DNA of 43,078 bases from Tepidimonas aquatica. Its GTDB lineage: Bacteria; Pseudomonadota; Gammaproteobacteria; Burkholderiales; Burkholderiaceae_C. Position 1 is the first letter of the stretch. Every line of letters begins with the position of its first letter. A program made the translations under genes and the position numbers. Below the pieces are notes generated by a model. That model saw only the letters and a program-made list of their open reading frames with translations. It made no database searches and had not been told where the DNA came from. Positions 1 to 43,078 of this stretch are shown here, in pieces. The DNA lies in contig NZ_VJNA01000023.1 in NCBI RefSeq assembly GCF_007556585.1, positions 1-43,078 on the forward strand, in the 5' to 3' direction.

Positions 1-111
1 CTGTTCCGCCGTCTGAAAGGGTTCCGCCGCATCTTCAGCCGCTTCGACAAGCTCGACGTCATGTTCGCGGCCTTCATCCACTTCGCACTGATCGTCGAAT
101 CGTTGCGATAG
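1..111 (+). mobile_element. C-terminal end of an IS5-family transposase (partial)
   Basis: The frame is open from the window edge and ends at TAG 109-111, giving 36 residues. The segment contains FRRIFSRFDKLDVMF followed by a hydrophobic stretch ending in ALIVESLR. This arrangement is typical of the C-terminus of IS5-family DDE transposases, the enzymes that cut and rejoin IS ends. The catalytic residues lie outside the window, so activity cannot be judged. The element ends about 13 bases after the stop codon and directly abuts a truncated HD-GYP gene, so it is the likely cause of that truncation. Confidence 0.75.
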
Positions 112-126
112 TGTTAACAGGCCCTA
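112..126. repeat. Probable right terminal end of the IS element and target site
   Basis: After the transposase stop come TGTTAACAGGCCC and then CTAG at 124-127. IS5-family elements commonly insert at a TA inside a YTAR-like target and duplicate it, so TA at 125-126 is the likely target duplication. The GTTAACAGGCC segment would be the outer part of the right terminal inverted repeat. The left end is outside the window, so neither the inverted repeat nor the duplication can be confirmed here. Confidence 0.5.
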
Positions 127-640
127 GGCGGTGGCGCAGGCGGTGGCACAACACCACGAAGCCGCCGACGGCAGTGGCTTTCCGCACGGCCACGCCGCCG
201 AGGCGCTGACCCCCGCAGCCCACGTGCTGGCGTTGATCAACCGCTACGACCGGCTGTGCAACCCCCACCACCCGGCCAAGGCGCTCACGCCGCACGAGGC
301 CTTGGCCCTGCTGTTCGCGCGGCACAAAGCGCAGTTCGAGGCACGCACGCTGGCTGCCTTCATCCGCATGGTGGGGGTGTATCCGCCGGGCACGATCGTG
401 CAGCTCAGCGACGGGCGCTACGCCACCGTGCAGGCGGTCAACGCCAGCCGGCCGCTGAAGCCGCGCGTGCTGGTGCACGACCCCACCGTGCCGCGCAGCG
501 AGGCGCTGCTGCTGGACCTGCAGGCGCAGCCGCAGCTGTCGATCCAGCGCAGCCTGCGGCCTGACCAACTGCCGCGCGCCCGCTACTGCTACTTTTTCGA
601 GCGCGCGCTCGACGCCCAGGCCGGGGAGGAACGACCGTGA
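127..640 (+). pseudogene. 5'-truncated HD-GYP cyclic-di-GMP phosphodiesterase
   Basis: The first GTG in frame is at 131 and the frame runs to TGA 638-640 (169 residues). It opens inside a recognisable HD-GYP domain: QHHEAADGSGFP near residues 7-18, matching the HHExxDGSGYP-type signature, then LINRYDRLCNP. The upstream HD motif and any sensory N-terminus are missing, because the sequence starts where the IS element ends. HD-GYP proteins hydrolyse cyclic-di-GMP; without the HD metal ligands this remnant should be inactive. Its stop overlaps the GTG start of the next gene by 3 nt, so the two were probably co-transcribed and co-function in c-di-GMP turnover. A promoter in the IS end could still drive the pair. 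Confidence 0.75.
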
Positions 641-3075
641 GCCACCTGCACTGGGCCGCCATCACGGAAGGGCTGCTGGAGTCCGTGTGGGTGGTGGATC
701 CCGAAACGCTGCGCATCGTCGCGGTCAACGAGGCGGCGCTGCGCCTGGTGGGTGCCCAGCGCGACGAGATGGTGGGCAGCCCCGTGCACCAGTGGGCCAG
801 CGACCTGCAGGACCACGTGTACTGGGACGAGTGGTGCCGCGGCGTGCAGCAGACGCTGGAATCCGAAGCCATGCTGGTGCGTCGCGACGGCGAGGTGCTG
901 CGCGTGCAGCGCCGCATCGGCCCGGTGTGCCCCGCCGACGGGGCAACCGTCGTGCTGGTGGCGATGCAGGATCTGACCGAGTACCAGCGCACCCAGCAGC
1001 GCCTGGAGGCGCTGCTGGCCGAGCTGCGCGCGGTACTGGAGTCGTCGTCCGACGGCATCCTGGTGTGCGACCTGGACGGGCGGGTGCGCGCCTTCAACCG
1101 TGCGTTTGCGCAGATGTGGGCGCTGCCGACGACGCTGCTGACCACCCCGGACGACCCGGCGCTGCTGCGCCACCTGGCCGCCAGCGTCAGCGACGCCAGC
1201 GCCTTCCAGGCACGCCTGAGCGAGCTGCAGCGCGCCCCGCTGATGGAGGCACACGACATCGTGCTGCTGCGCAGCGGACGCATGCTGGAACGCACCTCGC
1301 GGCCGCAACTGGCGCGCGGCCGCCCGATCGGGCGCATCCATGTCTACCGCGACGTCACCGAGCGCGCCGCCATCGACGCCAAGCTGCGCCTGGCGGCCAA
1401 GGTGTTCAAGTCCAGCCTGGACGCCATCGTCGTCACCGACCCCGAGCGGCGCATCGTCGCTTGCAACCCGGCGGCGCTGCGGCTGACCGGCCGGGCCGAC
1501 GACGACCCGGCTGGCCAGCCGGTGGCCGCGCTGCTCGACGCCCCCAACCGCCCCGGCTGGGAGGCGGAGGTGGCGGCGGCGCTGGCCGAGCGCGGCTACT
1601 GGGAAGGCGAGCTGTGGCTGCGGCGCGCGCACGCGCCCGCCGTGGCGTTGCTGGTGTCGTGGGTGCTGCTGCGCGACGCGCAGGGGCAGCCGCTCAACAC
1701 CGTGCTGTTCGCCAAGGACCTGTCGGAAAAGCTCGAGGCCCAGCGCCGCATCGAGCAACTGGCCTACCACGACCCGCTCACCGGCCTGCCCAACCGGCTG
1801 CTGCTGGGCGAGCGCGTCGCCCACGCGGTGCGGCTGGCGCAGCGCAGCGGGCGTGGCTTTGCGGTGCTGTTTTTGGACCTGGACCGCTTCAAGGGCATCA
1901 ACGACTCGCTCGGGCACGCCTTTGGCGACCGCGTGCTGGTCGAGGTGGCGCAGCGCCTGCAGCGCTGCCTGCGGCAAACCGACACGCTGGCGCGGCTGGG
2001 GGGTGACGAGTTCGTCATTCACTTGCACGACGCCGACCGTGTGGCCGCCGAGCGTACCGCGCAGCGCATCATCGAGGCGGTGGCGCGCCCGGTGACGATC
2101 GACGAGATGCAGTTCACGTTGTCGTGCAGCATAGGCATCGCCATGTACCCGCACGACGGCACCACGCTGGACGAGCTGATCCAGTGCGCCGACACGGCGA
2201 TGTACCAGGTCAAGGAGCGAGGCAAAGGGCACTGGCGCTTTTACCAGGCCGAGATGAACGCGCACCTGCTGGCGCGCATCCAGACCGACCACGCGATGCG
2301 CCTGGGGCTGCAGCACGGCGAATTCGAACTGCACTACCAACCGCGCGTGAACCTGCGCAGCGGCCGCGTGACGGCGTGCGAAGCGCTGCTGCGCTGGCAC
2401 CGCCCCGGCCATGGGCTGGTGCTGCCGGGCGCCTTCATCGGCGTGGCGGAGGAAACGGGCCTGATCGCGCAGCTCGGGCAGTGGGTGCTGGAGCAGGCGG
2501 TGGCGCAGGCGCGCCGCTGGGCCGACGCCGGGCGTCCTGCGCAGGTGGCGGTCAACGTCTCGGCGCTGCAGTTCGAGCAAGCCCAATTCGTGCAGGACGT
2601 GGCCGACACGCTGCAGCGGTACCGGCTGCCCGCCAGCCTGCTGGAGCTGGAGCTGACCGAGACGATCCTGGTGCGTGACGCCGAAGAAGCGCTGGCCAAG
2701 CTGCAGGCGCTGGCCGAGCTTGGCGTGGCGCTGTCGCTCGACGACTTTGGTACCGGCTATTCGAGCCTGACGTACCTGAAGCGCTTTGCGCTGCACCGGC
2801 TCAAGATCGACCGCAGCTTCGTGCAGGCGCTGCATGAGGATGGCCAGGCCGACGCCGCCATCGTCGCGGCGATCGTGCAAATGGGGCACGCGCTGGGCAT
2901 GGAGGTGGTGGCCGAAGGGGTCGAGCACGCGCCGCAGCTGCAGCGGCTGCAAGCGCTGGGCTGCGACCACTTTCAGGGCTTTTGGTACGCGCGGCCGTTG
3001 CCGGTGGCCGAGGTCGAAGCGCACCTGGGCCGCGCGGTGGCGCTGCCCAGCCTGGACGCCGAGACGTCAGCCTGA
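637..3075 (+). CDS. PAS-PAS-PAS-GGDEF-EAL cyclic-di-GMP signalling protein
   Basis: The product has 812 residues. About three PAS-like segments (roughly 1-125, 130-245, 250-370) are followed by a diguanylate cyclase domain and an EAL phosphodiesterase domain. GGDEF is intact at residues 455-459, and an RQTD inhibitory-site motif lies five residues before it (446-449). EAL is intact at 582-584, with the downstream VNVSA, ELTE, DDFGTGYSS, LKIDRSF and EGVE motifs, so both halves look catalytically competent. No transmembrane segment is seen, which suggests a cytosolic sensor. The GTG start follows a GGGGAGGAA ribosome binding site. The gene overlaps the end of the truncated HD-GYP gene and converges on the next gene with a 9-nt overlap. 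Confidence 0.93.
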   Translation: MSHLHWAAITEGLLESVWVVDPETLRIVAVNEAALRLVGAQRDEMVGSPVHQWASDLQDHVYWDEWCRGVQQTLESEAMLVRRDGEVLRVQRRIGPVCPADGATVVLVAMQDLTEYQRTQQRLEALLAELRAVLESSSDGILVCDLDGRVRAFNRAFAQMWALPTTLLTTPDDPALLRHLAASVSDASAFQARLSELQRAPLMEAHDIVLLRSGRMLERTSRPQLARGRPIGRIHVYRDVTERAAIDAKLRLAAKVFKSSLDAIVVTDPERRIVACNPAALRLTGRADDDPAGQPVAALLDAPNRPGWEAEVAAALAERGYWEGELWLRRAHAPAVALLVSWVLLRDAQGQPLNTVLFAKDLSEKLEAQRRIEQLAYHDPLTGLPNRLLLGERVAHAVRLAQRSGRGFAVLFLDLDRFKGINDSLGHAFGDRVLVEVAQRLQRCLRQTDTLARLGGDEFVIHLHDADRVAAERTAQRIIEAVARPVTIDEMQFTLSCSIGIAMYPHDGTTLDELIQCADTAMYQVKERGKGHWRFYQAEMNAHLLARIQTDHAMRLGLQHGEFELHYQPRVNLRSGRVTACEALLRWHRPGHGLVLPGAFIGVAEETGLIAQLGQWVLEQAVAQARRWADAGRPAQVAVNVSALQFEQAQFVQDVADTLQRYRLPASLLELELTETILVRDAEEALAKLQALAELGVALSLDDFGTGYSSLTYLKRFALHRLKIDRSFVQALHEDGQADAAIVAAIVQMGHALGMEVVAEGVEHAPQLQRLQALGCDHFQGFWYARPLPVAEVEAHLGRAVALPSLDAETSA

Positions 3076-3600
3076 GCCAAGCGCCGTCGCCCAGGTGCGC
3101 AGGTCGTCCTCCTTGACCTGGCCGAGCTTGCGCGCGTGCACGCGCCCCGCCGCGTCAAAAACGACACTGAACGGCAGCGCGCCGGTGGCGTTGCCCAACT
3201 GCTTGGCCAGCTCGGTGCCGCCCAGGCCCGCCAGCCCCACCGGCAGCGTCAGCGGCATGCGCTGCAAAAAGGCACGCACGCTGCTGGGCTGGTCGATCGC
3301 CAGCGCCAGCACGCGCCAGCCGTCGGCGCGCCGCTCGTCGTAAAAGCGCTGCAGCAGCGGCAGCTCTTCCACGCACGGCGGGCACCAGGTGGCCCAAAAG
3401 TTGAGCAGCAGCGACCCTCCGCGCAGCGCCTCGGCACGCACTTCGCCGCCCGCCGGCGTGGGCCAACGTCCGGCCCAAAACGCCGCCGCGGCTGCGTCGG
3501 CCGCCGGCTCCAGCCGCAACCGCCACGCGGCCACGCCGACGCCGGCCAGCGCCGCCAGCGCCCCCACGCCCACCATCCAACCACGCCGCGTGCCGCTCAT
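3067..3600 (-). CDS. TlpA/ResA-like thiol-disulfide oxidoreductase
   Basis: The product has 177 residues. It starts with a hydrophobic segment (about 8-26) that could be a signal peptide or a membrane anchor. A thioredoxin-like domain follows, with NFWATWCPPC carrying the redox-active WCPPC. This is the layout of periplasmic TlpA/ResA/DsbE-type reductases, used for example in cytochrome c maturation. No cytochrome maturation genes are nearby, so the substrate is unknown. Its ATG overlaps the stop of the upstream gene by 4 nt, so the two are co-translated. Its 3' end overlaps that of the GGDEF-EAL gene. Confidence 0.88.
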   Translation of the reverse strand: MSGTRRGWMVGVGALAALAGVGVAAWRLRLEPAADAAAAAFWAGRWPTPAGGEVRAEALRGGSLLLNFWATWCPPCVEELPLLQRFYDERRADGWRVLALAIDQPSSVRAFLQRMPLTLPVGLAGLGGTELAKQLGNATGALPFSVVFDAAGRVHARKLGQVKEDDLRTWATALGSG

Positions 3601-4205
3601 GCCTGGGCCCCTTCGGCGTCAGCGTGCAGCAGCGCCTGCAGCTCGGCCGCCGTGCCGCGTGGGGTGCGCCCCAGCGCATCGGCCAGGCGCGCTCCACGTT
3701 GCGCTGCGGTGTCGTTGACCCACAGGTGCACCGTCACCCAGTCCTGCAGCGCCTCGCAGCGCTGCGCGACGCTGAGCACCTCCACATCGCGTCCGTGCAA
3801 CCCGCGCGCGCGCTGCACGTCGTAGCGCACACCGGCGTTGATCAGCGCGATCTCCACCGCTTTGGGGTCGTCACTGAACAGTTGCAGGTGCACGTCCGAG
3901 CGCCGCGTCGCGGTGCCGTGCCACACCGCCCCGCCCACCAGCGGCTCGAACGCCGCCAGGCGCTGCATCCACTGCAGCGCCACGCGGCGCAGGGCACGCA
4001 GCTCGGTCGGCTGGGTGTCGGCATGAAACAGGGCCAGGTACTCGCGGATGGCGGCGTCCAGCGTCGTCGCATCGGGCAGCGGCGTGCGCGCGGGCAGCCC
4101 CAGGCGCTGCAGCGCACGCTGGCAGGCCGCGCGTGCCTCCAGGCCTTCGTCCACCATGTGGGCGGCGGCCAAGGCGGCGATTTCGTGTTGCAGGGCGGCA
4201 GGCAT
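3597..4205 (-). CDS. Conserved protein of unknown function, weakly nucleotidyltransferase-like
   Basis: The product has 202 residues from ATG 4205. A longer frame exists upstream, but it would run into the mpl gene region; this start also follows a GACAAT -10-like element by 6 nt. The sequence is soluble and Ala/Leu rich. The segment GTATRRSDVHLQLFSDDP is faintly reminiscent of the minimal nucleotidyltransferase pattern (G[S/T] followed by DxD/E), but the acidic spacing is not convincing, so the function is left open. The gene is divergent from mpl and overlaps the TlpA-like gene by 4 nt (ATGA), so it is probably in one operon with it. Confidence 0.75.
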   Translation of the reverse strand: MPAALQHEIAALAAAHMVDEGLEARAACQRALQRLGLPARTPLPDATTLDAAIREYLALFHADTQPTELRALRRVALQWMQRLAAFEPLVGGAVWHGTATRRSDVHLQLFSDDPKAVEIALINAGVRYDVQRARGLHGRDVEVLSVAQRCEALQDWVTVHLWVNDTAAQRGARLADALGRTPRGTAAELQALLHADAEGAQA

Positions 4206-4260
4206 GCCGGCATTGTCGGCGATTCGCGGCCGTGGCGCAGCGGCCCGCGATAATGCGCCC
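4206..4260. promoter_or_regulatory. Divergent promoter region between the 202-residue gene and mpl
   Basis: On the plus strand GATAAT (4249-4254) is separated from the mpl ATG by only 6 nt. On the minus strand GACAAT (4217-4212) is separated from the 202-residue gene's ATG by 6 nt. Neither side has a good -35 match. If both are real -10 boxes, transcription would start at or next to each start codon, giving leaderless messages. Confidence 0.45.
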
Positions 4261-5709
4261 ATGCACATCCACATTTTAGGCATCTGCGGCACCTTCATGG
4301 GCGGTCTGGCGGCACTGGCGCGCGAAGCCGGCCACCGCGTCACCGGTTGCGACGCCGGCATCTACCCGCCGATGAGCGAGCAGTTGCAGGCGCTGGGCAT
4401 CGAGATGATCGAAGGCTACGGGGCCGATCAGCTCGCGCTGCGCCCCGATGTCTTCGTCGTCGGCAACGTGGTCAGCCGCGCCCGGCGGCCCGACGGCCGC
4501 CCCAAGTTCCCGTTGATGGAAGCGATCCTGGACGCCGGGGCGCGCTACACCAGCGGCCCGCAGTGGCTGGCCGAGCACGTGCTGCGCGGTCGCCACGTGC
4601 TGGCGGTGGCCGGCACCCATGGCAAGACCACCACCACCGCGATGCTGGCGTGGATTCTGACCTGCGCGGGGCAGCAGCCCGGCTTTTTGGTCGGCGGGGT
4701 GCCGCTGGACCTGGGCGTCTCGGCGCGCTTGGGGCGCTTGCCGTCGGCCGGGACGCGCACGCCGTTCGTCATCGAAGCCGACGAGTACGACACGGCGTTT
4801 TTCGACAAGCGCAGCAAGTTCGTGCACTACCGTCCCCGCACCGCCGTGCTCAACAACCTGGAGTTCGACCACGCCGACATCTTCGACGACCTGGCGGCCA
4901 TTGAGCGGCAATTCCACCACCTGCTGCGCACGGTGCCGGCCAGCGGCCGCGTGGTGGCCAACGGGCTCGAGGAGAGCCTGACGCGCGTGCTGCACCAGGG
5001 CCTGTGGAGCGAGCTGCGCACCTTCGGGGCCGCCGACAGCGACTACAGCGCCGACGGGGAGCCGCACGACTTTGCCGTGCTGCGCCGTGGTACCCCGGTG
5101 GCGCGCGTGCGCTGGGGCTTGAGCGGCGTGCACAACCAGCTCAACGCACTGGCGGCCATCGCCGCGGCCGAGCACGTCGGCGTCGAGCCGGGTCAGGCGG
5201 CCGAAGCGCTGGCCGCTTTTCAGGGGGTGCGGCGGCGGCTGGAGGTGCGCGCGCGCGTCGCGCTGGGCGACGGGATCGTCACCGTCTACGACGACTTTGC
5301 GCACCACCCGACCGCGATGCGCACCACACTGGAGGGCCTGCGCCAGCGGCTCGACGCGCAGGGGCGTGGGCACGAGCGCATCGTGGCCATTTTTGAGCCA
5401 CGCTCCAACACGATGAAGCTGGGCACGATGAAAGCCCAGTTGCCTTGGGCCCTGGAGCCGGCCGCGCTGGCGTTTTGCCACGCCGGCGGCTTGGGCTGGG
5501 ACGCCGCCGCCGCGCTGGCCCCGCTGGGCGCGCGCGCGCAGGTGGCGCCCGACATCGACACGCTGGTGGCGCAGGTGGTGGCCGCCGTGCGCCCGGGCGA
5601 CCACCTGCTGTGCATGAGCAACGGCGGCTTTGGCGGCGTGCACGACAAGCTGGCCGCGGCGCTGCGCACGGCTGCGGCCGGTGCAACCCCAACCGCGGCG
5701 CTTCAGTAG
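4261..5709 (+). CDS. mpl: UDP-N-acetylmuramate:tripeptide ligase (murein recycling)
   Basis: The product has 482 residues and belongs to the Mur ligase family. It joins recovered L-Ala-D-Glu-meso-DAP tripeptide to UDP-MurNAc in the cytosol, returning cell wall fragments to synthesis. The N-terminus MHIHILGICGTFMGG matches the Mpl nucleotide-binding start, and the ATP loop [12 protein letters not shown] follows at about residue 120. The later EADEYDTAFFDKRSKF and DDFAHHPTA segments are typical of Mpl rather than MurC. A separate MurC is encoded in this window, so the two roles are both covered. The ATG comes 6 nt after a -10-like GATAAT. The 3' end overlaps the convergent next gene by 7 nt. 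Confidence 0.94.
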   Translation: MHIHILGICGTFMGGLAALAREAGHRVTGCDAGIYPPMSEQLQALGIEMIEGYGADQLALRPDVFVVGNVVSRARRPDGRPKFPLMEAILDAGARYTSGPQWLAEHVLRGRHVLAVAGTHGKTTTTAMLAWILTCAGQQPGFLVGGVPLDLGVSARLGRLPSAGTRTPFVIEADEYDTAFFDKRSKFVHYRPRTAVLNNLEFDHADIFDDLAAIERQFHHLLRTVPASGRVVANGLEESLTRVLHQGLWSELRTFGAADSDYSADGEPHDFAVLRRGTPVARVRWGLSGVHNQLNALAAIAAAEHVGVEPGQAAEALAAFQGVRRRLEVRARVALGDGIVTVYDDFAHHPTAMRTTLEGLRQRLDAQGRGHERIVAIFEPRSNTMKLGTMKAQLPWALEPAALAFCHAGGLGWDAAAALAPLGARAQVAPDIDTLVAQVVAAVRPGDHLLCMSNGGFGGVHDKLAAALRTAAAGATPTAALQ

Positions 5710-6023
5710 CCGACCGTCAGTGCGGGGACGTCGACCTTGACGATCGGCTTGGCCAGCAGGCTGCTGGCCGCGCGGGCGTACACCATCGCCCACGCGCGGT
5801 GCTCGGGCTGGGCAAAGCGCTGCTCGCCCACCACCTGGGCGATGGCCAGCACCTTGTCGGCGGTCAGCACCTTGCCGGTCAGGCGCAGCGGCTCACACCC
5901 CAACGCGGTGAACTGCTCGTCCAGCCACTGCCGCGCCAGCTCGTGCGGCATCGGCTGCACCTCGTCGAGGTCGAACGTGTACTCCCGCCCGGGGCCAAAG
6001 GAAACGATGACGTGGTTGCGCAT
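5703..6023 (-). CDS. Conserved hypothetical protein
   Basis: The product is a 106-residue soluble protein with no motif I recognise. It starts MRNHVIVSFGPGREYTFDLD and has no signal peptide or membrane segment. The ATG at 6023 follows a GAGG site by 7 nt, and a TACGAT -10-like element lies at 6081-6076, giving a leader of about 50 nt. It is a single gene between mpl (convergent, 7-nt overlap) and the end of aroG, and may be co-transcribed after aroG. The clean start, ribosome binding site and codon use support a real gene; no function is proposed. Confidence 0.7.
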   Translation of the reverse strand: MRNHVIVSFGPGREYTFDLDEVQPMPHELARQWLDEQFTALGCEPLRLTGKVLTADKVLAIAQVVGEQRFAQPEHRAWAMVYARAASSLLAKPIVKVDVPALTVGY

Positions 6024-6087
6024 GGTGGTGCCTCGCGGTCAGGAGGGGCTGCTGGGCAGCACGCCCGCAGCCGCCATCGTACACCGA

Positions 6088-6099
6088 GGTGGCGCCACC
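6088..6099. repeat. 12-bp perfect palindrome
   Basis: GGTGGCGCCACC lies between the aroG stop and the -10-like element of the 106-residue gene. It could be an operator or part of a processing hairpin. There is no run of T after it in either direction, so it is not a typical intrinsic terminator. Confidence 0.4.
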
Positions 6100-6123
6100 G
6101 TGCGCCCAAAACCCCGCGGCGCT

Positions 6124-7260
6124 TCAGCCGCGCTGCCGCCGGCGCTGCGCGACCGCCGCGGCCAGCGTGTCCAGCACCTGCAGCGAGGTGTCCCAGTCGA
6201 TGCAGGCGTCGGTGATGCTCTGACCGTAGGCCAGCTTGGCCGGGTCGTCCTTGCCTGGGGTGAACTTTTGCGCGCCGGCGCACAGGTGGCTTTCCACCAT
6301 CACCCCGAAAATGCGCTGCGAGCCAGACGCGATTTGCGCGGCCACGTCGCGCGCCACGTCCACCTGGCGCTCGTGCTGCTTTTGGCTGTTGCCGTGGCTG
6401 CAGTCGATCATCACGCGCGCCGGCAGCTTGGCGTCGGCCAGCTGCTGGCAGGCGATGGCCACGCTGTCGGCGTCGTAGTTCGGCAGCTTGCCGCCGCGCA
6501 GGATGACGTGGCAGTCGGGGTTGCCTTTGGTGCGCACGATGGCCACCTGGCCGTTTTTGTGCACCGACAAAAAGTTGTGCGGGCGGCTGGCGGCCAAGAT
6601 GGCGTCGGTGGCGATGCGGATGTTGCCGTCGGTGCCGTTTTTGAAGCCGATCGGCGCGCTCAGCCCCGAGGCCAGCTCGCGGTGCACCTGGCTTTCGGTG
6701 GTGCGCGCGCCGATCGCCCCCCACGAGATCAGGTCGGCGATGTACTGCGGGCTGATGACGTCGAGAAATTCGCTGGCCGCCGGCAGGCCCAACCGGTTGA
6801 TTTCGATCAGCAGCTGGCGCGCGATGCGCAGCCCCTCATCGATGCGGAAGCTCTCGTCCAGGTACGGGTCGTTGATCAGCCCCTTCCAGCCGACGGTGGT
6901 GCGGGGCTTTTCGAAGTACACCCGCATGATGATTTCCAGCGTGTCCGCGTGGCGGTCGCGCTGCTCTTTCAGCCGCCGGGCGTACTCCATGGCCGCGGCG
7001 GGGTCGTGGATCGAGCACGGCCCGATGATGACCAGCAGCCGGTCGTCCTTACCGTGCAGGATCTGGTGGACGGCGCGGCGCGTGTGCGTGATGAGCTTTT
7101 CGATCGCGGTGCCCCGAATCGGAAAAAAGCGGATCAGGTGCTCGGGCGGCGGCAGCACGGTGATGTCCTCGATGCGTTGATCGTCGGTCTGGCTGGTGCG
7201 GTCGGCCGGGTGCGCGTACCACGCATCGCTCAAGCTGGGTTTGGCGGGGCTCGGGCTCAT
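6124..7260 (-). CDS. aroG: 3-deoxy-7-phosphoheptulonate (DAHP) synthase, class I
   Basis: The product has 378 residues and catalyses the first step of aromatic amino acid synthesis, phosphoenolpyruvate plus erythrose 4-phosphate to DAHP, in the cytosol. Class I motifs are clear: GPCSIHDPAAAMEYA, EKPRTTVGWKG, GARTTESQVHRELASG and the metal-site DCSHGNSQK. An earlier in-frame ATG exists (7278), but 7260 is chosen because AAGGAG lies 9 nt upstream of it. It is preceded by an aromatic-rich leader ORF and a terminator hairpin, so expression is probably set by attenuation. Which of Phe, Tyr or Trp inhibits the enzyme cannot be told by eye. Confidence 0.95.
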   Translation of the reverse strand: MSPSPAKPSLSDAWYAHPADRTSQTDDQRIEDITVLPPPEHLIRFFPIRGTAIEKLITHTRRAVHQILHGKDDRLLVIIGPCSIHDPAAAMEYARRLKEQRDRHADTLEIIMRVYFEKPRTTVGWKGLINDPYLDESFRIDEGLRIARQLLIEINRLGLPAASEFLDVISPQYIADLISWGAIGARTTESQVHRELASGLSAPIGFKNGTDGNIRIATDAILAASRPHNFLSVHKNGQVAIVRTKGNPDCHVILRGGKLPNYDADSVAIACQQLADAKLPARVMIDCSHGNSQKQHERQVDVARDVAAQIASGSQRIFGVMVESHLCAGAQKFTPGKDDPAKLAYGQSITDACIDWDTSLQVLDTLAAAVAQRRRQRG

Positions 7261-7293
7261 GATCGGGACTCCTTGCATCGTGCGGATCGGGGC

Positions 7294-7325
7294 AAAAAAA
7301 AACCGCCGGTGTTGCCACCGACGGT
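7294..7325 (-). terminator. Intrinsic terminator (attenuator) before aroG
   Basis: On the minus strand the 5' arm ACCGTCGGTG (7325-7316), a GCAA loop (7315-7312) and the 3' arm CACCGGCGGT (7311-7302) form a 10-bp stem with one G-T pair. Nine T follow (7302-7294). It stands between the leader ORF stop and the aroG ribosome binding site, so readthrough is needed for aroG expression from the leader promoter. Confidence 0.9.
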
Positions 7326-7345
7326 TGGGGGGTTGGATGCGCGCT

Positions 7346-7429
7346 TTACTGGGGGCGACTTCCGTCCTCTCGACCGCCGGTGGAGCCAGAGAACCAAAAG
7401 TAGCCAAAGTAAAAGCTGCGCCGTTGCAT
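7346..7429 (-). CDS. Aromatic-rich leader peptide of the aroG attenuator
   Basis: This is a 27-residue ORF, ATG 7429-7427 to TAA 7348-7346. Residues 6-13 read FYFGYFWF: four Phe, two Tyr and one Trp codon in eight positions. Such clusters mark leader peptides whose translation slows when the matching charged tRNAs are scarce. The ORF ends 20 nt before the terminator stem. A TACATT -10-like box with a TGC extension ends 7 nt before the ATG and no Shine-Dalgarno is visible, so the leader message may be leaderless. All three aromatic end-products could be sensed, which fits the common first enzyme of the pathway. Confidence 0.87.
   Translation of the reverse strand: MQRRSFYFGYFWFSGSTGGREDGSRPQ
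7373..7382 (-). promoter_or_regulatory. Anti-terminator strand: exact copy of the terminator 3' arm
   Basis: CACCGGCGGT inside the leader ORF, nine bases after the last aromatic codon, is identical to the 3' arm of the terminator (7311-7302). It can pair with the same 5' arm (7325-7316) and so exclude the terminator. This is the expected logic of a two-state attenuator. Confidence 0.78.
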
Positions 7430-7436
7430 GGCGACC

Positions 7437-7442
7437 AATGTA
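7437..7442 (-). promoter_or_regulatory. Extended -10 element of the aroG leader
   Basis: TGC-TACATT on the minus strand (hexamer 7442-7437) lies 7 nt before the leader ATG. It matches four of six consensus positions and has the TGn extension. A convincing -35 is not seen at 16-18 nt. Confidence 0.5.
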
Positions 7443-7516
7443 GCACAGTTTGCTTGACACGCGGCTGACAGCCCGCCGACGCGCGTGGCGCCGCCGCAAC
7501 AGCGCGGCCAGGCGGG

Positions 7517-8983
7517 TCAGGCCGTGCCGCCCACCGTCAGGCCGTCGATGCGCAGCGTGGGCTGCCCCACCCCCACCGGCACGCTTTGGCCTTCTTTGCC
7601 GCAGGTGCCGATGCCAGCGTCGAGCTGCAAGTCACGCCCGATCATGCGCACGCGCTTGAGCGCTTCGGGGCCGCTGCCGATCAGCGTGGCGCCCTTGACC
7701 GGGTAGGCCAGTCGGCCGTTTTCAATCCACCACGCGCTGCTGGCCGAAAAGACGAACTTGCCACTGGTGATGTCCACCTGCCCACCGCCGAAGTGCGTGG
7801 CGTACAGGCCACGCTGCACGCTGGCGATGATTTCCTGCGGATCGTGCGGGCCGGCCAGCATGTAGGTGTTGGTCATGCGCGGCATCGGCAGGTGGGCGTA
7901 GCTTTCGCGCCGGCCGTTGCCGGTGGCCGCCACCCCCATCAGCCGCGCGTTGAGGCGGTCCTGCATGTAGCCGCGCAAGATGCCGTCTTCGATCAGCACG
8001 TTGCACTGGGTCGGCTCGCCCTCGTCGTCGATGTTGAGCGAACCGCGCCGCCCCGCCAACGTGCCGTCGTCCAACACCGTGACGCCCTTGGCGGCCACGC
8101 GCTGGCCGATGCGGCCACTGAAGGCGCTGGAGCCTTTGCGGTTGAAGTCGCCCTCCAGCCCGTGGCCGACCGCCTCGTGCAGCAGCACGCCGGGCCAGCC
8201 CGGGCCCAGCACCACCGTCAGCTCGCCCGCCGGCGCCGGGCGTGACTCCAGGTTGGTTAGCGCCGCGCCGACGGCTTCGTCCACGTACTGCGCCAGCAGC
8301 GCGTCGTCGAAGCGCTCCAGTCCCCAGCGTCCACCGCCGCCCGACGACCCCACCTCGCGCCGCTGGCCCTGCTGCGCGATCACCGTCAACGACAGGCGCA
8401 CCAGCGGGCGCACGTCGGCGGCCAGCACCCCGTCGGCACGGGCCACCAGCACCACGTCGTACTCGGCGGCCAGACCCGCCATCACCTGCACCACGCGCGG
8501 GTCGCGTGCACGCGCCATGCGCTCCAGCCGCTCCAGCAGCGCCACCTTGGCCGCGCTGTCCAGCGTGCCGATCGGGTCGTGCGCGTCGTACAGCTGGCGC
8601 GACGCCGCCACGCGACGCCGCCACCGGCGCAGGTCGGCCTGCTGGGCGGCGCCCAGGCGGCCAATGGCGCGCACGCTGTCGGCGGCTTCGCGCAGCGCCG
8701 CCCAGCTCAGGTCGTCGGAGTAGGCAAACGCGGTCTTGTCGCCGCTGATGGCGCGCACCCCCACGCCTTGGTCGATGCTGAAGCTGCCAGTCTTGACGAT
8801 GCCCTCTTCCAGGCTCCAGCCTTCGCTGCGCGTGTACTGGAAGTACAGGTCCGCGTCATCCACGCCGGGCCCCATGATGCGTGCCAACGCCCGGCGCAGG
8901 TGGGTTTCGTCCAATCCGTAGGGCTCAAGCAGCAACATGCGCGCCGTGGCCAGGCGCTGCAGGGTCGGTTCGATGGCGATCAT
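7517..8983 (-). CDS. tldD: Metalloprotease TldD
   Basis: The product has 488 residues and is one half of the TldD/TldE protease, which in other bacteria processes modified peptides and degrades unfolded ones in the cytosol. The zinc motif [11 protein letters not shown] (HExxxH) is intact, followed by [15 protein letters not shown]. The C-terminal [15 protein letters not shown] and GTCGKEGQ are family hallmarks. An ATG at 8992 would add three residues, but it lies inside TACAAT (8996-8991), a -10-like box 7 nt before ATG 8983, so the inner start is preferred. No tldE/pmbA partner is in the window. It is followed on the same strand by the aroG leader. Confidence 0.93.
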
Positions 8984-8990
8984 GCGCCGC

Positions 8991-8996
8991 ATTGTA
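8991..8996 (-). promoter_or_regulatory. -10 element of tldD
   Basis: TACAAT (five of six consensus positions) sits 7 nt before ATG 8983. Transcription starting about 7 nt after this box would begin at the start codon, giving a leaderless message. There is no clear -35. Confidence 0.5.
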
Positions 8997-9043
8997 GGCA
9001 GGCCCCACCCACCCTGCCAACCGTAGGGACGCAGGGCACGACG

Positions 9044-10201
9044 TCAGGTCGGCACCAGGCGCTTGTACCGCCCCACCGACAGCATCAGCCCCAGGCTGGC
9101 ACCCAGCGCCACCATGGCGGTGCCACCGTAGCTGACGAACGGCAGCGGCACCCCCACCACCGGCAGCAGCCCACTGACCATGCCGATGTTGACGAACGCA
9201 TAGACGAACTGCACCAGGATCAGCGCCCCGGCCAGCAGCCGGCCAAACAGGGTCGACGCTTCCATGGCCAGCACCAGACCGCGCCAGATGAACACGCCGT
9301 ACGCGGTCAGCAGCACCAGCACCCCTACCAGGCCGAACTCCTCGGCCAAGGCGGCGAAGATGAAGTCCGTGCTGCGTTCGGGCACGAAGTCCAGGTGGGT
9401 TTGCGTGCCCTGCATGAAGCCTTTGCCCCACACCCCCCCGGAGCCGATGGCGATGAGCCCCTGCAAAATGTGAAAGCCCTTACCCAGCGGATCGCGCGTC
9501 GGGTCCAGCAGCGTGCACACGCGCTGGCGCTGGTATTCGTGCAGCACCACCCAGTCCACCCCGGGCGCGCACCACTGCGGCTCCATCACCACCAGCACGC
9601 CCGCCCCGAGGGCGCCCAGCAGCAGCGGCGGCACGATCAGCATCCAGCTCAGGCCGGCAAAGTAAATCACGAACAGCCCCGAGGCCAACACCAGCAACGC
9701 GGTGCCCAGGTCCGGCTGCAGCATGATCAAACCCACGGGCAGCGCCAGCAACGCCGCCGCCACGGCAAAGTCCAGTGCGCGCAGCCGCCCTTCGCGCCGC
9801 TGGAACCACCATGCCAACATCAGCGGCATGGCGATTTTCATCAGCTCACTGGGCTGGATGGTCATCACGCCCAGGTCGAGCCAGCGCTGCGCGCCCTTGC
9901 GCGTCACGCCCACCAGCTCCACCGCCACCAGCAGCAGCACCCCCACCACGTAGGCCGGCACCGCCAACGCCTGCAGGCGCTGCGGCGGCACTTGGGCCAC
10001 CACCACCATCACCACCGCACCGATCAGAAGGTTGCGCAGGTGATCCTGCACGCGGCCTTCGATGTCGAACGCCACCGACAGCATGACCAGCTGCCCCAGC
10101 AGCGCCAGCAGCGCCACCGACAGCAAAAACGGCCCATCAAAGCCCCGCACCCACGGGGCCAGACGGGTCCACAACGGCGGTTTTTGGATCACGACGGCCA
10201 T
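9044..10201 (-). CDS. rodA: RodA, peptidoglycan glycosyltransferase of the elongasome
   Basis: The product has 385 residues and is a SEDS-family integral membrane protein that polymerises lipid II along the side wall together with PBP2. About ten hydrophobic segments are visible. Family motifs include GAQRWLDLG, IQPSELMKIAMP, LLQPDLGTA-type LQPDLGTALLVLASG, and PERSTDFIFAALAEEFG containing the Asp expected for catalysis; SYGGTAM is near the C-terminus. The ATG at 10201 is chosen because the longer frame runs into the divergent gene. mrdA (PBP2) and mreBCD are not in the window; they often adjoin rodA and may lie elsewhere. Confidence 0.93.
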   Translation of the reverse strand: MAVVIQKPPLWTRLAPWVRGFDGPFLLSVALLALLGQLVMLSVAFDIEGRVQDHLRNLLIGAVVMVVVAQVPPQRLQALAVPAYVVGVLLLVAVELVGVTRKGAQRWLDLGVMTIQPSELMKIAMPLMLAWWFQRREGRLRALDFAVAAALLALPVGLIMLQPDLGTALLVLASGLFVIYFAGLSWMLIVPPLLLGALGAGVLVVMEPQWCAPGVDWVVLHEYQRQRVCTLLDPTRDPLGKGFHILQGLIAIGSGGVWGKGFMQGTQTHLDFVPERSTDFIFAALAEEFGLVGVLVLLTAYGVFIWRGLVLAMEASTLFGRLLAGALILVQFVYAFVNIGMVSGLLPVVGVPLPFVSYGGTAMVALGASLGLMLSVGRYKRLVPT

Positions 10202-10225
10202 GGCAGCTGCATTATCCTGTGCGCC
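10202..10225. promoter_or_regulatory. Shared divergent promoter between rodA and the YqiA-type gene
   Basis: The 24-bp gap holds one AT-rich core. Read on the minus strand it is GATAAT (10216-10211), 9 nt before the rodA ATG. Read on the plus strand it is CATTAT (10210-10215), 10 nt before the ATG at 10226. The two -10 boxes would overlap, so the two promoters probably compete. The gap is too short for separate -35 elements, which would have to lie in the opposite coding sequences. Confidence 0.45.
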
Positions 10226-10849
10226 ATGGCCAACTTGCCCTCCGCCCCCCTCGCGCCGCCCGCGTCGGCGTGCACCCACCTGCTGTACCTGCACGGCTTT
10301 CGCTCCTCGCCGCGCTCGTTCAAGGCGCAACGGCTGCAGGCTTACCTGCGCGCGCACCACCCCCACGTGACATGGGCCTGCCCCGCGTTGCCCCCCAGCC
10401 CGGCCCAGGCGTGGGCGCTGATCGAGCGCGCCGTGGCCGACTGGCCCGGCGACACGATGGCCGTGGTGGGCTCATCACTGGGTGGTTTTTACGCCACCCG
10501 GCTGGCGTGGGCCCGGGGCTGCCGCGCGGTGCTGATCAACCCCGCGGTAGACCCCGCGCGCGACCTGGCGCGCCACATCGGCGAGCATCCGGTGTGGCAT
10601 GACCCCACCGAGCGCATCCACTTTCAGCCCGCCCACGTGGACGAGCTGCGCCGCTTGCGCGTGGGCGCGCTGCCCCACCCCGAACGGGTGCTGCTGATCG
10701 CCGCCACCGGCGACGAGGTGCTGGACTGGCGCGAGATGGTGGCGCGCTACCCCGGCAGTGTGCACCGCATCGTGCCCGGCAGCGACCACGGGCTGTCGGA
10801 CTTCGACGACCACCTGCCGGCGCTGCTGCGCCACCTGGGCCTGGAGTGA
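10226..10849 (+). CDS. YqiA/YcfP-family alpha/beta hydrolase (esterase)
   Basis: The product has 207 residues. The first strand reads LLYLHGFRSSPRS, with the HGF oxyanion region. The nucleophile elbow is VGSSLGGFYA, GDEVLDW supplies the likely acid, and PGSDHGLSDF the catalytic His. This is the compact layout of YqiA-like esterases, whose natural substrate is poorly known. It lies 7 nt before radA on the same strand and is probably co-transcribed with it, and it is divergent from rodA. Confidence 0.87.
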   Translation: MANLPSAPLAPPASACTHLLYLHGFRSSPRSFKAQRLQAYLRAHHPHVTWACPALPPSPAQAWALIERAVADWPGDTMAVVGSSLGGFYATRLAWARGCRAVLINPAVDPARDLARHIGEHPVWHDPTERIHFQPAHVDELRRLRVGALPHPERVLLIAATGDEVLDWREMVARYPGSVHRIVPGSDHGLSDFDDHLPALLRHLGLE

Positions 10850-10856
10850 CGCCACC

Positions 10857-12266
10857 ATGGCCAAGGACAAAACCCAGTACAGTTGCAGCGCCTGCGGCGG
10901 CCAGACCCCGCGTTGGCATGGACGCTGCCCCCACTGCGGGGCCTGGAACACCTTGGTGGAGGTGCTGGCCCCCGCCAGCACGCCGAGCCTGGGTGGCCTG
11001 GGCGCGCTACGGCAGGGGTTGGCCGCCACCGGGACGCTGGCGCGGCTGGCCGACATCGACGCCGCCGACGTGGCACGCACCCCCACCGGGCTGACCGAGC
11101 TGGATCGCGTGCTGGGCGGTGGCGTCGTGCCCGGGGCCGTCGTGCTGATCGGGGGCGACCCCGGCATCGGCAAATCCACCCTGCTGCTGCAAGCGCTGGA
11201 CGCGCTGCAGCGCGCCGGTCTGCCCACGCTGTACGTCACCGGCGAAGAAAGCGGCGCGCAGGTGGCGCTGCGCGCGCGCCGTCTGGGCTTGGGCGACAGC
11301 CAAGTTGCGGTGCTGGCCGAAATCCGGCTGGAAACCATCCTGGCCACGCTGCAGCAGCAGCGCCCCGCGGTGGCGGTGATCGACTCGATCCAGACCATCT
11401 ACACCGAGCAGCTCAGCTCCGCGCCGGGCTCGGTGGCCCAGGTGCGCGAGTGCGCGGCGCTGCTGACGCGCGCGGCCAAAACCAGCGGCGCGCACGGCAC
11501 CACGCTGGTGCTGGTGGGCCACGTCACCAAAGAGGGCGCGTTGGCCGGCCCACGTGTGCTGGAGCACATGGTCGACACGGTGCTGTACTTCGAAGGCGAC
11601 GCGCACAGCAGTTTTCGGCTGGTGCGGGCCATCAAAAACCGCTTCGGCGCGGTCAGCGAGCTGGGCGTGTTTGCGATGACCGAGCGCGGGCTCAAAGGCG
11701 TGGGTAACCCCAGCGCGCTGTTTCTGAGCCAGCACCGCGAGCCGGTGCCGGGCAGCTGCGTGCTGGCCACGCTGGAAGGCACGCGCCCGTTGCTGGTGGA
11801 GGTGCAGGCGCTGGTGGACGCGGGCGGCCCCGCGCCGCGGCGCTTGAGCGTTGGCTTGGAACGCGACCGCCTGGCCATGCTGCTGGCCGTGCTGCACCGC
11901 CACGCCGGCGTGGCCTGCGGCGACCAAGACGTGTTCGTCAACGCAGTGGGGGGCGTGCGCATCGCCGAGCCGGCGGCGGACCTGGCGGTGCTGCTGGCCA
12001 TCGTCAGCAGCCTGCGCGGGCGTGCGCTTCCGCGCGGCTTCGTCGCCTTTGGCGAAGTGGGTCTGGCCGGCGAAGTGCGCCCCGCGCAGCGCGGGCAGGA
12101 GCGCCTCAAGGAAGCCGCCAAGCTCGGCATGGCGGTGGCGGTGGTGCCGAAGGCCAACCTGCCGCGCAAGCCCGACGCGGCCTTTCTGCGCGCCACCGAG
12201 GGCCTGAAGCTGCACGGTGTCGAGCGCGTCGAGGAGGCGCTGGAGGTGGTGCGGGGGCTGGCTTGA
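10857..12266 (+). CDS. radA: DNA repair protein RadA
   Basis: The product has 469 residues. It is a RecA-like ATPase that drives branch migration in recombinational repair. It has an N-terminal C4 zinc finger (CSACGGQ...CPHCGAW), Walker A GGDPGIGKST at about residue 100, the RadA-specific KNRFG motif (IKNRFGAVSELGVF), and a Lon-protease-like C-terminal domain from about residue 310. The ATG at 10857 follows the esterase gene by 7 nt. The length matches the family (about 460). The 3' end is followed by a phosphatase remnant in the same reading frame. Confidence 0.95.
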   Translation: MAKDKTQYSCSACGGQTPRWHGRCPHCGAWNTLVEVLAPASTPSLGGLGALRQGLAATGTLARLADIDAADVARTPTGLTELDRVLGGGVVPGAVVLIGGDPGIGKSTLLLQALDALQRAGLPTLYVTGEESGAQVALRARRLGLGDSQVAVLAEIRLETILATLQQQRPAVAVIDSIQTIYTEQLSSAPGSVAQVRECAALLTRAAKTSGAHGTTLVLVGHVTKEGALAGPRVLEHMVDTVLYFEGDAHSSFRLVRAIKNRFGAVSELGVFAMTERGLKGVGNPSALFLSQHREPVPGSCVLATLEGTRPLLVEVQALVDAGGPAPRRLSVGLERDRLAMLLAVLHRHAGVACGDQDVFVNAVGGVRIAEPAADLAVLLAIVSSLRGRALPRGFVAFGEVGLAGEVRPAQRGQERLKEAAKLGMAVAVVPKANLPRKPDAAFLRATEGLKLHGVERVEEALEVVRGLA

Positions 12267-12287
12267 CCCCGACCACGGCGGGCCGGG

Positions 12288-12431
12288 GTTGACGCCGCGC
12301 TGTGGCAAGCCCTGGCCACACGGCCCCACATGGTGGTGGTGATGCGTCACACCGAGGTGGGCCGCGAGGGACAATCGACCACCTACGACCCCAGCGGCCA
12401 GTGCCGCGGCGAGCTGGGCCTGCGGCCCTGA
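12288..12431 (+). pseudogene. Remnant of a histidine phosphatase-family gene
   Basis: About 47 codons read VDAALWQALATRPHMVVVMRH (split here) and then a YDPSGQC and GELGL segment, ending at TGA 12429-12431. The VVVMRHTE stretch resembles the RHG-type phosphohistidine motif at the start of histidine phosphatases, and DPSGQCRGELGL resembles the region that follows it. Only the N-terminal quarter is present, no start codon with a ribosome binding site is visible, and the rest of the domain is missing. It lies between radA and yhhQ. An alternative is chance similarity in a GC-rich spacer. Confidence 0.5.
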
Positions 12432-12477
12432 GGTCGCGCCACACGCCCGGGCACCCCGCCGGCGTCGGCCTAAGCGG

Positions 12478-12483
12478 TACAAT
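12478..12483 (+). promoter_or_regulatory. -10 element upstream of the yhhQ riboswitch
   Basis: TACAAT at 12478-12483 matches five of six consensus positions and would place the transcription start near 12490, about 30 nt before the candidate preQ1 aptamer. The -35 region is not recognisable. Confidence 0.5.
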
Positions 12484-12521
12484 TTGGTTTTTCCGCTCCT
12501 GGTCGGCCACCTGTGGTCGGC

Positions 12522-12553
12522 GTGGGTTCCCTCACCCCACTCATCAAAAAGGA
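12522..12553 (+). promoter_or_regulatory. Candidate preQ1-I riboswitch
   Basis: GTGGG (12522-12526) pairs with CCCAC (12536-12540) as a 5-bp P1 around the 9-nt loop TTCCCTCAC. An A-rich tail TCATCAAAAAGGA (12541-12553) follows. Loop TCC (12528-12530) can pair with GGA of the tail, forming the short P2 of an H-type pseudoknot. The size, C-rich 3' side and A-tract tail closely resemble translational preQ1-I aptamers such as the one from Thermoanaerobacter. The GGA is also part of the ribosome binding site of the next gene (ATG 12560), so ligand binding would hide it. The downstream gene encodes a preQ0/preQ1 transporter, which fits. Confidence 0.65.
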
Positions 12554-12559
12554 TTCGAC

Positions 12560-13258
12560 ATGGCGTTCGTGCCGTTGGCTGCCGTGGCGCAGCCCCAGCC
12601 CTCCCTCACCCTCAACCCCGAGGCCCAGCGGCGCACCATCGCGTGGTTGGCCGCTGCGCACATCGCGCTGATCATCGCCAGCAACTACTTGGTGCAAATC
12701 CCGTTCACGCTGGGCGGGGTGCACACGACGTGGGGGGCGTTCACGTTCCCGCTGGTGTTCGTGCTGACGGACTTGACGGTGCGTGTGCTGGGCCCACAGG
12801 TGGCGCGGCGTGTGGTGGCCTGGGTGATGCTGCCGGCCCTGCTGGCGTCGTACGTGGTGTCGGTGCTGTTTTTCGAAGGCGCGTTCGCTGGCTGGGCGGC
12901 GCTGGCCACCTTCAACGCGTTTGTTTTTCGCATCGCGCTGGCCAGCTTCATGGCCTACGTGGTCGGGCAGTTGACCGACATCGCGGTGTTTGCGCGGCTG
13001 CGCCGGCTGGCACAGTGGTGGGTGGCGCCGGCGGCGTCCACCATCGTCGGCAGCCTCATCGACACGTTCGTCTTTTTCTCGGTGGCGTTTTGGCGCAGCA
13101 GCGACGCCTTCATGGCCGAGCACTGGGTCGAAATCGCGCTGGTGGACTACGCCACCAAGCTGGCGTTCAGTCTGGTGGCGCTGCTGCCGCTGTACGGTGC
13201 GGCGCTGCGTGCGGTGCTGCGCCGGCTGCCGGCGGCGCCCGCGGTGCGCTTGGTCTGA
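12560..13258 (+). CDS. yhhQ: YhhQ-family queuosine precursor (preQ0/preQ1) transporter
   Basis: The product has 232 residues and about six hydrophobic segments. Family motifs are clear: SNYLVQIPFTLGGVHTTWGA, TFPLVFVLTDLTVRVLG, ASFMAYVVGQLTDI and AEHWVEIALVDYATK, which align by eye with E. coli YhhQ. The protein imports 7-cyano- or 7-aminomethyl-7-deazaguanine through the inner membrane for queuosine tRNA modification. The ATG follows AAAGGA by 6 nt; that site is inside the candidate preQ1 riboswitch, so translation is probably lowered when preQ1 is plentiful. No other queuosine gene is in the window. Confidence 0.92.
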   Translation: MAFVPLAAVAQPQPSLTLNPEAQRRTIAWLAAAHIALIIASNYLVQIPFTLGGVHTTWGAFTFPLVFVLTDLTVRVLGPQVARRVVAWVMLPALLASYVVSVLFFEGAFAGWAALATFNAFVFRIALASFMAYVVGQLTDIAVFARLRRLAQWWVAPAASTIVGSLIDTFVFFSVAFWRSSDAFMAEHWVEIALVDYATKLAFSLVALLPLYGAALRAVLRRLPAAPAVRLV

Positions 13259-13303
13259 CGCACGTCGCCCCTTGTGCCCGTCCCAGCGGGCGGGTCAACT
13301 CGC

Positions 13304-13309
13304 TACACT
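13304..13309 (+). promoter_or_regulatory. Possible -10 element for the RNB ribonuclease gene
   Basis: TACACT in the 136-bp gap after yhhQ would give a leader of about 80 nt before the TTG start. There is no clear -35. The remainder of the gap shows no other feature I can support. Confidence 0.3.
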
Positions 13310-13394
13310 TGCGCTTGGCCGTTGCGCCCGTCGCCGCGCCGTCCGTCGCGCCCCGGCTGGGCGTGCCTTGTGGGTTGTACGAAAGCGCATCACG

Positions 13395-15473
13395 TTGTTT
13401 GCCTTGTTCGAAGAAGCCGGCAAGCTGGCCGGCGGTCGTATCCTGTCGTCCACCGACGCCACGCACCAGATCGAGCTGGACTCGGGCCGGCGCGTCAAGG
13501 TCAAGGCGACGCAGGTGTTGCTGACCTTTGCCCAGCCCGCTGTGGCCGAGCTGCTGCGCGATGCCACCGAGCTGGCCGCCCAGATCGACCTGGACCTGGC
13601 GTGGGAGTTTGCCCCCGAAGGCGACTTTGGCTTTGCGGAACTGGCGGCCATGTACTTCGAGGACCCGCCCAGCACCGTGCAGCAAGCCGCCACGCTGCTG
13701 CGGTTGCACGAGGCGCCGCACTACTTCCGCCGCGCCGGCAAAGGCGGGCGCTTTCGCAAGGCGCCCGCTGACGTGCTGCAGCAGGCGCTGGCCGCCATCG
13801 AGCGCAAAAAAGCCGTTCAGGCGCAAATCGACGCCTGGGCCGACGAGCTGGTGCAGGGCCGCTGTCCCGAGCCGATCCGCGCGCAGCTGTACCGCATCCT
13901 GTTCAAGCCGGACAAAAACGCCCCTGAGTACAAGGCCGTCGTGCACGCGGCGCGCACCACCCACTTGGCGCCGCTGGCGCTGCTGCAGCGCGCCGAGGCC
14001 ATCACCAGCGCGTACCAATTCCACTGGCAGCGCTTTTTGCACGAGCACTTCCCGCGTGGCACGGGTTTTGCCGCGCTGGCAGCGCCGCCGCTACCGGATG
14101 ACCTGCCGCTGGCCGAAGGGGTGGCGGCGTTTTCGATCGACGACAGCAGCACCACCGAAATCGACGACGCGCTCAGCGTGCAGGGCCTGGGCAGCGGCAC
14201 GGTGACGCTGGGCATCCACATCGCGGCGCCCGGGCTGGCCATCGCGCCCGGCAGCCCCCTGGACGCGGTGGCGCGCGAGCGGTTGTCCACCGTCTACATG
14301 CCGGGGCACAAAATCACCATGCTGCCCGACGCCGTCGTGCAGACCTACACGCTGGCCGAAGGCGCGCCACGGCCGGCGGTGTCGCTGTACCTGACGATCG
14401 ACGAAGCCACGCTGGAAGTGCGCGGCAGCACGACGCGGCTGGAGCGTGTGCCGATTGCGCACAACCTGCGCCACGACCAGCTCGATGGCGTGGTGAGCCC
14501 CGCCTGGCTCGAAGACGCAAGCGGCCCCAGCTGGCCGGGCGTGCCGGCGCATGTGGCTGCGCTGCACGGCCCGCTGGCGTGGCTGTGGCGGCTGGCGCAA
14601 GCGTGCAAAGCGCGCCGCGAAGCGGTGCGTGGGCGGCCGGAGACCTTCACCCGCCCCGACTACACCTTCAAGTTGCTGGGCGTTGCCGGGGACGAGCCCA
14701 CCGGCGACGAAACCGTGGTCATTGGCACGCGCGCGCGCGGCGCGCCGCTGGACCTGATCGTGGCCGAAGCGATGATCCTGGCCAACCACCACTGGGGCCA
14801 GTGGCTGGCCGACAGCGGCGTGCCGGGCATTTACCGCAGTCAAACCAGCCTGGCCCCTGGCATCAAGGTGCGCATGGGCACCAAGCCGCTGCCCCATGCC
14901 GGCATTGGCGTGCCCTGCTACGCGTGGAGCACCTCGCCGCTGCGGCGCTACACCGACCTCGTCAACCAGTGGCAAATCATTGCCTGCGCGCGCCACGGCA
15001 CCACCGCGGCGCTGGCCGCGCCGTTCAAGCCGAAGGACGCGGCGTTGCTGGCCATCATCAGCGCGTTTGACGCCGCCTACACCGCCTACGCGCAGTTTCA
15101 GGGGACGATGGAGCGCTACTGGACGCTGCGCTACCTGCGGCAGCAGGGCATCACCGAGCTGGAGGCGGCCTACCTGAAAGACAACCTGGTGCGCGCCGAG
15201 ACGCTGCCACTGGTGTTGGCGGCGCTGGGCACCGACGGTTTGCAGCGCGGCGAACGCGTGCGGGTGCGGCTGGGCACCATCGACGAGGTCAGCCTTGAGG
15301 TCACCGGCACCGTGGTCGAGCGGCTGGGCGTCACCGAGCCGGTGGAGGGCGACACGCTGGAAGGCGAACCCGAGGAGGTGCTGGAAGCGCCGCTGACCGT
15401 GGCGGTGGCGATGGACGACGCCGACGAGGCGGCCGCGGCCAGCCCGGCCCCCACCCCTGCTGCCCCGGTGTGA
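13395..15473 (+). CDS. RNB-domain ribonuclease (RNase II/R family)
   Basis: The product has about 692 residues from a TTG at 13395. The start is uncertain, chosen because FALFEEAGKLAGGR is the usual N-terminus of this family in related bacteria. The RNB catalytic loop reads SIDDSSTTEIDDALSV and the second conserved stretch SPLRRYTDLVNQWQ. In E. coli RNase II the loop has an Asp where this protein has Glu in TEIDD; the remaining acidic residues are present, so metal binding is probably kept. The C-terminus has an S1-like region and an acidic, Ala/Pro-rich tail. Predicted role: 3'-5' hydrolysis of RNA in the cytosol. The TonB-like gene follows 11 nt downstream. Confidence 0.85.
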   Translation: MFALFEEAGKLAGGRILSSTDATHQIELDSGRRVKVKATQVLLTFAQPAVAELLRDATELAAQIDLDLAWEFAPEGDFGFAELAAMYFEDPPSTVQQAATLLRLHEAPHYFRRAGKGGRFRKAPADVLQQALAAIERKKAVQAQIDAWADELVQGRCPEPIRAQLYRILFKPDKNAPEYKAVVHAARTTHLAPLALLQRAEAITSAYQFHWQRFLHEHFPRGTGFAALAAPPLPDDLPLAEGVAAFSIDDSSTTEIDDALSVQGLGSGTVTLGIHIAAPGLAIAPGSPLDAVARERLSTVYMPGHKITMLPDAVVQTYTLAEGAPRPAVSLYLTIDEATLEVRGSTTRLERVPIAHNLRHDQLDGVVSPAWLEDASGPSWPGVPAHVAALHGPLAWLWRLAQACKARREAVRGRPETFTRPDYTFKLLGVAGDEPTGDETVVIGTRARGAPLDLIVAEAMILANHHWGQWLADSGVPGIYRSQTSLAPGIKVRMGTKPLPHAGIGVPCYAWSTSPLRRYTDLVNQWQIIACARHGTTAALAAPFKPKDAALLAIISAFDAAYTAYAQFQGTMERYWTLRYLRQQGITELEAAYLKDNLVRAETLPLVLAALGTDGLQRGERVRVRLGTIDEVSLEVTGTVVERLGVTEPVEGDTLEGEPEEVLEAPLTVAVAMDDADEAAAASPAPTPAAPV

Positions 15474-15484
15474 GGAGACGCTGC

Positions 15485-16366
15485 GTGGCCACGGCTGCGG
15501 CACCCGCTAACCACTGGCTGCAACGCGTGCGCGAGGACCCACTGCCGTGGGCGCTGGCGATGTCGGTGGCGCTGCACGTGCTGGTGCTGGCGGTGCGGCT
15601 GGTGCCGCCGTCGTCATCCCAGCGCGTGTTGCAAGGCACACCGCTGGAGGTGATCCTGGTCAACGCGCGCGACGAACGCGCCCCGGCGCGCGCGCAAGCC
15701 ATCGCGCAGGCCAACCTGGTCGGCGGCGGTGACGCTGACAGCGGGCGCGCCCGCTCGCCGCTGCCACCGGCGCCGGTGCTGCGCCCCGGCGACACACTGG
15801 AAGACGAAGAGCGCCGCCTGGAGGCAATGCAGGAGCGTCAGACCCGGCTGCTGGCGCAGCTGCGGCGCGACATCGCGCAGCTGCGCACCGCCGACCCGCA
15901 GGAGACCCCCGAGCAGGCCCAGGCGCGCGAGCAGCGCCGCCAGGCGCTGGTGCAGGCGCTGGCCGAGATCGAGCGCCGCATCGAACGGGAAAATACCCGT
16001 CCGCGGCGGCGCTACGTCAGCCCGGCTACGCGCGAGGCCGTCTACGCGCTGTACTACGACGAGCTGCGCCGCCGCATCGAGGAGCGCGGCACCGCCCATT
16101 TCCCCGAGCAAGGTGGCCGCAAGGTGTACGGCGAGCTGACCATGGTCATCACCGTCAACCACGATGGGCGCGTGCTGGGCACCGAGGTGGTGCAAGGCTC
16201 GGGCAACCCGTTTTTGGACCAGCACGCGCGCGCCATCGTGCACGGGCTCACCTTCGCACGCTTCAGCCACGCCATGCGTGCGCGGGCTGACCAAATCGTC
16301 GTCGTCTCACGCTTCCGCTTCACCCGCGAGGGTGGCCTGCACACCCAGGTGGGCTCAGCGCCCTGA
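15485..16366 (+). CDS. TonB-like protein (energy transducer C-terminal domain)
   Basis: The product has 293 residues from GTG 15485, preceded by GAGGAG at 7 nt. There is one transmembrane segment near residues 20-37 (WALAMSVALHVLVLAVRLV), then a Glu/Arg/Gln-rich coiled-coil stretch (about 95-170), then a C-terminal domain with YGELTMVITVNHDGRVLGTEVVQGSGN (split) and FLDQHARAIVHGLTFA, typical of TonB C-terminal domains. The middle coiled coil replaces the usual proline-rich spacer, more like TolA. No exbB/exbD genes adjoin, so whether it energises a receptor is unknown. It is in line with the RNB gene and mtgA and is probably co-transcribed. Confidence 0.82.
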   Translation: MATAAAPANHWLQRVREDPLPWALAMSVALHVLVLAVRLVPPSSSQRVLQGTPLEVILVNARDERAPARAQAIAQANLVGGGDADSGRARSPLPPAPVLRPGDTLEDEERRLEAMQERQTRLLAQLRRDIAQLRTADPQETPEQAQAREQRRQALVQALAEIERRIERENTRPRRRYVSPATREAVYALYYDELRRRIEERGTAHFPEQGGRKVYGELTMVITVNHDGRVLGTEVVQGSGNPFLDQHARAIVHGLTFARFSHAMRARADQIVVVSRFRFTREGGLHTQVGSAP

Positions 16367-16384
16367 GCCCGCTGCCGCACCGCC

Positions 16385-17155
16385 ATGCCACGCGCAACCC
16401 CCGCCACCACGTCCAAACCCCGCCGCCGAGGCGCGTGGCTGCTGCGCTGGCTGGGCTGGACGCTGCTGGCCGCGCTCAGCCTGCAAGCGTGGTTTGCGCT
16501 GCGCGTCGGCATGCTGGCGTGGGTGGACGCGCCCAGCACCTCGTTTCAGCGCACCGAAGCCTGGCGGCTGGCGCGCGCTGGTGAGCTTGGGCGCTGGCGC
16601 CACCAGGGGGTGCCCACCGAGCGGCTGTCGCCGCAACTGATGCGCGCCGTCATCGCGTCCGAAGACAGCGGCTTCACCGAACACTTCGGGGTGGACTGGC
16701 AGGCCATGCAGTCCGCCTGGCAGCGCAACCAGCGTCAGTGGCAGCAAGCCGCGCGGCGCGCCGGTAACGGCCCGGTGCGGCCCGCGCGGCTGGCGGGCGG
16801 CTCCACCATCACGCAGCAACTGGCGAAAAACCTGCTGCTGTCAGGCGAGCGCACGCTGCTGCGCAAGGGGCAGGAGCTGCTCATCACCTGGATGCTGGAA
16901 GCCATGCTGGACAAACGCCGCATCCTCACGGTGTACCTCAACAGCGTCGAGTGGGGCGACGGCCTTTTTGGCGCCGAGGCTGCGGCGCGTCACTACGCGC
17001 GCAAAAGCGCCGCGCAACTCGGCGCCGCCGAGGCCGCCCGCCTGGTGGTGCTGTTGCCCGCGCCTAAGCGCTACGGCCGTCGGCCCGACTCGGCCTACCT
17101 GAGCGGCCGCGCACAAACGGTGCTGGCGCGCATGCCCGCGGTGCGCCTGCCCTGA
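16385..17155 (+). CDS. mtgA: Monofunctional peptidoglycan glycosyltransferase
   Basis: The product has 256 residues and is a GT51-family enzyme. One N-terminal transmembrane segment lies near residues 20-37. Catalytic motifs are [16 protein letters not shown] with the first Glu, and [20 protein letters not shown] with the second conserved block; [20 protein letters not shown] follows. It polymerises lipid II glycan strands in the periplasm without a transpeptidase domain. The length fits MtgA (about 240). It starts 18 nt after the TonB-like gene on the same strand. Confidence 0.93.
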
Positions 17156-17180
17156 CGCTGCGCGCGGGGCGTCAAACGAT

Positions 17181-17186
17181 TACCAT
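17181..17186 (+). promoter_or_regulatory. -10-like element of ruvC
   Basis: TACCAT ends 7 nt before the ruvC ATG. If used, transcription would begin at the start codon. There is no clear -35. Confidence 0.4.
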
Positions 17187-17193
17187 CGGCAGC

Positions 17194-17742
17194 ATGCGCA
17201 TCCTAGGCATCGACCCCGGGCTGACGGCCACCGGCTTTGGCGTCGTCGACGTCGAGGGCGCCCGGCTGCACTACGTGGCCAGTGGCGCCATCCGCACCAG
17301 CCCCGACGACGGAGCGCTGCTGCCCCAGCGGCTGCGCACGCTGTTCGACGGCATTGGCGAGGTGGTGCGGCGCTACCAACCGACGGTGGCGGCGCTGGAA
17401 ATCGTGTTCGTCAACGTCAACCCGCAGGCCACCCTGATGCTGGGCCAGGCGCGCGGCTGCTGCCTGACGGCGCTGGTCGCGCACGACCTGCCGGTGGCCG
17501 AATACACCGCGCTGCAGCTCAAAAAAGCCGTCGTCGGCTACGGCAAGGCGCACAAATCGCAGGTGCAGGAGATGGTGCGCCGCCTGTTGAACCTGCCCGG
17601 CCTGCCCGGCAAAGACGCCGCCGATGCGCTGGGCCTGTGCATCACCCACGCCCAGGTGGCGCGCACCACCGCCGCCATCGCCCGCGTGGCGCCGCTGCGC
17701 GCGCGCGCCCACGCCGCCTACAAGGACGGGCGCAGTTACTGA
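17194..17742 (+). CDS. ruvC: Crossover junction endodeoxyribonuclease RuvC
   Basis: The product has 182 residues and resolves Holliday junctions as a dimer with RuvAB. The RNase H-like fold starts [16 protein letters not shown] with catalytic Asp7; the second acid is in [11 protein letters not shown], and the last two are in [28 protein letters not shown] matches the family. The length fits (about 173). ruvA and ruvB are not adjacent in the window. The ATG is only 7 nt after a TACCAT -10-like box. The 3' end faces the small membrane protein gene with a 19-nt gap. Confidence 0.95.
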
Positions 17743-17761
17743 ACACCTTGCCGCACGGCCA

Positions 17762-17938
17762 CTACCCCACGCGGCTGAGCACCAGCACGGCAAAAAACCC
17801 CAGCGCCGCGATGACCGTCCACTTCAGGATGACGATGCCCCAGCGCAGGAAGTGCTTGCGGCCCGTACCCAGGTAAAAAGCAAAGCACAGCACCGCCGCG
17901 CCCAGCAGCGCGAACATCAGGAAGCGAAACAGAAACAT
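17762..17938 (-). CDS. Small (58-residue) membrane protein of unknown function
   Basis: The frame runs from ATG 17938 to TAG 17764-17762. Two hydrophobic helices (about residues 3-22 and 35-54) flank a short basic loop, GTGRKHFLRWG, suggesting a hairpin with the loop in the cytosol. It begins 11 nt after the lpxC stop on the same strand, so it may be the last gene of the ftsZ-lpxC run. I recognise no family. The clean frame, position and typical membrane composition support it as a real gene. Confidence 0.7.
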   Translation of the reverse strand: MFLFRFLMFALLGAAVLCFAFYLGTGRKHFLRWGIVILKWTVIAALGFFAVLVLSRVG

Positions 17939-17949
17939 GGCGCCGCCCC

Positions 17950-18873
17950 CTACCAGGCCGGGGCCAGGCGTGCCAGCCCCTGGGGCGCGCGGCGCTCGTC
18001 GTCGAAGGTGACGACTTCGTACGCGTCGGGCTGCGCCAGCAGCGCGCGCAGCAGCCGGTTGTTGAGCGCGTGGCCCGAGCGGTAGGCGCGGTAGTGCGCC
18101 AGCAGCGGCCGCCCCAGCAGGTACAGGTCACCGATGGCGTCCAGCATCTTGTGCTTGGCGAACTCGTCGTCGTAGCGCAGTCCGTCGGCGTTGAGCACTT
18201 TGACGTCGTCGAGCACGATGGCGTTGTCCAGCCCACCCCCCAACGCCAAGCCTTGCGAGCGCATGGCCTCGACGTCGCGCGTAAAGCCGAAGGTGCGCGC
18301 CCGGGCGATGTCGCGCGCGTAGTGACCGCTGCCGAGGTCGAACTCGACGTGCTGGCCGGTGGCGCTCACCGCCGGGTGGTCGAACGCGATCTCGAAGCTG
18401 AGCTTGAAGCCGTCGTAGGGCTCCAGGCGCGCCCACTTCAGCGTGGGGCCGTCGCCCTCGCGCACGTCGACCGCGCGCTTGACGCGCACGAAACGCCGCG
18501 GCGCCGGCTGTCGCTGCAGGCCGGCGCTTTGCAGCAGGTACACAAAGGCCGCCGCCGACCCGTCCAGGATCGGCACTTCCTCGGCGGTGATGTCGATGAT
18601 CAGGTTGTCGATGCCCAGCCCGGCGCAGGCGCTCATCAGGTGTTCGACGGTGTGCACACGCACGCCGCCGCGGCCCAGCGTCGAGGCCAGCCGGGTGTCC
18701 ACCACGGCGTCGGCGCTGACGGGGATGTCGACCGGCTCGGCCAAATCCACACGCCGAAAGACGATGCCGCTGTCGGGCGCTGTCGGGCGCAGCGTGAGCT
18801 CGACGCGCTCGCCGCTGTGCAGCCCCACGCCGACGGCGCGCGTGAGGGTCTTGAGCGTGGTTTGGGCAATCAT
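17950..18873 (-). CDS. lpxC: UDP-3-O-acyl-N-acetylglucosamine deacetylase
   Basis: The product has 307 residues and is the zinc enzyme that commits precursors to lipid A in the cytosol. Zinc ligands are seen in [14 protein letters not shown] and [19 protein letters not shown], with the catalytic His in [16 protein letters not shown]. The start at 18873 ([10 protein letters not shown]) matches the family and lies 7 nt after TACAAT, a -10-like box; a 9-bp inverted repeat abuts that box. Position after ftsZ is the classical end of the dcw cluster. The length fits (E. coli 305). Confidence 0.96.
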
Positions 18874-18880
18874 GGCTGGC

Positions 18881-18886
18881 ATTGTA
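18881..18886 (-). promoter_or_regulatory. -10 element of lpxC
   Basis: TACAAT (18886-18881) ends 7 nt before the lpxC ATG, predicting a leaderless or nearly leaderless message separate from the ftsZ transcript. No convincing -35 is seen. Confidence 0.5.
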
Positions 18887-18910
18887 GGCGCGCGGTCGGC
18901 AGCGCGCCTA
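18885..18910. repeat. 9-bp inverted repeat abutting the lpxC -10 box
   Basis: TAGGCGCGC (18885-18893) and GCGCGCCTA (18902-18910) are perfect complements with an 8-nt loop. On the minus strand the repeat ends within the first two bases of TACAAT. It could be an operator for lpxC or a hairpin at the end of the ftsZ message; there is no T run. Confidence 0.4.
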
Positions 18911-19017
18911 CGCTGGGTGGCAGCGCCCCCATGCGGAGGCAGGGCATGGTGCCGCGGCACCGCGTCGGCCTGCGACGCCGAGGCCCCCCAAGCAGGCAGC
19001 GTACCCGAATACGCGGC

Positions 19018-19038
19018 CACCGGGCCAGGTTCCCGGTG
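19018..19038 (-). terminator. Possible hairpin after ftsZ
   Basis: CACCGGG and CCCGGTG form a 7-bp stem around a 7-nt loop, about 20 nt after the ftsZ stop. It lacks a T tract, so it is at most a weak or Rho-assisted terminator or an mRNA-stabilising stem. The rest of the 184-bp gap holds the lpxC promoter and an inverted repeat. Confidence 0.35.
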
Positions 19039-19057
19039 CCGCCGGGGCGCGCGACCG

Positions 19058-20278
<1,221 letters not shown>

Positions 20279-20304
20279 GAAACGCTCCTGCTGTTGACCT
20301 GGAT

Positions 20305-21534
20305 TTAGAAGTTGCCGACGAACCACTCTTTGACGCGCGTCAGCAGGCCGCCGACCGAACCTGCCTTTTGCGCCACCTTCTGCCCGCGCAGGCGCGCCAG
20401 CCGCGCCTCCTCGAGCAAACCCATCACCGTGGCCGCGCGTGGCTGCGCGACCATGTCGCCCAGAGTGCCGCTGTAGCGCGGCACGCCGCGGCGCACGGGC
20501 TTGAGAAAAATGTCCTCGCCCAGCTCGACCATGCCGGGCATGACGGCGCTGCCGCCGGTCAGCACGATGCCGCTGGACAGCAGCTCCTCGTGGCCGGAGT
20601 TGCGGATGACCTCCTGCACCAGTGCAAAAATCTCTTCCACCCGCGGCTCGATGACGCCGGCCAAGGCCTGGCGGCTGAGCATGCGCGGGCCGCGGTCGCC
20701 GATGCCGGGCACTTCGACCTGCTGGTCCGGATCGGCCAGCAGTTGCTTGGCGCAGCCCGCTTCGACCTTGATGTCCTCGGCGTCCTTGGTGGGGGTACGC
20801 AACGCCATCGCGATGTCGTTGGTGATCAGGTCACCGGCGATCGGGATGACCGCGGTGTGGCGGATGGCACCACCGGTGAAGATGGCCACGTCGGTGGTAC
20901 CGGCGCCGATGTCGACCAGCGCCACGCCGAGTTCTTTTTCGTCGTCGGTCAGTACCGCCTGGGCAGCCGCCAGCGGGTTGAGCATCAGCTGCTCCACCTC
21001 CAGCCCGCAGCGGCGCACGCATTTGAGGATGTTCTCGGCCGCGCTTTGCGCCCCGGTGACGATGTGCACCCTGGCCTCCAGGCGCACGCCGCTCATGCCG
21101 ATCGGCTCTTTGACCTCTTGGCCGTCGATGATGAACTCCTGCGGCTCGACCAGCAGCAGCCGCTGGTCGGTGGGGATGTTGATGGCGCGCGCGGTGTCGA
21201 TGACGCGCGCGACATCGGCGGGGGCGACCTCGCGGTCCTTGATCGCCACCATGCCCTGCGAGTTGAGGCCACGGATGTGGCTGCCGGTGATGCCGGTGTA
21301 GACCCGCCCGATGCGGCAACCGGCCATCTGCTCGGCTTCTTTGAGCGCTTGCTGGATGCTGGCAACCGTGGCGTCGATGTTGACCACCGCGCCGCGCTTG
21401 AGGCCGGTGCTGGGGCCGACGCCCAACCCGACCAGTTTGAGGTCGCCGCCCGGCAGCACCTCGGCCACCACCACCATGATCTTGGCGGTGCCGATGTCGA
21501 GTCCGACGACGAGATCGCTGTATTCCTTGGCCAT
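20305..21534 (-). CDS. ftsA: Cell division protein FtsA
   Basis: The product has 409 residues with an actin-like fold: VVGLDIGTAKI (phosphate 1), GVALVDIGAGTTDVAIF (phosphate 2) and VLTGGSAVMPG (adenosine). The C-terminal VGGLLTRVKEWFVGNF is the amphipathic helix that anchors FtsA, and through it FtsZ, to the inner membrane. It starts 6 nt after the ftsQ stop. The length matches the family. Confidence 0.97.
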   Translation of the reverse strand: MAKEYSDLVVGLDIGTAKIMVVVAEVLPGGDLKLVGLGVGPSTGLKRGAVVNIDATVASIQQALKEAEQMAGCRIGRVYTGITGSHIRGLNSQGMVAIKDREVAPADVARVIDTARAINIPTDQRLLLVEPQEFIIDGQEVKEPIGMSGVRLEARVHIVTGAQSAAENILKCVRRCGLEVEQLMLNPLAAAQAVLTDDEKELGVALVDIGAGTTDVAIFTGGAIRHTAVIPIAGDLITNDIAMALRTPTKDAEDIKVEAGCAKQLLADPDQQVEVPGIGDRGPRMLSRQALAGVIEPRVEEIFALVQEVIRNSGHEELLSSGIVLTGGSAVMPGMVELGEDIFLKPVRRGVPRYSGTLGDMVAQPRAATVMGLLEEARLARLRGQKVAQKAGSVGGLLTRVKEWFVGNF

Positions 21535-21540
21535 GGTCTC

Positions 21541-22374
21541 TCAGCGGTGCGTGGGGTTGGAAGGGGCTGCGGGGACGCCGCGCTGTGCCGGCGGCGGCAG
21601 CTCGGGTTGGGTGCTGACGCCGCGCAGCTGCACGGCGTAACCGTCGGGGTAGCGCAGGTCGGCCGCCACGATGTCGCGCGCGCCGTAGCGGGCACGCAGC
21701 GCGGTTTGGGTGGTGACGAAGGTGGCCAGCCGGGCTGGGACCAGGTCGTCGCCACGGCCCAACTCGATCGGCGCGTCGCCGTCGAGCACCAGCCGCCACC
21801 CCCCGCGGTGGCTGAGCTCGAGCCGCTCCAGATCGCGCCCCAGCCGCGCCAGCAGCGGCTGCACGCGGCGCAGCATCGCCACCACCTGCTCGGCCTGCTC
21901 GGGCGGGCCGGCCAGCACCGGCCAGGCGTCGGCCACGGCTTCGTCGGCGTTGGCTTCGAACACCACGCCATCGACGCTGACCAGCTGGCTGCCGCCACGC
22001 TCGCCCCACCACGCCAGCGCCTCGTGCTCGCGCAGCGTCACGCGCAGTGTGTGCGGAAACTGGCGTTGCACGCGGGCTTCGCGCACCCACGGCAGGGCCT
22101 CGAAGCGCTCGCGCGCCTGTTGCAAATCCAGCGTCAAGAACGTGCCGCGCAGATACGGCAGCACCAGCGCGCGGATGGTGACGGCGTTTTGGTGCGTCAC
22201 GTCCCCTTCGATAACGATGGTGCGCAGCGCCCACATCGGCTGGCGCGCCCACCACAGCAGCACCGCCACCACGGCGCCCAGCAAGGCCAGCGCCAACAGC
22301 GCCGCCGCGGCGGCGTTCATCAGCCGCACATCCAGCGGCAACGGCGCGGGTGGTGGGGCGACGCGGCGGTTCAC
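21541..22374 (-). CDS. ftsQ: Cell division protein FtsQ
   Basis: The product has 277 residues from GTG 22374, which overlaps the ddl stop by 4 nt (GTGA). A short cytosolic N-terminus is followed by one transmembrane segment (about 22-42), then a POTRA-like domain ([19 protein letters not shown]) and the beta domain ([19 protein letters not shown]). FtsQ links early and late divisome proteins in the periplasm. A later ATG exists in the run VRLMNAAAA, but the GTG start keeps the translational coupling and the usual N-terminus. Confidence 0.95.
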
Positions 22375-23348
22375 GCAGCAGCCTCCGTCCCCGCCGGCGC
22401 GGGGTTGTCCAGCGTGGCCTGCGCCAGCAGCTGCAGGCACAAGGTGGGGTAGTCGATGCCAGCGGCGCGCGCCGCCATCGGCACCAGCGAGTGGCTGGTC
22501 ATGCCCGGCGCGGTGTTGATCTCCAGCAGGTACGGCTGGCGCGTGGCGGCGTCGACCATGATGTCGGCGCGCGCCCAGCCACGGCAGCCCAGCGTGCGGT
22601 AGGCGCGCAGCACCAGCGCCTGGATGGTGGCCTCTTCCTCGGCGGGCAGGCCGCTGGGGATGAGGTAGCGCGTGTCGTCGCTGAAGTACTTGGCGTGGTA
22701 GTCGTAGTCGCCACCGGGGGCGACGATGCGGATCAGCGGCAGCGCGCGCGCGCTCGCCCCACTGCCGAGCACGGCGCAGGTGACCTCGTCGCCCGCGATG
22801 AACTGCTCGCACAGCACCTCGAGGTCGTGCTGCGCCGCAAGCCGGTAGGCGGCCTCGCACTGGTCGGGGGCGGTCACCTTGGTCAGGCCGATGGTCGAAC
22901 CCTCGCGCGCGGGCTTGACGATCATCGGCGCGCCCAGGGCCTGCAGTGCCGCACGCGTGGCCGCGGCGCTGTCGACGCGGCGCCAGGCGGGTGTGGGCAA
23001 CCCCTCGGCCTGCCAAAGGCGCTTGGTCAGCGTTTTGTCGATGGCCACGGCGCACGCCTGCACGCCGCTGCCAGTGTAGGGAATGCCCAGCAGCTCCAGC
23101 GCGCCCTGCACGGTGCCATCTTCACCCCAGCGGCCGTGCAGGGCGATGAACGCGCGCGCAAAGCCCTGGCGTGCCAGCTCGCACAACGGCTGCTGGGCCG
23201 GGTCGAACGGGTGTGCGTCCACCCCGGCGCCGCGCAGCGCCTGCAGCACGCCCTGCCCGGACATCAGCGACACCTCGCGCTCGGCCGAGCGGCCGCCCAT
23301 CAGCACCGCCACCTTGCCCAGCGCACGCACGTCGATCGGCACGGTCAT
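22371..23348 (-). CDS. ddl: D-alanine--D-alanine ligase
   Basis: The product has 325 residues and is an ATP-grasp enzyme forming D-Ala-D-Ala for MurF. The N-terminal [20 protein letters not shown], the ATP loop [13 protein letters not shown] and the C-terminal metal site [17 protein letters not shown] are all present. The ATG at 23348 overlaps the murC stop by 4 nt, and a longer in-frame extension is rejected for that reason. It is placed like DdlB of E. coli, between murC and ftsQ. Confidence 0.96.
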
Positions 23349-24766
23349 GCCACCACCTCCTGCACGCTGGTGCCGGCCAGCGCCACCACCTGCGCGGGTA
23401 CGGCCCCGATCGAGCCCGCCCCCATGCACAGCACCACGTCACCGTCGCGCGCGTTGGCCAGGATCGCCGCCGGCAGCTCGGCCACCTCGGGCACGAACAC
23501 CGGCTCCACCCGACCCGCCACGCGCAGCGCGCGGGCTAGCGCGCGACCGTCGGCAGCGACGATGGGCGCCTCGCCGGCCGGGTAGACCTCGGTCAGCAGC
23601 ACAGCGTCGGCCTGCCCCAGCACACGCACAAAGTCTTCGAAGCAGTCGCGCGTGCGGCTGTAGCGGTGCGGCTGGAACGCCACCAACAGCCGCCGCCCGG
23701 GGTAGGCGCCGCGCGCCGCGGCCATCGTCGCGGCCAGCTCCGCCGGGTGGTGGCCGTAGTCGTCGATGACGAGCGCCCGCCCGCCGCCCGGCAACGGCAC
23801 CTCGCCGTAGCGCTGGAAACGCCGCCCCACGCCATGGAACTCGGCCAAGGCCTGCAGCACGGCGGCGTCGGGCACACCCAGCTCGGCCGCCACGGCGATG
23901 GCGGCCAGCGCGTTGCGCACGTTGTGCTCGCCAGGCAGGTTCAGCACCACGTCCAGGTCCGGCAGGGCCACGCCGTTGCGCCGCTGCACGCGAAAGTGCA
24001 TCTGTGTGCCGACGGCGCGCACGTCCAGCGCGCGCACCTGCGCGTCTTCGCTCAGGCCGTACGGCGTCACCGGGCGCTGCACCTGCGGCAGCAGCGCGCG
24101 CACGTGCGCGTCGTCCACGCACAGGATGGCCGCGCCGTAAAACGGCATGCGGTGCACGAAGTCGACAAAGGCCTGCTGCAGGCGGGCAAAGTCGTGCCCG
24201 TAGGTGTCCATGTGGTCGGCGTCGATGTTGGTGACCACCGCCATGATGGGCAGCAGGTTCAAAAACGATGCGTCGGATTCGTCGGCCTCGACGACGATGT
24301 ACTCGCCCTGGCCCAGCCGCGCGTTGGCGCCGGCGCTGTTGAGCCGGCCGCCGATGACGAAGGTCGGGTCCAGCCCGGCCGCGGCCAGCACGCTGGCCAC
24401 CAGGCTGGTGGTGGTGGTCTTGCCGTGCGTGCCGGCAATCGCGATGCCCTTTTTCAGCCGCATCAGCTCGGCCAGCATGACCGCGCGCGGCACCACCGGC
24501 AGCCGCAGCGCGTGCGCGGCCTGCACCTCGGGGTTGTCCGGCTGCACGGCGGTGGACACCACCACGCAGTCGGCGCCCTGCACGTGCGCCGCGTCGTGCC
24601 CCAGCAGCACGCGCGCACCCAACTGGCGCAGCCGGCGCGTGGCGGCGTTGTCGGCCAGGTCGCTGCCCGAGATGGTGTAGCCCTGGTTGAGCAACACCTC
24701 GGCGATGCCGCTCATGCCGGCGCCGCCGATGCCTACGAAGTGGATATGTCGGATCGCATGTTTCAT
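23345..24766 (-). CDS. murC: UDP-N-acetylmuramate--L-alanine ligase
   Basis: The product has 473 residues. It adds L-Ala to UDP-MurNAc, the first amino acid of the stem peptide. It has the N-terminal [19 protein letters not shown], the ATP loop [17 protein letters not shown] at about residue 115, [12 protein letters not shown], and the C-terminal domain [12 protein letters not shown] and [16 protein letters not shown]. Start and stop each overlap a neighbour by 4 nt. Confidence 0.97.
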
Positions 24767-25842
24767 CGTTGGGCTCCCTGGGCCAAGGCGGCGCAGGCGC
24801 GCACCATGACGTCGACGGCGTCGGTCTTGCGCTGCGCCCAGGCGGCCTGGGCCAGGCGGCGCAGCTCGTCGCGGGTGAGGCCCTGCAGCCACTGCGCCAG
24901 CCAAGCGGGGGTGAGTTCGTGTTGCGGGCACAGCCACGCGCCCCCGGCGTCGACCAGAAAGCGGGCGTTGGTGGTCTGGTGGTCGTCCACCGCGTGCGGG
25001 AACGGCACGAACAGCGCCGCTGCCCCCACCGCGGCGATTTCGGTGACCGTGCTGGCCCCGGCACGCGCGATGATGACGTCGGCCTCGGCGAAGGCGCGCG
25101 CCGTGTCGTCGATGAAGGCCACGCACTCGGCCTGCACACCGGCGCGCTGGTAGGCGTCGCGCAGCGCCTGCAGGTGGCGCTCGCCGCTTTGGTGGCGCAC
25201 CAGCGGCCGCTGCTCGGGCGGCAGCAGCGCCAGCGCCTGCGGCACGATGGTGTTGAGCGCCGCCGCCCCAAGGCTGCCGCCCACCACCAACAGCTTCAGC
25301 GCGCCGGAGCGCATGGCCAGGCGTTGCTGCGGCGGGGGCTGCTGCAAGAAGGCCTCGCGCAGCGGGTTGCCGATCCACTCGCCACCGCGCAGCGCGCCGG
25401 GAAAGGCGCAATAGACGCGGTCGGCCACCTGCGCCAGCACACGGTTGGCCAGCCCCGCCACCGAATTTTGTTCGTGCAACACCAGCGGCCGGCCAGCCAG
25501 CACGGCCATCATGCCGCCGGGGAAGGTGATGTAGCCGCCCAGCCCCACCACCACGTCCGGGCGCACCCGGCGCACCACACCCCAGGCCTGCGCAAAGGCG
25601 CGCAGCAGGCGCAGCGGCAGCAGCGCCAGCGTCAGCGGCCCTTTGCCACGCACACCACCAAACTGCACCGGCTCCAGCGCAAAGCCGTGCGCCGGCACGA
25701 GGCGCGCCTCCATGCCATCGGGTGCGCCGAGCCAGTGCACGCGCCAGCCCTGCGCGCGCAGCGCCTGCGCCAGCGCCAAGCCGGGGAAGATATGCCCACC
25801 GGTGCCGCCGGCCATGATCAAGGCGCAGCGCGTGGCCGTCAT
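24763..25842 (-). CDS. murG: Lipid II synthase MurG (GlcNAc transferase)
   Basis: The product has 359 residues and is a GT28 glycosyltransferase that adds GlcNAc to lipid I at the inner face of the membrane. Glycine-rich loops are [15 protein letters not shown] and [21 protein letters not shown] and [16 protein letters not shown] bind UDP-GlcNAc. The ATG overlaps the ftsW stop by 4 nt. The length matches the family (355 in E. coli). Confidence 0.97.
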
Positions 25843-27101
25843 GACCGCCCCCCATGCATCATGCGTTTGTTTTCCCAATCGACGCGCAGCACGAACGCGA
25901 TGGCCACCAGGTTCATCAGCACCGCCGAGCCGCCGTAGCTCATCAGCGGCAGCGTCAGCCCCTTGGTGGGCAGTGCGCCCAGGTTGACGCCGATATTGAT
26001 GAAGGCCTGAAAGCCGATCCACAGCCCCACGCCTTGCACCGCCAGGCCGGCAAACACCTGGTCCAGCGCGATGGCCTGGCGGCCAATCTGCATGATGCGG
26101 CGTGTCAGCCACATGAACAGGCCGATCAGCGTCAGCACGCCGACAAAGCCAAACTCCTCGCCGATGACGGCGAGCAAAAAGTCGGTGTGCGCCTCGGGCA
26201 GCCAGTGCAACTTTTCGACGCTGCCCCCCAGGCCCACGCCCCACAGGCCACCGCGGCCCAGCGCGATCAGCGCGTGCGTGAGCTGGTAGCCCTTGCCCAA
26301 CGCGTGCTGCTCGCTCCAGGGGTCGAGGTAGGCGAAGATGCGCTCGCGGCGCCACTCGTTGGTCAGCACCACCATCGCAAAGGCGGCCACCACCACCAGC
26401 GCGATCAGGAAAAACATGCGCGCGCTGACCCCCCCGAGGAACAGGATGCCCATCGCGATGACCGCAATCACCATGAACGCGCCCATGTCGGGCTCGGCCA
26501 GCAGCAGCACCCCCACGATGCCCACCGCCACCGCCATCGGCCACACGGCGCGGAAAAAGCGCTCCTTGACCTCCATGCGCCGCACCATGTAGTCGGCCGC
26601 GTACAGCGCCACCGCCAGCTTGGCCAGCTCCGACGGCTGGAAATTGAGGATGCCCAGCGGGATCCAGCGCCGTGCACCGTTGACCCCCTTGCCGATGAAC
26701 GGCACCAACACCACCACCAGCAACAGCAGCGACAGCAGGAACAGCGGCACCGCCGCCTTTTTCCAGGCCTCGACCGGAAACTGGAACGCCACCCAGCCGG
26801 CCAGCGCGCCCAAGGCCGCCGCCAGCGCGTGGCGCCACACGAAGTGGTAGGTGCTGTAGCTGGCAAAGCGCGGGTTGTCCGGCAGCGCCACCGAGGCCGA
26901 GTACACCATCACCAGCCCCCAACACAGCAACGCCACCACCACCCACAGCAACGGTTGGTCAATCCCCACCGCGCCTGGCGCCGGGCGTGCCGTGCCCGCC
27001 GGCGCACGCGCGCGCACCGGCAGCGGCTCGGCACGGTCCGACCGGCCACGTGGCCAGATATCGGCCAGGCGACCCCACCAGGAAGCAGCGCGCGCGCTCA
27101 T
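25839..27101 (-). CDS. ftsW: FtsW, septal peptidoglycan glycosyltransferase
   Basis: The product has 420 residues and is a SEDS-family membrane protein working with FtsI at the septum. A basic cytosolic N-terminus of about 50 residues precedes roughly ten hydrophobic segments. Motifs are [31 protein letters not shown], and [17 protein letters not shown] with the putative catalytic Asp; [10 protein letters not shown] is near the C-terminus. The ATG overlaps the murD stop by 4 nt. Compared with RodA in this window it has a longer N-terminus. Confidence 0.96.
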
Positions 27102-28636
27102 GACGGCGTGCCCTCCTCGGCCTGCAATGCGTGCACGGCGTCCACAAACACCTGCGCGCGGTGCGCGTAGTCGCGAAACATATCCAGGCTTGCGCACGCG
27201 GGCGACAGCAGCACCGCATCGCCGGGCTGCGCCTGCTGGGCGCACCAGCGCACCGCCGCCTCCAGGTCCTCGAAGCGTTGGCGCCGCACGCCAGTGGCGG
27301 CCAGTGCGGCGTCGATGGCGGGGGCGTCGCGGCCGATCAGCGCCACCGCCCGGGCGTGGCGCGCCACCGCCGGCGCCAGTGGCGCAAAGTCCTGCCCCTT
27401 GCCATCGCCGCCCAAAATCACCACCAAGCGGCGCTGCGCGCCCAGGCCCTGCAACGCCGCCAGCGTGGCGCCGACGTTGGTGCCCTTGCTGTCGTCGATG
27501 TACTCGACCTCGCGCACGATGGCCACCGGCTGCACGCGGTGCGGCTCGCCGCGGTAGTCGCGCAACGCGTGCAGCAGCGGCGCCAGCGGCGCGCCGGCCG
27601 CGGTGGCCAACGCCAACGCCGCCAGGGCGTTGGCGGCGTTGTGGCGCCCCTGGATGCGCAGCGCCTCGGCCGGCATCAGCCGCTGCAGCGGCAGCGGCTC
27701 GCCGTCGGCCAACTCGGCCTCGGGCAGCGCACGCACCAGCCACGTCACCCCGCTGGTTTCTTCCAGGCCCCAGTCGCCCGGACGCTGCGGCAGGCCCAGC
27801 CCAAAGCTCACCCACGGGCGCGCGGGCTGCGGCTTGCGCCGCGCGGCGCCGCGGCCGGTCGGCACCACCTCCGGCGGCTGCCAGGCGGCTACGATGGGGT
27901 CGTCGCGGTTCAGCACCATCAGGTCGTGTGTGCCAAAGATGCGCCGCTTGGCCTCGGCGTAGGCCTGCATCGAACCGTGCCAGTCCAGGTGGTCCTGCGT
28001 GACGTTGAGCACGGTGGCTGCGGTCGGCTCGAACCCCTGCACACCGTCGAGCTGGAAGCTGGACAGCTCCAGCACCCACGCGCGTGGCAGGCGGCCCTGC
28101 TGCAGCCGCTCGGCCAGGGTGTCCAGCAGCGTCGGGCCGATGTTGCCGGCCACGGCCACGTCCCACCCCAGGGCCTGCAGCAGGTGGCCGGTCAGCGCGG
28201 TGGTGGTGGTTTTGCCGTTGGTGCCGGTGATGGCCAGCACCACCGGCGCGGCGCCGCCGCGTTCGGTCAACGTACGCACCGCACCGGCCCACAGCTCCAG
28301 CTCACCCACCCACGGCACGCCGGCGGCTTGCGCGGCAGCGCGCAGGCCTGCCCACTGCGCCGGGGCAAGCCCCGGCGAGCGCGCCACCAACGCCCACGCC
28401 GCATGGGTCCACAGGGCCTGGTCCAGCGCCACGCCCGCCAGCAGCTCCGCCCCCGGGGCCACCTGCTGCAAGGCCTGCGTCTGCGGCGGCTGCGCGCGCG
28501 TGTCGGCCACCGTCACACGCGCGCCAGCCGCGTGCAGCCAGCGCGCCAGCGCCAGTCCGCTGGCGCCCAGGCCCAGCACCAGCGCAGGGCGCCCCTGCAA
28601 CAGCGGCAACAGGTCGTGCGTCCAGGCAGTCGTCAT
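27098..28636 (-). CDS. murD: UDP-N-acetylmuramoyl-L-alanine--D-glutamate ligase
   Basis: The product has 512 residues and adds D-Glu to the stem peptide. It has the N-terminal [17 protein letters not shown], the ATP loop [39 protein letters not shown], and the C-terminal [17 protein letters not shown] and [18 protein letters not shown]. It is longer than E. coli MurD (438); the extra length is an Arg/Pro-rich insertion near residues 262-310. It starts 13 nt after the mraY stop. Confidence 0.96.
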
Positions 28637-28649
28637 CGTGGCAACCCCG

Positions 28650-29828
28650 TCAGCGCAACTTCAGCGTCGACAAACCCACCAGGCACAGCAGCATGGTGAT
28701 GATCCAAAAGCGCACCACCACCTGCGTTTCGCGCCAGCCCGATTTTTCGAAGTGGTGGTGCAGCGGCGCCATCTTGAACAGGCGTCGGCCCTCGCCGTAG
28801 CGGCGCCGCGTGTATTTGAAATAGGCCACCTGCGCCATCACCGACAGCGCCTCGGCCACGAAGATGCCGCCCATGATGGCCAGCACGATCTCCTGGCGCA
28901 CGATGACGGCGATGGTGCCCAGCGCCCCGCCCAGCGCCAGCGCCCCGACGTCACCCATGAACACCTGGGCTGGGTACGCGTTGAACCACAAAAACGCCAG
29001 CCCCGCCCCGCCCATCGCGGCGCAGAAGATCAGCACCTCCCCGGTGCCGGGGATGTAGGGCAGCAGCAGGTAGCGCGCAAACACCGCGTTGCCGGTGACG
29101 TAGGCGAACACCCCCAACACCGCGCCCACCATCACCACCGGCATGATGGCCAGGCCGTCGAGCCCGTCGGTGAGGTTGACGGCGTTGCTGCTGCCCACGA
29201 TGACCAGGTAGGTCAGGATGACAAACCCCACCACCCCCAGCGGGTAGCTCACCTCTTTGAAAAACGGCACCATCAGGCCGGCTTGCTGGGGCAGCTCCAC
29301 CGTAAAGCCGGATTGCACCCAGGCCACGAAGAGCTGCCACACGCGCGCGTTGGAGCCTTCCGAAATCGCAAACACCAGGTACAGCGCCGCCAGCAACCCG
29401 ATGGCCGACTGCCAGGCGTACTTTTCACGCGAGCGCATGCCTTCGGGGTCTTTGCGCACGACCTTGCGCCAGTCGTCCACCCAACCGATGGCGCCCATGC
29501 CCAGCGTCACCGCCAGCACCACCCACACGAAGCGGTTGCTCCAGTCGAACCACAGCAACGTCGAAGCGGTGATGGCAAACAGGATCAACACCCCGCCCAT
29601 CGTGGGGGTGCCGCTTTTGCTCAGGTGCGCCTGCACGCCGTAGCTGCGGATGGGTTGGCCGATTTTGAGCTCGGTCAGGCGCCGGATGAACCACGGGCCG
29701 GCCGCCAGCCCGAGCAGCAGCGCCGTCATCGCTGCCATCACGGCCCGAAACGTCAGGTACTGAAAGACGCGCAAAAAGCCCCATTCGGGCATCAGGCGCC
29801 ACAGCCACTCGGCCAGCTCAGGCAGCAT
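28650..29828 (-). CDS. mraY: Phospho-MurNAc-pentapeptide transferase
   Basis: The product has 392 residues and is an integral membrane enzyme moving phospho-MurNAc-pentapeptide to undecaprenyl phosphate (lipid I). About ten hydrophobic segments are seen. Active-site motifs are [23 protein letters not shown] and [12 protein letters not shown] 29828 is preferred; GTG 29831 is one codon earlier. Either start overlaps the murF stop (11 or 14 nt), one of the few dcw junctions that is not a 4-nt overlap. Confidence 0.97.
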
Positions 29829-31248
29829 CACGCCCCCCTTGTGCGGTGTCGGTGGCCAGCGCCTGCAAGGCCTGCACCACCCGCTCCATGCGCATGAAGC
29901 GCGATCCCTTGACCAGCACGCTGCCGCCGCGCGGCAGCGCCTGTGGCAGCGCGGCCAGCAACGACTCGACGCTGTCGAAATGGCGCAACCACCCCGACGC
30001 GTCGGCCAGCGCCGCCGCGGCCTGCCCCAGCCAGGTGCCGCTGGTCCACACGCGCCCGATGCCCTTCGAGCGCGCGTGCCGCAGCACCTCGTCGTGAAAC
30101 GCCAGCGCCTGCGCGCCCACTTCGCCCATATCGCCCAGCACCAGCCAGTGCGGGGCGGGCAGTTCGGCCAGCATGTCGATGGCGGCGCGCACCGAGTCCG
30201 GATTGGCGTTGTAGCTGTCGTCCACCACCGTCCAGCGCTGCCCGGCTAGCGTCCACGCGTAGGCGCGGCAGCGGCCCGCCACCGGCTGGAACGCGGCCAG
30301 CCCCGCGGCCACATCGTCCAGCCCCACCCCGGCGGCCAGCGCGCAAGCCGCGGCGGCCTGCGCGTTGCGCACGTGGTGCCGACCGGCGATGGCCAGCCGC
30401 GTGGACACCGTGCCCAGCGGTGTGTGCAAGCGCAGCGCCCACGCGTCGCCGTCCCAGCTTGCCTGCGCTTGCACATCGGCCCCCGGCGCCCCAAAGGTCA
30501 GCACCCGTCGCGCCCCCGCCAACGTGCGCCACAGCGGGGTGTGGGTGTCGTCGTGCGGCAGCACGGCCACGCCGTCGGCCCCCAGCGCGGCCAGCACGCT
30601 GCCGTTTTCGCGCGCCACGGCCTCGACGCTGGCCATGAACTCCTGGTGCTCGCGCTGCGCGTTGTTGACCAGCGCCACCGTCGGGCGCGCCCACGCCGCC
30701 AGTTGCGCGATTTCGCCCGGGTGGTTCATGCCGAGCTCGACCACCGCCAGCCGGTGCGCGGGTCGCAGCCGCAGCAGCGTCAGCGGCACACCGATGTCGT
30801 TGTTGAGGTTGCCGGCCGTGGCCAGGGCGGCCTCCCCGGCGGCGGCGCGCAGGATGGCGGCGGTCATCTGCGTCACCGTGGTTTTGCCGTTGCTGCCGGT
30901 CACCGCGATCAGCGGCCCGCGGTAGACCTGGGCGCGCCAGGCGGCGGCCAGGGCGCCCAGCGCGGCGCGGCTGTCGGGCACCTCCACCCCGCACAACCCG
31001 GCCGCGGCCAGCCCGCGCTCGGCCAACGCGCCCACGGCATTGGCCGCCGCGGCCTGCGGCAAAAAGTCGTGCGCATCGAAGCGCTCGCCGCGCAGCGCCA
31101 CGAACAGGTCACCCGCGCGCAGCGTGCGGGTGTCGCTGTGCACACGCTGCGGCGCCAGCGCCGCCACGTCGCCCACCACGCGCGCGCCCGGCAGCGTGGC
31201 CAGCAACGCACCCAGCCCCAGCATCGGGGTGTCGGCCACGGCGTTCAT
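29818..31248 (-). CDS. murF: UDP-MurNAc-tripeptide--D-Ala-D-Ala ligase
   Basis: The product has 476 residues and adds the dipeptide made by Ddl, completing UDP-MurNAc-pentapeptide. The N-terminal [17 protein letters not shown], the ATP loop [33 protein letters not shown] and [12 protein letters not shown] are diagnostic. The ATG overlaps the murE stop by 4 nt. Confidence 0.97.
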
Positions 31249-32798
31249 GCCTGTTCCTCCCATCGCCGCTGCAGCGCCGCGCGCGCTTGCTGCACGTCGC
31301 AAAACGGGTGGCGCACGCCGGCGATTTCCTGGTACTGCTCGTGCCCCTTGCCAGCCAGCAGCACGACGTCGTGCGCATCGGCCTGCTGCACGGTCCACGC
31401 GATGGCGGCGGCGCGATCCGGCTCCAGCACCGCCCGCGCGGGGTTGATGAGACCTTGCACCATCTGCGCAATGATCTGGTGCGGGTCCTCGCTGCGCGGG
31501 TTGTCGCTGGTGATGACGACGCGGTCGGCCCAGGCTTCGGCGGCGGCGGCCATACGCGCTCGCTTGCTCGGGTCGCGGTCGCCGCCACAGCCCAGCACGC
31601 ACCACAGGCGCCCGCCCCGAGCCTGCGCCAGCGGCCGCAGCGCTTGCAGGGCTTTTTCGACGGCGTCGGGCGTGTGCGCGTAGTCGATGATCACCTGCGG
31701 CAGGGCGGCGCCCTGCGGGGCGTCGGGCCACGCCGGCTGCATACGGCCGGGCACCGCGGTCAGCCGTGGCGCCGCGGCGGCCAGGGCCTGCCACGTCACC
31801 CCCTGCGCGCGCAACGCCGCCGCCACCGCCAGCAGATTGGCCACGTTGTGCGTCCCCACGACCGGCAGCGTCAACGTCGCGGCGGGCTGGCCCTGCTCGA
31901 CGACCGCAAAGCGCATGCCGTGTGGCGTCCACTGCACCTCGTGCGCCCACAGACGCGGGGTGTGCGCGGCATCGAGCCCGTAGGTCCACAGATCCAGCGC
32001 GCCGGCTTGCGCCCGCGGCGCCAGTTCCGCAGCCAGCCGCTGCCCATAGGGGTCGTCCACGCACACCACCGCCACGCGCACGCCAGGCCAGTCGAACAGG
32101 CGACGCTTGGCCTGCCAGTAGTCCTCCATCGTGCCGTGGTAGTCAAGGTGGTCCTGCGTCAGGTTGGTGAAGACGGCGGTGTGCACGTGGCAACCGTCCA
32201 GCCGCCCTTCCTCCAGACCAATCGACGACGCCTCCAGCGCCACCAGCGACACGCCGTCGGCCACGAATCGCCGCAGCGCGTCTTGCAGCGTCACCGGGTC
32301 GGGGGTGGTCAGGCCGGTGGGCTGCAACGGCTGGCCGGGCCGGCCCACGCCGAGGGTGCCGATCACACCCGACGCCACGCCGGCCTGCGCCGCCCACTGC
32401 GCACTCCACCAGGCGGTGGAGGTTTTGCCGTTGGTGCCGGTGATGGCCAGCAGCGCCAGCCGCTGGCTCGGGTGTTGCCACCACGCGCTGGCCAGCGGAC
32501 CCGCCAGCGCACGCAACCCCGCCAGCGCCGCCACCGGGGCCTGCGCGGGCCACGGGGCCGTCGGCTGGGCCTGCCACCAGGCGGCCAATCCCTCGGCATC
32601 GACCAGCGCGGCGCGCGCCCCACCGGCCAGCGCCGCGGCGACGTAGGCACGCCCGTCGGTCGCCGCCCCCGGCCAGGCCAGCAAGCAGTCGCCCGGCTGC
32701 AGCCGGCGGCTGTCGGCGCACAGGCCCTGCACGCCGTGGGCACGCAGCCACGCCAGCGCCGCCTCCAGGTCATCGAGCCGCTGCACCGGCACGCTCAT
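31245..32798 (-). CDS. murE: UDP-MurNAc-L-Ala-D-Glu--2,6-diaminopimelate ligase
   Basis: The product has 517 residues and adds meso-diaminopimelate as the third residue. It has the N-terminal CADSRRLQPGDCLLA, the ATP loop TGTNGKTSTAWW, LTQDHLDYHGTMEDYWQAK, and VITSDNPRSEDP, whose DNPR motif is the known signature for diaminopimelate rather than lysine. This fits Mpl, which recycles a meso-DAP tripeptide. The ATG overlaps the ftsI stop by 4 nt. Confidence 0.97.
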   Translation of the reverse strand: MSVPVQRLDDLEAALAWLRAHGVQGLCADSRRLQPGDCLLAWPGAATDGRAYVAAALAGGARAALVDAEGLAAWWQAQPTAPWPAQAPVAALAGLRALAGPLASAWWQHPSQRLALLAITGTNGKTSTAWWSAQWAAQAGVASGVIGTLGVGRPGQPLQPTGLTTPDPVTLQDALRRFVADGVSLVALEASSIGLEEGRLDGCHVHTAVFTNLTQDHLDYHGTMEDYWQAKRRLFDWPGVRVAVVCVDDPYGQRLAAELAPRAQAGALDLWTYGLDAAHTPRLWAHEVQWTPHGMRFAVVEQGQPAATLTLPVVGTHNVANLLAVAAALRAQGVTWQALAAAAPRLTAVPGRMQPAWPDAPQGAALPQVIIDYAHTPDAVEKALQALRPLAQARGGRLWCVLGCGGDRDPSKRARMAAAAEAWADRVVITSDNPRSEDPHQIIAQMVQGLINPARAVLEPDRAAAIAWTVQQADAHDVVLLAGKGHEQYQEIAGVRHPFCDVQQARAALQRRWEEQA

Positions 32799-34543
32799 AC
32801 CGGCTCCTCCGCAATGGCGTTGGCGATGATTTGCGGCTGCACCCGCACGTCTGGCGCCACACCCAGCAGGCGCAGCGTCTGCTGCGCCACATCGGCAAAC
32901 ACCGGTGCAGCCACGGCGCCGCCGTAGATGACGCCGTTGGAGGGCTCGTCCACCATCACGGCGATGACCACGCGCGGCGACTCCACCGGCGCCAGCCCCA
33001 CGAAAAACGCCCGGTACTTGCGCGCCGCGTAGCCGCGCCCCTCCTGCTTGCGCGCGGTGCCCGTTTTGCCACCGACCGAGTAGCCCACGGTTTGCGCCTG
33101 CTGCGCGGTGCCGCCGGGGCTGGTGACCATCTGCAGCATCTGGCGCACCGCCAGCGCGTTGCGCTCGCTGTAGACGCGCACGCCGTGCGCCGGCTCGTCG
33201 CGGCGCAGCAGCGTCAGCGGCAGCAGCTCGCCGTCGCGGGCAAACACGGTGTAGGCCTGCGCCAGCTGCACCAGCGACACCGACAGGCCGTAGCCGTAGG
33301 CCATCGTGGCCTGCTCGATCGGGCGCCAGCCCTGGTAGGCGCGCAGCCGCCCGCTGGTGGCACCGGGAAACGGCAGCTGCGGCTTGTGCCCCAACCCCAG
33401 GCGCACGTAGGTCTCCCACATGTCGCGCGGGGTCAGCTGCATGGCCAGCTTGACGGTGCCGACGTTGCTGGACTTCTGGATGATCTCGGCCACCGTCAGC
33501 ACGCCGTAGGGGTGCACGTCGGCAATGGTGAAGCCCCCCATTTGCAGCCGGCCCGGCGCGGTTTGCACCGGCGTGTCGGGGCGCACCAGGCCCTTGTCCA
33601 GCGCCAGCGCGGCGATGAAAGGCTTCATCGTCGAGCCCGGCTCGAAACTGTCGGTCAACGCGCGGTTGCGCAGCTGCTCGCCACTGAGGTTACGGCGGTT
33701 GTTGGGGTCGTAGCTGGGGTAGTTGGCCAACGCCAGCACCTCGCCGGTACGCGCATCCAGCACCACCGCGCTGCCGCCGCGGGCGTTGTGCTGCTGCACG
33801 GCTTCTTTGAGCCGCTGATAGGCAAAGTACTGCACCCGCGCGTCGATCGACAGTTGCAGGTCGCGCCCGTCCTGCGGCGGCACGATGTCGCGCACGTCCT
33901 CGACGATGCGCCCGAGGCGATCCTTGATGACACGGCGCGAGCCGGGCTTGCCCAGCAGTTCACGCTCGAACGCCAGCTCCACCCCTTCCTGGCCACGGTC
34001 TTCGACGTTGGTGAAGCCCACCACGTGCGCCAGCGCCTCGCCCTGTGGGTATTGGCGCTTGTACTCCTTGCGCAGGTAGACCCCGGGGATGCCCAGCGCC
34101 TTGACGCGCTGCGCCAGCGGCTCGTCGAGCTGGCGACGCAGCCACACGAAGTTGCGCTGATCCACCTGCAGACGGCGGCGCAGCTCGGGCAGCGGCAAGC
34201 CCAGCAGGCGCGCCAGCTCGCCCAGCTTGGGGTGGTCGAGGTCCACGTCCTCGGGGTCGGCCCAGACGCTTTGCGCTTCGACGCTTTGCGCCAGGACCAT
34301 GCCGTTGCGGTCCAGGATGCGCCCGCGGCTGGCCGGCAGCTCCAGCGTGCGCGCGTAGCGCACCTCGCCCTGGCGCTGAAAAAACTCGCTGCCGATGACC
34401 TGCACGTACGCCGCACGGGCGGCCAGCCCGACGAAGGCCAGCGCCAGCACCGCCACCACGAAGCGGCTGCGCCACACCGGCGTGGCGCTGGTCAGCAGCG
34501 GGCTGCTGCCGTAGGGGATGCTGCGCTTGGCGCGCACGTTCAC
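32795..34543 (-). CDS. ftsI: FtsI (PBP3), septal peptidoglycan transpeptidase
   Basis: The product has 582 residues from GTG 34543, overlapping the ftsL stop by 4 nt. A short cytosolic tail and one transmembrane segment (about 25-47) precede the pedestal domain (RGRILDRNGMVLAQS) and the transpeptidase domain. Its active-site motifs are SxxK in EPGSTMKPFIAAL, SxN in QKSSNVGTVKLA and KTG in GGKTGTARKQ. It crosslinks septal murein with FtsW. Confidence 0.97.
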   Translation of the reverse strand: MNVRAKRSIPYGSSPLLTSATPVWRSRFVVAVLALAFVGLAARAAYVQVIGSEFFQRQGEVRYARTLELPASRGRILDRNGMVLAQSVEAQSVWADPEDVDLDHPKLGELARLLGLPLPELRRRLQVDQRNFVWLRRQLDEPLAQRVKALGIPGVYLRKEYKRQYPQGEALAHVVGFTNVEDRGQEGVELAFERELLGKPGSRRVIKDRLGRIVEDVRDIVPPQDGRDLQLSIDARVQYFAYQRLKEAVQQHNARGGSAVVLDARTGEVLALANYPSYDPNNRRNLSGEQLRNRALTDSFEPGSTMKPFIAALALDKGLVRPDTPVQTAPGRLQMGGFTIADVHPYGVLTVAEIIQKSSNVGTVKLAMQLTPRDMWETYVRLGLGHKPQLPFPGATSGRLRAYQGWRPIEQATMAYGYGLSVSLVQLAQAYTVFARDGELLPLTLLRRDEPAHGVRVYSERNALAVRQMLQMVTSPGGTAQQAQTVGYSVGGKTGTARKQEGRGYAARKYRAFFVGLAPVESPRVVIAVMVDEPSNGVIYGGAVAAPVFADVAQQTLRLLGVAPDVRVQPQIIANAIAEEPV

Positions 34544-34833
34544 GGCGCCGCCCCCCCTGCCACGGCGTCGACCGGCAGCGCCACGTACTCGGTGATGCCG
34601 GGGTGGGCCGGGTGCATATGCAGGCGCTGGCGTGCCAGTTGCTGCACCCGCGCTGGCGCCGCCAGCGCGCGCTGTTCGACCACCAGCCGCTCATGGTCGG
34701 CCTGCAACCGCGCCCCTTCGGCACGCGCACGCTCCAGCGCCACGTACAGCCGGCGCGACTGGTGCTGCAACTCCACCAGATGAAAGCTGCTGGCCAGCAG
34801 CACCGCCAACAGCAGCAGGTTCAGGCGCGTCAT
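34540..34833 (-). CDS. ftsL: Cell division protein FtsL
   Basis: The product is 97 residues of bitopic architecture: an N-terminal transmembrane segment (about 4-20) and a periplasmic coiled coil (about 22-65, rich in Leu, Ala, Arg, Glu), ending in [16 protein letters not shown]. It joins FtsB and FtsQ to activate FtsWI. The sequence is weakly conserved in general; the call rests on its place between rsmH and ftsI and on the layout. Both ends overlap neighbours by 4 nt. Confidence 0.93.
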
Positions 34834-35771
34834 GCCCGCCGCCCTCCTGCCGCTGGCCGCGGCGCCGCCGTACGGGTGGCGCAGCGCATCACGGCGCTGC
34901 GCGCGCGCGGGTTGTCCTGCACCTCGGCAGCCGACGGCATCACGCGCTGCACCTCGGCCAGCAGTGGCGCCGCGGGCTCGGCCATCGGCGCGCGCCGGTC
35001 AACCTCGGCACGGCTGTGGCGCTGCATGAAGCGCTTGACCATGCGGTCTTCCAGCGAGTGAAAGCTGATCACCACCAGCCGCCCGCCGGGGCGCAGCACG
35101 CTCAGACTGGCGTCGAGCGCCTGTTGCAGCTCCTCAAGCTCGGCGTTGATGTGAATCCGAACAGCCTGAAATGTGCGCGTTGCAGGGTCCTTGCCCGGCT
35201 CGCGGGTTTTGACCGCACCAGCCACGATTTCGGCCAGCTCGGCGGTGGTTCGAACAGGCCCCCGTTCCTGTCGGCGGCGATCAATCGCCTTTGCAATCGG
35301 TGCAGCAAACCGCTCTTCGCCGTATTCACGAATCACCTCCGTCATCTCGGCCACCGTGGCCGTGGCCAACCACTGGGCGGCGCTGAGGCCGCGCGTGGGG
35401 TCCATGCGCATGTCCAGCGGCCCGTCGTGGCGGAAGGAAAACCCCCGCGCCGCATCATCCAGCTGCGGCGAACTGACGCCCAAATCCAGCAACACCCCGT
35501 CCACGCTGGACGCCGGCAATGTGGCCAGCGCCGCAAACCCCTCGTGGCGCACCGTCAAGCGCGCATCCGCCGCGGCCAGCGCCTGCGCCACCGCGATGGC
35601 CTCGGGGTCTTTGTCGAACACCGTCAGCCGCCCGCGCGGCGACAGCCGCTGCAGGATGGCGCGGCTGTGCCCACCGCGGCCAAAGGTGCCGTCGATGTAG
35701 TGACCGTCCGGTTGGATCTGAAGGGCCTGGACCGCTTCGTTCAACAGGACGGTGCGATGGAGGGGTTGCAT
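34830..35771 (-). CDS. rsmH: 16S rRNA (cytosine-1402-N4)-methyltransferase
   Basis: The product has 313 residues and methylates N4 of C1402 in 16S rRNA. The AdoMet site is [16 protein letters not shown], followed by [29 protein letters not shown], and the C-terminal [18 protein letters not shown] 35771 gives the family's usual length; GTG 35777 is better spaced from GGAGG and may be the true start. The segment at about 35141-35345 has lower GC and codons unlike the rest of the gene. Confidence 0.95.
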
Positions 35772-35788
35772 CGTCACCGTCGCCTCCG

Positions 35789-36217
35789 TCAGAACGAAAA
35801 GTCCTTGAAGGCGTCGGGCATCTCGCCGCGCATGGCCTCGGCCTCCTGCGCGGCGTAGGTCGCGGCATCCCACAGCTCGAAGTGGTTGCCCATGCCCAGC
35901 AGCATCGCCTCTTTGGTGATGCCGGCAGCGCTGCGCAGCTCCGGCGCGATCAGCACCCGCCCCTGCCCGTCCATCTCGACATCCTGGGCGTTGCCCAGAA
36001 AGATGCGCTTCCACCACTGCGCCGACATCGGCAGCTGCGCGATGCGTTGGCGAAACGCCTCCCACTCCGGACGCGGAAAGATCATCAGGCAGCCGTGCGG
36101 GTGCTTGGTGATCGTCAGCTGCCCGGCGGCGGTGGCCAGCAGCACGTCGCGATGCCGGGTCGGCACCGACAGCCGACCCTTGGCATCGAGAACGAGGGAT
36201 GACGCACCTTGAAACAC
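35789..36217 (-). CDS. mraZ: Transcriptional regulator MraZ
   Basis: The product has 142 residues from GTG 36217 and contains two SpoVT/AbrB-like MraZ repeats (about 1-70 and 75-142). [14 protein letters not shown] and [13 protein letters not shown] are the paired DxxGR motifs. MraZ binds repeats in its own promoter and lowers dcw expression in E. coli. Four AGTGG-type repeats at 10-nt spacing lie just upstream. No strong ribosome binding site is visible. It is the first gene of the dcw operon. Confidence 0.96.
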
Positions 36218-36238
36218 GGTTCAGACCCGCGGCGGGCT

Positions 36239-36273
36239 CCACTTTGCACCACTTTTTTGCACTTCCTCCCACT
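36239..36273 (-). promoter_or_regulatory. MraZ operator: four AGTGG/AGTGC repeats with a 10-nt period
   Basis: On the minus strand AGTGG (36273-36269), AGTGC (36263-36259), AGTGG (36253-36249) and AGTGG (36243-36239) are spaced exactly 10 nt start to start, one helical turn. Known MraZ boxes are three or four GTGG/TGGG-type direct repeats with 5-nt spacers. The first repeat overlaps the -10 box, so binding would block transcription. Confidence 0.85.
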
Positions 36274-36300
36274 GTAGCACCAAATGGGCCGGCGCGACAA
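36271..36300 (-). promoter_or_regulatory. Promoter of the dcw operon
   Basis: TTGTCG (36300-36295) is separated by 18 nt from TACAGT (36276-36271), which has a TGC extension. Transcription would start near 36264, giving a leader of about 46 nt before the mraZ GTG. It is the best complete promoter in the window. Confidence 0.7.
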
Positions 36301-36339
36301 GCCCAAACGACGATTTTTAGCCTGAAATCAACGACTTAA

Positions 36340-36364
36340 GGCCGATTTGCAGCGCAAATCGGCC
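36340..36364. terminator. 11-bp perfect hairpin downstream of hslU
   Basis: GGCCGATTTGC and GCAAATCGGCC flank a 3-nt loop. It lies 74 nt after the hslU stop and upstream of the dcw promoter, in a low-GC stretch. Read from hslU it is followed by TTAAGTCGTTG, a poor T tract, so it is a terminator candidate of moderate strength or a barrier between the two operons. Confidence 0.45.
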
Positions 36365-36394
36365 CCTCAAAATAACCCAATCATCAAGCACTTA

Positions 36395-36419
36395 CAAGCG
36401 GTATGCAACACACCGCTTG
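36395..36419. repeat. 8-bp hairpin just after hslU
   Basis: CAAGCGGT (36395-36402) and ACCGCTTG (36412-36419) are perfect complements with a 9-nt loop, 19 nt after the hslU stop. There is no strong T run on either strand. Together with the next hairpin it fills most of the gap between hslU and the dcw promoter. Confidence 0.4.
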
Positions 36420-36437
36420 AAGTTCTGGCGCGCTCGC

Positions 36438-37757
36438 TTACAAGATGAAACGCGACAGGTCCTCGTTGCGCGCCAGCTCGCCCAGGCGGGCGTCCACGTA
36501 GGCGGCGTCGATCGTGACGGTCTGGCCGCTGCGGCGCGCGGCGTCGAAGCTGATCTCGTCCAGCAGGTGCTCCATCACGGTGGCCAGGCGGCGCGCGCCG
36601 ATGTTTTCGGTGCGCTCGTTGACCTCCCAGGCCACCGCGGCGATGCGGCGGATGGCGTCGTCGGTGAAGGTGAGCGTCACCCCCTCGGTGGCCAGCAACG
36701 CTTGGTACTGCCGCACGAGGCTGGCGTGCGTCTGCGTCAGAATGGCCTCGAAATCCTGCACCGACAGCGGCTGCAGCTCCACCCGTATCGGGAAGCGCCC
36801 CTGCAGCTCCGGGATCAGGTCACTGGGCTTGCTCAAGTGAAACGCCCCGCTGGCGATGAACAGGATGTGGTCGGTCTTGACCGGCCCGTATTTGGTCGAC
36901 ACCGTCGTGCCTTCCACCAGCGGCAGCAAGTCGCGCTGCACGCCCTGGCGCGACACGTCGGCGCCATTGACTTCACTGCGGGTGGCCACCTTGTCGATTT
37001 CGTCGATGAAAACGATGCCGTTTTGCTCCAGGTTGTGGATGGCCTCGGCGCGCACCTCGTCCTCATTGAGCAGCTTGGCGGCCTCTTCCTCCACCAGCAG
37101 GCGACGCGCCTCGCCGATGCGCAGCTTGCGCAGCTTGCGCCGCCCCAGGTTCAACTGCCCAAACAGCCCTTTGAGCTGCTCGGCCATCTCCTCCATACCG
37201 GCGGGCGTCATCACCTCCAGCTGCGGCTGCGGCGCGGCCAGCTCCAGCTCGACCTCCTTGTCGTCGAGCTGGCCCTCGCGCAGCTTTTTGCGAAACACCT
37301 GCCGCGCGTGCGAATCGCGGTCGACGTCGCCGTCGCGCGGCGGCGGCAGCAGCGCGTCGAGGATGCGGTCCTCGGCAGCGTCTTCGGCGCGCGTGCGCAC
37401 GCGCGCCATCGCCGCTTCGCGCGTTTGCTTGACAGCCACGTCCGCCAGGTCACGGATGATGCTGTCGACGTCCTTGCCGACGTAGCCGACTTCGGTGAAC
37501 TTGGTGGCCTCGACCTTGATGAAGGGCGCGTTGGCCAGCTTGGCCAAGCGCCGCGCGATTTCGGTCTTGCCCACACCGGTGGGACCGATCATCAGGATAT
37601 TTTTCGGCGTGATTTCAGGGCGCAGCTTGGCGTCCACCTGCTGGCGGCGCCAACGGTTGCGCAGCGCGATGGCCACCGCACGCTTGGCGGCGTGCTGGCC
37701 GATGATGTGCGCGTCGAGCTCGGAGACGATTTCCTGCGGGGTCATGGCCGCGCTCAT
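36438..37757 (-). CDS. hslU: HslU, ATPase subunit of the HslUV protease
   Basis: The product has 439 residues and is an AAA+ unfoldase that feeds substrates to HslV. Walker A is [17 protein letters not shown], the pore loop [12 protein letters not shown], Walker [11 protein letters not shown], the sensor region [14 protein letters not shown], and the C-terminal EDLSRFIL that docks on HslV. An intermediate domain spans about 110-240. ATG 37757 overlaps the hslV stop by 4 nt, and [20 protein letters not shown] is the usual N-terminus. Confidence 0.97.
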
Positions 37758-38332
37758 GCGAGCACCTCCACGGTGTGGTTCTGGTTGGTGTAGATGCACA
37801 GGTCGCCGGCGATGCGCAGCGCCTCGCGCACCACGGCCTCGGCGGTCAGCGTCGTATGGTCCAGCAGTGCCTTGGCAGCGGCCTGCGCGTAGACGCCACC
37901 GGAACCAATGGCAATGATGCCGTGCTCGGGCTCCAGCACGTCGCCGTTGCCGGTGATCACCAGGCTGGTGCTGCGGTCGGCCACCGCCAGCATCGCCTCC
38001 AACCGGCGCAGCACGCGGTCGGTGCGCCAGTCCTTGGTCAGCTCCACCGCCGCACGCACCAGATGGCCCTGGTGCTTGTCCAGCTTGGCCTCGAAGCGCT
38101 CGAACAACGTGAAGGCGTCCGCGGTGGCGCCGGCAAACCCTGCCAGCACCTGATCGCGGTACAACCGGCGCACCTTGCGCGCGCTGGCCTTGACGACGAT
38201 GTGGCCCAGCGTCACCTGGCCATCGCCACCCATGGCCACCTGCTGGCGGCTGGGGTCGGCGGGGTCGGGGCGGCGCACGCAAACAATCGTGGTGCCGTGG
38301 AACACGGCGCGGGTCGAGTCGTGGTCTTGCAT
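37754..38332 (-). CDS. hslV: HslV, peptidase subunit of the HslUV protease
   Basis: The product has 192 residues and is a threonine protease with a proteasome beta-type fold. The catalytic Thr is in [12 protein letters not shown], so 13 residues would be removed on maturation, more than the usual one to a few. After the first strand there is an unusual insertion, DPADPSRQQ, before [28 protein letters not shown] and the rest of the fold are typical. The ATG is within 6 nt of the STAS-like gene's stop, and hslU overlaps by 4 nt. Confidence 0.95.
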
Positions 38333-38337
38333 GGCCG

Positions 38338-39945
38338 CTATTGTCGCAGCCTCACCTCGGCCACCTGGTCGATGCCCACCGTGTGCAGCAGCAAGCCGAC
38401 CAGCGGCGCTACGCCATGCCACTCGGTGCGCACGCCACGCGCGCGTGCCGCGAGCAGCCATTGCAGCAAGGCGCCCACCGCCGCAAAGTCCAACCGGCGC
38501 AAGCCTTGCGCGTCGATGTGCAGCAGCGGCACGGTGTCGCCGGCGGCGGCCTCGTGGCGCAGCAGCGCGTCGTCCAGCCGCGCCAGCACCGGCCCGATGT
38601 CGCCGCACAGCACGCCCTCCAGCGCCACGGTGGTCGGGGTCGGGATGGACGCTGGCTGCGACGGCACCCAATCGGCCAGCGCCGTGGCCATGGCGGGGAA
38701 ATCGTGCTCGTCCGCCGCCTCCACCGGCACCGGCACCGGCTCCGCCACGGCCACCGGCGCTACGGCCGCCGGCTCCGGCAGCGCCTGCACCTCCACCACC
38801 AGGGCGCGCGGCGCCTGCCACGGTGGCAGCACCAGGCCCGCGGTGGCGTAGGCGTCCAGCGCCACCAGCTCGTACGAAGCGCGCCGGTCCAGCAACCGCA
38901 GCGCCGCCAGCCGCAGCCGCCACCACATCGGTTCCACGTCCGCCCGGCCGGAAGGCGTGGCCTCTTTGAGACGGCGCAGCAGCACGCCAGTGCCGGCCAT
39001 CGTCAGCACGCGCGGCTCGTCGGCCCAGCGCTGCCAGCACGGCAGCAACACGGCCGCCGCCGCGGCGTCGATGGTTTCGAGCGCGCGCCAATCCAGCCCG
39101 TCGGGCTCGGCGTGCGTGGCCCATGCCTGCACGTCGTCGGCACGCAACCGGGCTGGGCAGCGCCACACCCGCTGCGGCCCTGGCGTGGCGGGCGTCGCGG
39201 GGACTTGCACCGGCCACGGCAGCACCGGCTGGCCGCAGCGCTGGGCCCACTGCGCGGCCCAGGCGTCGTAGCCCTCGCGGTCGCACAACGCCCACAGCAG
39301 ATCCAGCTTCAGCCGCCCAGCCACACAGGCCAGCAAGGCGTCGTCGCTGCGCTGCAGCATGGTCTGCAAGCCACGCTGCACCACCTCGAAGCGCCCGTTG
39401 GCAAACGCCACCGCCAGCTCGGTCAGCGCCGGGTGCCCAAGCCACGCTTGCATCGCCACGGCGCCACGTGGGTCGGGGTGCACGATGTCGATGGCCAACC
39501 GCGGCACCCGGGCCGCACCGGCCTCGGCGGGGCCGGCCGCACGCTCGGCGGTTGCAGGGGCTGCCTCGTGCGGCGGCGCCGTCGGCACACCCCCCCACTG
39601 CTGGGCCATGTGGGCCTCGATGCGGGCAATCTGCTCCATCGTGCCGCTGCGCGGTGTGGCGGGCAACGGCCAGGCGCTGGCCTGTTCGGTGTCGCCACGT
39701 GGGGGGCGGGGGGGGGCCGGCGCGGCTTCGCCGCGCTGCTGGCGCAGCAGCGCGCGCAGCTCCTGCAGCTCGGCGCGGCGTACCTCGTCGTGGTGGCGAC
39801 GGCGTTGCAGGGCCGCTTGCAAGGCGGCCCGCTCCTCCTGCAAACCGCGCACCTGGCGGGTGCTGTCGCGCCAGCGCCGCCACCAGCGCACCAGCGCCGC
39901 CCACCCGCGCGGCGGGGCGTCAGCACCGGCAACCTTCGGTTCCAT
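38338..39945 (-). CDS. Protein with N-terminal coiled coil and C-terminal STAS-like domain
   Basis: The product has about 535 residues. A Trp/Arg-rich start and a coiled coil (about 30-70) lead to a Pro/Ala-rich linker, a helical middle region, and a C-terminal segment [20 protein letters not shown] followed by [17 protein letters not shown] that resembles STAS domains. STAS domains work in anti-sigma factor antagonists and related switches; here the phosphorylatable Ser/Thr is not evident. ATG 39945 is used, with GTG 39951 possible. It lies in line between dksA and hslV. A C9 tract in the linker could slip. The function is unknown. Confidence 0.75.
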
Positions 39946-39975
39946 GCCCACCCGGGGGCCGCGCGGCGTGGACCG

Positions 39976-40683
39976 TCAGTCCCCAAACAGTTTTTGCTTC
40001 AGCTCGCGGCGTTGCTGCGCCTCGATCGACAGGCTGGCCGTGGGGCGCGCCAACAGACGGCCCACCCCGATGGGCTCGCCGGTTTCTTCGCAGTAGCCGT
40101 ACTCGCCGCTGTCGATGCGGGCCAAGGCCTGCTCGATCTTTTTGAGCAGCTTGCGCTCGCGGTCACGCGTGCGCAGCTCCAGCGCATGCTCCTCTTCGAT
40201 CGTGGCCCGGTCGGCCGGGTCGGGCACCACCACGGTGTCCTCGCGCAGATGCTCGGTGGTCTCGCCGGCGTTGAGCAGGATGTCGTGCTTGAGCTGCTGC
40301 AGCTTGCGGCGGAAGTACGCCAGCTGCACGTCGTTCATGTACTCCTCGTCCGGCATGGCCAGGATGTCGGCGTCGGTGAGCTGCTCGACGGGAAGCTTTT
40401 TCCAGTTGTCGGCGCGCTTGGGGTCCTTGACCAAAACAGAGGCAGACGGGGCGATGGTGGCGGTCATGGCAGGTTGAGCGGTGTAACTGGCCTTGGCGGC
40501 ACGCGGATCGTGCGTGGGGGTCACGGCCTCGGTGGTTTGGGCATGCATCGCGGCTTGCTGCGCGCGCCGGGTGGCGGCCGCCGAGGGCTTGCGCGCGGCG
40601 CGGGGCGGTGCGGCCGGTTCGGTCGCCGCGGCTGCGGCGGCCGGCTGGGCGGCCTTGGAGGACGACTTGCGTTGGCTCACCAC
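39976..40683 (-). CDS. dksA: RNA polymerase-binding transcription factor DksA, cysteine-poor form
   Basis: The product has 235 residues from GTG 40683, with AGGAG 7 nt upstream. A low-complexity Ala/Lys-rich N-terminus of about 85 residues precedes the family domain (NWKKLPVEQLTDADILAMPD). The coiled-coil tip is VPDPADRATIEEEHALELR with both key Asp. The zinc finger region reads YGYCEETGEPIG and ASLSIEAQ: only the first of four zinc cysteines remains, the others being Thr, Ser and Ala. It acts with ppGpp on RNA polymerase in related bacteria. A shorter start (MTATIAPS) is possible. Confidence 0.95.
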   Translation of the reverse strand: MVSQRKSSSKAAQPAAAAAATEPAAPPRAARKPSAAATRRAQQAAMHAQTTEAVTPTHDPRAAKASYTAQPAMTATIAPSASVLVKDPKRADNWKKLPVEQLTDADILAMPDEEYMNDVQLAYFRRKLQQLKHDILLNAGETTEHLREDTVVVPDPADRATIEEEHALELRTRDRERKLLKKIEQALARIDSGEYGYCEETGEPIGVGRLLARPTASLSIEAQQRRELKQKLFGD

Positions 40684-40776
40684 GATGCATCTCCTCTGCT
40701 GGGGCCGGGCTGGTCACTGAAAGGCCGCCGGCGGCCTCCCTGCCGCCAAACGCCCGCCCGGCTCGAATGGGCGCCG

Positions 40777-40782
40777 ATTGTA
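40777..40782 (-). promoter_or_regulatory. -10 element of dksA
   Basis: TACAAT (40782-40777) would place the start near 40770, with a leader of about 87 nt before the dksA GTG. There is no good -35 at 17 nt; TTGCGC is seen at a 20-nt spacing. The remaining 128-bp gap shows no other feature. Confidence 0.45.
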
Positions 40783-40811
40783 AGCGCAGCGGCGCGCCAT
40801 GCGCGCAAGCG

Positions 40812-41870
40812 TCACACCAGCGACTGCTGCAACCCCTGCTCCAGGATGTCGCGCGGTAGGTCGATGCCGATGAACACCATCTTGCTCTCGCGCTTTTCGC
40901 CCGGCTTCCACATCGGCCCCAGGTCGCTGCCCATCAACTGGTGCACCCCCTGGAAAATGACCTTGCGGTCGGTGCCAGCCATGTGCAGCACGCCCTTGTA
41001 GCGCAACAGCTTGGGCCCCCAGACCTGCACCACCGCGCCCAAAAAATCCTCCAGCTTGCGCGGGTCGAACGCGCGTTCGCTCTTCCACACGAAGCTTTTG
41101 ACGTCGTCGTGGTGGTGGTGCTTGGCGTGACCGTGGGGGTGATGGTGGCCGTGACCGTGGTCGTGCTCGCAGTGACCATGGTCATGGTCGCAGTGGCCGT
41201 GGTCGTGCTCGTCGGCGCGCAAAAAATCCGGGTCGATGTCCAGCTTGGCGTTGAGGTTGAAGCCGCGCAGGTCCAGCACCTTGCTCAGCGGCACGTGGCC
41301 GAAGTGCGCCGTCTCGATCGGGGCGCGCGGGTTCATGGGCTTGAGGCGGTGCACCAGCGCGTCCAGCTCCTCGGACGACACCAAATCGGCTTTGCTGATG
41401 AAGATCTGGTCGGCAAAACCCACCTGGCGGCGCGCTTCCTGCCGCAGGTCCAGCTGCTGCTGGGCGTGCTTGGCGTCCACCAGCGTGATGATCGAGTCCA
41501 GCAGGTAGGTCTCGGCCACCTCGTCGTCCATGAAGAACGTCTGCGCCACCGGCCCGGGGTCGGCCAAGCCGGTGGTCTCGATGATCACGCGGTCGAACGC
41601 CAGCAGCCCCTTGCGCCGCTTGGCCGCCAACAGCGCCAGCGTGCTGCGCAGGTCCTCGCGGATCGTGCAGCACACACAGCCGTTGCTCATCTGCACGATC
41701 TGCTCCTCGGTGTCCGCCACCAGGATGTCGTTGTCGATGTTCTCCGCACCGAACTCGTTTTCGATGACGGCGATGCGCTGCCCATGGGCTTCGGTGAGCA
41801 CGCGCTTGAGCAGCGTGGTTTTGCCCGAGCCCAAAAAGCCGGTCAGAATGGTCGCAGGAATGAGTGCCAT
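40812..41870 (-). CDS. COG0523 (CobW/ZigA-like) metallochaperone GTPase
   Basis: The product has 352 residues of the G3E GTPase family. Walker A is ILTGFLGSGKTTLLKR, the metal-binding CxCC motif is NGCVCCTI, and IIETTGLADPGPV and ISKADLV complete the GTPase site. A His-rich linker at about residues 224-258, with repeats of HDHGH and two Cys, is followed by the CobW C-terminal domain (WKSERAFDPRKLEDFL). Such proteins load zinc, cobalt or nickel onto clients; zinc is the best guess. ATG 41870 comes 6 nt after TACACT; an upstream ATG (41888) is less likely. It precedes dksA on the same strand. Confidence 0.93.
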   Translation of the reverse strand: MALIPATILTGFLGSGKTTLLKRVLTEAHGQRIAVIENEFGAENIDNDILVADTEEQIVQMSNGCVCCTIREDLRSTLALLAAKRRKGLLAFDRVIIETTGLADPGPVAQTFFMDDEVAETYLLDSIITLVDAKHAQQQLDLRQEARRQVGFADQIFISKADLVSSEELDALVHRLKPMNPRAPIETAHFGHVPLSKVLDLRGFNLNAKLDIDPDFLRADEHDHGHCDHDHGHCEHDHGHGHHHPHGHAKHHHHDDVKSFVWKSERAFDPRKLEDFLGAVVQVWGPKLLRYKGVLHMAGTDRKVIFQGVHQLMGSDLGPMWKPGEKRESKMVFIGIDLPRDILEQGLQQSLV

Positions 41871-41876
41871 GTCACC

Positions 41877-41882
41877 AGTGTA
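41877..41882 (-). promoter_or_regulatory. -10-like element of the COG0523 GTPase gene
   Basis: TACACT (41882-41877) ends 6 nt before ATG 41870, predicting a nearly leaderless message. No clear -35 and no recognisable Zur box are seen in the 39-bp gap. Confidence 0.4.
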
Positions 41883-41909
41883 GGGCATGCGTCAAGCGCG
41901 CGCACACCG

Positions 41910-42701
41910 CTACAGCGCGGTGTCGTATTCGATGGTCAACGGCGCGTGGTCTGAAAACCGCTGCGCTTTGTACACCTCGGCACGGCGCGCCAGCGCCGCC
42001 AGCGCCGGCGTGGCCAGGTGGTAGTCGATGCGCCAGCCCACGTTCTTGGCCCACGCTTGGCCGCGGTTGCTCCACCAGGTGTAGCCCTCGCCCTCGGCGT
42101 CGGGGTGCAGGCGGCGGTACACATCCACCCAGCGGCCATCGCCCAGCAGACGCGTCATCCAGGCGCGCTCCTCAGGCAAAAAGCCACTGTTGTTCTGGTT
42201 GCCGCGCCAGTTTTTCAAGTCCTTCTCGGTGTGGGCGATGTTGACGTCGCCACACACCAACGCTTCGCCGCGCGCCGCCAACTGCGCCAACACGGGTTCG
42301 ATCTGGTCCAAAAAACGGTATTTGGCAGCCTGACGCTCGTCGCCCGACGAGCCGCTGGGGAAGTACACGCTGACCACGCTCAGCTTGCGCTGCGGCGTGT
42401 CGAAGCGCAGCTCCAGGTAGCGTCCCTCGTCGTCGAACTCCGGCACCCCGATGCCCACCACCACGTCGCTGGGCTCGTGCCGGGTGTAGATGCCCACGCC
42501 CGAGTAGCCTTTTTTGGCAGCGCAGTGAAAATACCCCCGCAGATCCCCCAGAACCTCGAAGCGGCCGGCCAAGTCGGGCGGCTGAGCCTTGAGCTCCTGC
42601 ACACACAGCACGTCCGGCGCTGCCGCCACGGTCCATGCCGGCAGTCCCTTGCTCACCGCGGAGCGGATGCCGTTGAGGTTGAGAGAGGTCACACGCAACA
42701 T
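41910..42701 (-). CDS. xth: Exodeoxyribonuclease III / AP endonuclease
   Basis: The product has 263 residues and belongs to the exonuclease-endonuclease-phosphatase superfamily, acting in base excision repair. Active-site motifs in order are SLNLNGIRSA (Asn), CVQELKAQ (Glu), VSVYFPSG (Tyr region), CGDVNIAHTEKDLKNW (Asp, Asn), WRIDYHL (Asp) and FSDHAPLTI (Asp, His). ATG 42701 is chosen over an upstream in-frame extension because LRVTSLNLNG is the family start; TACCAT ends 8 nt before it. It is divergent from hsdM. Confidence 0.94.
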   Translation of the reverse strand: MLRVTSLNLNGIRSAVSKGLPAWTVAAAPDVLCVQELKAQPPDLAGRFEVLGDLRGYFHCAAKKGYSGVGIYTRHEPSDVVVGIGVPEFDDEGRYLELRFDTPQRKLSVVSVYFPSGSSGDERQAAKYRFLDQIEPVLAQLAARGEALVCGDVNIAHTEKDLKNWRGNQNNSGFLPEERAWMTRLLGDGRWVDVYRRLHPDAEGEGYTWWSNRGQAWAKNVGWRIDYHLATPALAALARRAEVYKAQRFSDHAPLTIEYDTAL

Positions 42702-42709
42702 GGGGCGCG

Positions 42710-42715
42710 ATGGTA
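42710..42715 (-). promoter_or_regulatory. -10-like element of xth
   Basis: TACCAT (42715-42710) lies 8 nt before the xth ATG; transcription would begin close to the start codon. There is no clear -35. Confidence 0.35.
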
Positions 42716-42720
42716 GCGCA

Positions 42721-42747
42721 TGGGGGCTGGGTAAACTGTTGCCCCCA
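42721..42747. promoter_or_regulatory. Inverted repeat around a possible hsdM promoter
   Basis: TGGGGGC (42721-42727) and GCCCCCA (42741-42747) form a 7-bp inverted repeat. The 13-nt spacer contains TAAACT (42732-42737), a -10-like sequence facing hsdM. The repeat may be an operator; restriction-modification genes are often autoregulated, but no regulator is visible here. Confidence 0.35.
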
Positions 42748-42772
42748 CACGCCCCAAGGGAGCCCCTAGCCG

Positions 42773-43078
<306 letters not shown>

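Follow-up and report, generated by a model that had tools for sequence, protein, structure and literature searches.

In enterobacteria, leader-peptide attenuators control pheA, trp and pheST. A multivalent attenuator is found at Escherichia coli ilvGMEDA, where one leader carries codons for three end products. DAHP synthase is the gate through which carbon enters all aromatic amino acids; in E. coli this control is divided among three isozymes together with TyrR and TrpR. Attenuation of trpEDCBA and pheA in gammaproteobacteria is described, and TrpR and TyrR regulons are reconstructed in gammaproteobacterial lineages, in the portion of PMC5343134 consulted here. The consulted part of PMC7298713 presents trpL of Sinorhizobium meliloti as a leaderless leader ORF whose RNA starts at the ATG, and ascribes to peTrpL and rnTrpL an extra function in trans.

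The window analyzed here is the whole stretch of 43,078 nucleotides from contig NZ_VJNA01000023.1 of Tepidimonas aquatica. The original prediction had placed a 27-residue ORF at 7346..7429 just upstream of a DAHP synthase gene, in which eight positions hold four Phe, two Tyr and one Trp codon, and a strong intrinsic terminator behind it. Each of these elements was found again: the ORF has exactly these coordinates and lies on the minus strand (the prediction had named none), the run FYFGYFWF occupies 7414-7391, and the protein encoded downstream matches TIGR00034 (aroFGH) with 536 bits. In the order of transcription, the locus comprises the following features.

7437..7445, minus strand: predicted extended -10 promoter element TGC-TACATT (consensus GTGCTACATT)
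Roughly one nucleotide ahead of the leader ATG, minus strand: predicted transcription start; no Shine-Dalgarno motif at the leader ORF
7346..7429, minus strand: leader peptide ORF MQRRSFYFGYFWFSGSTGGREDGSRPQ, 27 codons, ATG at 7429, TAA at 7348-7346
7391..7414, minus strand: control codons F-Y-F-G-Y-F-W-F (exact pattern match G000:C16:7391-7414)
7384..7393, minus strand: segment 1, the 5' side of hairpin 1:2 (covariation of the hairpin)
7373..7383, minus strand: segment 2, CCACCGGCGGU, common to hairpin 1:2 and the antiterminator, including 10 nt identical to the terminator 3' arm
7367..7371, minus strand: GAGAG, closing the 3' side of hairpin 1:2 (single folds and covariation)
7315..7326, minus strand: segment 3, the terminator 5' arm and partner of segment 2 (11 bp at 7325-7315)
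7294..7311, minus strand: segment 4, the terminator 3' arm and U tract
7326-7294, minus strand: intrinsic terminator with an 11-bp stem, a GCAA loop and nine T
6124..7260, minus strand: aroG, start at 7260 with AAGGAG in front

This arrangement is very probably a ribosome-mediated transcription attenuator of aroG that answers to Phe, Tyr and Trp. A short leader ORF carries several codons for pathway products, an intrinsic terminator lies between ORF and gene, a mutually exclusive antiterminator is available (11 bp in the window, with co-variation between families) and, as in a multivalent attenuator, codons for several end products adjoin the switch. Like the pheA, trp and pheST attenuators of enterobacteria, the locus combines a leader ORF rich in end-product codons with alternative antiterminator and terminator helices; unlike them, its leader encodes all three aromatics, would control DAHP synthase and has no Shine-Dalgarno motif. 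It shares with E. coli ilvGMEDA the use of one leader with codons for three end products, but there these are branched-chain amino acids, and gene and sequence differ. S. meliloti trpL, a Trp leader located before trpE(G), has the leaderless start that is predicted for the aroG leader.

Seven aromatics within eight residues occur in one of the 78,547 stretches in the six frames of the window, whereas 20 Markov copies of the window reached at most four. The best 80 aroG loci of 590 relatives were collected by a scan of genome contigs with AroG, and a leader, defined as a short ORF with at least four aromatics in ten residues followed by a terminator-like hairpin, precedes the gene in 71 of them (64 of the 71 with six or more aromatics). 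The nine loci without a leader are L054, with only 7 nt of contig left upstream, the Cupriavidus loci L056 and L076, the Polynucleobacter loci L068, L069, L073 and L074, and finally L095 and L098. Markov copies and conservation rule out a chance origin of the aromatic ORF. This bears directly on the idea that the hairpin is the terminator of the upstream gene tldD and the aromatic ORF a coincidence. Although tldD does lie on the same strand as the leader and ends at 7517, this explanation is barely credible: besides the exclusion of chance, a TldD C-terminal signature is found upstream of only 60 of 102 leaders, the leader is conserved apart from tldD, and the predicted promoter box is positioned between tldD and the leader.

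A covariance model, R1, was built from 72 leaders, the one of the window included. It matches 116 of 120 genomes of the family, representing 115 of 119 genera, each with a best match at E of at most 1.6e-10. Among good-quality genomes of the family, 103 of 105 are matched; the four unmatched genomes have a completeness of 55 to 90%. Across the order, R1 finds a match at E of at most 1e-6 in 36 of 160 genomes, at least one of them by chance; 30 of these 36 loci were fetched and aroG is present at all 30. The match in G044, far from its only aroG, is taken as a chance hit, that in G066 lies before its aroG, and the aroG check leaves out G056, G110, G142 and G144. Across the class, eight of 229 genomes are matched, namely three members of the family, G424 and G576 from another order, both with an aroG and leader, and three others with no aroG in the stretches fetched. 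When the 59 best-scoring R1 loci from family and order were retrieved (window included), 58 carried aroG with a leader, and the remaining one, L127, ends at a contig end. Many genomes of the family contain a second, weak R1 match (about 27-35 bits among the matches listed, e.g. G305:C50:4074-4168 and G383:C21:31941-32046); these could be generic terminators or other leaders. A search of 300 genomes for the exact run FYFGYFWF, which is too narrow for finding leaders, gave an exact match only in the genome of the window and matches with up to two mismatches in 17.

A further view of the order was obtained from 52 genomes drawn across it, 36 of which contain an aroFGH gene. Inspection of 30 aroFGH loci across the order revealed 11 clear leaders, two doubtful ones (L163, L174) and 17 loci with none. 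By the test set in the original prediction, peptide and hairpin should be conserved upstream of aroG in Burkholderiales, with synonymous changes in the aromatic codons and drift elsewhere. The 71 of 80 loci with both aromatic ORF and terminator-like hairpin bear this out, yet most sampled families of the order are without the leader. The drift is seen in the part of the peptide that follows the aromatic run, which varies among leaders and differs between families. In six of 72 leaders (L027, L028, L038, L053, L055, L075) a stop codon even falls inside hairpin 1:2, where GGATGAGAG replaces GGACGAGAG; the peptide is shorter and the RNA otherwise kept.

The synonymous variation is evident from the codon counts of the 72 leaders, with 192 TTT and 104 TTC for Phe and 69 TAC and 46 TAT for Tyr. 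The aroG genes of the same loci contain 135 TTT and 477 TTC, so that TTT makes up 65% of the Phe codons in the leaders versus 22% in the genes behind them. The position of the codons was analyzed in 103 leaders labelled f1, which consist of 31 from f1 genomes and the first 72; a few of the 72 (L091, L096, L099) fall elsewhere in the AroG tree despite this label. In 67 of the 103, the four final codons of the run include Phe, Tyr and Trp, compared with a mean of 33.6 and a maximum of 50 in 2000 permutations. The first four codons of the run contain all three in only nine of 103 (permuted mean 22.1). In 48 later leaders, i.e. 50 minus two duplicates of the discovery set (L204 = L047, L209 = L031), the last-four arrangement is present in 36, with a permuted maximum of 29.

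Trp occurs in 91 of the 103 leaders, in 74 of them one codon before the last aromatic, in eight at the counted end of the run and in nine only further upstream. It is missing from the other 12, as well as from leaders read in families f8 (two), f11 (two), f20 (one) and f44 (two). The claim that the leader covers all three end products of the pathway is supported by the placement of the codons in both leader sets, but not borne out by the leaders that lack Trp. A narrower interpretation is that the attenuator effectively senses only Phe (and Tyr), with a Trp codon that is incidental or retained by RNA structure. It can appeal to the Trp-less leaders and to the predominance of Phe, the most numerous aromatic with 296 of 473 aromatic codons in the 72 leaders. 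Against it stands the persistence of Trp in most leaders, predominantly at one place, and the hairpin is still predicted with other codons at the usual Trp position (TTTGCATTC, TATTTC), so TGG is not demanded by structure. We regard a switch limited to Phe and Tyr as rather unlikely, and an attenuator responding to all three amino acids as the better reading.

The RNA of the window can form three competing helices: hairpin 1:2, terminator 3:4 and antiterminator 2:3. Hairpin 1:2 directly follows the control codons and sequesters the motif GGCGG. In the alignment, with a register chosen by hand from single folds and then counted, both partners have changed in seven of its nine pairs, and pairing is seen in 83.5% of cells. 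Compensatory examples are GUCC/GGAC versus GACC/GGUC, and CCGG/CCGG in Variovorax-like leaders. Terminator 3:4 is paired in 99.3% of cells. Hairpin and terminator jointly exceed 500 shuffles and slid registers in both covariation score and percentage paired. The stability of hairpin 1:2 relative to shuffled sequences is modest (mean z -1.1, 44 of 72 below -1), and in Variovorax-like leaders z is near or above 0. RNAalifold on the MAFFT alignment returned the terminator only and no hairpin 1:2.

Segment 2 can take the 5' arm of the terminator because it repeats the 3' arm. In the window the copy is 10 nt long; copies of at least this length arose in only two of 5000 shuffles. The resulting 11-bp antiterminator (-20.9) competes with an 11-bp terminator (-19.2). 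Across the alignment, 78.8% of cells are paired in the antiterminator. Three positions change together: the base of segment 2 that precedes GGCGG, the 5' arm base opposite it and the corresponding base of the 3' arm. They read C:G:C in f3, f10, f12, f40 and 68 of 94 f1-labelled leaders and U:A:U in f4, f11, f13, f32, f44 and one of three f23 leaders. This set comprises 115 of 130 leaders, the other 15, the window among them, lacking the searched pattern. A standard antiterminator pair is found at the co-varying position in 96 of the 115, and a 5' arm with A is accompanied by a segment 2 with U in 13 of 14 leaders, which amounts to few independent events because the families are related. A swap test on the first 72 leaders detected no coevolution of segment 2 and 5' arm: 3743 of 5000 between-species permutations were as good as the native combination. 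Only 18 of the 72 have a native antiterminator duplex that outperforms each of 50 shuffles. Because the leaders are related, none of the permutation counts given here is a probability.

Conservation of the RNA beyond the peptide, including the leaders in which a stop codon interrupts the hairpin and the nucleotides are otherwise kept, might suggest an RNA switch read by a protein or a small molecule, for which translation of the ORF is unneeded. This is highly improbable: the aromatic residues are retained despite synonymous changes in their codons, their order depends on position, and the window has no match to a riboswitch or T-box of Rfam. At the level of sequence, a conserved leader ORF with Phe, Tyr and Trp codons, a hairpin 1:2, a terminator 3:4 and a segment 2 predicted to be able to pair with segment 3 could be demonstrated.

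In the proposed mechanism, transcription would begin at or beside the leader ATG and ribosomes would translate the leader while the RNA is being made. With charged Phe-, Tyr- and Trp-tRNA available, the ribosome would run through and segment 2 would be covered or held in hairpin 1:2; being unavailable, it would allow the terminator to form and aroG would stay untranscribed. Shortage of any of the three would stall the ribosome in the last codons (Y-F-W-F), where it would cover segment 1, so that segment 2 could pair with segment 3 and RNA polymerase would read into aroG. One RNA would in this way test all three end products of the pathway.

When the window RNA is folded with a mask reaching 15 nt past the ribosome and the A-site at Y, F or W before the last F, the prediction flips from hairpin 1:2 plus terminator to the antiterminator, a flip that is sensitive to the footprint chosen and is not reproduced by L196, a leader from the same genus. 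Masked equilibrium folding as proof of codon specificity was accordingly rejected as not robust. Equilibrium folds contain the terminator in 94 to 101 of 102 leaders whatever codon is masked. When transcripts end at the 5' arm, this arm is predicted to pair with segment 2 in 102 of 102 leaders if the ribosome stalls at the penultimate codon, in 65 if it stalls at the last one, in at least 97 for earlier codons and in 60 without a ribosome. Order and timing of folding together with ribosome cover must therefore decide.

Transcription starts about seven bases after a -10 hexamer. In 96 of 103 leaders such a hexamer has its end 6-8 nt upstream of the ATG, and an extended TG is present in 94, whereas for the spacing 200 shuffles yielded a mean of 2.6 and a maximum of seven leaders; the same spacing is found in 45 of the 48 later leaders. 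An SD-like 4-mer is absent from 101 of 103. From the position of the box and the lack of a Shine-Dalgarno motif, the leader mRNA is predicted to be leaderless, with 0-2 nt before the ATG. A simple sigma-70 scan of the window that required both -35 and -10 hexamers found no promoter. In f3, f8, f10, f11, f20 and f32, and in some leaders of f4 and f23, the box is not at a distance of 6-8 nt; the predicted leaderless start is therefore lineage-bound. Upstream of its start, the aroG frame runs across the terminator without a stop codon as far as a GTG at 7446 (6124-7446, minus strand), giving a mechanical ORF of 440 residues; a gene caller could take this GTG as the aroG start and thereby hide the leader.

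With its predicted start at the leader ATG, the short RNA resembles rnTrpL in general layout, and an extra function of leader peptide or terminated RNA in trans is conceivable by analogy with peTrpL/rnTrpL of S. meliloti, as presented in the consulted part of PMC7298713. Such a role appears very unlikely here, since the families do not share the peptide sequence that follows the aromatic run.

In the genome of the window (97 contigs, 99.97% complete), aroG is the only DAHP synthase gene found. PF00793 matches aroG and one KDO8P synthase, TIGR00034 has one match and PF01474 none. Many relatives possess two TIGR00034 genes. A connection between loss of the Trp codon and a second DAHP synthase was considered and is unsupported: in a comparison of 48 genomes (the leader of G066 was not read), two TIGR00034 copies are present in five of 19 genomes with a Trp-less leader versus 13 of 28 with a Trp leader, and leader Trp does not follow copy number. 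A class II DAHP synthase was found in none of the 48. Family f23 contains tandem aroG pairs on one strand, the first gene behind the leader (G022:C1:2636369-2638520, G152:C1:2562495-2564623).

On an AroG tree of 57 rows, picked and not randomly drawn, the leader occurs in both deep AroG groups, in 14 of 21 and 18 of 36 rows. A single origin of the leader on this tree was rejected, as nine changes are needed, at least six of them forced by supported branches. The aroG and leader of L081, from a gammaproteobacterial record (Solimonas sp. SE-A11), are placed with Rhizobacter in the tree, reflecting either transfer or contamination. A more far-reaching proposal, for and against which we see the balance as even, is that the leaderless RNA would act as an OR gate with Phe, Tyr and Trp codons in the last four positions, where a stall would free segment 2, that it would replace the isozymes and TyrR/TrpR of E. 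coli, and that, given its occurrence upstream of aroG genes from two lineages with a deep split between them, the switch may have been retained, lost or transferred independently of the descent of the gene.

At the gathering score no Rfam family matches the window. Relaxing E to 10 gives seven matches, all to unrelated families and below their thresholds, with no leader family (Phe_leader, Trp_leader and others) among them; for 18 loci at the gathering score, the only match is SRP RNA. NCBIfam has no family for the leader peptide of the window and Pfam none for four leader peptides. The parts of the literature consulted, including PMC2965389, PMC5343134 and PMC7298713, describe no aroG leader; subscription literature lay mostly outside this search, so an earlier prediction is possible. 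Multi-amino-acid attenuators and a leaderless leader already exist, and the aroG leader would be an unusual combination of them.

The element is present in 115 of 119 sampled genera of the family and lends itself to inclusion in Rfam and in genome annotation. It offers a clean system for asking how the position of a stalled ribosome is read with three kinds of control codon and a 5' UTR that is predicted to be nearly absent. A pan-aromatic attenuator, if true, would provide one-gene control of pathway entry in a genome with one DAHP synthase.
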